From NCBI GenBank assembly GCA_030835325.1, contig JAURPF010000160.1, positions 1-45,023 of the forward strand: 45,023 nucleotides of DNA, written 5' to 3'. The position numbers and the translations under genes are program-made. This stretch comes from Flavobacteriaceae bacterium. Its GTDB lineage: Bacteria; Bacteroidota; Bacteroidia; Flavobacteriales; Flavobacteriaceae. A model generated the notes under the pieces. That model did no database searches and had not been told where the DNA came from. It saw only the letters and a list, made by a program, of their open reading frames with translations. This document shows positions 1 through 45,023 of the stretch, piece after piece (position 1 is the first letter of the stretch; the number at the start of each line of letters is the position of its first letter).

Positions 1-170
1 TAAACTCCTTTTGTTAATTCTCTTACATTGATGCTGTTAGCAATCATTTTTGATATAACTTTTTTACCTAATAGGTCATAAATAGAGATTTCAACTGTGT
101 TTTTGTTACCCTCTAAAAATAAAATATCTTTTGTTGGATTTAAAGATTCAAACCTATTAAATTTGGTTCT
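1..170 (-). pseudogene. Orphan T9SS type A sorting domain (3' end of a cargo gene, 5' part missing)
   Basis: Read on the minus strand, the frame opens just after a TAG at 171-173 and runs off the left edge. It encodes a typical C-terminal sorting domain of type IX secretion cargo: NPTKDILFLEG, then VEISIYDLLGKKV, then INVRELTKGV. Only the usual last few residues lie outside the window. Such domains normally follow hundreds of residues of a secreted enzyme or adhesin. Here only about ten residues precede NPTKD before the stop, and no start codon is present in the frame. It is therefore most likely the leftover 3' end of a deleted or degraded gene. A frameshift just upstream is possible, but I could not recognise cargo sequence between 171 and 325. 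Confidence 0.6.
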
Positions 171-361
171 CTATATTTTAAAGAGGGATAAATTTGTTTC
201 TAAACTATAGCCTTTTTAACATTTTTAAAGCTATGAAATCCTCAGATTTAAAGTCTGATAAAAACACAAATTTTTAGCATTTTCTTTAACATATCTGTTA
301 AAATTTTATACCTTTTGTAACATTTTTGGATTTTATGTTGCTTAAATTTATAAAAAAAACA
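171..361. other. AT-rich intergenic stretch, no gene seen
   Basis: Between the sorting-domain remnant and the first small membrane gene I see no RNA gene or convincing reading frame. A short inverted repeat (CAGA...TCTG) lies near 245-260. In-frame TTG (326) and ATG (335) codons upstream of the next gene are alternative starts that would extend it by 12 or 9 codons. Confidence 0.4.
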
Positions 362-532
362 ATGAGAGATTTTATTGAAACCTATTATCCAATTATACTG
401 GCATTCATTTCATTTTTGATGTCTGTTACACTTTGGTTCACTGGAAATCAACTAGAGGGGATTTTTGTAGGAATTTGGGTTCCGTCAATTTTATCGCTTT
501 CCATTGCCATTAGACAAAGAAGAAAAAAATGA
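362..532 (+). CDS. Small two-helix membrane protein, unknown function
   Basis: This 56-residue protein begins MRDFIETYYP and has two hydrophobic stretches (about residues 8-24 and 29-47), ending in a basic tail (RQRRKK), so it is probably an inner-membrane protein. I chose the ATG at 362 because it follows an A-rich stretch as is usual in this phylum; in-frame TTG 326 and ATG 335 are alternatives. Its stop overlaps the next start by 4 bases (ATGA), so the two are probably co-translated. I do not recognise the family. The overlap and coherent hydrophobic pattern argue that it is a real gene. Confidence 0.6.
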   Translation: MRDFIETYYPIILAFISFLMSVTLWFTGNQLEGIFVGIWVPSILSLSIAIRQRRKK

Positions 533-714
533 ATTTACTTATATTTATTTTCGGGTTTATCATATTTATAGTGTATGTCTATTTTTTGTTAACGATTATT
601 TCGCGACAACACAAAATACAACGGGATGAACATCAAAATGCATACGACACGATTGATATGGATGGCATCGGGAATCAAGGCAGGTTTCCTATTAATAACT
701 CTAAGGAAAAATAA
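529..714 (+). CDS. Small single-pass membrane protein, unknown function
   Basis: This 61-residue protein has one long N-terminal hydrophobic helix (about residues 2-24, LLIFIFGFIIFIVYVYFLL) followed by a charged, hydrophilic tail rich in D, E, N, Q and K. It probably sits in the inner membrane with a short soluble tail. The start codon overlaps the stop of the preceding membrane gene in an ATGA arrangement, which implies translational coupling and a shared role. I do not recognise a family. It could be an accessory subunit of a transporter encoded elsewhere, but nothing in the window shows that. Confidence 0.6.
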   Translation: MNLLIFIFGFIIFIVYVYFLLTIISRQHKIQRDEHQNAYDTIDMDGIGNQGRFPINNSKEK

Positions 715-784
715 AGCTGAAACTACATACCAATGCAAGGATAAACCTGCGGTTGATTATAAATCTAGAGTTGATTGATTGGAT

Positions 785-1123
785 TTAAACCAACGAATTG
801 TAAAGAATTATAAAATTTAGTGCAGTGTATAAAATGGCTGGAAACATCTGAATGATGCTGTCCTTTATTTTAATTCTGACAAAAACAGCAGTAACCATCA
901 TAAAAGTTAATAAAAAAGACGCCACTGAAAGCAAGATGGGATAGAGGATGCCAACGAGTAAGCCAATTGCTCCTAATAGTTGCAAGCAACCGAGCAAAAT
1001 CCGTTGGTTTTTATAGCCCCAACGCGCATATTCGGAGAGCATTCGCTTTGAAAAAAAAGAGCTTATCCCATAAAAAATAAACGAAATCGCCGAAAACAAA
1101 AGGATAAGTAAGTTTAAATCCAT
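785..1123 (-). CDS. DoxX-like family membrane protein (second of a tandem pair)
   Basis: This 112-residue integral membrane protein has four hydrophobic segments (about 5-25, 43-63, 66-86 and 93-111). The pattern LLGAIGLLVGILYP followed by a third helix and a short basic loop (RIKIKD) fits the DoxX-like family, found in many bacteria and mostly of unknown biochemical role. It starts 3 bp after the stop of the other DoxX-like gene and aligns with it across helices 2-4 (GILYP/GIWYP, then MMVTAVF/LMVSAQY), so the two look like products of an old tandem duplication and may form a heterodimer. Function is otherwise inferred from family only. Confidence 0.7.
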   Translation of the reverse strand: MDLNLLILLFSAISFIFYGISSFFSKRMLSEYARWGYKNQRILLGCLQLLGAIGLLVGILYPILLSVASFLLTFMMVTAVFVRIKIKDSIIQMFPAILYTALNFIILYNSLV

Positions 1124-1126
1124 TCT

Positions 1127-1471
1127 CTATAATAATCCATAATTAAAGGCAGCAATAAATAAGCATAGGATTAAGAGAACAAAAGAGGGAATGAATTTTA
1201 CAAAAGGGTTTTTTACTTTTAAATGAAAATATTGAGCGCTTACCATTAAAAATGCCATTAAAAGCGATGCAGGAACTAAAAATTCTGGATACCAAATCCC
1301 TAAAATCAGAACCGTTGCCAACGCAATTTTTGAAGCACCAACGGCATTTCTTACCAAACTAGACAAATCATATTGTTTAAATTCTAAAACAATATTATCA
1401 TATCTAAAAACCCACACAATAATTACAGATATTGAAACAATAAGCTGTGCTACAATTGAAAAAATTTCCAT
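1127..1471 (-). CDS. DoxX-like family membrane protein (first of a tandem pair)
   Basis: This 114-residue protein has four predicted membrane helices (about 4-21, 46-62, 66-85 and 93-112). The ALATVLILGIWYP motif and the following PASLLMAFLMVSAQYFHLKVK segment match the DoxX-like fold. It precedes its paralogue by 3 bp on the same strand, forming a two-gene unit. No cofactor-binding residues are obvious. DoxX relatives have been linked to quinone or thiosulfate chemistry, but this short class is mostly uncharacterised. Confidence 0.7.
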   Translation of the reverse strand: MEIFSIVAQLIVSISVIIVWVFRYDNIVLEFKQYDLSSLVRNAVGASKIALATVLILGIWYPEFLVPASLLMAFLMVSAQYFHLKVKNPFVKFIPSFVLLILCLFIAAFNYGLL

Positions 1472-1612
1472 AAATGTTCATTTTAATATTATGTTTTAAA
1501 TGTATGAATAAAATATTAAACAACTGCAATCATAAAAATGTGTATGCTATAAATCTAACCAAAAATCAACTAAATTGATGGCTATTCAGCTTACTAGACC
1601 TGAATACTAGAG
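1472..1612. other. Intergenic stretch, nothing recognised
   Basis: AT-rich sequence upstream of the DoxX-like pair. No reading frame, RNA gene or strong inverted repeat was seen. It probably contains the promoter of the DoxX-like pair, but no clear TAnnTTTG box was found. Confidence 0.3.
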
Positions 1613-1890
1613 TTATTCAGTTTCTATATATGCTTCTATAAACGATGAAATCTTTGAGGTGGTATCTAACAAATTTGAGCCGTCCCAGACATGACCTTCG
1701 ACTGGATAAAAGTGAAACTCATGTGTGACTCTTAGTGTCGTAAGCTGTGCATCCATGTCTACGCCTTGTGAGGTTGGAATTAAGGGATCCATGCCGCCAT
1801 AAAACAGCTAAGTTGGTGGACAAGTTGCGGTATCTATATGGTAAGGACTCGCATATTCTAAATATAAAAAGTTAAAAGGAAAAATTGCTT
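1613..1890 (-). pseudogene. Decayed alpha/beta-hydrolase (esterase/dienelactone-hydrolase-like) C-terminal fragment
   Basis: Minus-strand translation gives FPFNFLYLEYASPYHID, then CPPT, a TAG stop (codon at 1808-1810), and LFYGGMDPLIPTSQGVDM. It continues with LTTLRVTHEFHFYPVEGHVW to a TAA at 1613-1615. This is the C-terminal half of a secreted-esterase-type alpha/beta hydrolase. GGMDPLIP carries the acid Asp and EGHVWDG the catalytic His, but the nucleophile-elbow half is missing. The internal stop sits where functional relatives have a hydrophobic residue in PPTLLFYGG. The frame can be followed to about 1890, but beyond about 1857 the match is weak. No intact start exists, so I call it a pseudogene. 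Confidence 0.7.
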
Positions 1891-2078
1891 TGTTTTGTTC
1901 TTTTTTGTGAATTTTCTTTATTATTTCAAATAAAAATAGTGCAGTGCAACAACATATTTCTCTCTGAAAAACAAAAATATATTGATATTTAACACAAAAA
2001 ACCTTGTGGTTTCTAAAAAAACATTATAAATTGTAATAAACATCAATTTAATTATGCCCCTTTTTAGCTTAAACCCTT
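1891..2078. other. AT-rich intergenic stretch upstream of a membrane-protein gene
   Basis: No gene is recognised. A small hairpin (AACC-TTGT-GGTT) near 2000-2011 is too weak to call as a terminator. Confidence 0.3.
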
Positions 2079-2510
2079 ATGAATCCAATCCTAGAAGTTG
2101 TAGTTAATATTTTTGGTTCAATTTTTATCTTACTCACAGCTTATGGAGCGATAAAACAAAAAAGAGACATATTTCTTTTTGGAATTTGTTTTTTTTCCAT
2201 AGTTTCAGTAATCAGTGAATTAATAGCGTATGCACAAGATGATAATGTATTACATTTGTTTATCATCATAATATTTTTGGGGCAAGTGATTGTCACGCTT
2301 CCAATAAACACTCGTTTCGACGAGAAAAACAAGGCTGCAACAGCTCTGAGCAATAGAATTGGATGTGCTTTTTTAGTTATTAATCTGTTCCAAGGAGCTC
2401 TGATTTTAAACAACTATATTGATGTACCTCATCAATTTGGCTTTATGCATTTAGTAATTGCCTTAATTATGCTTTATACTGTTTTAAGACCGGGAAAAGA
2501 TGAAATCTGA
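2079..2510 (+). CDS. Four-helix membrane protein, unknown function
   Basis: This 143-residue protein has about four or five hydrophobic segments (5-23, 30-51, 58-76, 92-109 and 117-136) joined by short loops and ending in a charged tail (RPGKDEI). No catalytic or metal-binding motif was seen and I do not recognise the family. It stands alone on the plus strand and ends just before a bidirectional terminator shared with the convergent small gene. An antisense open frame inside it is less hydrophobic and lacks support. Confidence 0.65.
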   Translation: MNPILEVVVNIFGSIFILLTAYGAIKQKRDIFLFGICFFSIVSVISELIAYAQDDNVLHLFIIIIFLGQVIVTLPINTRFDEKNKAATALSNRIGCAFLVINLFQGALILNNYIDVPHQFGFMHLVIALIMLYTVLRPGKDEI

Positions 2511-2527
2511 ATCTAATATTATAAGCA

Positions 2528-2562
2528 CAAAAAAACCCACTCATTAAGAGTAGGCTTTTTTT
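2528..2562. terminator. Bidirectional intrinsic terminator
   Basis: A-run, then CCACTC-ATTAA-GAGTAGG (one bulged A), then an eight-T run. It lies between two convergent genes ending at 2510 (plus) and 2580 (minus) and can serve both strands. Confidence 0.65.
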
Positions 2563-2579
2563 TGATAAGATTAAAAAAC

Positions 2580-2774
2580 TTAGGCCTTTTTTACAAAAGG
2601 TAGTCCTGTTTTTTCGTTTTCTACAATCTTTTTTCCAGCAGGAAGGTCGCATGAATTACTACGCTCGTCTTTTGCGAAATAATAGATAGTTTGCTCTCTA
2701 CCACCTTTAAGAATTACATCTTTAGTGTGTAAAAAATACGTCTTTCCTTTGCTATTTTTGAATGAATATCCCAT
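2580..2774 (-). CDS. Small conserved protein, probable cytosolic, unknown function
   Basis: This 64-residue hydrophilic protein begins MGYSFKNSKGKTYFLHTKDV and has a compact pattern of aromatic and glycine residues (GGREQTIYYFAKD, then LPAGKKIVENEKTGLPFVKK). I have an impression of similar short proteins in other bacteria but know of no function. The even spacing of short beta-like segments suggests a small beta-sheet domain. The 64-codon frame on the minus strand has a clean ATG and ends at the terminator shared with the convergent gene. The single Cys (residue 42) is not part of a motif. Confidence 0.7.
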   Translation of the reverse strand: MGYSFKNSKGKTYFLHTKDVILKGGREQTIYYFAKDERSNSCDLPAGKKIVENEKTGLPFVKKA

Positions 2775-2860
2775 AATATATATTTATTTTAGTCCAAATT
2801 ACAAAAATTAGTTTGTTCTTTCCAAAAAAAATATCAGATAAATGCTCTTTTTTTTAAGAA

Positions 2861-3712
2861 CTAGTACAAATTGTTAATAAAGTGTGTGATTTTTGAGTGA
2901 ATCTGCTGTAAATACAGGGGTAATTCACTAAAATTCCAAGGATGATGACTTCCAAATACATGGTTCGCACCCTCTAATATAACCAGCTGCGCCTCTGGAT
3001 GCCATTTATACAGTGCGAAAGCTTCTTTTAGATCCACACTTGTGTCTGCATCTCCATGAATAATTAAATGAGGTATTTTTAAACTTTTAGCAGAAAGCTG
3101 AATCGTAAGTCTTGTCTCATTCGCCATAAAATCTTCATAGAACTGATAATAATGTGGCATTTGTTGTTTGGTACGCCCATTCATAACAAAACGTACACCT
3201 GTCGATTTCCAAGCATCAAGATTCGATCCTTTTGGGAATCTAGATTTAAAGTCCGAAACTCCAGCGAGACTTACAAGTTTTTTAATACGCGAATCCTCTG
3301 CTGCTTTTAGAGTGACAATTCCACCACCGCGACTGTGACCTACTAAGATAATGTTAGACACATCAATATTAGGGTGTTTCGCATAGGTTGTTTCAACCCA
3401 ATCCAATACTTGATTCAAATCTTCTAATTCCTTAGTATAGTTATTGTGCCCAAAAGCTTCAAGGTCTGGGAAATCAATTGGCTGATCAATAGTTCCGCCA
3501 TTATGAGAAAAATTAAATTTCAGCACTGCAATCCCCGATGCTGCAAACGTCTTTGCAAATAAATTCCAAGCCCCCCAATCTTTAAAACCTTTATAGCCAT
3601 GGCAAAAAATGAGTAATGGCGCATGCACTGCAGTGTTATTATAAAAGACATCTAGTAGAATCGGCAATCGATCCGAGCATTTAATGACTATGTTTATTTC
3701 TTCAACGATCAT
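2861..3712 (-). CDS. Alpha/beta hydrolase family protein (BAAT/dienelactone-hydrolase-like)
   Basis: A 283-residue cytosolic serine hydrolase. The oxyanion-hole strand LLIFCHGYKGF is at 33-43, the nucleophile elbow GHSRGG at 125-130 (Ser127), the acid in HGDADTSV (Asp223) and the catalytic His in EGANHVFG (His251). The triad is complete and the length is normal. There is no signal peptide. The family cleaves ester, thioester or amide bonds; the substrate cannot be told from sequence. The start codon directly abuts the stop of the upstream AddB-like nuclease gene with no gap, so the two are probably one transcript. That may be a positional rather than functional link. Confidence 0.85.
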   Translation of the reverse strand: MIVEEINIVIKCSDRLPILLDVFYNNTAVHAPLLIFCHGYKGFKDWGAWNLFAKTFAASGIAVLKFNFSHNGGTIDQPIDFPDLEAFGHNNYTKELEDLNQVLDWVETTYAKHPNIDVSNIILVGHSRGGGIVTLKAAEDSRIKKLVSLAGVSDFKSRFPKGSNLDAWKSTGVRFVMNGRTKQQMPHYYQFYEDFMANETRLTIQLSAKSLKIPHLIIHGDADTSVDLKEAFALYKWHPEAQLVILEGANHVFGSHHPWNFSELPLYLQQIHSKITHFINNLY

Positions 3713-6469
3713 CTAAACCTCTTTTTCGGTAATATCAATATCTGGATTAAAAAGCTCAAGAATGAGTTTTTTGAGTTCGTTCTCATAACGAGCCAAAAGA
3801 TCCGAAGACAGTACAGTTGTTTTTTGAGCATACGCTCCTGGCTTGTCTTTCTTGGCAAACTTCAGCAATCCTGATTTTAGGTTTTTAAAAGAAATGATTC
3901 CCGCTTCTACAGGTGTGGTAAAAGGCATTTGGGCATTTAACATATACGCATAGGTCATGATTTGAAAACTTTTACTGTGTGCGTCATAATCTTTTGTAAT
4001 GTCATCCCAATTTACCAATTCCAATTCAGATTGAGATACCTGCGAGGTTTTATAATCAATAATTCTGCGAGTGCCATTGCACCTATCTATGCGATCAATG
4101 GTTCCAATCAATTGAATCGGAGTCTGAAGTTCCGGAATATCAATGGCAACGGCCATTTTGGACTCAACAGCTTCAATTATAATTTCATCGCCATTATTTA
4201 TACATGCCAATTCATAGGATAAAAAATTTGAAATATAGCGTTTGGCAATTTCAAAACTGATAAGATTAAGTCCCTGAGAGATATCCCCTTGCTTATAAAT
4301 CTCATTAAAATAATAGGCTACTTTCTTGTCAATTTTGGGTTTTAGTTCTGTAAGCATTGACTGCTGCAATACCTTACCAATGAAAGGCTTGTAAAAAGCT
4401 TCCAAGGTATTATGGATAATACTTCCAAATGTATTTGCAGCAACCGCTTCTTCTAGGATTATATCATCCTTAACACCCAGTAGTTTCTGATTATAAAAAT
4501 CAATTGGATTCCGAATGTATAGACTCAATGATGAAGGGGAAAACCCTTTAGCCGCTACACTTTTGAGTTTTGAAATGATTTCAGGAGTCTTCTCTACAGT
4601 TACTACTTGTGGGGTGATTTGTGGCGTTTCTGGAATTACTATTTTATGATCTAAAGCATGATGTGCTTCAAATTCTAGTTGGGTTATAAAACGACTGCGT
4701 TCACCTCCACTTAGCACATCAGGTTCGGTGTTATAAATAATATGCGCATTCTTAGCGCGTTGAAGCAATCGATAAAAATGATAGGTATAAACAGCATCTT
4801 TTTCTTTGTAGGTAGGAAGCCCGTTTTCAATTTTAACATCAAAGGGGATGAATGAATTATTTGTTTTACCCGCCGGTAAAACCCCTTCATTTACAGAGAC
4901 AATTATCACCGTTTCAAAATCTAAAACACGAGACTCTAACATTCCCATGATCTGTAATCCTTTTAATGGCTGTCCTTTAAAATCCAAGTTTTCAAGACTT
5001 AATAATTCTTTATAAATACTTTGTAAAACTTTGATATTTGTGATGTAGCTATAGCGTGTATTGAGGCGTTGGAGATGGTTGAAAATTTCAGAGAACCGAT
5101 ATAAATATTCTAACGCTAAGAGATGCTTGTTTTTAGATTTATTATAATGGTCTTTAAGTTTAAAAATGAGAGATAAAACACTTTCAATTGCATTCTTAGG
5201 TTGGTCGTTCCAAGTCTCAAACAAAAGTTCTAAATTTTCTTTATGATCGGGAGCAATGGCAATGATTTGATCTTTAGAGAGGCTTATTAGATTTTGCTGC
5301 TTGATTGTCGTCATGATTAATTGAGCAGCATCTTGATCTTGAGTTTGAAACAAGGGGCGCACAAATTGATGTGATAATACACCTATCACATCTTGATAAT
5401 AATATAAGGTAACGGGCTCTTTATGAAGTTGGAACCATTGATCGATAAAGGCTGAAAAAGGAATTTGCTTTAAAGGCAATCCCATAGTAATATTGATATG
5501 TTCTATAGAGCTTGGTATTGAATTTAATATCGGAATTAGTAGCTCTTCATTTCCTAAAACTAGGGCAGTGTTTTGAAGTTTGTTTTCTGTGTGTAATTGC
5601 TGTAATAATGCCCCTACATACTTAACTTGACCTATGTTTTTTGGAGTTCCAATGACAGAGATGTTTTTGGGTTTGGTATAATAATTAGAACCCCACTTAA
5701 TAGGTTTTGATTTAAAATGGCTCCAACTTTTTTGATGTTGTCTTATAAAATAGCCTGCATCGTGTTGAGGAGAGTCTAGAAATATTTGATCAATATCCCA
5801 ATAAATTTTTGCCTTTTCTTGTTGTAACAACTCCTGAATAATCGTTGACTCAGAAGCATTCAAAGCATTAAATCCCAAAAAGACATGCGAATTCTCTTGA
5901 TGGTTTTGAATGTAGAGTTCTAAATTTTCTACGGCCTCCCTATAAATCAATCCTTGATACCCCACTCCTTTTTGTAGAAGGTGCTCTGTAAATCTATTAT
6001 AATAGGTCTGTACCTTTTTCCAAAAAGATAAATAGCCTTTGATCAGAGGTGTGGTGTTTGGTTCTAAAGACCAGTGGTTGATTTCTTGAATTGCGGACAG
6101 GTATTCAAAAATTTGATTCTGGGGTATTAGATAGCGATCAATTTCATTAAAATCTTGAAGAACAACAGGAGCCCATTTTGAAAAACTATCAAATGAATCT
6201 CTTTCATTTGGTGGGGTGCACTCTAAATAAACCTCATAAAACTCAAAGATTAGTTCGGTGTTACTAAGAAGTCTCAATTGAGATAATTCCTCTATAAACG
6301 TTTCAATAGCAATTATTTGAGGTAAAAAACTTGTTGTTTTGTTTAATTTAGACCATTCCATCTTAAGAAATATCCCAGCCCGTTTGTTAGGAAGAATGAG
6401 GCTGAGTTTGGAAACATCCTTCGAATGGATATCCAAATCATTTAGGACGTCATAAATAAAACTTGTCAT
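3713..6469 (-). CDS. AddB-like PD-(D/E)XK nuclease, helicase-nuclease subunit
   Basis: This 918-residue protein resembles AddB, the partner of the AddA helicase in RecBCD-like double-strand break repair. The N-terminal helicase-like half begins LSLILPNKRAGIFL (23-35), where a P-loop would be expected, but the usual GxxxxGKT is not present, so ATP hydrolysis here is doubtful. The C-terminal nuclease domain (about 645-918) has an H-containing first motif (GSIIHNTLEAF), Asp792 (GTIDRID), the core IIDYKT with Asp805 and Lys807, and QxxxY at Gln836/Tyr840. Few cysteines are present, so the iron-sulfur staple of Bacillus AddB seems absent. Its helicase partner lies upstream beyond the OmpA gene. 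Confidence 0.85.
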   Translation of the reverse strand: MTSFIYDVLNDLDIHSKDVSKLSLILPNKRAGIFLKMEWSKLNKTTSFLPQIIAIETFIEELSQLRLLSNTELIFEFYEVYLECTPPNERDSFDSFSKWAPVVLQDFNEIDRYLIPQNQIFEYLSAIQEINHWSLEPNTTPLIKGYLSFWKKVQTYYNRFTEHLLQKGVGYQGLIYREAVENLELYIQNHQENSHVFLGFNALNASESTIIQELLQQEKAKIYWDIDQIFLDSPQHDAGYFIRQHQKSWSHFKSKPIKWGSNYYTKPKNISVIGTPKNIGQVKYVGALLQQLHTENKLQNTALVLGNEELLIPILNSIPSSIEHINITMGLPLKQIPFSAFIDQWFQLHKEPVTLYYYQDVIGVLSHQFVRPLFQTQDQDAAQLIMTTIKQQNLISLSKDQIIAIAPDHKENLELLFETWNDQPKNAIESVLSLIFKLKDHYNKSKNKHLLALEYLYRFSEIFNHLQRLNTRYSYITNIKVLQSIYKELLSLENLDFKGQPLKGLQIMGMLESRVLDFETVIIVSVNEGVLPAGKTNNSFIPFDVKIENGLPTYKEKDAVYTYHFYRLLQRAKNAHIIYNTEPDVLSGGERSRFITQLEFEAHHALDHKIVIPETPQITPQVVTVEKTPEIISKLKSVAAKGFSPSSLSLYIRNPIDFYNQKLLGVKDDIILEEAVAANTFGSIIHNTLEAFYKPFIGKVLQQSMLTELKPKIDKKVAYYFNEIYKQGDISQGLNLISFEIAKRYISNFLSYELACINNGDEIIIEAVESKMAVAIDIPELQTPIQLIGTIDRIDRCNGTRRIIDYKTSQVSQSELELVNWDDITKDYDAHSKSFQIMTYAYMLNAQMPFTTPVEAGIISFKNLKSGLLKFAKKDKPGAYAQKTTVLSSDLLARYENELKKLILELFNPDIDITEKEV

Positions 6470-6480
6470 GTTATAAAAAT

Positions 6481-6512
6481 AAAAAAACGCTTCGCAATAG
6501 CGAAGCGTTTTA
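6481..6512 (-). terminator. Intrinsic terminator after the OmpA gene
   Basis: A perfect stem AAACGCTTCGC / GCGAAGCGTTT with an AATA loop, T-rich on both sides. On the minus strand it follows the OmpA stop (6540) and precedes the AddB start (6469), so it should isolate the abundant OmpA transcript from the nuclease gene. Confidence 0.85.
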
Positions 6513-6539
6513 AACTTTTTGTTATGAAATAGTAAAAAA

Positions 6540-7973
6540 CTATTCTGCTAATTTTACTTCTACACGTCTGTTGGCAGATCTTCCTGCTTCAGTCATGTTT
6601 GATTCAATTGGTTTGTCTTCACCATAACCAACCGAAGTTAATCTATCTGCTGCAATACCATTTTCGACTAAATAATCTACAACTTTTTCAGCTCTTCTTT
6701 CTGAAAGTAATTGGTTGAAGTTATTATTAGTACCAGTACTGTCTGTATGACCTTCTACAACAAAGCTAGCTTTTGGATACTCTTTTAAGATAGCAGTAAT
6801 TGCTTTTAGAGTTGGATAAGCATCTGCTTTAAAGCTTGATTTTCCAAGTGTAAAGTTAATGGTTCTAGAGTAGTTGATGAGTTCGTTCTGTTCTTCTTCT
6901 GATGGAAAAACAACTTCAGGACATCCATTGTTTGCAACAGTTCCTGCTTCCGTAGGACAGTTGTCATCTTTGTCTAATACACCATCGCTGTCACCATCTT
7001 TCCAAGGACATCCGTTGTTAGCAACTGGACCTGCCTCATTTGGACATTTATCCTGAGCATTTGCTAAACCATCTGCATCTGCATCTGGACATCCTGCTAA
7101 AGATTTTAAACCTGCTTCATTTGGACATGTGTCGTTGTTGTCAGACACACCGTCTCCGTCTGTATCAGGACATCCATTAAACTCAGCTAAACCAGCTAAT
7201 TCTGGACATGTGTCTTTTGAATCTTCAATACCATCTCCGTCTGTATCAGGACATCCATTAAATTCTTCTAAACCAGGAACTTCTGGACAAAGATCATCTT
7301 TATCATATATGCCGTCACCATCAGTATCAGTTCCTCCAAATTTGAAAGAAACTCCTACAGAATGTTGAAAATGTTTTGTTAAGTAGTCTTTGAAAGAATG
7401 CTTGTATGTTGACTGGGCTGTGATTCCAAAATTATCAGAAAGCCAATACGCCAAACCAACAGTTCCATTTAAAGTTCCAGCTCCAATTAAATCACCAGAA
7501 TCTTTAGAACCAGAGGGTGGGCTATATGGACCTTTTTCTATCCAAGTATATCCACCACCAAACCCAACAAATGGCTCTAGTTTTTTTGTATTTAATAATC
7601 CTGAAAGGCTATATTTTACATTTCCATCAACTGCGTAATACATTAAGTTATTTACAGAAACTGGAGTTCCATCCTCTGTTTGTCCCCATTTATCAAGTCT
7701 GTTGATAGATGCAGAAATACCCACTGAAAAACCATCTTCTATATATTTTTGCAATGAAATTAAAGAGACTGAAGGAAGAATGCTCCAATGATCTTCTACG
7801 TTAAAAAATTCTTGAAAATAGTCTCCTTGTGGTGCGTCTTCACCTACAGGAAACACATCTACAGCATTTACACCAATTGTGATTTGCCATGGATTATTTT
7901 TGTCTTGTGCATTTACATTTCCAAGTGCAAAGACTAGTAATGTTGAGAGAATTAATCTGTTAAGATTTTTCAT
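6540..7973 (-). CDS. OmpA-family outer-membrane protein with TSP3 calcium repeats
   Basis: This 477-residue outer-membrane protein has a signal peptide at 1-22 (cleaved near NVNA|Q). An N-terminal beta-barrel (about 25-213) ends in a typical alternating strand ([11 protein letters not shown]). Five thrombospondin type-3 repeats (216-352) each carry a DxDGDG calcium loop and a CP...GCP cysteine pair. The C-terminal OmpA peptidoglycan-binding domain (362-477) has VEGHTDSTG (Asp411) and [10 protein letters not shown], where the conserved Asp/Arg contact diaminopimelate. It should tether the outer membrane to the cell wall. A near-consensus promoter and a strong terminator make it a single-gene unit sitting between the two halves of the AddAB-like helicase-nuclease. 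Confidence 0.93.
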
Positions 7974-8006
7974 GATTTAATATTTTTATTTTAAATTAGG
8001 TACGTA

Positions 8007-8037
8007 CAAAAGTAAGACGTTAATTTTACAAAACAAA
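8007..8037 (-). promoter_or_regulatory. Consensus Bacteroidetes promoter of the OmpA gene
   Basis: On the minus strand: -33 box TTTG (8034-8037), a 19-bp spacer, and -7 box TACTTTTG (8007-8014, matching TAnnTTTG). It lies about 35 bp upstream of the OmpA start and is the cleanest promoter in the window, fitting a highly expressed outer-membrane protein. Confidence 0.8.
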
Positions 8038-8115
8038 TATTCTACATAAAAAAATCAATATTAATTTCCAAAGAACTACAGATTAATAAAATTTAAATTT
8101 AAAAGCACCTTAAAA

Positions 8116-11100
8116 CTAACACTCTTTAACCTGTAAACTGGCGTTTATATACACGAGAATTTTTTTTGTGACCTTAAAGCCCATTTTCTCAATAATTTTG
8201 GAATAATTTTCAAGTTGAGCTTCGTGTTTATCGTAAGAATCGCCCGTTTTATAATCAATAATTACGGCTGTGGAGTCTTTGAAGACAACCAATCGATCTG
8301 GAATAATGATTTTTCCTGTGGAAGTCATAATTTCTCTTTCGTTATAAACATCTAAGCCTGAACTAAAATAGAGTGCTAACAAAGGATGGTCAACAATCGC
8401 ATTTAAAGTCCTTAAAAGTGCATCACTTTGAACTGATGATATTACCCCTGCGTTAAAAAAATCATTCAACGTACTTTTAATGTCATCTTTGGTGTAAATT
8501 TTTGACATTAGTAAATGAACCAAATTTCCCCTCTCTTGTGCTTCTTTTTGTGCTGTATCCCATAAGTATCCCGCATTCGTTGCCATGGAAACATTCAGAT
8601 GTTCCTTTGGAGTTGATATAAATTCACTCTGATACACTGTCGGATATTTGGCCGGTTTTGGAGTGTCTATACTTTCGAACGTTCCAAGCTTATATTCCAA
8701 CTTTCCGTCTTTCCAGAGTCCTGATGATTTTAAATAATTAATTAAAAGTCCTGAATATGTTTTAAGGTTTTCATCTCCACTTTTGGCTACCGATGCATTT
8801 CCAACAATATATAATTGCTCAACAGCCCTAGTGAGCGCCACGTACAACAGGTTAATATTGTCAAGCTCCAATTTTGATTGGTGATCCTTAAAAATAGCTG
8901 CGCCTTCAGACCCAAATGCTTCAAAATCTTTGTTATAATTCAATAAAAAATGTGAAAAAGGAGCATACGAAGCATCCATTGGCATCCATTCTTTCGGCTC
9001 CAATTCTTTATAAATATCCAATTCTGCAAATGGAAAAATAACAACTGGAAACTCCAATCCTTTCGATTTATGAATTGTCATGATTTGAACGGCATTTATT
9101 CCTTTTGGTGTTACGACGCTTAGAGTGTCCTTTTTTAGATTGTAATGGTCTATAAATTGACGTACACTCGATGTTGTTTTTTGAGCGAATTCAATTACAA
9201 AATCTAAGAAAAACTGAATGTAAGCATTCGAGGTTTTTACAAGTTGAAAACTACTAATTATATACTCTACAGATTCATACAGTGAGAGTTGTAATGCTGT
9301 TCTGAGAGAGAAATTCAATCCTAAGGGTTGCAACGCTCGAAAAAAAGCAACACGATTTAAAGGGATACACTTTAAACGAAATAAGTGTGGATCACCTACA
9401 TCGGTGTGGGATGCAACATAATTGATCACCGCAAGTTTGGCTTGTATATTTGAAGGTTCATGCATATACTCCAATACGTTCATAATATGATTTACTTCGG
9501 GAGACTGGGCCACCAAAAGAGTTTCACTCGAAACAATATCAATTTTAGATTGGCTTAATAACTTTGCCACAGCAACTCCTTCTTTTCGTTTTCGAACCAA
9601 CACACAAATATCTTTCATGGCTGCATTCTCACTTGAATCCAAATACGATCGAATAATTTTTAAAACTTTTTCCGCATATAAAAGTGATTTATCTGAACCT
9701 TTTTCAATCTCTAAAAAGGAAATATTTACATACCCACTCTTGTTTTTAAATTCTAATTGAGAAGCTGACTGGTATAGAGCCTTGTAGGTGTCGTTTGAGA
9801 AAACAACCGATGACAGGTGTTTAAAGAACTTGTTATTAAAATCAACCACCTGACTGCAACTTCTATAATTTGTTGGAAGATTAGAAAGTGTTGCTTCAAA
9901 AGGAAATGTAGTCGCATTGTTACATAAATTGATAAACTGCTCTGACTTCCCACCTCTCCAACGATAAATTGCTTGTTTGGCATCTCCTACCAACATTGAA
10001 CTCCCGTTTTCTTGCGCCAATGTGTTTATTATTAAGGGGGTCAAATTTTTCCATTGTAATTCGGAAGTGTCTTGAAACTCATCAATAAAAAAACGATTAA
10101 ATTTTTCGCCGATACGTTCATAAATATAAGGTGCTGGTTGATCTTTTATTTGCTGACTTATGATGGTATTAAATTCAGAAATCATCAACAAATTTTCTTC
10201 CTCTTTGATTGTTTTTAGTTCTTGATGAATCAAATTCAAAACAGAAAGTGGTGTAGTGTTTTTTCTAATGTTATTTAGATACCGAATACGATAAACGGAT
10301 TCTTTGCTTTTTTGAAATGCCTCTACAAGTTGAGGACGCAGCCTATCAATGGTGGCAGTAACACTGGGGGGGGCATTTTTGGTATACAACGCAGTTGTTT
10401 CTATGGATTGTTGCCATTGTGCTGTAAAACTAAGGTCAAATTTTTTGGAGACTAAAGCCTTAAAATGTTTTGGTAAGGACCCTCTTGTAAAATCTGAAAA
10501 TTCAACCCCACTGGCTGAAATCACCTCTAAAATCTGAGTTGACAACGCAATAATCTCTAGTTCTGTTTTGCGGATCTCATTTATTAAGGTTGATTTCAGG
10601 GTGCCAAAATCTTGTAACGAACGTTGTGAGAGTTCCTCTAGAAATGGCGCGTCTGACTCTCTTGTTAAAAGCTTGGCTGTTTTGGCCAAATCTAAAGCAA
10701 TATTCCAACTTTTATCATCATCTGCTTTTTCAATAGCAAACTCAATCAACACTTTTGTGAGTGCCTTATTTTTTCCAGCTTTGGACAGCAAACGACTGAC
10801 CGCTTTTTTTAGTAAAAAATCTGTGTCTAATTCAACTTCAAAATTCATGGGGAGTTTTAAATCGAATGCAAAAGTGCGGATCAATTTTTGAGTAAACTTA
10901 TCAATTGTAGAAATGTCAAAGGCTGCATAATTATGCAGTATTTTACTGAGAAGTTGGTTGGATTTATGGTGAATTTCTTTTGGCGAACTTTCTAACTCTT
11001 TAACAACTTGTTCAAATAAGGCGTCTGATTGTGTTAAAATAGACGGTTCAGCAAATGTCATTAACGCATCTACAATCCGCGTTTTCATTTCGTCCACAGC

Positions 11101-11247
11101 CTTGTTGGTAAAGGTAATCGCTAAAATATGGCGATGAGGTAAAAATTCTTTGGAGGTCAAAACTATTTTCAAATAGTCTTTGACTAGGGTAAATGTTTTA
11201 CCGCTTCCAGCTGAAGCATTATAGATGTTGAATGTGGATGCAATCAC
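8116..11247 (-). CDS. AddA/RecB-like UvrD-family helicase with C-terminal nuclease
   Basis: This 1043-residue motor and nuclease subunit probably resects double-strand breaks together with the AddB-like protein. Helicase motifs in order: Walker A NASAGSGKTFTLV (Lys17), ITFTNKAVDEMK (Ia), FFIDEFQDTSELQW (Walker B), LVGDAKQAIYRWRGG (III), TIHKSKGLEFPVVIF (V) and LLYVALTRAVEQLYI (VI). The C-terminal PD-(D/E)XK nuclease has IIDYKTG (Asp998, Lys1000) and QLENY (Gln1011-Tyr1015). All core catalytic residues are present. No chaperone-type signal is seen, so it is cytosolic. Chi recognition cannot be judged. The gene starts at ATG 11247, divergent from superoxide dismutase. Confidence 0.9.
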   Translation of the reverse strand: MIASTFNIYNASAGSGKTFTLVKDYLKIVLTSKEFLPHRHILAITFTNKAVDEMKTRIVDALMTFAEPSILTQSDALFEQVVKELESSPKEIHHKSNQLLSKILHNYAAFDISTIDKFTQKLIRTFAFDLKLPMNFEVELDTDFLLKKAVSRLLSKAGKNKALTKVLIEFAIEKADDDKSWNIALDLAKTAKLLTRESDAPFLEELSQRSLQDFGTLKSTLINEIRKTELEIIALSTQILEVISASGVEFSDFTRGSLPKHFKALVSKKFDLSFTAQWQQSIETTALYTKNAPPSVTATIDRLRPQLVEAFQKSKESVYRIRYLNNIRKNTTPLSVLNLIHQELKTIKEEENLLMISEFNTIISQQIKDQPAPYIYERIGEKFNRFFIDEFQDTSELQWKNLTPLIINTLAQENGSSMLVGDAKQAIYRWRGGKSEQFINLCNNATTFPFEATLSNLPTNYRSCSQVVDFNNKFFKHLSSVVFSNDTYKALYQSASQLEFKNKSGYVNISFLEIEKGSDKSLLYAEKVLKIIRSYLDSSENAAMKDICVLVRKRKEGVAVAKLLSQSKIDIVSSETLLVAQSPEVNHIMNVLEYMHEPSNIQAKLAVINYVASHTDVGDPHLFRLKCIPLNRVAFFRALQPLGLNFSLRTALQLSLYESVEYIISSFQLVKTSNAYIQFFLDFVIEFAQKTTSSVRQFIDHYNLKKDTLSVVTPKGINAVQIMTIHKSKGLEFPVVIFPFAELDIYKELEPKEWMPMDASYAPFSHFLLNYNKDFEAFGSEGAAIFKDHQSKLELDNINLLYVALTRAVEQLYIVGNASVAKSGDENLKTYSGLLINYLKSSGLWKDGKLEYKLGTFESIDTPKPAKYPTVYQSEFISTPKEHLNVSMATNAGYLWDTAQKEAQERGNLVHLLMSKIYTKDDIKSTLNDFFNAGVISSVQSDALLRTLNAIVDHPLLALYFSSGLDVYNEREIMTSTGKIIIPDRLVVFKDSTAVIIDYKTGDSYDKHEAQLENYSKIIEKMGFKVTKKILVYINASLQVKEC

Positions 11248-11314
11248 TAAATAAAATTTATACCAAAATAAACAATCTTAATTACATATGCTTATAATTA
11301 TTATTTGAATATTG

Positions 11315-11322
11315 TAACTTTG
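11315..11322 (+). promoter_or_regulatory. Probable -7 box of the superoxide dismutase gene
   Basis: TAACTTTG matches TAnnTTTG exactly, 32 bp before the sod start. The position of a -33 box at 19-bp spacing reads TTAT, a weak match. Confidence 0.55.
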
Positions 11323-11354
11323 GAATTATTATTTAAACACTTAAAAAAAAATTT

Positions 11355-11963
11355 ATGGCTTTTGAATTACCAAAATTAAATTATGCTTACGATGCTCTCG
11401 AGCCGAATATTGATGCCCGAACAATGGAAATCCACCATTCGAAACATCATAACGGCTATACCAACAATCTAAATACTGCAATTGCAGGCTCTGATTTAGA
11501 AAACAAATCAATTGAAACAATCCTTGAAAACTTGGATATGTCTAATATGGCCGTCCGAAATAACGGTGGTGGATTTTACAACCATTCGCTGTTTTGGGAA
11601 GTTATGAATCCCGCAGGAAAAGAAGACCTTTCGGGCGAACTCAAAGAGGCTATTCTTGCAGCTTATGGTTCTTTTGAGGGATTTAAAACCGCTTTCAGCA
11701 AAGCTGCTGCAACGCAGTTTGGATCTGGCTGGGCTTGGTTGTGTGTCCATAAAGGTGGAAAAGTTGAGGTCTGTTCTACACCAAATCAAGACAACCCATT
11801 GATGCCAGGAGTGTCCTGTGGGGGAACTCCAATTTTAGGGTTAGATGTATGGGAACACGCCTATTACTTAAACTATCAAAACCGTCGTCCTGATTATATT
11901 GAAGCGTTCTTTAATGTAATTAATTGGAAAGAAGTTGAAAGACGTTTTGCTGCTGCAAAATAA
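11355..11963 (+). CDS. sodA: Superoxide dismutase (Mn/Fe family)
   Basis: A 202-residue enzyme converting superoxide to oxygen and hydrogen peroxide in the cytosol. All four metal ligands are visible: His27 (MEIHHSKHH), His77 ([10 protein letters not shown]), Asp164 and His168 (LDVWEHAYY). The C-terminal half has the family signature [18 protein letters not shown]. The second-sphere Gln in PNQDNPLM and the following residues look Mn-type, but flavobacterial enzymes can be iron-loaded or cambialistic, so the metal is not certain. No signal peptide. It is a single-gene unit with its own TAACTTTG -7 box and a strong downstream terminator. Confidence 0.95.
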
Positions 11964-11985
11964 GTATTTAAAAACAATAGAAAAT

Positions 11986-12015
11986 AAAAAAGGTGAACTT
12001 GCGTTCACCTTTTTT
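11986..12015. terminator. Bidirectional terminator between sod and the PurF-family gene
   Basis: A perfect 8-bp stem AGGTGAAC / GTTCACCT with a TTGC loop, A-run before and T-run after. It lies between convergent genes. Confidence 0.9.
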
Positions 12016-12137
12016 GCCCCAAATCTACCATGAACTTAACCTACTTATGTTATGGTAACCCAAATATATATGTTTAATGGGTAGTAAAAATTTATTTTAG
12101 ATAAACTGCATGTTTATTAGATAAACTGCACTTTACA

Positions 12138-14036
12138 CTAGTATGCTCTCTCATTATTTTCTTCAAAAAAGTTTATGAACGCCCTATTTACAACTCGGTT
12201 ACCCCCAGGGGTTGGATAATTTCCTGTGAAATACCAATCTCCTAAGTTTTTTGGGCAGGCTTTATGTAAATTTTCTATCGATTGAAAGATGATTTTAACC
12301 TCGGCATTAACCCCGTCTTCACTCAATAACTCTGCAATTTTGTCCGACACTTGTTGAGGTGTAAATGGCGCATAAATTTCTTTTACAAAATTTTGAACCT
12401 TTGAGTCCTCTATGTTTTCTTGGGCTTTACAGCGCGTGTAAATCTCTTCGACAATCGCATACATACCAGCATCTTTTAACAGAGAAAGTGCCGCTCTAAA
12501 TGCAACCAACCCTTCGAGGTTTGCCATGTCAATTCCATAACAATCTGGATAGCGGATTTGAGGTGCTGAAGACACCACCACAATTCGTTTTGGCGTCAAA
12601 CGATCCAACATCTTTAGAATACTTTTCTTTAGAGTTGTGCCTCGAACAATGCTATCGTCAATAATAACAAGGTTATCTTCTGGCTTAATAACGCCATAAG
12701 TAACATCGTACACATGTGCTACCAAATCATCACGACTACTATCTTCTGTGATAAAGGTTCTTAACTTGACATCTTTAATTGCTATTTTTTCGACACGTGT
12801 ATGTTCCGAAAGTATTTGTGTTACTTTTTCCGCAGAAAGAGTGCGTGTTCCTTTTAAAATTTGTTCGGTTTTCTTTTTATTCAAATACTCTTCAACATTT
12901 TCAATCATCCCAAAAAACGATGTTTCTGCCGTATTAGGAATGTATGAAAACACGGTGTTTTTGATATCATAATCAACATGCTTCAAAACTTCGGGAACAA
13001 TCAGTTTTCCAAGTAATTTTCGTTCTTGATAAATTTCGGCATCACTTCCTCTGGAAAAATAAATACGTTCAAACGAACAGGCCTTGCGTTCTAAGGGTTC
13101 TAAAATTTGGTTTATTGTTGTTTCTCCTGATTTTTTTGTAATGATAGCGCTTCCAGGAGCTAACTCGTGAACTTCCTCATAGTTTACATTAAAAACAGTT
13201 TGAATCACTGGACGCTCGGAAGCGACAACAACAACTTCATCATCCATGTAATAATAGGCTGGTCGAATCCCCGATGGATCTCTTAAAACAAAAGAATCTC
13301 CATGTCCTAAAAGCCCCGCCATAGCATAACCACCGTCCCAACTTTTAGCCGCTTTGGTTAATATTTTTTTAAGGTTTAAACGCTGCGCAATCAAAGGAGA
13401 ACATTCCATTTTATTGTAGCCTTCCTTTTTGAGTTTTTTGTAAAGTTTTGAAACCGAATCATCCAGAAAATGCCCAATTTTCTCCATAATGGTAATGGTA
13501 TCCGTATACTCTTTAGGGTGCTGTCCAATCTTAACAAGATTTTTAAATAAGCTTTTTACATTAGTCATGTTAAAGTTTCCTGCTAAAATCACATTTCGAT
13601 GCATCCAATTGTTCTGTCTCAAAAAGGGGTGTACGCTTTCAACACTGTTTTTGCCAAATGTGCCATAACGTACATGGCCTAACATGACCTCTCCTAAATA
13701 CGGTAGTGCTTTTTTTTGTGCCTCCGCATCATTGATCAATTCTGGCTGCTCTGCCAATACATCATTAATTCGATTATTAATCTGAGCAAAAATATCTTGA
13801 ATGGGCTGTTGTGCCACCGAACGGACACGACTTATATAGCGCTCTCCTGGTTGCATGTCTAATTTAATACTTGCAAAACCTGCTCCGTCTTGTCCGCGAT
13901 TGTGTTGCTTTTCCATTATGAGATACATCTTATTGATCCCATAAAAAGCCGTTCCATACTTCTTTTTATAGAACTCTAATGGTTTTAAAAGTCTAATGTG
14001 TGCAATTCCACATTCGTGTTTTATAGCATCGCTCAT
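12138..14036 (-). CDS. Amidophosphoribosyltransferase (long PurF-family protein)
   Basis: This 632-residue enzyme pairs a class II (Ntn) glutaminase with a type I phosphoribosyltransferase domain. The nucleophile is Cys9 in KHECGIAHIR, so a short propeptide must be removed. Other glutaminase residues are in GHVRYGTFG (Arg123) and LAGNFN (Asn154). The PRPP loop VIIDDSIVRGTT is at 457-468. PurF makes phosphoribosylamine, the first step of purine synthesis. This protein is over 100 residues longer than classical PurF (about 500), with a C-terminal extension (about 555-632) ending NRAFINFFEENNERAY. It may be the main enzyme or a paralogue; no other purF is in the window. It lies downstream of a PfkB kinase, with a terminator between. 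Confidence 0.85.
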   Translation of the reverse strand: MSDAIKHECGIAHIRLLKPLEFYKKKYGTAFYGINKMYLIMEKQHNRGQDGAGFASIKLDMQPGERYISRVRSVAQQPIQDIFAQINNRINDVLAEQPELINDAEAQKKALPYLGEVMLGHVRYGTFGKNSVESVHPFLRQNNWMHRNVILAGNFNMTNVKSLFKNLVKIGQHPKEYTDTITIMEKIGHFLDDSVSKLYKKLKKEGYNKMECSPLIAQRLNLKKILTKAAKSWDGGYAMAGLLGHGDSFVLRDPSGIRPAYYYMDDEVVVVASERPVIQTVFNVNYEEVHELAPGSAIITKKSGETTINQILEPLERKACSFERIYFSRGSDAEIYQERKLLGKLIVPEVLKHVDYDIKNTVFSYIPNTAETSFFGMIENVEEYLNKKKTEQILKGTRTLSAEKVTQILSEHTRVEKIAIKDVKLRTFITEDSSRDDLVAHVYDVTYGVIKPEDNLVIIDDSIVRGTTLKKSILKMLDRLTPKRIVVVSSAPQIRYPDCYGIDMANLEGLVAFRAALSLLKDAGMYAIVEEIYTRCKAQENIEDSKVQNFVKEIYAPFTPQQVSDKIAELLSEDGVNAEVKIIFQSIENLHKACPKNLGDWYFTGNYPTPGGNRVVNRAFINFFEENNERAY

Positions 14037-14063
14037 TTTAGTTTCCTAATTAAATAATTAAAT

Positions 14064-14090
14064 AAAAAACGCCCCAAATTGGCGCGTTTA
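14064..14090 (-). terminator. Terminator after the PfkB kinase gene
   Basis: Minus-strand stem AAACGCGCC / GGGGCGTTT with an AATTT loop and one mismatch, followed by a T-run. It begins right after the PfkB stop and ends about 28 bp before the PurF-family start, so that gene may need its own promoter or read-through. Confidence 0.65.
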
Positions 14091-14091
14091 A

Positions 14092-15021
14092 TTATGATGT
14101 TAACTCTATTTCAAATCTTGTCAGATCTTTAAAAGCTTTGAGGCGTGTGTGCACTTCTTCAGGGTGTAAAGACTCTAAACGTTGCGTGCCAAATTTCTCA
14201 ACACAAAACGATGCTAGGGTGGATCCATAAATAACCGCTTTTTTCATATTATCAAAGGATATGTTTTCTGTATGGGCTAAAAACCCTGCAAATCCTCCTG
14301 CAAAAGTATCGCCTGCTCCCGTAGGGTCAAAAACAGATTCTAAAGGAAGAGCCGGTGCAAAAAATACATTGGTTCCATTGAATAGTAATGCGCCATGTTC
14401 TCCTTTTTTGATGACCACATACTCGGGACCCATCTCATGTATTTTTTTTGCCGCAGTTACCAAAGAGTATTCTCCTGTTAGCTGACGGGCTTCTTCGTCG
14501 TTAATGGTAATCACATTGACACGCTTTATAACCTCTAAAAGGTCCTCTAGTGTGTTGTCCATCCAAAAGTTCATCGTGTCCAAAATAACCAGTGTAGAGG
14601 CATCTGTCATTTGATCTAAAACACTTGATTGCACAATGGGGTGTAAATTTCCTAAAACTAAAATTTTTGCGTCTTTATAAGCATCAGGAACTATCGGCTG
14701 AAAGTTTTCTAATACATTAAGTTCGGTTGCCAATGTATCACGTGTATTCATATCGTTGTGATAGCGTCCACTCCAGAAAAAAGTTTTGCCTTCTTTTTCA
14801 ATTTTAATACTTGAAATATCGATATTTCTCTCAAGAAAAAGATCTAAATAATCCTGAGGAAAATCCCCGCCCACTACGGAAACGATCGCGGTATCAACAT
14901 TAAATTGCGAGGCAGAGAGTCCTATGTAGGAAGCCGATCCGCCAAGAATTTTGTCAGTCTTTCCAAAAGGCGTTTCAACAGCATCAAATGCAACGGTTCC
15001 AACAATTACCAATTTACTCAT
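14092..15021 (-). CDS. PfkB-family carbohydrate/nucleoside kinase
   Basis: This 309-residue cytosolic kinase of the ribokinase fold has an N-terminal GGSASYIGLSASQF (27-40), the substrate-side PfkB signature, and a C-terminal DPTGAGDTFAGGF (232-244) with catalytic Asp238 and the anion hole. It would phosphorylate a sugar or nucleoside with ATP; the substrate is not clear from sequence. Immediate neighbours are purine genes (PurF-like, PurN), which would suit ribose or a nucleoside, but this is inference. It has its own promoter (TAACTTTG) and is followed by a terminator. Confidence 0.85.
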   Translation of the reverse strand: MSKLVIVGTVAFDAVETPFGKTDKILGGSASYIGLSASQFNVDTAIVSVVGGDFPQDYLDLFLERNIDISSIKIEKEGKTFFWSGRYHNDMNTRDTLATELNVLENFQPIVPDAYKDAKILVLGNLHPIVQSSVLDQMTDASTLVILDTMNFWMDNTLEDLLEVIKRVNVITINDEEARQLTGEYSLVTAAKKIHEMGPEYVVIKKGEHGALLFNGTNVFFAPALPLESVFDPTGAGDTFAGGFAGFLAHTENISFDNMKKAVIYGSTLASFCVEKFGTQRLESLHPEEVHTRLKAFKDLTRFEIELTS

Positions 15022-15044
15022 AGAATATTTTAAAATTTAAAGAG

Positions 15045-15075
15045 CAAAGTTACGTATTTTTTAGTCCTTATAAAA
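15045..15075 (-). promoter_or_regulatory. Probable promoter of the PfkB kinase gene
   Basis: Minus-strand -7 box TAACTTTG (15045-15052) with a T-rich -33 box (TTTT, 15072-15075) at 19-bp spacing, about 24 bp upstream of the start codon. Confidence 0.6.
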
Positions 15076-15102
15076 CAATAAACTACGCTCTAATGACTTA
15101 AT

Positions 15103-15744
15103 TTATTTACGTCCAAAATCGGCAGGAATTTCGCCCCAAGCCTTGGTTTCCCATTTGACAATAATGGTTGTGTAAGTGTTATTTGATAGCCACAAAACAG
15201 CTCGATCCACAAGAGTAAATAAAGCCGCATTGGCTGCAGTACGTTGCAGTTTGGTGTTGCATTGTTTTTTTTTAACCCAACTCATGGCGGTTTTTGAATC
15301 TGTATAAAGAATTCGATCGCTGTTATTTTGTTTCAAAAATGCCAAACCGTGTACAAGGGCTAAAAACTCCCCCACATTATTTGTTCCTTGCTGATATGGG
15401 CCTTTGCGAAATAATTCTTTTTTGGACTGAGTATCGACCCCCCTGTATTCCATTATGCCTGGATTTCCACTAGAAGCTGCATCCACTGCAATAGAGTTGT
15501 AATTTGGCTGACCGATGAGTTTTAATCGGGTTTCGGACAAAGCACTCGAAAACTTTTTGTTATTTCCTATGTAATCTTTGTAATTTCCTTTCAGTGCGGT
15601 TTTTGCTAATTCAAACGTTGGGAATGATTTGTATTGTGCTCCTTCAAAATTTGCAATTTGTGATTTACAATCATCCCAAGTTTCAAAAACTCCTGTGCGG
15701 TGTCCTTTCCAAACCGTGTAATATTTTTTTTTTGGTTTAGCCAT
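15103..15744 (-). CDS. rnhA: Ribonuclease HI with N-terminal viroplasmin/hybrid-binding domain
   Basis: This 213-residue enzyme cuts the RNA strand of RNA-DNA hybrids. An N-terminal hybrid-binding (viroplasmin-like) domain, residues 8-51 (YYTVWKGHRTGVFETWDDC, then FPTFELAKTAL), precedes an RNase H fold with acidic residues Asp88 (IAVDAASSGNPG), Glu126 (NNVGEF), Asp149 (LYTDSKTA) and Asp209 (IPADFGRK). I start at ATG 15744 rather than the upstream TTG at 15750. The start overlaps the end of purN by 8 bases, so the two are translationally coupled. Confidence 0.9.
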   Translation of the reverse strand: MAKPKKKYYTVWKGHRTGVFETWDDCKSQIANFEGAQYKSFPTFELAKTALKGNYKDYIGNNKKFSSALSETRLKLIGQPNYNSIAVDAASSGNPGIMEYRGVDTQSKKELFRKGPYQQGTNNVGEFLALVHGLAFLKQNNSDRILYTDSKTAMSWVKKKQCNTKLQRTAANAALFTLVDRAVLWLSNNTYTTIIVKWETKAWGEIPADFGRK

Positions 15745-16303
15745 CTGCAAAAAGTATCTGTTGAACGACTTCTGGGAAGTATCTCATTTCTAATTTATGA
15801 ATTTTGGCAGCAACATCGCTTGGAGTGTCTTTGGGGTGGATTGTACATTTTGCTTGAAAAATAATCGCCCCGTCGTCGTAATGCTCATTCACATAATGAA
15901 TTGTAATGCCAGATTCGATCTCCTTGTTTTTGACCACCGCTTCGTGCACATGCATGCCATACATGCCTTTTCCACCATATTTTGGCAACAAAGCGGGATG
16001 CACATTCACCACTTTATTTTTATAATTTTCTAATAAGTGTTCTGGAAATTTCCATAAAAACCCAGCTAATACAATTAAGTCAAGGGTACCTAAATTTTCA
16101 ATAGCCCAGTTGGAGTCGTTTAGTTGTTGTTTATTAAACACCAGATTTTGAACCCCCAACTTCTTGGCACGCTCTAAGACTAACGCCTTTGGATTGTTTG
16201 AAAGAACCAAAACCACTTCAGCTTTCTTGTTTTTTTGAAAATATGTAATGATATTTTCGGCATTCGATCCAGATCCTGAAGCAAAAATTGCAATTCGTTT
16301 CAT
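15737..16303 (-). CDS. purN: Phosphoribosylglycinamide formyltransferase (GART)
   Basis: This 188-residue enzyme transfers a formyl group from 10-formyl-THF to GAR, the third step of purine synthesis. The phosphate loop ASGSGSN is at 8-14. The catalytic triad is Asn100 and His102 in VNVHPALLPKYGG plus Asp143 in HYDDGAII. Length is normal for the short bacterial form. It overlaps rnhA by 8 bases and is divergent from acpP. The clustering with a PurF-family gene fits a loose purine neighbourhood. Confidence 0.94.
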   Translation of the reverse strand: MKRIAIFASGSGSNAENIITYFQKNKKAEVVLVLSNNPKALVLERAKKLGVQNLVFNKQQLNDSNWAIENLGTLDLIVLAGFLWKFPEHLLENYKNKVVNVHPALLPKYGGKGMYGMHVHEAVVKNKEIESGITIHYVNEHYDDGAIIFQAKCTIHPKDTPSDVAAKIHKLEMRYFPEVVQQILFADG

Positions 16304-16447
16304 TAAAAAATTTTTTTTGGTGGGGAATGTTCAACAAAAAAAAGAATAATAATCCACATTGAGAAGTAAAACCCTTACACATCGTCGATTTTAACACAAA
16401 TAAGTTCACATTTTTAAACTAATTATGTTTTTTAATATAAAGTTTTT

Positions 16448-16455
16448 TACTTTTG
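16448..16455 (+). promoter_or_regulatory. Probable -7 box of acpP-fabF-rnc
   Basis: TACTTTTG matches TAnnTTTG and lies 30 bp before the acpP start. No clear TTTG -33 box was found at 19-bp spacing. Confidence 0.5.
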
Positions 16456-16485
16456 CATCCTAATTTAAACTTAAAATTAAAGATT

Positions 16486-16719
16486 ATGTCAGACATTGCA
16501 TCAAGAGTAAAAGCGATTATCGTAGACAAATTGGGCGTTGATGAAAACGAAGTAGTATCAGAAGCTAGCTTCACAAACGACCTAGGCGCAGATTCGTTAG
16601 ATACTGTAGAGCTAATAATGGAATTTGAAAAAGAATTCGACATTCAAATCCCAGATGATCAAGCAGAAAACATTGCTACTGTAGGTCAGGCTGTTTCATA
16701 TATTGAAACTGCAAAATAA
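16486..16719 (+). CDS. acpP: Acyl carrier protein
   Basis: A 77-residue acidic protein that carries growing fatty acyl chains on phosphopantetheine. Ser37 in [10 protein letters not shown] is the attachment site, and the four-helix pattern and acidic helix II ([14 protein letters not shown]) are canonical. I chose ATG 16486 ([12 protein letters not shown]) over an in-frame upstream codon at 16453 because the family starts here. fabF follows after 16 bp, the standard acpP-fabF pairing for fatty acid synthesis. Confidence 0.97.
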
Positions 16720-16735
16720 TACTTTTTAATTTTTT

Positions 16736-17986
16736 ATGAAACTAAAGCGCGTTGTAGTAACAGGCTTAGGAGCTTTGACTCCCATAGGCAATAACAAAGA
16801 TGCTTATTGGGCTGCCCTAATAAGTGGTAAAAGTGGTTGTGCACCTGTGACTTATTTTGATACCGAACATTTCAAAACAAAATTTGCTTGTGAATTAAAA
16901 AATTTCGATGTAACGGACTTCTTAGATCGTAAAGAAGCCCGAAAAATGGATCGGTTTGCGCAATATGCTATGATAGCTTCTGACGAAGCTATCATAGATG
17001 CCAAACTAGATTTAGATGACTTAAACAAATTTAGAGTCGGTGTTATTTGGGGTGCTGGAATTGGCGGAATTGAAACCTTCCAAAACGAGGTAATGAACTT
17101 TGCCAACGGAAATGGAACCCCTAGATTTAATCCCTTTTTTATTCCTAAAATGATAGCAGATATTGCGCCTGGTAATATTTCTATCAAACATGGATTTATG
17201 GGGCCAAACTATACAACCGTATCTGCTTGTGCGTCCTCAGCCAATGCTATTTTTGACGCTTTAAACTTAATTCGTCTTGGACATTGTGATGTCATTGTCA
17301 CTGGCGGAAGTGAAGCAACTATAAATGAATCGGGAATGGGCGGGTTTAATGCAATGCATGCGTTGTCTACAAGAAATGAAAGCCCAGAAACTGCCTCGAG
17401 ACCCTTTGATGGCACCAGAGATGGTTTTGTATTGGGCGAAGGAGCGGGAGCTCTTGTTTTAGAGGATTATGATCACGCCAAATCAAGAGGTGCAAAAATC
17501 TATGCAGAGCTTATTGGTGGCGGACTTTCATCAGACGCCTACCATATGACAGCTCCACATCCTGACGGAGTTGGCGTTATTGCAGTGATGAAAAACTGTT
17601 TGGAAAATGCAGGAATCAAACCAGAAGATGTCGATGCTATTAACACTCATGGAACTTCTACACCACTGGGAGATGTTGCTGAATTAAAAGCAATCTCAGA
17701 AGTGTTTGGATCACATGCCAAAAACATAAATATAAATTCAACGAAATCCATGACTGGCCACTTACTTGGTGCCGCTGGAGCCATTGAAGCTATTTCCGCT
17801 ATTTTATCGATAGAGCATGGCATCGTTCCTCCAACAATCAACCACGTTACTCCAGATGAAAACATTGACCCAGAATTAAACCTCACCCTAAATAAGGCTC
17901 AAAAGCGAGATGTTAAAATCGTGATGAGTAATACGTTTGGTTTTGGGGGTCATAATGCTTGTGTTGTATTTAAGAAATTAGATTAA
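16736..17986 (+). CDS. fabF: Beta-ketoacyl-ACP synthase II
   Basis: This 416-residue condensing enzyme extends acyl-ACP with malonyl-ACP. The Cys-His-His triad is complete: Cys165 in VSACASSANA, His305 in NTHGTSTPLGD and His342 in KSMTGHLLGAAG. The C-terminal SNTFGFGGHNA gate loop is present. Length and motifs are fully typical of FabF rather than FabB. It sits between acpP (16 bp upstream) and rnc (6 bp downstream), a common bacterial operon. Confidence 0.97.
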   Translation: MKLKRVVVTGLGALTPIGNNKDAYWAALISGKSGCAPVTYFDTEHFKTKFACELKNFDVTDFLDRKEARKMDRFAQYAMIASDEAIIDAKLDLDDLNKFRVGVIWGAGIGGIETFQNEVMNFANGNGTPRFNPFFIPKMIADIAPGNISIKHGFMGPNYTTVSACASSANAIFDALNLIRLGHCDVIVTGGSEATINESGMGGFNAMHALSTRNESPETASRPFDGTRDGFVLGEGAGALVLEDYDHAKSRGAKIYAELIGGGLSSDAYHMTAPHPDGVGVIAVMKNCLENAGIKPEDVDAINTHGTSTPLGDVAELKAISEVFGSHAKNININSTKSMTGHLLGAAGAIEAISAILSIEHGIVPPTINHVTPDENIDPELNLTLNKAQKRDVKIVMSNTFGFGGHNACVVFKKLD

Positions 17987-17992
17987 TCTCTA

Positions 17993-18733
17993 TTGATTTC
18001 TTTTCGAAACATATTCAAACCAAATTCTCCTAAAAATACTTCATTAAAGGCTTCTATAAGTCAAATTATTGGTTACCCTCCTAAAAAATTATATTACTAC
18101 ACAAAAGCCTTTACACATGGCTCAACCAATCAAAAAGATTCTTTTGGGAACCCAATAAGCTATGAACGCTTAGAATTTGTTGGGGACGCTATATTAAGTG
18201 CTGTCATTGCCCATTATCTCTTTGAAAAGGTTCTTGATGGTAACGAAGGATATTTAACAAAAATGCGTTCAAAAATTGTCAGCAGAGAACATCTTAACGA
18301 AATAGGAAAAGAACTGGGGCTTTCATCTTTTTTGCTTACAAAAATTCCAATCAGTCAGTTCGGAGATAACATTCATGGTAATTTGTTGGAATCCTTAATT
18401 GGAGCTGTTTTTTTAGATAAAGGATACGCCGTTTGTGAGAAATTTATTTACAAAAGAGTCATTACTCCTCATGTAGACATTGATCTTTTAGAAGGAAAGG
18501 TGATTAGCTACAAAAGCCTTATTATTGAATGGTGTCAAAAAGAAAAGAAACATTTTATTTTTGAAAACCAAAAAGATGCTGGGAAAGACATCCTTAAGCA
18601 TTTTTCTGTAAAACTTCTTATTGACGGAAAAACTATTGCCAAAGCTCGTGCAACTTCAAAAAAGAAAGCAGAGGAACGAGTCTCAAAACGCGCTTATTTT
18701 GCCTTGCAAGGAAAGATTGATAAATCCTATTAA
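17993..18733 (+). CDS. rnc: Ribonuclease III (TTG start)
   Basis: This 246-residue double-strand-specific RNase for rRNA and mRNA processing has the signature YERLEFVGDAIL (57-68; Glu58, Asp65). The second catalytic cluster reads GNLLESLIGAVFLDKG, with Glu133 retained but Asn130 where E. coli has Asp114. A C-terminal dsRNA-binding domain (about 165-240) ends in TSKKKAEERVSKRAYFAL. The start is TTG 17993: an in-frame stop lies at 17984, and no ATG occurs before the core fold. It begins 6 bp after fabF. Confidence 0.93.
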   Translation: MISFRNIFKPNSPKNTSLKASISQIIGYPPKKLYYYTKAFTHGSTNQKDSFGNPISYERLEFVGDAILSAVIAHYLFEKVLDGNEGYLTKMRSKIVSREHLNEIGKELGLSSFLLTKIPISQFGDNIHGNLLESLIGAVFLDKGYAVCEKFIYKRVITPHVDIDLLEGKVISYKSLIIEWCQKEKKHFIFENQKDAGKDILKHFSVKLLIDGKTIAKARATSKKKAEERVSKRAYFALQGKIDKSY

Positions 18734-18848
18734 TCAAAAAACCCTGAAAAACTATAACGTTTTCGTAATAATTTAACTCTAAGTAGCATCAATACGAAGT
18801 CAATTATTGTGTGAATATCTTATATTTACAAAATGTTTATTAAGACAC

Positions 18849-19331
18849 ATGGCAGTACACAAACTTCTTGTTGATGATTTTGAAAATGCAAATTACTCGC
18901 TATTAGCTATCCATAGCGATATTGAAGACTATCGATTGGCATACTTTTTAAACCAAAATTTAGCAATACGGTTAGTGCGCACAAAAGAAGATTTAGATTT
19001 TACAAATTCGACTGCTTCTTTTTCTGTTTTTGAATGGAATGATAACGCTTTACAAACGTCATGGCATCTGATTAAAAACAATTGCCTTGTAGAAAATAGT
19101 GCCGCTATTTCAATGGGCTTATTTGCCGAAAGTAAAGATCGTACATGGACTGTGCAGTCCTTATTGTCAGATCATGCTGCAGTTGATTATTTTTTAAAAA
19201 TTGACAATGGTGGTAGAATTATAAATGAAAAAGAAGTTTTAAATACGATTCAAAACATATCCAAAATATCCACTGCTTACCGTGTGGATGTTTTACAACT
19301 AAAATCAAAAGAACATTTAATATTTAATTAA
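18849..19331 (+). CDS. IPExxxVDY family protein
   Basis: A 160-residue cytosolic protein of a family restricted largely to Bacteroidetes, of unknown function, usually encoded next to pyruvate kinase, as here. The family motif is diverged: residues 106-114 read LSDHAAVDY where IPExxxVDY is expected, followed by the conserved FLKI. The N-terminus MAVHKLLVDDFENANYSLLAIHS fits the family. I chose ATG 18849 rather than an upstream GTG at 18807. Its stop overlaps the pyk start by one base (TAATG), implying coupled translation and perhaps a functional link to the kinase. Confidence 0.8.
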   Translation: MAVHKLLVDDFENANYSLLAIHSDIEDYRLAYFLNQNLAIRLVRTKEDLDFTNSTASFSVFEWNDNALQTSWHLIKNNCLVENSAAISMGLFAESKDRTWTVQSLLSDHAAVDYFLKIDNGGRIINEKEVLNTIQNISKISTAYRVDVLQLKSKEHLIFN

Positions 19332-20779
19332 TGTCACACAAAAGAAAGAAAACAAAAATAGTCGCAACTCTAGGGCCAGCAATTAGTTCAAAGGAAATGC
19401 TCCTAAAAATGGTTGCTGCTGGTGTTAATGTATTTAGAATTAATTTTTCACATGCAGACTATGAGGATGTAAAAACCCGTATCAAAAACATTCGAGAGAT
19501 CAATGAAGAACATGGTTACAATGCTTCTGTTTTAGCAGATTTACAAGGCCCTAAACTACGTGTAGGTGTCATGAAAGATGATGTGGTTGTAAACCCAGGC
19601 GATGAAATTATATTTGCTACAGGCAAACGTTTTGAAGGCACTAAAGAACGCGTTTATATGACCTATGAACGTTTTCCTTTAGACACAAATCCAGGCGAAC
19701 GTATTTTATTGGATGATGGGAAACTTCTTTTTGAAGTCATTTCAAGTAATCAAAAAGATGAGGTAAAGGCCAAAGTCATTCAAGGAGGTCCTTTGAAGTC
19801 CAAAAAAGGGGTGAACTTACCCAATACTGATATTTCACAACCAGCACTTACCGAAAAAGATAAAGAAGATGCGATATTTGCAATTTCTCAAGAAGTGGAT
19901 TGGATGGCACTTTCGTTTGTAAGACACCCAGAGGATTTAATGGAATTACAAGATTTAATTGCCAAACACAGTGCTTATAAAATTCCAATTATCGCCAAAA
20001 TAGAAAAACCAGAGGCGGTAGAAAATATTGATAAAATTGTTGCGTATTGCGATGGGTTAATGGTTGCCAGAGGCGATTTGGGGGTTGAAATTCCAGCGCA
20101 TCAAGTCCCTTTAATTCAAAAACAATTGGTTCTAAAAGCCAAGAAAGCACGTATCCCTGTCATTATTGCGACCCAAATGATGGAATCAATGATTAGTAGC
20201 CTTACGCCTTCGCGCGCCGAGGTTAATGACGTCGCCAACTCCGTAATGGACGGTGCAGATGCCGTAATGCTTTCTGGTGAGACTTCTGTAGGACAATATC
20301 CTGTTCAAGTGATTGAAAAAATGTCAGATATTATAAAAGCTGTCGAAAGTTCAGAGTTGATTAATGTGCCTCAGAACCCACCACAGATTCGTACAAAGCG
20401 TTACATTACAAAGTCTATTTGCTATCATGCTGCAAATATGGCGAACGAAATTAACGCGCGTGCCATTTCAACCTTAACAAACAGTGGATATACCGCCTTT
20501 CAGATTTCAGCTTGGCGTCCTGATGCTCATATTCTTGTATTTTCATCGAACAAACGAATTATTCCTCAGTTGAATTTACTGTGGGGAGTTCGTGCCTTTC
20601 ATTATGACAAATTTAAGTCTACAGACCAAACAATCAACGATGTGAATAAAATTGCTTTTGATAAGGGCTACGTGGAAAAAGGCGATATGGTCATTAGTTT
20701 GGCGGCTATGCCAATGAAAGAAAAAGGGATGGTTAATACATTAAGAGTGAGTGAAGTAAAGGACTACTCAAAAGAATAA
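19331..20779 (+). CDS. pyk: Pyruvate kinase
   Basis: This 482-residue glycolytic enzyme makes pyruvate and ATP from PEP and ADP. Motifs: RINFSHAD (36-43), active-site IIAKIEKPE with Lys223 and Glu225, ARGDLGVEIP (Asp249), and MLSGETSVGQYP. Domains A and B are followed by a standard C-terminal allosteric domain (about 345-480), without an extra PEP-utiliser domain. It is translationally coupled to the IPExxxVDY gene. It converges on ilvA with only 24 bp between stops. Confidence 0.97.
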   Translation: MSHKRKKTKIVATLGPAISSKEMLLKMVAAGVNVFRINFSHADYEDVKTRIKNIREINEEHGYNASVLADLQGPKLRVGVMKDDVVVNPGDEIIFATGKRFEGTKERVYMTYERFPLDTNPGERILLDDGKLLFEVISSNQKDEVKAKVIQGGPLKSKKGVNLPNTDISQPALTEKDKEDAIFAISQEVDWMALSFVRHPEDLMELQDLIAKHSAYKIPIIAKIEKPEAVENIDKIVAYCDGLMVARGDLGVEIPAHQVPLIQKQLVLKAKKARIPVIIATQMMESMISSLTPSRAEVNDVANSVMDGADAVMLSGETSVGQYPVQVIEKMSDIIKAVESSELINVPQNPPQIRTKRYITKSICYHAANMANEINARAISTLTNSGYTAFQISAWRPDAHILVFSSNKRIIPQLNLLWGVRAFHYDKFKSTDQTINDVNKIAFDKGYVEKGDMVISLAAMPMKEKGMVNTLRVSEVKDYSKE

Positions 20780-20798
20780 ATTGGCACTACATATAGAA

Positions 20799-20847
20799 AC
20801 TATCTAAACTAAAAATTGAAATAGATCCGGTTTTTCGTTTAGATAGT
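20799..20847. terminator. Inverted repeat across the pyk/ilvA convergent ends
   Basis: ACTATCTAAAC (20799-20809) and GTTTAGATAGT (20837-20847) form a perfect 11-bp inverted repeat with a 27-nt loop. The right arm lies in the last codons of ilvA and the left arm spans its stop. No T-run follows on the plus strand, so intrinsic termination is uncertain; an mRNA 3'-end stabiliser is equally possible. Confidence 0.4.
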
Positions 20848-22066
20848 CTCCATAAAAATTATATTCTTTCATTTTTGCAACCAAGGGCTCTAGATCGTGT
20901 TGAGATTTTAGCTCAATTCCCACCACTGCAACATCATTTTCTCTGTTCGCCTTTTTAGTGTATTCAAAGTGTGTGATGTCATCATTCGGTCCTAATATAT
21001 CCACTACAAACTCTCGCAAAGCACCCGCCCGTTGCGGAAACGTCACTATAAAGTAATGTTTTAGGTTTGAGTAGAGTAATGCACGTTCTTTAATTTCGGC
21101 AGTTCGTGTAATATCATTATTTCCTCCGCTAATAATACACACCACATTTTTCCCTTTAATTTCGTCTTTATATTCCTCCAAAGCAGATACGCTTAATGCG
21201 CCAGCAGGTTCGGCTATAATGGCTTCCTTATTATATAAATCTAATATTGTTTGACACGCATTACCCTCATGAATCGTAATCATGTCATATAGGTTGTTCT
21301 TACAAATCGTAAAATTTTTATCTCCAACACGCTTGACTGCTGCGCCATCTACAAAATTATCGATCGTTTCCAGTTCTACAACTTCCCCTTTTTGAAACGC
21401 CATTTTCATGGAAGGAGCACCTTCTGGCTCCACACCAATGATTTTGGTAGTTGGAGATAACAGTTTAAAAACCGTGGACAGCCCCGAAGCAAGCCCACCT
21501 CCACCAACGGCTACAAATATATAATCGATGGGAGTCTCTGTTTGGTGAATCAATTCCAAGCCTAATGTTGCCTGCCCCTCTATCACTCTTTCGTCGTTGA
21601 AAGGGTGTATGAATGTTTTCTGGCGTTCTGTACAATCTTTTATAGCAGCATTGTATGCATCGTCAAAACTGTCACCTATCAGAGTGATTTTGACATAGTG
21701 CTCCCCAAACATTTTGACTCGCTCAATTTTTTGATTCGGGGTGGTGGACGGCATAAAAATAGTCCCCTGTATCTTTAGTAGTTTACAGGATAATGCAACT
21801 CCTTGAGCGTGATTTCCTGCACTTGCACATACTACTCCGTTAGCAGCTTCTTCCTCGGTTAAAGAAGACATTTTGTTATAGGCTCCTCTAATTTTATAAG
21901 ACCGAACGACCTGTAAATCTTCGCGTTTAAAGCTAATGTTACAATCATATGTTGATGAATACTGCATGTTGGGAACCAAAGGCGTGATGTTGGCCACGCC
22001 TTCCAGTTTTTTTGCAGCAGCTTCAACTGCTTCAATCGTTGGAAAATAAAGAGTCGTGTCGGACAT
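20804..22066 (-). CDS. ilvA: Threonine ammonia-lyase (threonine deaminase)
   Basis: This 420-residue PLP enzyme makes 2-oxobutyrate from threonine, the first committed step to isoleucine. The PLP lysine is Lys58 in RSYKIRGAYNKM. The glycine-rich phosphate loop VAVGGGGLASGLS and the SGGNND motif are present. The C-terminal part (about 335-420, YFIVTFPQRAGALREFV) is a single ACT-like regulatory domain, the shorter form of IlvA. It is the last gene of the ilv operon, 5 bp after ilvC. Confidence 0.95.
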   Translation of the reverse strand: MSDTTLYFPTIEAVEAAAKKLEGVANITPLVPNMQYSSTYDCNISFKREDLQVVRSYKIRGAYNKMSSLTEEEAANGVVCASAGNHAQGVALSCKLLKIQGTIFMPSTTPNQKIERVKMFGEHYVKITLIGDSFDDAYNAAIKDCTERQKTFIHPFNDERVIEGQATLGLELIHQTETPIDYIFVAVGGGGLASGLSTVFKLLSPTTKIIGVEPEGAPSMKMAFQKGEVVELETIDNFVDGAAVKRVGDKNFTICKNNLYDMITIHEGNACQTILDLYNKEAIIAEPAGALSVSALEEYKDEIKGKNVVCIISGGNNDITRTAEIKERALLYSNLKHYFIVTFPQRAGALREFVVDILGPNDDITHFEYTKKANRENDVAVVGIELKSQHDLEPLVAKMKEYNFYGDYLNEKPDLFQFLV

Positions 22067-22071
22067 TCGTT

Positions 22072-23550
22072 TTAGGCGTCTGTTTTTATAACTTTCATTG
22101 CTGTCATAGAAGCTCTTAATTTTGCTCCTACTGCTTCTACTGGGTGGTTTCTAATAATCGCATTAATTCTAATTAATTCTTGATTATCAACTCCGTTCTC
22201 AGAACTGAATGATTTACCAATAACGTTTGTTTTTATAGTCTTCATAAAGTCTGTTAACAACGGTTTACAAGCATGGTCAAATAAATAGCAACCATATTCT
22301 GCTGTATCAGAGATTACACGATTCATTTCGGCTAATTTCATTCTTGCAATTGTATTTGCAATTAATGGTGTTTCGTGTAAAGACTCGTAATATGCAGAAG
22401 CGGCAATAATACCAGAATCTGTCATTGATTCAAAGGCTAGTTCAACACCGGCTCTAACAAAAGCAACTAATAAAGTTCCGTGGTCAAAATATTCTTGTTC
22501 TGTAATGTCTTGTGTTGTAATTGTTTGCTTTTCAAAGGCGGTTTCTCCTGTAGCCGCTCTCCAAGTTAATAAATTTTTATCATCATTCGCCCAGTCTTCC
22601 ATCATTGTTTTAGAAAAATGACCCGTCATTATATCATCCATATGTTTTTGGAACAAGGGACGCATAATTTCTTTTAATTCTTCGGAAAGTCTAAAGGCTT
22701 CTAATTTTGCAGGATTCGACAGTCTATCCATCATATTGGTAATCCCTCCATGCTTTAAAGCCTCGGTTACAGTTTCCCATCCGTATTGAATTAATTTAGC
22801 GGCATACCCAGCATCAATTCCTTCTTCTACCATTTTATCAAAAGATAAAATTGCTCCTGTTTGTAACAAGCCACATAAAATGGTTTGTTCTCCCATTAAA
22901 TCAGACTTTACCTCAGCAACAAATGAAGATTCTAATACACCTGCTCTGTGACCCCCTGTAGCAACTGCATAGGCTTTTGCTTGTGACCAACCTTTTCCTT
23001 CGGGATCGTTTTCTGGATGTACTGCGATTAATGTTGGTACTCCAAATCCTCTTTTAAATTCTTCTCTAACTTCAGAACCAGGACATTTTGGTGCAACCAT
23101 AATTACGGTTAAGTCTTCACGAATTTGCATTCCCTCTTCAACAATATTAAAACCATGAGAATAAGATAGTGTGGCTCCTTTTTTTAGTAAAGGCATAATT
23201 GTTTTTACCACGTTTGTGTGTTGCTTATCTGGTGTCAGGTTAATAACTACATCTGCAGATGGCAATAATTCTTCGTACGGTCCAACATTAAAATTGTTAG
23301 ATGTTGCATTTACATAAGACTCTCTTTTTTGGTCTATCGCAGCTTGTCTTAGGGTATAAGCAATATCTAAACCAGAATCTCTCATGTTTAAACCTTGGTT
23401 TAAACCTTGAGCTCCACAACCTACAATAACAATTTTCTTGCCTTTTAGTGCGGCTACTCCATCTTCAAATTCTGAAGCGTCCATAAAACGACATTTCCCT
23501 AATTGCTCTAATTTTTCTCTTAATGTTAATGTGTTGAAATAATTTGCCAT
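22072..23550 (-). CDS. ilvC: Ketol-acid reductoisomerase (long class II form)
   Basis: A 492-residue enzyme that isomerises and reduces acetolactate or acetohydroxybutyrate with NADPH. The Rossmann motif [15 protein letters not shown] is at 41-55. The magnesium-binding acidic residues lie in the knotted domain ([12 protein letters not shown]), and a second knotted repeat gives the E. coli-like length of about 490 rather than the 330-residue class I. It lies 4 bp after ilvN and 5 bp before ilvA in one operon. Confidence 0.96.
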
Positions 23551-23554
23551 TTTC

Positions 23555-24085
23555 TTAATTTTTGAATGCGTTTAGCATTTCCGTTATTTTTAATTTATCT
23601 TTAGTTATTGCGATGCGTCCTGATCGTACAAATTGCATGACTCCAAAGACGTTTAGTTCCCTATGTAAAATTTCTAATTCGCTTCGACGTCCTGATTTTT
23701 CGAGCACAAAAAACTCTTTATTTACAGTAACGATTCGTGCATTGCTTTCTTTAATTATATTTTGAATTTGTCGCTCTTCAAACAATAAATCTGATTTGAT
23801 TTTGAACAAGCAAGATTCTTGATAAATGGTATCTTCATCCGTATGAAAATACGCTTTTATAACCTCTACTTGTTTTTCAATTTGACCAATTATTTTTTTG
23901 ACGCTCTCTTCCGTCATATTCACCAAAATAGTGAATCGCGACACGGCCTCAATTTCGGAGGCGGAAATATTGAGGCTTTCAATGTTGAGGTGTCTTCTCT
24001 GAAAAATTGCTGAAATTCGATTGAGCAATCCTATATTGTTTTCAGTATATATTGAAATTGTATAAAGTTGTTTTTCTGTTTCCAT
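23555..24085 (-). CDS. ilvN: Acetolactate synthase small (regulatory) subunit
   Basis: This 176-residue regulatory subunit begins [19 protein letters not shown], the start of an ACT domain (about 5-80) that senses valine. A second conserved domain follows (about 85-170). I start at ATG 24085 because an upstream extension overlaps ilvB and does not resemble the family. It follows the ilvB stop by 2 bp, ensuring balanced synthesis of the holoenzyme. Confidence 0.93.
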
Positions 24086-24087
24086 TC

Positions 24088-25821
24088 TTATTCTAATCTT
24101 ATCTCTGAAACCGATGCTCCCGACGGAACCATTGGAAATACGTTGTTTTCTTTTTCTACACAAACTTCTAAGAAGTACGGTTCATCACTGGCAATCATTT
24201 CTTTTACTGCAGCAGCCAAATTTTCTCTTTTGGTTACTTTTTTTGCTTCTATATAATAGCCTTGTGCAATTGCTACAAAGTTAGGATTCACCATTTCGGT
24301 TGAGGCATAACGCTTGTCAAAAAATAGTTGTTGCCATTGACGTACCATTCCTAAAAACTCATTATTCAATACGACTATTTTCACAGGTACTTTGTTCTGA
24401 AAAATAGTACCTAATTCTTGGATCGTCATTTGATAGCCGCCGTCTCCAATAATCGCAACAACTTCCCTTTCTGGAGCCGCCATTTTAGCACCAATCGCTG
24501 CTGGCAATGCAAAACCCATCGTTCCAAGACCACCGGAAGTGATGTTACTTTTACTAACGTTAAAGTCCGCATAACGACAGGCAATCATTTGATGTTGCCC
24601 CACATCTGTAACAATCGCTGCTTCGCCTTTGGTTTGGATGTTTATTTCTTTAAGTACTTCGCCCATAGTAAGGCCTTTGGCCGTTGGATAAAGGTCATTT
24701 TTGATGACTTTATCGTACTCAATAGTATATAAATCCTTAAATTTCTGCAACCAATCTGGATGTGAATTAGTTTTTAGCAATGATACTAATTTTTTCAAAC
24801 TTGTTTTGGCATCTCCCAAAACTGCGACGTCTGTTTTTACGTTTTTGTCAATTTCTGCGGGATCGATTTCAAAATGAATAATTTTGGCTTGTGTTGCATA
24901 CTCGTCTAATTTTCCTGTCACACGATCGTCAAATCGCATTCCAATTGCGATCAATACGTCACATTCATTTGTCAGCACGTTAGGAGCATAATTTCCATGC
25001 ATTCCAACCATCCCAACATTTAATGGGTGTACGGTGGGAATTGCTGAAGCGCCCAAAATAGTCCAGGCGGATGGGATTCCTGTTTTTTCAATCACAGCCT
25101 TCAATTCTTCTTCTGCTTTACCAAGAATCACACCTTGGCCCCAAACAATCATCGGTTTTTTAGCAGAATTGATAAGCGCAGCGGCAGCGGTAATAGAATT
25201 TTCATCTATTTCTGGAACAGGCTTATAACTACGAACGCCTGTACATTTTTTGTATTGGAAGTCAAATTCTTCGAATTGGGCATCCTTTGTTATGTCAATT
25301 AAAACAGGTCCTGGGCGACCACTTCTAGCAATATAAAAAGCACGCGCAATCACTTCTGGGATTTGTGATGCTTTTGTGATTTGATGATTCCACTTAGTAA
25401 CAGGGGTGGAAATTCCAACAATATCTGTTTCCTGAAATGCATCGCTCCCTAACAAATGGGATGGTACTTGCCCTGTAATACACACAATTGGTGTTGAGTC
25501 TATTTGTGCGTCTGCTATTCCTGTGATTAAGTTGGTTGCACCGGGTCCCGAAGTCGCCATAGCAACACCTACTTTTCCAGAAATACGTGCATAGCCTTGA
25601 GCGGCATGAGCGGCACATTGTTCGTGTCTTGTAAGGACGTGGTTTATTTTGCCTTCATATTTGTAGAGTTCATCATACACGGGCATAATGGCTCCGCCAG
25701 GATAACCATATAAAACCTCTACGCCTTCGGCTAGTAGACATCTTACAATTGCTTCACTTCCTGAAATACGATCTTTTGGTTGCTCTAAGTATTCCTTTTG
25801 TTTGGAGGTTAGTGTTTCCAT
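24088..25821 (-). CDS. ilvB: Acetolactate synthase large (catalytic) subunit
   Basis: This 577-residue ThDP-dependent enzyme condenses two pyruvates, or pyruvate plus 2-oxobutyrate. The ThDP-activating Glu67 is in LTRHEQCAAHAAQGYA. The C-terminal ThDP/Mg motif is GDGGYQMTIQELGTI, with a downstream NN pair. A short N-terminal extension (1-18) precedes the conserved ISGSEAIVRCLL. It lies 9 bp after ilvD and 2 bp before ilvN. Confidence 0.96.
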   Translation of the reverse strand: METLTSKQKEYLEQPKDRISGSEAIVRCLLAEGVEVLYGYPGGAIMPVYDELYKYEGKINHVLTRHEQCAAHAAQGYARISGKVGVAMATSGPGATNLITGIADAQIDSTPIVCITGQVPSHLLGSDAFQETDIVGISTPVTKWNHQITKASQIPEVIARAFYIARSGRPGPVLIDITKDAQFEEFDFQYKKCTGVRSYKPVPEIDENSITAAAALINSAKKPMIVWGQGVILGKAEEELKAVIEKTGIPSAWTILGASAIPTVHPLNVGMVGMHGNYAPNVLTNECDVLIAIGMRFDDRVTGKLDEYATQAKIIHFEIDPAEIDKNVKTDVAVLGDAKTSLKKLVSLLKTNSHPDWLQKFKDLYTIEYDKVIKNDLYPTAKGLTMGEVLKEINIQTKGEAAIVTDVGQHQMIACRYADFNVSKSNITSGGLGTMGFALPAAIGAKMAAPEREVVAIIGDGGYQMTIQELGTIFQNKVPVKIVVLNNEFLGMVRQWQQLFFDKRYASTEMVNPNFVAIAQGYYIEAKKVTKRENLAAAVKEMIASDEPYFLEVCVEKENNVFPMVPSGASVSEIRLE

Positions 25822-25830
25822 AATTTTATT

Positions 25831-27510
25831 TTAAAATTCATCGGTTACACACCCTTCAGATGCCGATGAAACCGTTCTTGCATATTTATATAATACACCT
25901 CTAGATACTTTAAGGTAAGGAGCCTTCCACTGGGCTTTTCGTTCTTGAAGTTCTTTTTCAGAAACCTCAAGAAGAATTGAATTTGTTTCGGCATCGATAG
26001 TGATAATATCTCCATCTTTTACCAAAGCTATTGCTCCACCTTCTTGTGCTTCTGGTGTAATATGGCCCACAACAAATCCGTGTGTACCTCCTGAAAAACG
26101 TCCATCAGTAATTAAAGCGACCTCTTTTCCTAAACCAGCGCCCATAATAGCCGCCGTTGGTTTTAACATTTCTGGCATTCCTGGTCCTCCTTTAGGGCCT
26201 TCGTAACGAATGACAACTACGTCCCCTTTGTGGACTTTTCCATCCCGAATACCATCATTGGCATTATATTCTCCTTCAAAAACTTTTGCTGGACCACTAA
26301 ATTTCAAGCCTTCTTTTCCTGTAATTTTAGCGACACTTCCTTCTGATGCTAAATTCCCATAAAGCATCCGTAAGTGTCCTGAGGTTTTGATTGGCTCTTC
26401 AATGGTTTTGATTACATCTTGACCTTCAGATAAATCTTGTACTTCAGATAGATTTTCAGCAATTGTTTTTCCAGTCACAGTCAAACAGTCTCCATGAAGG
26501 ATTCCTTTTTTTAATAGGTATTTCATCACGGCTGGAATTCCTCCAACCCGGTGTACATCTTCCATTAAGTATTTTCCACTTGGTTTCAAGTCTGCTAAAA
26601 ATGGGGTGCTATCACTAATTCTTTGAAAATCTTCGAGTGTAAATTTTATTTGGGCAGCTCTTGCGATGGCTAAAAAATGGAGGACTGCATTGGTAGAACC
26701 GCCTAGAATCGTCACAAGTCGAATGGCATTTTCGAGGGATTTTCTGGTGACAATATCTGATGGCTTTATATCTTTTTCGAGCAATATACGCATGGCTTCA
26801 CCTGCTTTAATTGCTTCTTTCTTTTTTTCTTCGCCTGTTGCTGGATTTGATGAGTTAAAAGGTAAGGCCATTCCGAGTGCTTCAATGGCAGAGGCCATTG
26901 TATTTGCAGTGTACATCCCTCCACAAGCACCTGCTCCTGGACACGCTTTCTCTACTATTTGATCAAATTCAGACTCAGACATTGTGCCTGCAACTTTACT
27001 ACCCCAGGCTTCAAATGCGGAAACAATATCTAGTTTTTTACCATTATGACATCCCGAATCAATCGTTCCTCCGTATACCAAAATGGCAGGCTTATTGATC
27101 CGAATCATTGCCATTAAGGCGCCTGGCATATTTTTGTCACAGCCCACAACCGTAATCAATCCATCATAGCTCATCGCTTGCACGACTGTTTCCATCGAAT
27201 CTGCAATGATATCTCTAGAAGGTAAGGAAAAACGCATTCCTGGTGTTCCCATTGAAATTCCATCACTCACACCAATCGTGTTAAAAATCAATCCAATAAC
27301 ATCTTTGTTTAAAGTGCCTTCTTTTACTAATTTGGCTAAGTCGTTTAGATGCATATTACAGGGGTTTCCTTCATATCCTGTGCTCGCAATTCCAACAAAA
27401 GGCTTTTCGAAATCCTCTTTGGTAAGCCCTATGGCGTGTAGCATTGCTTGTGCTGCTGGTTGCGTTGGATCTTGAGTGACTGTTCGACTGTATTTATTTA
27501 GTTGTTTCAT
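25831..27510 (-). CDS. ilvD: Dihydroxy-acid dehydratase
   Basis: This 559-residue Fe-S enzyme dehydrates dihydroxy-acids to 2-oxo acids for valine and isoleucine. Cluster cysteines are in [10 protein letters not shown] and [16 protein letters not shown], a cysteine in HNGKK/GCH context is also present, and the [12 protein letters not shown] substrate motif is intact. I start at ATG 27510 ([10 protein letters not shown]) rather than an in-frame codon at 27540. It is the first gene of the ilvD-B-N-C-A operon. Upstream, 274 bp separate it from gltD and contain two structured elements. Confidence 0.95.
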
Positions 27511-27545
27511 GTGTCTATATCTATTCTTTAAAAAGGTCACATGGT

Positions 27546-27566
27546 GCCTGCCTGTCGCAGGAAGGC
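27546..27566. repeat. GC-rich hairpin in the ilvD leader, REP-like
   Basis: GCCTGCCTG-TCG-CAGGAAGGC forms a 9-bp stem with one G-A mismatch, standing out in AT-rich sequence. No T-run follows. It looks like the short CCTGCCTG/CAGGCAGG palindromes I recall being dispersed in some flavobacterial genomes. Only one copy is in this window, so the repeat nature is inferred. Confidence 0.4.
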
Positions 27567-27691
27567 TCTCTATTAGTCATTTCCTTGTATGATAATAGTT
27601 TTAGCATGCTCGTTTTAATTTAAATTTTATACCTTCAAAGTATCGAAATTATATTTTTACATATTTAGCGGAAAAATTATCTCTTTAAATG

Positions 27692-27740
27692 GTCTAAACT
27701 CAACTGTTTAGAGTTTATGTTAAACTCTTGTTTTTTAGAC
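27692..27740 (-). promoter_or_regulatory. Structured leader upstream of ilvD with competing stems
   Basis: On the minus strand, GAGTTTA (27721-27727), TAAACTC (27711-27717) and GAGTTTA (27695-27701) occur in a row, so the middle segment can pair with either neighbour. GTCTAAA (27734-27740) and TTTAGAC (27692-27698) form an enclosing 7-bp stem compatible with the first hairpin only. A TATTTTTG box (27774-27781) upstream could start this leader. No Ile/Val/Leu-rich leader peptide was found. Confidence 0.4.
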
Positions 27741-27784
27741 AATTACCCTGCATATTGTATGACGTTCAGTACACAAAAATAATA

Positions 27785-29251
27785 TTAAACACGTGGTAAG
27801 TCACTATCGTCTTTTAGAGGTAATACGGAACTGCCCATCAAATAGGTGTCTACATGGTGTGCCGCCTGTCTTCCTTCTGATATCGCCCAAACAATTAAGG
27901 ATTGTCCGCGTCGCATATCTCCTGCTACAAATATACCAGGTACATTTGTTACATAATCTTTGGTTGTGGCTTTGATATTGGTTCTAAAATCCATTTCTAA
28001 ACCAAATTGATCTGCAAGTGTTTTTTCAGCACCTGTAAATCCTAGTGCCAACAACACTAAATCGCAATCCCAAAGTTTTTCAGAATTTGGAACTTCTTTT
28101 AATTGTGGACGTTCGCCTTCTTTAAAAATCCATTCAACCTCAACGGTTTTTAAGGCTTTTAAGTTGCCTTTGTCGTCTCCAATAAATTCTTTGGTAGAGA
28201 TGCTAAAAAATCGTTCTACTCCTTCTTGATGTGAAGATGTTGTCTTTAGTTTCATTGGCCAATAGGGCCAGGGTTGGTTTGCAGGACGTCCTTCTGAGGG
28301 TTTGGATAAAATTTCGAAGTTGGTAACCGATATTGCACCATGGCGGTTAGACGTTCCAATACAATCAGAACCCGTATCTCCTCCTCCAATTACTATTACA
28401 TTTTTGTCTTTAGCTGATAGAATGTCTTTGAATTCTACCAACCCATCTACATACTGGTTGTTCAGTTTTAAAAATTCCATTGCTTGATGAACGCCTTTTA
28501 AATCTGCGCCTGGTATTGGGATGTTTCTTTTTACAGTTGCCCCTCCACATAGTACTATGGCATCAAAATCTTCTTTTAATTGATTGGCATCTATGTTTTC
28601 ACCAACATGTGCATTGGTTTTAAAGACGATCCCTTCCTCTTCTAAGACTTTAAGGCGACGATCGATAACATTTTTTTCCATTTTAAAATCTGGAATTCCA
28701 TAACGTAATAATCCTCCTACTTTTTTGTCGCGTTCAAAAACAGTAACGGAATGACCCGCTCTATTTAACTGTTGTGCGGCAGCAAGACCAGCAGGGCCAG
28801 AGCCAATTACAGCAACAGTTTTATCGGTTCTCACCTTTGGTGGTTGTGCTGTAATCCAGCCTTCTGTAAAGGCAGTTTCAACAATATTTTTTTCTATGTT
28901 TTCAATACTTACAGGATCTTCATTGATTCCCAAAACACATGCTTCTTCGCAGGGTGCTGGACATAGCCTCCCTGTAAATTCTGGAAAATTATTGGTAGAA
29001 TGTAAAATTTCTGCCGCTTCTTTCCATTTGCCTTTGTAAACTTTATCGTTAAAATCTGGAATTAAATTTCCTAGAGGACAGCCGCTATGACAAAACGGAA
29101 TTCCGCAATCCATACAGCGTGCACCTTGTTCTTTTAATTTAGACGTTTCTAATGGAATTGTAAATTCCTTGTAGTTTTTTATTCTTTCTTTTGGCGCTAC
29201 ATAGGTTTCGTCCTGACGCTCAAATTCTAAAAATCCTGTGATCTTTCCCAT
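27785..29251 (-). CDS. gltD: Glutamate synthase small subunit
   Basis: This 488-residue NAD(P)H-oxidising subunit of GOGAT passes electrons to GltB. N-terminal cysteines CMDCGIPFCHSGCP and CPAPCEEAC bind two Fe4S4 clusters. The FAD site is AVIGSGPAGLAAAQQL and the NAD(P)H site is VIVIGGGDTGSDC, with a C-terminal GIFVAGDMRRGQSLIVWA. The gene begins 2 bp after gltB, so subunits are made together. The normal length and motifs make the call secure. Confidence 0.96.
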   Translation of the reverse strand: MGKITGFLEFERQDETYVAPKERIKNYKEFTIPLETSKLKEQGARCMDCGIPFCHSGCPLGNLIPDFNDKVYKGKWKEAAEILHSTNNFPEFTGRLCPAPCEEACVLGINEDPVSIENIEKNIVETAFTEGWITAQPPKVRTDKTVAVIGSGPAGLAAAQQLNRAGHSVTVFERDKKVGGLLRYGIPDFKMEKNVIDRRLKVLEEEGIVFKTNAHVGENIDANQLKEDFDAIVLCGGATVKRNIPIPGADLKGVHQAMEFLKLNNQYVDGLVEFKDILSAKDKNVIVIGGGDTGSDCIGTSNRHGAISVTNFEILSKPSEGRPANQPWPYWPMKLKTTSSHQEGVERFFSISTKEFIGDDKGNLKALKTVEVEWIFKEGERPQLKEVPNSEKLWDCDLVLLALGFTGAEKTLADQFGLEMDFRTNIKATTKDYVTNVPGIFVAGDMRRGQSLIVWAISEGRQAAHHVDTYLMGSSVLPLKDDSDLPRV

Positions 29252-29253
29252 CC

Positions 29254-32200
29254 TTAAACTGTTTCTAGTTGTTCTTTTTCTAATCTTAGTAACGCCTGTC
29301 TGTATTCTTCTGGCAGTACTTTTTTGAATTTAGGAAGCATTGCTTCCCAGTCTTCTAAAATGCGTTTTGCTAATGGACTTGACGTCGACACAAAATGATT
29401 TTCGATTAATGTTCGTAATTGATTCACATCTTCCTCAAATTCGATTGGGTCGATATTTAAATCGGCACCATTACAATTCTTTGTAAATGTATTGTCGGAG
29501 TCTAAAACATAGGCGATTCCGCCACTCATTCCTGCTCCAAAATTTCTTCCAACACTTCCAAGAATTACCGCGACACCTCCAGTCATATACTCACAACCGT
29601 GGTCACCAATTCCTTCAACAACGGCTTTAGCACCTGAGTTCCGAACACAAAAACGTTCGCCAGCTTTTCCGTTGATATAAACTTCTCCAGCAGTTGCACC
29701 ATAGAGCGTTACATTGCCCGTGATGATATTGTCTTCTGGAACAATTGTACTTGTTTCAGGAACTTTGATGATGAGTTTTGCACCCGACAATCCTTTTCCT
29801 AGATAATCGTTGGTGTTTCCGTGAACGGTCATGGTCACACCTTTGGTTGTAAAGGCTCCAAAACTTTGTCCTGCAGAACCATTAAAGTCTATGTTTATGG
29901 TGTCTTGTGGCAAGCCGTCTGCACCATAAATTTTTGATATTTCATTACTTAAAATCGCCCCAACAGCTCTGTCAATATTTGTAATAGGAAGTTTCAAATG
30001 TGTGCGTTGTCTTCTGAAGATTCCTTGATGTACTTGATTGATTATTTTGAAATCTAAATGGACACCGAGGTTGTGATCTTGCTCTTCAGTGTTGTATAAC
30101 TTTACACCCTCTGCTACTTCAACTTTATGTAAAATAGGTGTTAAATCAATTCCTGAAGCTTTGTAGTGTTCAATGGCTTTATTGCGATTTAATTTTTGAA
30201 CCTGACCCACCATTTCATCAACAGTTTTAAAGCCTAATTGCGCCATGATTTCACGCAATTCTTGCGCTACGAAATACATATAATTCACAACGTGCTCTGG
30301 TTTTCCTTTGAATTTTTTGCGCAATTCTGGATTTTGAGTTGCGATTCCTACAGGACAGGTATTTAAATGGCAAACTCGCATCATAATACATCCCGAAGCG
30401 ACTAAAGGAGCGGTTGCAAAACCAAACTCTTCAGCACCTAATAGACATGCGATTGCGACGTCACGTCCGGTTTTTAACTGGCCATCACATTCCAAAACAA
30501 TTCGATTTCTCAAATTATTCATCACCAATGTTTGTTGTGCTTCGGCAATTCCTAACTCCCAAGGAAGTCCTGCGTGTTTTAGAGAGGTTAATGGTGAAGC
30601 TCCTGTACCGCCATCAAAACCAGATATCAATACAACGTCTGCTTTGGCTTTTGCTACTCCGGCTGCCACGGTTCCTACACCTATTTCTGACACCAATTTA
30701 ACATTCACTCGAGCGGCTCTATTAGCGGATTTTACGTCGTATATTAATTGTGATAAATCTTCAATAGAATAAATATCGTGGTGTGGTGGTGGTGAAATCA
30801 ATCCTACATAGGGAGTTGAGTTTCTTGTTTTTGCAATTTCGGGATTTACTTTTGGACCGGGTAATTGGCCACCCTCACCAGGTTTTGCACCTTGAGCAAT
30901 TTTTATTTGAATTTCGTTGGCACTGGTAAGGTAGTTTGAAGTCACTCCAAATCGTCCAGAGGCAACTTGCTTGATTGCTGAGTTTCTCCAATCCCCTTGT
31001 GCATTTTTATAGAAACGATCTTCATCTTCTCCTCCTTCACCAGAATTACTTTTTCCGCCAATTCTATTCATGGCAACCGCTAAGTTTTCATGGGCTTCTT
31101 TACTAATAGATCCATAAGACATGGCGCCTGTTTTAAATCGTTTTACGATTTCAGTCCAAGGTTCCACCTCATCAATTGATATGGGATCAAATTGATCAAA
31201 TTCAAACAAACCTCTGATAGTCATAAGTCGCTTGGATTGGTCGTCAACTAGCTCTGAATATTCTTTAAAAGTAGAGGCTTTATTCGTACGAACTGATTCT
31301 TGAAGTTTTGCAACGGTTAGTGGGTTAAACATATGTTTTTCCTGTCCACGTCGCCATCTGTATTCGCCTCCAATTTCAATATCTGATTCAATATTCGGAT
31401 TGAATGCATTTTTATGACGCTTTACAATTTCTTTTTCAATTTCTATCAACCCAATTCCTTGAATTCGAGTTGGTGTGTTTGGAAAATATTTTTCAACAGT
31501 GTTTGTGTTGATTCCTACACACTCAAATAATTGAGAGCCTCTGTATGAGTTGAGGGTAGAAATCCCGATTTTGTTCATCACTTTCAAGATGCCCTTTCCA
31601 ATAGCTTTGTTGTAGTTCTTGATTGCAGTGAGGTATTCTAAATCCGAAATTTCAGAGTCTTTAATTTGTTTTTCAACAATTTCATTGACAATGTAGGGGT
31701 TCACTGCGCTTGCTCCAAAACCAAATAAAAGCGCAAAATGATGAACTTCTCTTGGTTCTGCAGATTCAATGACCAAACTAATTCTTGAGCGTTTATTGAG
31801 TTTGTGCAGCGCATGGTTCACATAGGAACAGGCTAATAGAGCTGGAATTGGCGCATGGTTTTCATCTACAAATCGATCGGATAAAATAATAATATTCGCA
31901 CCTTCGTCGATTGCTTTGGACGCTTTGTTTACCAAGGTTTCGAGTGCACTTTCTAATTCGTTTAAGCCACGATTTACTTCATACAGCATCGAAATAGATT
32001 CTACTTTGAAGTTCGGGTTTGTGTCATAATTTCTAATTTTATCTAAATCATGCTTTGAAATTACAGGGTTTTGAATTTTTAGTTTTTTACATGCCTCAGA
32101 ATTGATATCAAAAATATTGGTATCGCTTCCAAGGGTTAAACTAATGTCTGTAATTAATTCTTCACGAATCCCATCTAATGGAGGGTTGGTTACTTGCGCA

Positions 32201-33750
32201 AAGATTTGTTTGAAATAATTATAAATCAGTTGCGGGCGTTCGGACAAAACAGCAATTGGTGTATCGCTACCCATAGAGCCTATCGGTTCTTTGCCTAACT
32301 GTGCCATTGGGCGGATAATGGTATTTAGATCCTCTTTGGTATATCCAAAAGCAACTTCTCGTTTCTTTAAATCCACCTCGTCATATTTAATAGGACCTTT
32401 TTTGGCAGAGATGTCTTTTAGATGTACCAAGTTTTCGTTCAGCCATTTTCTGTACGGTTGTTTCGCTGCGATTTTTTCTTTGATTTCTTCATCGTTTACA
32501 ATACGCCCTTCATTCATATCTACAAGAAACATTTTTCCTGGCTCCAAGCGTCCATGGAATTCAACTTCTTCTGGCTCAATATCGACCACTCCTGTTTCAG
32601 AGGACATGATGACATTCCCGTTTTTAGTTACTGTATATCGAGACGGTCTGAGTCCATTTCGGTCTAATACAGCACCTATGAAATTTCCATCGGTAAATGG
32701 GATCGATGCAGGACCATCCCATGGTTCCATTAGACAAGAATTATATTCGTAGAATGCTTTTTTAGAATCGGACATGTCTGGGTTTTTTTCCCAAGCTTCG
32801 GGAACTAACATCATCATGACTTCAGGAAGTGATCGCCCTGTCATTAATAACAATTCGACCACCATGTCTAAGGTTGCTGAATCCGATTTTCCTTTTAGAA
32901 TTGTGGGGATTATTTTTTTGATATCCTCTCCAAAAGCATCACTTTTTATGATTTCTTCTCTAGAAAACATCCGTGACACATTTCCTCTTAGGGTATTGAT
33001 TTCTCCATTGTGACATATATATCGAAAGGGCTGTGCCAAATCCCAGGTCGGAAAGGTGTTGGTTGAAAAACGCTGGTGAACAAGTGCCAATCGGGTGTCT
33101 AAGGCAGAGTTAAAAAGATCCAGATAATATTCATTGATGTGTTCTGGCTTTAGTAACCCTTTAAAAATGATAATTTTTGTTGAGAGACTTGGAAGATAAA
33201 AGAATTTTGACTCTGATAACTTTGAGTCATATATTGTATGTTCTGATATTTTACGTGCTGCAAACAATTTCAAGTTAAAATCAAACTCCGATTGTTTTGG
33301 CTCTGATTTTCCGACAAAAACCTGCATTACAAAAGGCTCTGTTTTTTTGGCTATTTCACCCAAAACAACACTATTGACAGGAACTTTTCTCCAGCCTAAA
33401 ATATGCAGTCCTTGCTTTTTAATTTCGGTTTCGAAAACTTCTATACAATAGGCTCTTTGGTTTTCTTTTCTTGGTAAAAAAACATTACTAACCGCATAGG
33501 CTCCAGCTTCAGGCAATTCAAACTCACAATATGTTTTAAAAAATTCATGAGGAATATCAATAAGAATTCCTGCGCCATCCCCAGTAACACCATCGGAGCT
33601 AACCGCACCTCTGTGTTCTAGTTTTACTAAAATTTCTAATGCTTTATGAATGATGTCATTGGATCGTTTGCCTGTCAAGCTGCATATAAATCCTGCCCCA
33701 CAATTGTCGTGTTCAAACTCGGGTAAATAAAGTCCTTGCTTTTCTAACAT
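29254..33750 (-). CDS. gltB: Glutamate synthase large subunit
   Basis: This enzyme of about 1498 residues makes two glutamates from glutamine and 2-oxoglutarate. I start at ATG 33750 (MLEKQGLYLPEFEHDNCG), so that the Ntn nucleophile Cys17 is exposed by propeptide removal, rather than at an upstream GTG (33786). Domains: class II glutaminase (17 to about 430), central domain, FMN-binding synthase barrel with the Fe3S4 cysteines CIMMRVCHLNTCPVG, and a C-terminal GXGXG helix (GNVTLYGATAGEVYINGKAG). It is the first gene of gltBD and is divergent from the ammonium-uptake genes, forming a nitrogen-assimilation block. Confidence 0.96.
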   Translation of the reverse strand: MLEKQGLYLPEFEHDNCGAGFICSLTGKRSNDIIHKALEILVKLEHRGAVSSDGVTGDGAGILIDIPHEFFKTYCEFELPEAGAYAVSNVFLPRKENQRAYCIEVFETEIKKQGLHILGWRKVPVNSVVLGEIAKKTEPFVMQVFVGKSEPKQSEFDFNLKLFAARKISEHTIYDSKLSESKFFYLPSLSTKIIIFKGLLKPEHINEYYLDLFNSALDTRLALVHQRFSTNTFPTWDLAQPFRYICHNGEINTLRGNVSRMFSREEIIKSDAFGEDIKKIIPTILKGKSDSATLDMVVELLLMTGRSLPEVMMMLVPEAWEKNPDMSDSKKAFYEYNSCLMEPWDGPASIPFTDGNFIGAVLDRNGLRPSRYTVTKNGNVIMSSETGVVDIEPEEVEFHGRLEPGKMFLVDMNEGRIVNDEEIKEKIAAKQPYRKWLNENLVHLKDISAKKGPIKYDEVDLKKREVAFGYTKEDLNTIIRPMAQLGKEPIGSMGSDTPIAVLSERPQLIYNYFKQIFAQVTNPPLDGIREELITDISLTLGSDTNIFDINSEACKKLKIQNPVISKHDLDKIRNYDTNPNFKVESISMLYEVNRGLNELESALETLVNKASKAIDEGANIIILSDRFVDENHAPIPALLACSYVNHALHKLNKRSRISLVIESAEPREVHHFALLFGFGASAVNPYIVNEIVEKQIKDSEISDLEYLTAIKNYNKAIGKGILKVMNKIGISTLNSYRGSQLFECVGINTNTVEKYFPNTPTRIQGIGLIEIEKEIVKRHKNAFNPNIESDIEIGGEYRWRRGQEKHMFNPLTVAKLQESVRTNKASTFKEYSELVDDQSKRLMTIRGLFEFDQFDPISIDEVEPWTEIVKRFKTGAMSYGSISKEAHENLAVAMNRIGGKSNSGEGGEDEDRFYKNAQGDWRNSAIKQVASGRFGVTSNYLTSANEIQIKIAQGAKPGEGGQLPGPKVNPEIAKTRNSTPYVGLISPPPHHDIYSIEDLSQLIYDVKSANRAARVNVKLVSEIGVGTVAAGVAKAKADVVLISGFDGGTGASPLTSLKHAGLPWELGIAEAQQTLVMNNLRNRIVLECDGQLKTGRDVAIACLLGAEEFGFATAPLVASGCIMMRVCHLNTCPVGIATQNPELRKKFKGKPEHVVNYMYFVAQELREIMAQLGFKTVDEMVGQVQKLNRNKAIEHYKASGIDLTPILHKVEVAEGVKLYNTEEQDHNLGVHLDFKIINQVHQGIFRRQRTHLKLPITNIDRAVGAILSNEISKIYGADGLPQDTINIDFNGSAGQSFGAFTTKGVTMTVHGNTNDYLGKGLSGAKLIIKVPETSTIVPEDNIITGNVTLYGATAGEVYINGKAGERFCVRNSGAKAVVEGIGDHGCEYMTGGVAVILGSVGRNFGAGMSGGIAYVLDSDNTFTKNCNGADLNIDPIEFEEDVNQLRTLIENHFVSTSSPLAKRILEDWEAMLPKFKKVLPEEYRQALLRLEKEQLETV

Positions 33751-33766
33751 ACTTAAAATTATTTCT

Positions 33767-33807
33767 GGTTTAACCTTAATAAGCACGAAAGATAATTGGT
33801 TAAAACC
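33767..33807 (-). promoter_or_regulatory. Two GGTT-N(1-2)-AACC palindromes upstream of gltB
   Basis: GGTTTAACC (33767-33775) and GGTTAAAACC (33798-33807) lie 31 bp apart, close to three helical turns, and flank a weak -7-like box (TATCTTTC, minus strand, 33787-33794). This geometry fits an operator, but the sequence alone does not prove it. Confidence 0.3.
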
Positions 33808-33876
33808 TATTTAGAAAAAAGCCAATTCACTTTTTCGAAATTCCGATTTAGAACACCTATAAATGCATTTTGAACA

Positions 33877-34017
33877 ATGAAAGCCTTGTTAGACTATCGA
33901 ATATTCAACGGACAAATTGGTGATTTTTCATTCCAGCAGAAAAAAGCAAATAATGCTCAAAAAGTGATTACAAAAAAACCGCGCACTACTGAAATAACAA
34001 AAATAATACAAAAATAA
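33877..34017 (+). CDS. Candidate small protein of 46 residues between gltB and the porin
   Basis: ATG at 33877 opens a 46-codon frame: MKALLDYRIFNGQIGDFSFQ, then a basic tail with KVITKKPRTTEIT and IIQK, ending TAA 34015-34017. It is soluble and basic (about ten Lys/Arg), with no signal peptide or membrane helix. It lies in the divergent control region of gltB and the porin-amt operon, 9 bp before the first CCCC/GGGGG site. I do not recognise it. It could be a real regulatory small protein of nitrogen metabolism or a chance frame; no clear promoter or homologue is visible. Confidence 0.3.
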   Translation: MKALLDYRIFNGQIGDFSFQQKKANNAQKVITKKPRTTEITKIIQK

Positions 34018-34025
34018 TTACATTA

Positions 34026-34043
34026 CCCCAAAAATTTAGGGGG
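34026..34043 (+). promoter_or_regulatory. Distal ACCC/GGGT inverted site of the porin-amt operon
   Basis: ACCCC-AAAAATTTAG-GGGGT, a near-palindrome centred at about 34034.5, 85 bp upstream of the end of the -7 box. Its right half TTTAGGGG + TATATTG recurs in the proximal site. Confidence 0.5.
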
Positions 34044-34077
34044 TTATATTGATTATTATATAAAAATACATCAACTA

Positions 34078-34120
34078 CCCTACTTTTTTTAGGGGTATAT
34101 TGTATTAATGATTAGTTTTG
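34078..34120 (+). promoter_or_regulatory. Proximal ACCC/GGGT site and -7 box of the porin-amt operon
   Basis: ACCCTACTTTTTTTAGGGGT (site core 34078-34095) is followed after 17 bp by TAGTTTTG (34113-34120), a TAnnTTTG match. No TTTG -33 box is present; the site occupies that region instead. The layout is that of an activator-dependent promoter and matches the P-II-amt promoter. Confidence 0.55.
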
Positions 34121-34160
34121 AGCCGTTAACTAAAAATATTAACTACAAAAATTAACTATT

Positions 34161-35156
34161 ATGAAAAAAATTATTTTAAGTGCAATTGTTTTTGTTGGAG
34201 CCATGACTCTAAACGCACAAGATGAAGCTCCCAAATTATCGATCTCAGGAACGGTAGATGCCTATTACCAAACTTATTTATCAGCGCCTGATGATGTGTC
34301 AGGTTCTTTTGGGACTTCGTTTGCAGACGAGGCTGGATTTGCTTTAGGGATGGCTAATCTTATTCTTAGCTATGACGGCGAAAAAACCGGTGTAGTTGCG
34401 GATCTAGTATATGGCCCAAGAGGCGATTCTGCAGCAGGCGGTTATAACCTAAATCAGTTATACGCTTACTGGAATGTTTCTGAGTCAACTACATTGACTG
34501 CGGGACGTTTTAACACCTACTTAGGGTATGAAGTAATTTCTCCTACCGGAAACTTCAACTACAGTACTTCTTACTTATTCTCAAACGGTCCTTTTTCTCA
34601 TGTTGGATTAAAAGCGGATTTTGCTTTGAGTGAAGACTTTAGCTTGATGTTAGCATTCATGAATCCTACTGACACTAACAACAACACCACTGGAGATTAT
34701 GGATTTGGTGCTCAGTTAGGGTATGCAGGACAGTATTTAAACCTCTACTATGATAATGATTCTGTATTAGGTTTTGAAATTGACTATACAGGTGGGTTTG
34801 ATTTATCTGAGTCTTTTTTCTTGGGAATCAATGGTGCATACCAAGTTAAAGACGATGCTGGTTTTTACGGAGCAGCGCTTTACCCACAATTAACAACATC
34901 TGAATCTTTTTCTATAGGATTAAGAGGTGAGCTTTTTGGATATCACGAAAAAGATGGCGAGGATTTGCCAAGTGTTTTTGCTACAACCTTAACAGGAAGC
35001 TACACTGTTGAAAACTTAACTATTAAGCCAGAAGTAAGATTAGATGCCTGGACAAACGGTGAAAACCTAGAGAATGGCTTACCATATGTTGACGCTGACG
35101 GTGTTGCCTCTGAGAGCTTAGCAGCATTTACTATTGCCGCTATTTACTCTTTCTAG
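34161..35156 (+). CDS. OmpL-like beta-barrel porin (porin-2 family) linked to ammonium uptake
   Basis: This 331-residue outer-membrane protein has a signal peptide at 1-20 (MKKIILSAIVFVGAMTLNAQ). The rest is beta-barrel with alternating hydrophobic strands. ISGTVDAYYQTYLS, LILSYDGEKTGVVADLVYGP and LNQLYAYWNVSESTTLTAGRF match the porin-2 (OmpL-like) family, and the chain ends with an aromatic residue (IAAIYSF) as outer-membrane barrels do. It stands 32 bp before an amt gene, so they are probably one operon. A role in letting ammonium or another small nitrogen compound through the outer membrane is inference from context. Confidence 0.85.
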   Translation: MKKIILSAIVFVGAMTLNAQDEAPKLSISGTVDAYYQTYLSAPDDVSGSFGTSFADEAGFALGMANLILSYDGEKTGVVADLVYGPRGDSAAGGYNLNQLYAYWNVSESTTLTAGRFNTYLGYEVISPTGNFNYSTSYLFSNGPFSHVGLKADFALSEDFSLMLAFMNPTDTNNNTTGDYGFGAQLGYAGQYLNLYYDNDSVLGFEIDYTGGFDLSESFFLGINGAYQVKDDAGFYGAALYPQLTTSESFSIGLRGELFGYHEKDGEDLPSVFATTLTGSYTVENLTIKPEVRLDAWTNGENLENGLPYVDADGVASESLAAFTIAAIYSF

Positions 35157-35188
35157 AACCAATATTAACCAATCAAAATATATAATTT

Positions 35189-36478
35189 ATGTCACACTTA
35201 ATTAACAACTTGCCTTTAGTAATTCAGGATGCCGCTGCGGTTGAAAGTCTTGCTGGTGCGATCAAGGACGACATGGGAATGTTGTGGATGCTATTATCTG
35301 GTATCTTAGTGTTCTTTATGCAAGCAGGTTTTACTTTAGTAGAATCAGGAATGACACGTTCAAAAAATGCAGTAAATATCGCAATGAAAAACTTGCTTGA
35401 TATTGCTGTAGGATCTCTTACCTACTGGTTTGTAGGATACTCTTTAATGTATGGCGACACTTCTAACGGATGGTTTTTCTGGAGTGGAATCATGCAAGGC
35501 GAAGGTGCCGATTTATTCTTCCAAACAATGTTTGCTGCAACTGCTGCGACTATTGTTTCTGGAGCAATTGCTGGAAGAACAAAGTACTCAACGTATGTTA
35601 TCTTTTCAATCGTTATGACTGCCATCATCTACCCAATTGCAGGGGGATGGCAATGGCAAGGATCAGGATGGTTGACGGAGCTAGGCTTTATTGACTTTGC
35701 TGGATCTTCAATCGTTCATGCTGTCGGTGGTTTTGCTGCTTTGGTAGCGGCTTACTTAGTAGGTCCTAGAATTGGAAAATTTGTAGACGGAAAAGTAATG
35801 CCTATTCCGGGTCACAACCAAATATTAGCAACCTTAGGGGTATTCATACTATGGTTAGGATGGTTTGGTTTTAACGGTGGATCTCAACTGGCTTGGGGTG
35901 GAGATGATTCGGTTGCTGCTTCAACAGTAGTACTGATCACGAATCTTGCTGCTGCTGCTGGTGCATTAGGTGCGCTTATCACGACTTGGATCTGGTACGG
36001 AAAACCAAACTTAGCACAATCACTTAACGGTGCTTTGGCTGGGTTGGTAAGTATTACTGCAGGTTGTGGAAACATGACGGCTGGTGGTGCTGTATTAGCG
36101 GGACTTATTGGTGGTGTCATTGTTGTGTTCTCTATCGAAATCATCGAAAAGAAACTCAAAATTGATGATGCTATTGGAGCTGCATCTGTTCACGGAGTTG
36201 TTGGATTTTGGGGTACGATTGTGATCGGGCTTTGGGGTGTAGACGGCGACGATGGACTTGGATTATTCAATGGAGGTGGAGCTGATCAACTTATAGCACA
36301 ACTTACAGGGGGCGTTGCCTATGCTGTTTGGGCTGTTGTTCTTTCGTTTATTGTATTCGGAATCCTCAAGAAAACTGTTGGATTAAGAGTGACAGAAGAA
36401 GAAGAAGTTGCTGGACTTGATATCTCTGAACATGGATCTATTGCTTATCCAGGTAAAAGAGAAAGAGGTCAAGAGTAA
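35189..36478 (+). CDS. amt: Ammonium transporter (Amt family), first copy
   Basis: A 429-residue inner-membrane protein with about 11 helices. The Amt hallmarks are FAATAATIVSGAIAGR, the conserved Asp169 in DFAGSSIVHAVGG, and the twin pore histidines His177 and His335 (AASVHGVVGFWGT). The N-terminal segment (1-30) is longer than in AmtB and hydrophilic, but no clear cleavable signal is seen. The cytosolic tail ends EHGSIAYPGKRERGQE. Encoded after the porin gene and before a terminator, it should import ammonium, probably regulated by the P-II protein encoded next. Confidence 0.95.
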   Translation: MSHLINNLPLVIQDAAAVESLAGAIKDDMGMLWMLLSGILVFFMQAGFTLVESGMTRSKNAVNIAMKNLLDIAVGSLTYWFVGYSLMYGDTSNGWFFWSGIMQGEGADLFFQTMFAATAATIVSGAIAGRTKYSTYVIFSIVMTAIIYPIAGGWQWQGSGWLTELGFIDFAGSSIVHAVGGFAALVAAYLVGPRIGKFVDGKVMPIPGHNQILATLGVFILWLGWFGFNGGSQLAWGGDDSVAASTVVLITNLAAAAGALGALITTWIWYGKPNLAQSLNGALAGLVSITAGCGNMTAGGAVLAGLIGGVIVVFSIEIIEKKLKIDDAIGAASVHGVVGFWGTIVIGLWGVDGDDGLGLFNGGGADQLIAQLTGGVAYAVWAVVLSFIVFGILKKTVGLRVTEEEEVAGLDISEHGSIAYPGKRERGQE

Positions 36479-36549
36479 TTTCAACACAATACTGAGCATT
36501 CAATGCTCTCAAAAAATTAAAAATTAGTTTGTGATTTTTAGTTTGTGTT

Positions 36550-36590
36550 AAAAACCCTAGGAGCCATGTGCTTCTAGGGTTTTTATTTTT
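36550..36590 (+). terminator. Terminator after the first amt gene
   Basis: AAAACCCTAG and CTAGGGTTTT form a perfect 10-bp stem, extended by further pairs around an apical loop, and followed by a T-rich run. It separates the porin-amt unit from the P-II-amt promoter. Confidence 0.85.
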
Positions 36591-36617
36591 AGCTTTTTTA
36601 TGTTATTTGCTTGTTAT

Positions 36618-36637
36618 ACCTTTATTATTTATAGGGT
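36618..36637 (+). promoter_or_regulatory. Distal, degenerate ACC/GGGT site of the P-II-amt operon
   Basis: ACCTTTATTATTTATAGGGT is the weakest of the four sites, centred at about 36627.5. It lies about 52 bp upstream of the proximal site and about 85 bp upstream of the end of the -7 box, the same as in the porin-amt promoter. Confidence 0.4.
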
Positions 36638-36668
36638 AATTTTATTAATATCGCAAAAACACATAACA

Positions 36669-36713
36669 CCCTCCTATAATTTAAGGGGGTATTTATTTTT
36701 TTATATACTTTTG
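36669..36713 (+). promoter_or_regulatory. Proximal ACCC/GGGT site and -7 box of the P-II-amt operon
   Basis: CCCTCCTATAATTTAAGGGGG (36669-36689) is followed after 16 bp by TACTTTTG (36706-36713), a TAnnTTTG match. The site covers the -33 region, where no TTTG box exists. It is centred 34 bp upstream of the end of the -7 box, as in the porin-amt promoter. Confidence 0.55.
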
Positions 36714-36735
36714 AAAAAATTAAAAATTCATTTCA

Positions 36736-37074
36736 ATGAAAAAAGTAGAGGCAATCATTAGAAAATCTAAATTTTCTGCTGTCAAAAAAGCACTGCATGA
36801 TGTCGGTGTCAATTTCTTTTCCTATTGGGACGTCACAGGCCTAGGAAACGAAAAAGAAGGCCATGTTTACAGAGGTGTTTCTTATAGCACCAGTGACATA
36901 CAAAGACGTTACCTATCAATTGTCGTTAATGATGATTTTGAGGAAGTGACCATAAAAGCAATCCTAGAAGCCGCATCGTCTGGAGAGGTTGGTGATGGAA
37001 AAATCTTTGTATCACAGATCGATGAAGTATATAGAATTAGAACCGGCGAAAAAGGCGGAAACACACTAAAATAA
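36736..37074 (+). CDS. P-II family nitrogen regulatory protein with unusual T-loop
   Basis: This 112-residue trimeric signal protein, by family, binds ATP/ADP and 2-oxoglutarate and regulates Amt channels. The fold is clear: MKKVEAIIRKSKF at the start, GDGKIFVSQI (B-loop) and RIRTGEKG (C-loop). The T-loop is diverged: residues 35-40 read GLGNEK, with Glu39 where Gln39 contacts 2-oxoglutarate in E. coli, and HVYRGVSYSTSDIQRRY replaces HTELYRGAEYMVDFLPKVK. Tyr50 aligns with the uridylylation site. The gene lies 5 bp before the second amt, so a GlnK-like role is likely. Effector binding and modification may differ from GlnB/GlnK. Confidence 0.9.
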   Translation: MKKVEAIIRKSKFSAVKKALHDVGVNFFSYWDVTGLGNEKEGHVYRGVSYSTSDIQRRYLSIVVNDDFEEVTIKAILEAASSGEVGDGKIFVSQIDEVYRIRTGEKGGNTLK

Positions 37075-37079
37075 CAACA

Positions 37080-38321
37080 ATGGAATTACTTACAATCAAC
37101 AACGTATGGATGATGATCTGTACGGCACTCGTCTTTTTTATGCATACAGGGTTTGCATTTCTCGAAATCGGACTTACCCGTCAAAAAAACACGATTAATA
37201 TTTTATTTAAAAACATCTTTATTATCACGGTCGGACTTTTACTTTATTATATAGTCGGCTTTAACCTAATGTATCCAGGCGACTTTAATGGTGTCTTTGG
37301 ATTTGCTGGTTTTGGATTAGATGCTCCTTTAGCAGATGGCACATTTGATTTAGCATATAGCGAAGGCTATACTTATTGGACCGATTTCTTATTCCAAGGC
37401 ATGTTTGCAGCAACTGCTGCAACTATTGTTTCGGGTGCTGTTGCAGAGCGCATGAAAATTGGCGCTTTTATGATTTTCACGATCTTATATGTAGGTTTCG
37501 TGTATCCAATTGCAGGTTCTTGGCAATGGGGTGGTGGATTTTTATCTTCATTAACAATTGGAGAAACCGAAGGCTTTTATGACTTTGCAGGTTCTACACT
37601 TGTACACTCCGTTGGTGGGTGGGCTGCTTTAGTCGCTGTTTATCTTTTAGGTTCGCGAATAGGAAAATTTAGCAATGGAATGTCACAGGCAATTCCTGGA
37701 CATAGTATTCCATTGGCAACAGCGGGGGTTCTTATTCTATGGTTGGGTTGGTTTGGTTTTAATGGAGGCTCTGTACTTTCTGCAGATCCAGAAGCTACAT
37801 CCTTAACATTAGTAACGACTTGTTTGGCAGCTGCGGCAGGTGGCGTTATTGCGATGATTACCTCAACAATATTGTATAAAAACTTAGACTTAACAATGTT
37901 TCTAAATGGAATATTAGGAGGTCTTGTAGGGATTACGGCAGGAGCCGATCAAATGAGCCCAGGTGATGCAATCCTAATTGGAGCAATTGCCGGAGCCCTT
38001 ATTGTATTTACTGTGAGTTTAATCGATAAAATTAAGTTAGACGACCCAGTAGGCGCCATAGCTGTACACCTTATTTGCGGAATTTGGGGAACTCTAGCCG
38101 TAGGACTTTTTGGAGCCAAAGCAGGTTTTGATCAATTTGTAATTCAACTCATAGGGGTTTTGTGTTATGCAGTATTTTGTATAGCAACCTCTTTTGTTAT
38201 TATATACGCCTTAAAGAAAACTGTGGGCATCCGAGTTTCGGAACGAGAAGAGCTAGAAGGTCTAGATGCACACGAACATAAAATGGACGCTTACCCAGAT
38301 TTTAGATTAAATGAACATTAA
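37080..38321 (+). CDS. amt: Ammonium transporter (Amt family), second copy
   Basis: This 413-residue inner-membrane protein has about 11 helices, with FAATAATIVSGAVAER, Asp168 in DFAGSTLVHSVGG, and pore histidines His176 and His330 (AIAVHLICGIWGT). It is clearly related to the first Amt but has a shorter N-terminus and an extra loop of about 20 residues (70-98). Its stop is followed by a bidirectional terminator. Coupling to the P-II gene 5 bp upstream is the classic glnK-amtB arrangement. Two Amt paralogues served by one P-II may differ in affinity or in which one P-II gates. Confidence 0.95.
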   Translation: MELLTINNVWMMICTALVFFMHTGFAFLEIGLTRQKNTINILFKNIFIITVGLLLYYIVGFNLMYPGDFNGVFGFAGFGLDAPLADGTFDLAYSEGYTYWTDFLFQGMFAATAATIVSGAVAERMKIGAFMIFTILYVGFVYPIAGSWQWGGGFLSSLTIGETEGFYDFAGSTLVHSVGGWAALVAVYLLGSRIGKFSNGMSQAIPGHSIPLATAGVLILWLGWFGFNGGSVLSADPEATSLTLVTTCLAAAAGGVIAMITSTILYKNLDLTMFLNGILGGLVGITAGADQMSPGDAILIGAIAGALIVFTVSLIDKIKLDDPVGAIAVHLICGIWGTLAVGLFGAKAGFDQFVIQLIGVLCYAVFCIATSFVIIYALKKTVGIRVSEREELEGLDAHEHKMDAYPDFRLNEH

Positions 38322-38344
38322 TCAACTCATTTAATTAGTCAACA

Positions 38345-38377
38345 AAAAGCCTCTAAAAACAATTTAGAGGCTTTTTA
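38345..38377. terminator. Bidirectional terminator between amt and ppc
   Basis: AAAAAGCCTCTAAA and TTTAGAGGCTTTTT form a near-perfect 13-bp stem with a short loop, with A- and T-runs on either side, between convergent genes. Confidence 0.9.
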
Positions 38378-38397
38378 ATTTAATATAACTTTTAATT

Positions 38398-40977
38398 TTA
38401 TGCAGAGTTTCGGCTCGCATTGATATTTCCAAACAAAGAGCGCATTACGATTTTTTCATACGTTTGGATTTGAGATTCGTCTCTAGGCGTTTCTTTTTCT
38501 AGTTCCTGAATTTTCTTTAAAGCATATTGTTGAATCGTTAATAAGGGCAAAACAATTGATTCTCTAACCGAAATTGAAGCCTTCCCAGCAGGTTCTCCCT
38601 GCATCAATTCATCATAGCCCGTTAACTTTAATAACAAGCGTTTTGTAGTAACATATTCGCTATAAATCACATTCCAAAAAGCACCGTATTCGGGGTCTTC
38701 AGACATGTACTTTGTCAAATCAAAAAATGATTTTGACAAGGACATCATACTGTTTTCAATGAGGGTTTTGAAAAAATCTGAGGTTTCAAACAAGCGCTGA
38801 GCTTTGTCAAATTCGCCAATGTCTTCGTAATGTTTGAGAGCTGTTCCAACCCCAAAAAATCCTGGAACATTTTGTTTCAATTGACTCCAAGACCCTACAA
38901 ATGGGATGGCACGTAAATCTTCAAACACCAAGCCTTCTGATTTTCCTCGTTTTGATGGGCGACTCCCAATATTTGTTTTTGCATAAAACTTCAACGTACT
39001 CATATGTTCTAAGTAAGGTATAAACTTTGGATGGGCTTTAAAGTCAACATACGCTTCATAACTCAATTTAGACAACTGCGCCATGACCTCCCTGTTTTCA
39101 GGTGTCATTCTAAGGTCTTTATCGCTAAGGCTATTGTGAATTCCAGAGCTAATCAATTGTTCTAGATTGTATTGTGAAGACTCTAACGTTCCAAAATTTG
39201 AGCTGATTGTCTGTCCTTGTATTGTAAGTTGCACTTCTTTGTCTTCGATTGTAGGGCCTAAAGAGGCGTAAAAATTATGTGTTTTACCGCCACCCCTTGC
39301 AGGTGGTCCGCCACGGCCATCAAAGAAAATAACGGTAATATCGTGCTTTCTAGATATCGCTGTTAGCAATTCTTTTGCCTTATAAATTGCCCAGTTGGCC
39401 ATTAAATACCCTCCATCTTTTGTGCCATCACTAAACCCAAGCATTATGGTTTGTCTGTTGCCACGCGCTTCTAGATGGGCTCTATAATTAAGATTCGAAT
39501 ACAACTCTTCCATTACGGAAGGGGCATTTTCTAAGTCAGTAATTGTCTCAAAAAGAGGGGCTATATCAACGGTTAATTCGTCCCCGAACGCCACTAGCTT
39601 TAGCATGGCATATAATTGCATGACATTAAGTGTGGTTTGATTGTTACTAATAATATAGCGGTTGGCAGCTTTCTCGCCATTGGTGTGCTGTATCGATTTG
39701 AGCGCCTCCATTGTTTTAAGCGCCTTCAAAGTATTCTTGTCTGAAATTAACGACAAATCAAGAGATCCTTTTATTTTTGAAAGAATTTCAACCTGATCGG
39801 CTTCTGTTAAGCTGTGGTAGTTTTTAGGAAACACTTTACTTCCACTTTCTATCAACGCATCCACCATATCATTAAACACTTTGTTGTGTTCACGACTGTC
39901 TTGACGAATGTCTAAGGTAGAAAAATGAAATCCAAATAAATGAATTTTATTTAACAGACTGTTCACTTCAGAGGCATAAAGAGATTGGTGTTTTTCAACA
40001 ACAATCGATTTAATAGCCTTTAACTCTGTTGTTAAATGCTCTAAAGTTAAGGTCGATTTTTTATTGGTGATAATCTTATAGAGCTCTGCCTCTAATGCTA
40101 TTACGCGATCTTCGACTCCCGCAAAAGACAATTTTCTTTTAAGCTTGCGGAGGTCACGATAATAATTTTTTATGATGGTTTCACGAAGTCTCGCAGCTAC
40201 CTTGAGCGTAATTTCTGGAGTTACAAACGGGTTCCCGTCTCTGTCGCCTCCTGGCCAAAACCCAATATTAATAATATCATTATCAATATGCTTACCATTA
40301 AAAATATTTTGTTGAATGTAATCATAAACTGTCCCAAAAGACTTGTAAAACACATTCTCTAAGTACCAAATCAAACTCACTGCCTCATCGTAAGGCGTGG
40401 GTTTGGATTGTTTAAAGAAAGGCGTTTTACCGAGTTGCGCTAAGAGTTCGTTGATGCGAAACAAATCATTTTCGCGAATGGCTTCTGTCAAATCTGTGAT
40501 GATTCCCAATACAGAACCTGGGTAAAATTGCGTGGGGTGTGCTGTTAACACAATACGTACTTTAAATTCTTCTAAGCATTTTTGAAGCTTTTCTAATTTA
40601 TTTTCAGATGTCGCTACTTCTTTTAAGCTTCGCAGAGTTCCTATTCCGTCCATGTTGTTTACAATAGGAAATGCCGCATCTTCGATGGCATCAAATAACA
40701 CCACTTGACGCTCTATATACTGTATGAAACGAAACAATAAATTGATCTGACTTTTTGGGGTACGCCTTGCTTGGTATTTTTTAAAAAATGAATTAACGAT
40801 AGTCGTTGGGTCTTCATTGTTAGCAAATCCCTTTTGACAGGTTTCAAAAAAAAGTGGCAGTAAAGCACCTGTTTTGGTAATGGAATCAAACGGTAAAGTC
40901 ATAAATATACTGTTGTATATTTGATATTTTGATAATACATTTTGGTTGAACCTGGTGATTTTTGGTTGTGTAGACAT
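38398..40977 (-). CDS. ppc: Phosphoenolpyruvate carboxylase, divergent Bacteroidetes type
   Basis: This 859-residue cytosolic enzyme makes oxaloacetate from PEP and bicarbonate. Visible motifs: VLTAHPTQFYPG with catalytic His147 (canonical HPTE, here HPTQ), GGDRDGNPFVTPE (243-255), MLGFSDGTKDGGYLMA (512-527) and FFDGRGGPPARGGG (551-564). In E. coli the last motif is FHGRGGTIGRGGG, so the PEP-contacting His is Asp553 here. The C-terminus ends NASRNSA in place of the usual RNTG. These changes probably mark a subfamily, not damage, since the frame is intact and the length normal. It would replenish the oxaloacetate drained by amino acid synthesis. Confidence 0.93.
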   Translation of the reverse strand: MSTQPKITRFNQNVLSKYQIYNSIFMTLPFDSITKTGALLPLFFETCQKGFANNEDPTTIVNSFFKKYQARRTPKSQINLLFRFIQYIERQVVLFDAIEDAAFPIVNNMDGIGTLRSLKEVATSENKLEKLQKCLEEFKVRIVLTAHPTQFYPGSVLGIITDLTEAIRENDLFRINELLAQLGKTPFFKQSKPTPYDEAVSLIWYLENVFYKSFGTVYDYIQQNIFNGKHIDNDIINIGFWPGGDRDGNPFVTPEITLKVAARLRETIIKNYYRDLRKLKRKLSFAGVEDRVIALEAELYKIITNKKSTLTLEHLTTELKAIKSIVVEKHQSLYASEVNSLLNKIHLFGFHFSTLDIRQDSREHNKVFNDMVDALIESGSKVFPKNYHSLTEADQVEILSKIKGSLDLSLISDKNTLKALKTMEALKSIQHTNGEKAANRYIISNNQTTLNVMQLYAMLKLVAFGDELTVDIAPLFETITDLENAPSVMEELYSNLNYRAHLEARGNRQTIMLGFSDGTKDGGYLMANWAIYKAKELLTAISRKHDITVIFFDGRGGPPARGGGKTHNFYASLGPTIEDKEVQLTIQGQTISSNFGTLESSQYNLEQLISSGIHNSLSDKDLRMTPENREVMAQLSKLSYEAYVDFKAHPKFIPYLEHMSTLKFYAKTNIGSRPSKRGKSEGLVFEDLRAIPFVGSWSQLKQNVPGFFGVGTALKHYEDIGEFDKAQRLFETSDFFKTLIENSMMSLSKSFFDLTKYMSEDPEYGAFWNVIYSEYVTTKRLLLKLTGYDELMQGEPAGKASISVRESIVLPLLTIQQYALKKIQELEKETPRDESQIQTYEKIVMRSLFGNINASRNSA

Positions 40978-41001
40978 TAATTCAATTCATTTATTTGGCC
41001 T

Positions 41002-41009
41002 CAAAATTA
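41002..41009 (-). promoter_or_regulatory. Probable -7 box of ppc
   Basis: Minus-strand TAATTTTG matches TAnnTTTG, 25 bp upstream of the ppc start. No TTTG -33 box was seen. Confidence 0.45.
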
Positions 41010-41222
41010 CTAAAGCATCATCAATTCTCATCTATAAAACTGGAATTTTTACGAATTTTTATATATTGACTGGCTTCTCAAGGCGAAATCTTAGCAAAGA
41101 AGATAAAATGTTCAATATTTTTTAGCGATATCTAAAAATTTAACCGGTTGTTTACTTATTTGTATCGATAAATCGTCTGACTTACTGTAAATTTAGACTT
41201 TCTAATTGCTATCTCTTTTTTT

Positions 41223-41693
41223 ATGATTGAAATCGAACGTAAATTTTTGGTAAACTCCAACGACTATCGCGCAAAAGCATCTTCAGTCATTACGATTACT
41301 CAAGGCTATCTAAATTCCGACCCCGAACGATCGGTCAGAATTCGACTCACAGATCAAACAGCATTTATCACTGTAAAAGGAAAAAGCAATGAAAGTGGAC
41401 TGAGTCGATTTGAATGGGAAAAAGAACTTTCTAAAACAGAGGCAGAAGCACTTCTAAAACATTGTGAAAAAACCATTATTAGCAAAACTCGTTATGAAGT
41501 TCCTGTGGGGGCTCATTTGTTTGAAGTGGATGAATTTTTAGGTGCCAACAAAGGCTTGGTTGTGGCTGAGATTGAACTTGGTTCGGAGGATGAAACATTC
41601 TCCAAACCCGATTGGCTTGGGGAAGAAGTAACGGGAACGACAAAATATTACAATTCCAACCTCAGCAATACCCCTTTTTGCGATTGGAAGTGA
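41223..41693 (+). CDS. CYTH-domain (triphosphate tunnel) protein
   Basis: This 156-residue protein of the CYTH/triphosphate tunnel metalloenzyme fold begins with the ExExK motif (MIEIERKFLV: Glu3, Glu5, Lys7) and has alternating basic and acidic strands RSVRIRLTDQ, FITVKGK, FEWEKEL, RYEVP and VAEIELGSE lining the tunnel. Bacterial relatives of this length are usually inorganic triphosphatases; adenylate cyclase or thiamine-triphosphatase activity is also known in the fold. Cytosolic, no partner domain. The next gene starts 74 bp downstream. Confidence 0.88.
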   Translation: MIEIERKFLVNSNDYRAKASSVITITQGYLNSDPERSVRIRLTDQTAFITVKGKSNESGLSRFEWEKELSKTEAEALLKHCEKTIISKTRYEVPVGAHLFEVDEFLGANKGLVVAEIELGSEDETFSKPDWLGEEVTGTTKYYNSNLSNTPFCDWK

Positions 41694-41766
41694 TTGCGTA
41701 ATTAGCATTAAAATGCGTGTAAAATTATTATATTCGCAACTTAAGTCGATTTTAAAAACCATACAA

Positions 41767-43320
41767 ATGAACACAAACTCAAGTGATTTTAAAATTCAAG
41801 ACGTACTGGATGCTCTTGGTGTAAAAGACATAAATTTAGGAACGTCCACGGGTACAAATAGTTTTTCTAACGGCACTAGTATCGATAGTTTTTCTCCTGT
41901 CGATGGCAAGAAAATTGGGCGTGTCATTTGCACGTCTAAAGAAGATTATGAGGTGGTAATGACGGCAGCAACAGCGGCGTTTCCTGAGTGGCGAGCAATG
42001 CCTGCACCTCAGCGTGGCGAAATTGTACGTCAATTTGGAAATAAACTAAGAGATTTAAAAGAGCCCCTTGGAAAATTAGTGTCTTATGAAATGGGAAAGT
42101 CTTTGCAAGAAGGCTACGGTGAAGTTCAAGAAATGATTGACATCTGTGATTTTGCGGTAGGGTTGTCGCGACAATTGAACGGACAAACGATTCCTTCAGA
42201 GCGTCCTGGTCATGTCATGCGTGAGCAATGGCACCCGATTGGCGTGGTGGGGATTATTTCGGCGTTTAATTTTCCTGTTGCTGTATGGGCGTGGAATACG
42301 GCACTGGCGTGGGTTTGCGGCGATGTCTGTGTATGGAAAGGCTCTGAAAAAGCACCTCTGTGTGTTATTGCTTGTCAAAATATTATTGCCGAAATTTTAA
42401 AACAAAACAACTTGCCAGAAGGAATTTCATGTATTATCAATGGCGATTTTACCGTTGGAGAACTGATGACTACCGATACCAGAATCCCTTTAGTATCTGC
42501 AACGGGCTCTACCAGAATGGGGAGAATTGTTGGGGCTACTGTTGCTAAGCGTTTTGGAAAATCGCTCCTAGAGTTAGGGGGCAACAATGCCATTATTATT
42601 GCTCCAACAGCAGATTTAAAAGTGGTCGTGCCTGGCGCTGTATTTGGAGCTGTAGGTACCTGTGGTCAGCGTTGTACTTCGACTCGCCGACTCATTATTC
42701 ACGAGTCTGTATATGACAAAGTAAGAGATGCAATTGTGGGGGCTTATCGACAATTGATCATAGGAAATCCTTTGGATGAGAAAAACCATATTGGACCTTT
42801 AATCGATCAGGATTCTGTAAACACGTATTTAGCAGCTATTGAAAAAGCAAAAGCCGAAGGTGGCACTATGTTGGTTGATGGCGGTGTTTTAGAGGGCGAG
42901 GGCTATGAAAGTGGCTGCTATGTAAAACCTGCCATTATTGAGGCTGAAAACCATTTTGAAATTGTGCAACACGAAACCTTTGCACCAATTTTATACTTAA
43001 TGAAATATTCTGGAGGCGTAGAAAACGCCATCCAAATACAAAATGGAGTTGCGCAAGGATTGTCTTCTGCGATTATGACCAACGAGCTGAAAGAAGCCGA
43101 AAAATTCTTGTCTTATGCCGGCTCAGATTGTGGTATCGCGAATGTAAATATTGGCACTTCTGGTGCCGAAATTGGTGGTGCTTTTGGCGGTGAAAAAGAA
43201 ACAGGAGGTGGACGCGAGTCGGGTTCAGATGCTTGGAAGGTATACATGAGACGCCAAACAAATACCATTAATTATTCGGATGAATTGCCCTTGGCACAAG
43301 GAATTAAATTCGATTTATAA
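41767..43320 (+). CDS. Aldehyde dehydrogenase, ALDH7 (aminoadipate-semialdehyde dehydrogenase-like)
   Basis: A 517-residue NAD-dependent dehydrogenase. ALDH7-type signatures include AFNFPVAVWAWNTALAW (Asn168), LLELGGNNAIIIAP (Glu269) and GTCGQRCTSTRR with nucleophile Cys303. I start at ATG 41767 (MNTNSSDFKIQDVLDALG) rather than at an in-frame codon 18 positions upstream that does not resemble the family. The ALDH7 group oxidises alpha-aminoadipate semialdehyde in lysine breakdown, but the substrate here is inferred from resemblance and no lysine-pathway genes are nearby. It is followed by a strong terminator. Confidence 0.92.
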   Translation: MNTNSSDFKIQDVLDALGVKDINLGTSTGTNSFSNGTSIDSFSPVDGKKIGRVICTSKEDYEVVMTAATAAFPEWRAMPAPQRGEIVRQFGNKLRDLKEPLGKLVSYEMGKSLQEGYGEVQEMIDICDFAVGLSRQLNGQTIPSERPGHVMREQWHPIGVVGIISAFNFPVAVWAWNTALAWVCGDVCVWKGSEKAPLCVIACQNIIAEILKQNNLPEGISCIINGDFTVGELMTTDTRIPLVSATGSTRMGRIVGATVAKRFGKSLLELGGNNAIIIAPTADLKVVVPGAVFGAVGTCGQRCTSTRRLIIHESVYDKVRDAIVGAYRQLIIGNPLDEKNHIGPLIDQDSVNTYLAAIEKAKAEGGTMLVDGGVLEGEGYESGCYVKPAIIEAENHFEIVQHETFAPILYLMKYSGGVENAIQIQNGVAQGLSSAIMTNELKEAEKFLSYAGSDCGIANVNIGTSGAEIGGAFGGEKETGGGRESGSDAWKVYMRRQTNTINYSDELPLAQGIKFDL

Positions 43321-43342
43321 GCTGTTTTTAGCTTACAGGACT

Positions 43343-43376
43343 AAAAAGTCACAACCCTTGGTTGTGACTTTTTTTT
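43343..43376 (+). terminator. Terminator after the ALDH7 gene, copy 1 of a repeated element
   Basis: AAAAAGTCACAACC and GGTTGTGACTTTTT form a perfect 14-bp stem with a CTT loop and a T-run. With its upstream flank (from 43331), it is similar to a second element at 44298-44343 after aqpZ. Confidence 0.9.
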
Positions 43377-43491
43377 ATTTTGGGGTCAAATGGTATATAG
43401 TACCGAAATAAACGCAAGTCTGCGGTTGTTTCACGCTAGACATTATTAAAATAATACACGTTTATAAACAATTAACCCTAAATAGAAAATT

Positions 43492-44190
43492 ATGAAAAAA
43501 TTAGTAGCAGAATTTATCGGCACAATGTGGCTGGTGCTAGGAGGATGTGGAAGCGCCGTTATTGCATCGGGAGTTTCTAATGTAGGAATAGGACTTGTTG
43601 GAGTTTCTCTTGCTTTTGGACTTACAGTATTAACAGGAGCCTATGCCTTAGGACATATTTCTGGAGGTCACTTTAATCCAGCTGTATCTGTAGGCCTATG
43701 GATTGGAGGAAGGTTTGACAAGAAAGATTTACTGCCATACATTGGTTCTCAAGTATTAGGGGGGGCTTTGGGAGCAGCAATTTTATATTTAATAGTAAGC
43801 AGCTCCGTTGGTTTTTCTGGAATTGGTTCAGAACCAGGTGCATTTGCAACAAACTTTTATGATGCAAATGTGTATGGAGTAAACTTTGGAATGATAGGAG
43901 CTTTGGTAACAGAAATCGTTATGACATTTATGTTCTTAATAGTAATTCTTGGAGCAACTCATAAAAATGCCTCCCCAGGTTTTGGCGGGATGACAATTGG
44001 TTTGGCTTTAACTTTAATACACCTGATTAGTATTCCTGTAACAAATACCTCTGTAAACCCAGCAAGAAGCACTGCAGTAGCAATTTTTGCTGAAGCAAAT
44101 GCAATGGGTCAATTGTGGTTGTTTTGGGTTGCTCCAATGGTGGGTGCAGTTTTGGCTGGGATCGTTTACAAGTTCATTTCATCAGAATAA
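43492..44190 (+). CDS. aqpZ: Aquaporin Z
   Basis: A 232-residue inner-membrane water channel with six helices and two NPA half-helices: NPA at 62-64 (GGHFNPAVS) and at 189-191 (SVNPARS). The selectivity filter residues Phe42, His177, Thr186 and Arg192 match the water-selective AqpZ pattern rather than a glycerol facilitator. It starts [18 protein letters not shown], the usual N-terminus. It stands alone between two copies of a repeated terminator element and is followed by an OmpA-like gene on the same strand. Confidence 0.96.
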
Positions 44191-44259
44191 AGGAACTTAG
44201 CCATTGGCTAATAATAAACAGTCTGTATTAAAGTATGAATTGAAAAGATAGTTGAAAAA

Positions 44260-44402
44260 TTATATAGTTCATAGCCTCTCGGCTTTGAGCATCTGGTGCT
44301 TGCAAGACTATAAAGTCACAACCAAGGGTTGTGACTTTTTTTGTTTGTTTGTGTCCAAATAAAACACACACGATAATTTGTTGTTGAGTGTGAACTATAT
44401 AA
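44260..44402. repeat. 12-bp inverted repeat pair enclosing terminator copy 2
   Basis: TTATATAGTTCA (44260-44271) and TGAACTATATAA (44391-44402) are exact inverted copies 119 bp apart. They enclose the second terminator element. This could be the ends of a small non-coding insertion of about 143 bp, but no target-site duplication is obvious, and chance cannot be excluded. Confidence 0.35.
44298..44343 (+). terminator. Terminator after aqpZ, copy 2 of a repeated element
   Basis: TAAAGTCACAACC and GGTTGTGACTTT stem with an AAG loop and a T-run (stem from 44311). The preceding GCTTGCAAGACTA closely matches GCTTACAGGACTA before copy 1. The loop is the reverse complement of the loop of copy 1. Confidence 0.85.
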
Positions 44403-44412
44403 ACCGAATCAC

Positions 44413-45023
44413 ATGAGCAAAAAAACCGTTTATTTACTGGGAATTTTATTCACCATTATTATTGGGTCTATCCTTTATTATTACTTCTGTAGCAATTCTT
44501 GTCAAAACACAACAAACAACAAGCAATCAACCATTTCAAATACCTCCAATGGGTCTAAAAGCTTAAATCCCTTTTCAATATCTGGAGCGGACCTTGACAT
44601 CAGGGCTAATGAAAACTTTAACTTTAACTACTCAGGACATACCATTTTGATGCCTATCCCTGAATTATTAAAAGATTCCGTCGAAAAATTAAAAACCTAC
44701 ATGGCTCTAAACCCCTCAAAAATTTTAAAAGTAATAGGCCTTTTTAAAGAGGAAGAGTCAAATACATCGACTTTTAAAAACCTAGGTTTAGCTCGCGCCG
44801 ATGCCGTTAAAACACAACTAAGCTCATGGGGTATTTCTGCTGATAAAATTATTACTTCTGGAAAAATCAGTGATAGCTTACATCAAGATATTAATGGTGT
44901 TTTACACGGTCCTTTTGTTCTTTTAATTGACGAAAACTTGTCCGAACAGAGTCTTCTAAAAAAAGTGCTATTAAAATCTCCTACATTAATGACTTTTGAC
45001 TCTGGGAAACACAAAACATCAAA
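44413..45023 (+). CDS. OmpA-family protein, membrane-anchored, partial (3' end outside window)
   Basis: The first 203 residues are seen. An N-terminal hydrophobic helix (5-25, VYLLGILFTIIIGSILYYYF) anchors the protein in the inner membrane or acts as an uncleaved signal. A low-complexity Asn/Ser/Thr linker (30-50) leads to a periplasmic OmpA-like domain (about 75-175) with LGLARADAVKTQLSSWGIS, the usual LSxxRAxxV helix in altered form. The canonical GHTD loop is replaced by IGLFKEEES, so peptidoglycan binding may be weak. Flavobacteria have a family with two such domains, so a second probably follows beyond the edge. It starts at ATG 44413 after the terminator of aqpZ. Confidence 0.8.
   Translation, partial: MSKKTVYLLGILFTIIIGSILYYYFCSNSCQNTTNNKQSTISNTSNGSKSLNPFSISGADLDIRANENFNFNYSGHTILMPIPELLKDSVEKLKTYMALNPSKILKVIGLFKEEESNTSTFKNLGLARADAVKTQLSSWGISADKIITSGKISDSLHQDINGVLHGPFVLLIDENLSEQSLLKKVLLKSPTLMTFDSGKHKTS

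Follow-up and report, generated by a model that had tools for sequence, protein, structure and literature searches.

Paired ACCC/GGGT dyads at a fixed spacing recur in front of nitrogen-assimilation genes of Flavobacteriaceae and are predicted sites of a nitrogen regulator

The window analysed here, a 45,023-nucleotide stretch of DNA from a Flavobacteriaceae bacterium, carries two plus-strand units with ammonium transporter genes. The first unit begins with an outer-membrane porin of the BBP2/OmpL-like family (an ORF at 34161-35156; Pfam PF07642, E 1.3e-52), which is followed by the ammonium transporter gene amt (35189-36478; TIGR00836, over its cut-off). The second unit contains the gene of a P-II signal protein of the GlnB/GlnK type (36736-37074), which matches P-II models at E 5e-22, below their cut-offs, and is 71-96% identical to the P-II proteins of 80 named loci, and a second amt gene (37080-38321; TIGR00836, likewise over its cut-off). 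The minus-strand ORF at 29254-33786 was named gltB (glutamate synthase large subunit) from a reading of its translation. It is divergent from the porin gene, with which it has one common intergenic region, and the divergent gltB-porin order is repeated in many relatives.

Both units are preceded by paired inverted repeats (dyads, given here without a strand), which were read from the sequence together with the boxes that follow them. The promoter positions given below (-38.5, -62, about -90) assume that TAnnTTTG lies at -12 to -5, as stated for F. psychrophilum (PMC9723704). Upstream of porin-amt, the distal dyad ACCCC-N10-GGGGT (34025-34044, centre 34034.5, about -90) and the proximal dyad ACCCT-N10-GGGGT (34077-34096, centre 34086.5, about -38.5) have centres exactly 52 bp apart. 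The putative -7 box, TAGTTTTG (34113-34120, plus strand), ends at 34120, 33.5 bp from the proximal and 85.5 bp from the distal centre, and its offset to the proximal centre repeats in relatives. Since the box is downstream of the dyads, the latter are located upstream of the predicted transcript start. The A-tract between the dyads, ATAAAAAT (34060-34067, plus strand), is centred at about -62, 23 bp upstream of the middle of the proximal dyad, and is a candidate alpha-CTD contact. On the minus strand, a possible -7 box of the divergent gltB, TATTTTTG (33998-34005), was tentatively assigned by eye at a distance of 36.5 bp from the distal dyad's centre; the whole-promoter profile R1 (see below) also matches the porin-amt element in reverse orientation, with 35.6 bits.

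Upstream of P-II-amt, the distal dyad is ACCTT-N10-AGGGT (36618-36637, centre 36627.5), and the proximal dyad can be read either as ACCCT-N13-GGGGT (36668-36690, centre 36679) or as CTCCT-N10-GGGGT (36671-36690, centre 36680.5), which places the two centres 51.5-53 bp apart, depending on the reading. The putative -7 box, TACTTTTG (36706-36713, plus strand), ends at 36713, 32.5-34 bp from the proximal and 85.5 bp from the distal centre. The counterpart of the A-tract, GCAAAAAC (36653-36660, plus strand), stands 22.5-24 bp before the proximal centre and aligns with the A-tract of the other promoters. The first-pass annotation had located the four sites to within 1-2 bp, and the common geometry it proposed for the two promoters (sites about 52 bp apart, about 34 and 85 bp from the box end) agrees with the measured distances of 51.5-53, 32.5-34 and 85.5 bp. 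It had also described the distal P-II site as degenerate; this site indeed has one mismatch to ACCCY-N10-RGGGT, but the departure from N10 is found in the proximal P-II site instead.

The observed pair score was reached in none of 5000 dinucleotide shuffles of either 250-bp upstream region, which bears out the presence of paired inverted sites in both promoters. Over the window as a whole, single ACCCY-N10-RGGGT sites with up to two mismatches show no more than a mild enrichment (37 versus 22.8 expected, with 37 reached in 0 of 100 shuffles), and it is the paired arrangement that is not due to chance. In the bacterium's own genome (76% complete), ACCYY-N10-RGGGT produced 18 + 16 matches versus 5 + 9 for a reversed control pattern. 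Twelve loci with single exact sites elsewhere in this genome were read, and nearly all of these sites are in coding sequence or beside tRNAs; the single-site scan was therefore discarded as evidence, and only the paired form was considered informative.

The orthologous upstream regions, in which the motif had to recur if the first-pass annotation was right, do contain it. The pair is present in 55 of 111 porin, P-II and amt upstream regions and, with the window counted in, at 51 of the 74 loci tested, whereas 100 dinucleotide shuffles gave a mean of 0.05 and never more than 1. Of the 23 loci at which the pair is missing by the strict rule, R1 matches nine at E<=1.2e-4 and none of the others at that level. 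The unselected spacing spectrum of the dyads peaks at 52-54 bp, and when strong single dyads of the 80 named loci are considered, 42 pairs of sites are no more than 150 bp apart, 39 of them with a spacing of 52-54 bp. Fifty-four promoters, chosen by pair score and by a spacing of 49-55 bp (in L074, L080 and L096 a second, overlapping pair was removed by hand), have centre distances of 50.5-54.5 bp with a mode of 52.5 and yield the consensus ACCCY-N10-RGGGT. A TAnnTTT(G/A) box whose end is 32-35 bp away from the proximal centre is present in 42 of them; five of these 42 have a TTTG at a distance of 15-25 bp upstream of it, and 37 do not. In 32 of the 54 there is an A-tract, 21.5-25 bp ahead of the proximal centre. 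A search of phage records for the element found nothing.

Of the 54 promoters, 45 served to train the R1 profile, and nine were left out as near-duplicates or odd. Both window promoters are among the 45, and in the window R1 retrieves them with E values of 8.8e-19 and 7.3e-14; the best match that does not overlap them has E 0.12. At E<=1e-5, R1 has matches in 23 of the 27 genomes from the family, counting the bacterium's own, and in none of 220 from other Bacteroidota; for 204 unmatched genomes, a position outside the family was deduced from table order. When 148 family genomes were searched, 78 had matches at E<=1e-9, and matches were weak or lacking in near-complete genomes that bear P-II, such as G002, G020 and G064. 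At E<=0.05 there are matches in 147 of the 148 genomes, and weak matches therefore carry no meaning. The recurrence of the motif at unrelated genome positions, which would have spoken against a common function, was checked with the same profile: among the matches listed, all 35 places read away from P-II are at nitrogen genes (23 glutamine synthetase GS-III/GS-II, 5 amt, 4 ald, 2 porin-amt and 1 gltB). Since the orthologous regions have the pair and R1 leads to nitrogen genes, the motif is more than a chance resemblance between two promoters.

Promoters of GS-II, GS-III and ald were also found with a relaxed pair pattern that contains no box. In four of six GS/ald places TAnnTTT(G/A) is present at 32.5-33.5 bp, and the ald promoters L163 and L168 are without a box at the usual place; the A-tract expression, searched in the direction of the gene's box, was found in none of the six. 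The relaxed pattern produced 63 matches versus 34 for its reversed control, an only about twofold excess. Away from P-II, the eight relaxed-pattern matches that looked A/T-rich were read; 16 places resembled coding sequence, and of eight of these that were checked, six are inside ORFs of more than 100 aa and two are not.

Taken as a whole, the paired dyads are very probably the landing site of a nitrogen regulator, as predicted from their sequence and location. Our main reading, to which we give a probability of roughly three in four, is that the two paired sites of the window are copies of one conserved architecture that would control nitrogen-assimilation genes of Flavobacteriaceae, i.e., tandem sites of a global nitrogen activator. 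A dimeric nitrogen-responsive protein would bind the 20-bp dyad ACCCY-N10-RGGGT, with its A/T-rich interior, centred near -38.5, and also a second dyad 52-53 bp (about five helical turns) upstream, on the same helix face. The bound protein would substitute for the missing -33 contact and bring housekeeping sigma-A polymerase to the TAnnTTTG box, whose fixed offset from the proximal dyad speaks for sigma-A; the A-tract at about -62 probably assists, at porin, P-II and amt promoters. Dyads 52-53 bp apart, a near dyad over the -33 region, the mostly missing TTTG and the A-tract of porin, P-II and amt promoters fit a two-dimer, one-face activator. This geometry agrees with the activator suggested by the first-pass annotation. 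Binding by a protein in dimeric form, activation rather than repression, an alpha-CTD contact and a nitrogen signal are inferences. Activation most likely occurs under nitrogen shortage. The direction of nitrogen control is not to be presumed, however, because in Prevotella, which belongs to another family, amtB and glnK transcripts are reported to be higher on non-limiting ammonium (PMC5552732). On balance, we also find it probable that the activator is lineage-specific and unrelated to NtrC, NtcA, GlnR/TnrA and AmtR, acting from paired dyads at -38.5/-91 of sigma-A promoters without a -33 box on a regulon of porin-amt, P-II-amt, other amt, GS-III, GS-II, ald and gltB.

Repressor operators that silence nitrogen genes at nitrogen plenty, by an AmtR-like logic, might also be placed in this way, since the proximal dyad spans about -48 to -29, where polymerase would be blocked too. 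We consider this unlikely: the absence of TTTG from 37 of the 42 boxed promoters, a count that covers element promoters alone, makes them look activator-dependent, and a distal dyad kept 50.5-54.5 bp away is better explained by helical-phase activation. That the similarity stems merely from common descent of amt and P-II upstream regions, or from chance in A/T-rich DNA, is hardly credible. Dyad interiors are A/T-rich, many of the loci are related and weak R1 matches are common, but an identical arrangement is present at promoters of unrelated genes (GS-III, GS-II, ald and gltB), and both the shuffles and the 220 genomes outside the family are negative.

Under the preferred reading of tandem activator sites, several protein families may supply the regulator. 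Clustering of 335 neighbour ORFs of 80 P-II loci revealed no recurrent regulator among clusters present in at least three loci, and none of the profiles GerE, HTH_Crp_2 and HTH_AsnC (24 genomes), cNMP (26 genomes) and the orthologs of three candidates (148 genomes) tracks the element. The 76 loci fetched for candidate regulators (L236-L311) contain no pair and thus no sign of autoregulation. Here, a regulator is called absent when it has no match above the score gap, with only the best first-look candidates scored. An Lrp/AsnC protein, either a paralog encoded near ald (Lrp-A) or a near-universal one (Lrp-B), is a rather improbable choice. Lrp proteins often use several phased dyads, and at least one match of the Lrp profile A3 at E<=1e-25 exists in 146 of 148 genomes; in G069 Lrp-A is encoded two genes away from ald, and in G014, G026, G097 and G108 its distance to the ald element is 2-3.5 kb. 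Known Lrp sites are 13-15 bp dyads, however, and Lrp-A is missing (score gap 222.5 versus 178.5 bits) from G118 and G134, which are at least 99% complete and have R1 matches at E<=4.2e-15. Among the genomes whose universal paralogs were fetched, all 15 have Lrp-B; because the protein also occurs where elements are weak or missing, its presence does not discriminate. Greater doubt attaches to an orphan NarL-type (NarL/FixJ) response regulator encoded between nadE and dnaG. In the small element-bearing genomes G043, G046, G137 and G139 it is the sole GerE protein with a strong match (E<1e-15), it is missing from G064, G004 and G065, whose R1 matches are only weak, and the 20-bp dyad resembles a lux box; yet no ortholog stands above the score gap (182.7 versus 167.7 bits) in G025, G047 and G138 (at least 99% complete, R1 E<=2.8e-12), and the protein also occurs in G020 and G092, where R1 finds no more than weak matches. 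A protein of the CRP/FNR superfamily, to which NtcA belongs, is suggested by the -38.5/-91 tandem geometry, as tandem CRP sites are likewise 52 bp apart, but is very improbable. The consensus of the 54 promoters, ACCCY-N10-RGGGT, has neither TGTGA-N6-TCACA nor GTA-N8-TAC half-sites, and the dyad is wider than CRP and NtcA sites, with a conserved GGG 7-9 bp from the axis. In line with the first-pass annotation's exclusion of NtcA, the 99% complete genome G046 has elements at E 5.7e-13, 6.8e-10 and 1.1e-8 and no cNMP-domain match, although it retains an 81-aa protein consisting of a CRP-type HTH alone; G052 (90% complete) and G139 (86%), with strong R1 matches, have no cNMP-domain match either. 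A BlaI/MecI repressor beside glutamine synthetase was dropped, with no match at E<=1e-15 in G000, G123, G043 and G046, as was a LuxR/sensor protein of about 940 aa (looked at in 10 genomes), which is also present in genomes with weak or no elements. Full-length CRP/FNR, the nadE-linked regulator, the ald-linked Lrp and the glutamine synthetase-linked BlaI are thus disfavoured, as each was not found in at least one near-complete element-bearing genome.

We are aware of no established global regulator of nitrogen metabolism for the Bacteroidota, and a literature search by title and abstract retrieved no report of the element or of such a regulator. Members of the Flavobacteriaceae are abundant in the sea as degraders of organic matter, which makes the way they take up ammonium relevant to the nitrogen cycle. 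Since the element is conserved, has a precise geometry and comes with a predicted regulon, it can serve as bait, and both identifying the regulator and testing the mechanism of activation at TAnnTTTG promoters become direct bench tasks. The element can also be used to mark genes under nitrogen control in the genomes of uncultured organisms.

Several known systems share features with the element. Proteobacterial NtrC/sigma-54 also targets amt, P-II and glutamine synthetase genes, but the TAnnTTTG boxes of element promoters speak for sigma-A rather than for -24/-12 elements, and this, together with the site pattern, backs the initial view that the sites are neither NtcA nor sigma-54 sites. In F. 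psychrophilum, the genes behind sigma-54 promoters are reported to concern protein quality control, envelope stress, gliding and exported proteins (PMC9723704). Actinobacterial GlnR, an orphan atypical response regulator, likewise exerts global control of nitrogen genes outside NtrC/sigma-54, but is OmpR-type and has sites of another form. The lux box of LuxR, ACCTGTA-N6-TACAGGT, is a 20-bp dyad of similar outline; its half-site interior bases differ, and the dyads of the element are paired 52-53 bp apart. In the cyanobacterial NtcA regulon, a single activator serves amt and glnB/glnN-type genes, and its dyad near -41.5 replaces the -35 box; NtcA sites are GTA-N8-TAC, whereas the element has paired ACCCY-N10-RGGGT dyads. 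The class III tandem CRP promoters of E. coli, with sites near -41.5 and -93.5, have the same layout of two dyads about 52 bp apart, the near one over -35/-33 and abutting polymerase, with a possible alpha-CTD contact in between. The element differs from them in its near centre at about -38.5, in its 20-bp GGG/CCC dyad instead of TGTGA-N6-TCACA, in its Bacteroidota sigma-A box and in its occurrence in G046, a genome without a cNMP-domain protein.

In the window, the gene order is ilv genes, gltD-gltB (minus strand), porin-amt (plus strand), P-II-amt (plus strand) and a PEP-carboxylase-like gene, with the ilv, glt and PEP-carboxylase names assigned by reading translations. The porin promoter lies in the gltB/porin gap, and the P-II promoter in the gap between the first amt (ammonium transporter) gene and the P-II gene. 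The first-pass annotation had proposed that these two nitrogen promoters share paired ACCC/GGGT sites, and re-reading of the sequence bore this out, with coordinates right to 1-2 bp: dyads of the ACCCY-N10-RGGGT type are located at 34025-34044 and 34077-34096 (porin) and at 36618-36637 and 36668/36671-36690 (P-II). The dyad centres are 52 bp (porin) and 51.5-53 bp (P-II) apart; the last base of a TAnnTTTG box follows the near centre by 33.5 bp and 32.5-34 bp, respectively, and the far centre by 85.5 bp in both promoters. If TAnnTTTG is placed at -12 to -5, the position given for Flavobacterium psychrophilum (PMC9723704, available part), the porin dyad centres fall at about -38.5 and -90.5. Downstream of the first amt gene and ahead of the P-II promoter, an inverted repeat CCCTAG...CTAGGG with a T-rich stretch after it (36550-36589, read by eye) looks like an intrinsic terminator dividing the porin-amt unit from the P-II-amt unit.

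The observed pair score was reached by none of 5000 dinucleotide shuffles of the 250-bp upstream region for porin and by none of 5000 for P-II. The window was compared with 80 named loci that are relatives of its P-II locus: 55 of 111 porin, P-II or amt upstream regions had the pair, whereas 100 shuffles averaged 0.05 and never gave more than 1. When strong single dyads were considered in the 80 loci, 39 of the 42 pairs within 150 bp had a spacing of 52-54 bp. Counted per locus, with the window included, the pair was found in 51/74, leaving 23 without it under the pair rule. These 23 and six further loci (n=29) were searched with R1, a sequence-only covariance model of the whole promoter trained on 45 of 54 promoters, both window promoters included. 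R1 matched 10 of the 29 at E<=1.2e-4, including nine of the pairless loci, and none of the ten came from its training set.

In the 54 promoters, the half-sites of both dyads read A, C, C, C at 87-100%, the next base being mostly C or T; in the 45-sequence alignment, the two dyads flank a ATAAAAAT block, and the final element is TATAnTTTTG. In 42/54 promoters, the last base of a TAnnTTT(G/A) box lies 32-35 bp past the proximal centre, and TTTG is present 15-25 bp upstream of the box in five of these 42. A motif expression detected an A-tract in 32/54, its centre 21.5-25 bp upstream of that of the proximal dyad, at about -62.

A relaxed pair pattern, without box or A-tract, had matches in 46 of the 148 genomes of the family set; since it gave 63 matches versus 34 for a reversed control (our own sums), it is a weak filter alone. 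Sixteen of its places away from P-II resemble coding sequence, and six of eight checked sit inside ORFs. All eight A/T-rich places away from P-II were read, and they belong to the glutamine synthetases GS-III (G068, G059) and GS-II (G028), alanine dehydrogenase, ald (G069, G119, G014), and porin (G046, G009). TAnnTTT(G/A) occurs in the gene direction at 32.5-33.5 bp in four of the six GS/ald places, which is an independent check of the geometry; it is absent there from the other two (L163, L168), and the motif expression found an A-tract in the box direction in none of the six.

R1 matched 78/148 family genomes at E<=1e-9 (our own count) and 147/148 at E<=0.05, so only strong matches count. 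Among the R1 matches listed, 35 places judged to lie outside the P-II locus and unread before (E 1.5e-16 to 2.8e-7) all carry nitrogen genes: 23 GS-III/GS-II, five amt, four ald, two porin-amt and one gltB, where the GS, ald and amt names have Pfam support on one example each. Some elements, the gltB/porin one included, also match R1 in reverse and sit between divergent genes (gltB/porin, GS-III/GS-II), suggesting that a single element may serve both directions. In several loci (L046, L052, L065, L066, L068, L074, L081, L083), P-II is present in two or three copies, usually interspersed with amt genes, with the paired element at some copies and not at others.

A set of 247 genomes of the phylum includes 27 Flavobacteriaceae, the own genome among them; at E<=1e-5, R1 matched 23 of these 27 and none of the other 220, so the element is confined to Flavobacteriaceae in this sample. 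One named pair-bearing locus, L096, is labelled Cryomorphaceae. Four genomes (G002, G020, G064, G004) have a P-II of the same family, yet their promoter matches are weak or none, a possible sign of regulon loss or an altered site.

The five-turn distance between dyads, the near dyad at the -33 position and the mostly missing TTTG suggest a dimeric activator that would bind the paired dyads and touch RNA polymerase from one DNA face. Since the targets comprise ammonium entry, P-II, both glutamine synthetases, glutamate synthase and alanine dehydrogenase, its signal would be the nitrogen state. A dimeric activator responding to nitrogen state is probably what reads the element. The direction of control is not certain: amtB and glnK transcripts of Prevotella ruminicola are reported to be higher on non-limiting ammonium (PMC5552732, available part). 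A repressor acting through the same dyads is a possible, less likely reading.

Several candidates are unlikely as the universal regulator. Full-length CRP/FNR does not fit G046 (99% complete), which lacks a cNMP domain despite having good elements; this genome encodes an 81-aa protein (L340, 1281-1526, minus strand) with a CRP-type HTH alone and no sensor domain, which looks like a CRP/FNR HTH end and would be either a relic or a DNA-binding protein acting on its own. BlaI is missing from the window's own genus, G043 and G046. In 16 of 26 GS loci, its gene adjoins that of a Na/Ca exchanger located next to GS. A conserved cluster of GS-III and/or GS-II, exchanger and BlaI-type repressor is seen in L166, L169, L209, L211-L214, L216, L220, L224, L225, L228-L230, L232 and L233, with an M56 peptidase in L166, L230 and L233; we know of no reason for a BlaI-glutamine synthetase link. 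A further candidate, the orphan response regulator of NarL type that is conserved between nadE and dnaG (L236-L244, L247-L249), was not found in G025, G047 and G138. By eye, its receiver has Glu at the expected phospho-acceptor Asp in many of 12 aligned members, and gldB/gldC homologues, named from translations, adjoin it in most loci; it is also missing from G064 and G004. The Lrp paralog near ald was not found in G118 and G134; a second Lrp paralog was read in 15/15 genomes, a presence that argues neither for nor against a regulator role.

Titles and abstracts of the open-access literature, a coverage outside which most subscription journals fall, gave no account of the element or of a Flavobacteriaceae nitrogen regulator, and an earlier description may exist elsewhere. 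The motif search in the available part of PMC9723704 was aimed at sigma factors, and the words motif, promoter, transcription factor and binding site are absent from that of PMC5552732. From the sequence comparisons, we conclude that the element is real, conserved, lineage-specific and for nitrogen control, with its architecture and regulon defined. At class II promoters of E. coli, a position near -62 is bound by the alpha C-terminal domain, so the A-tract located there in the flavobacterial promoters may be the contact of this domain.
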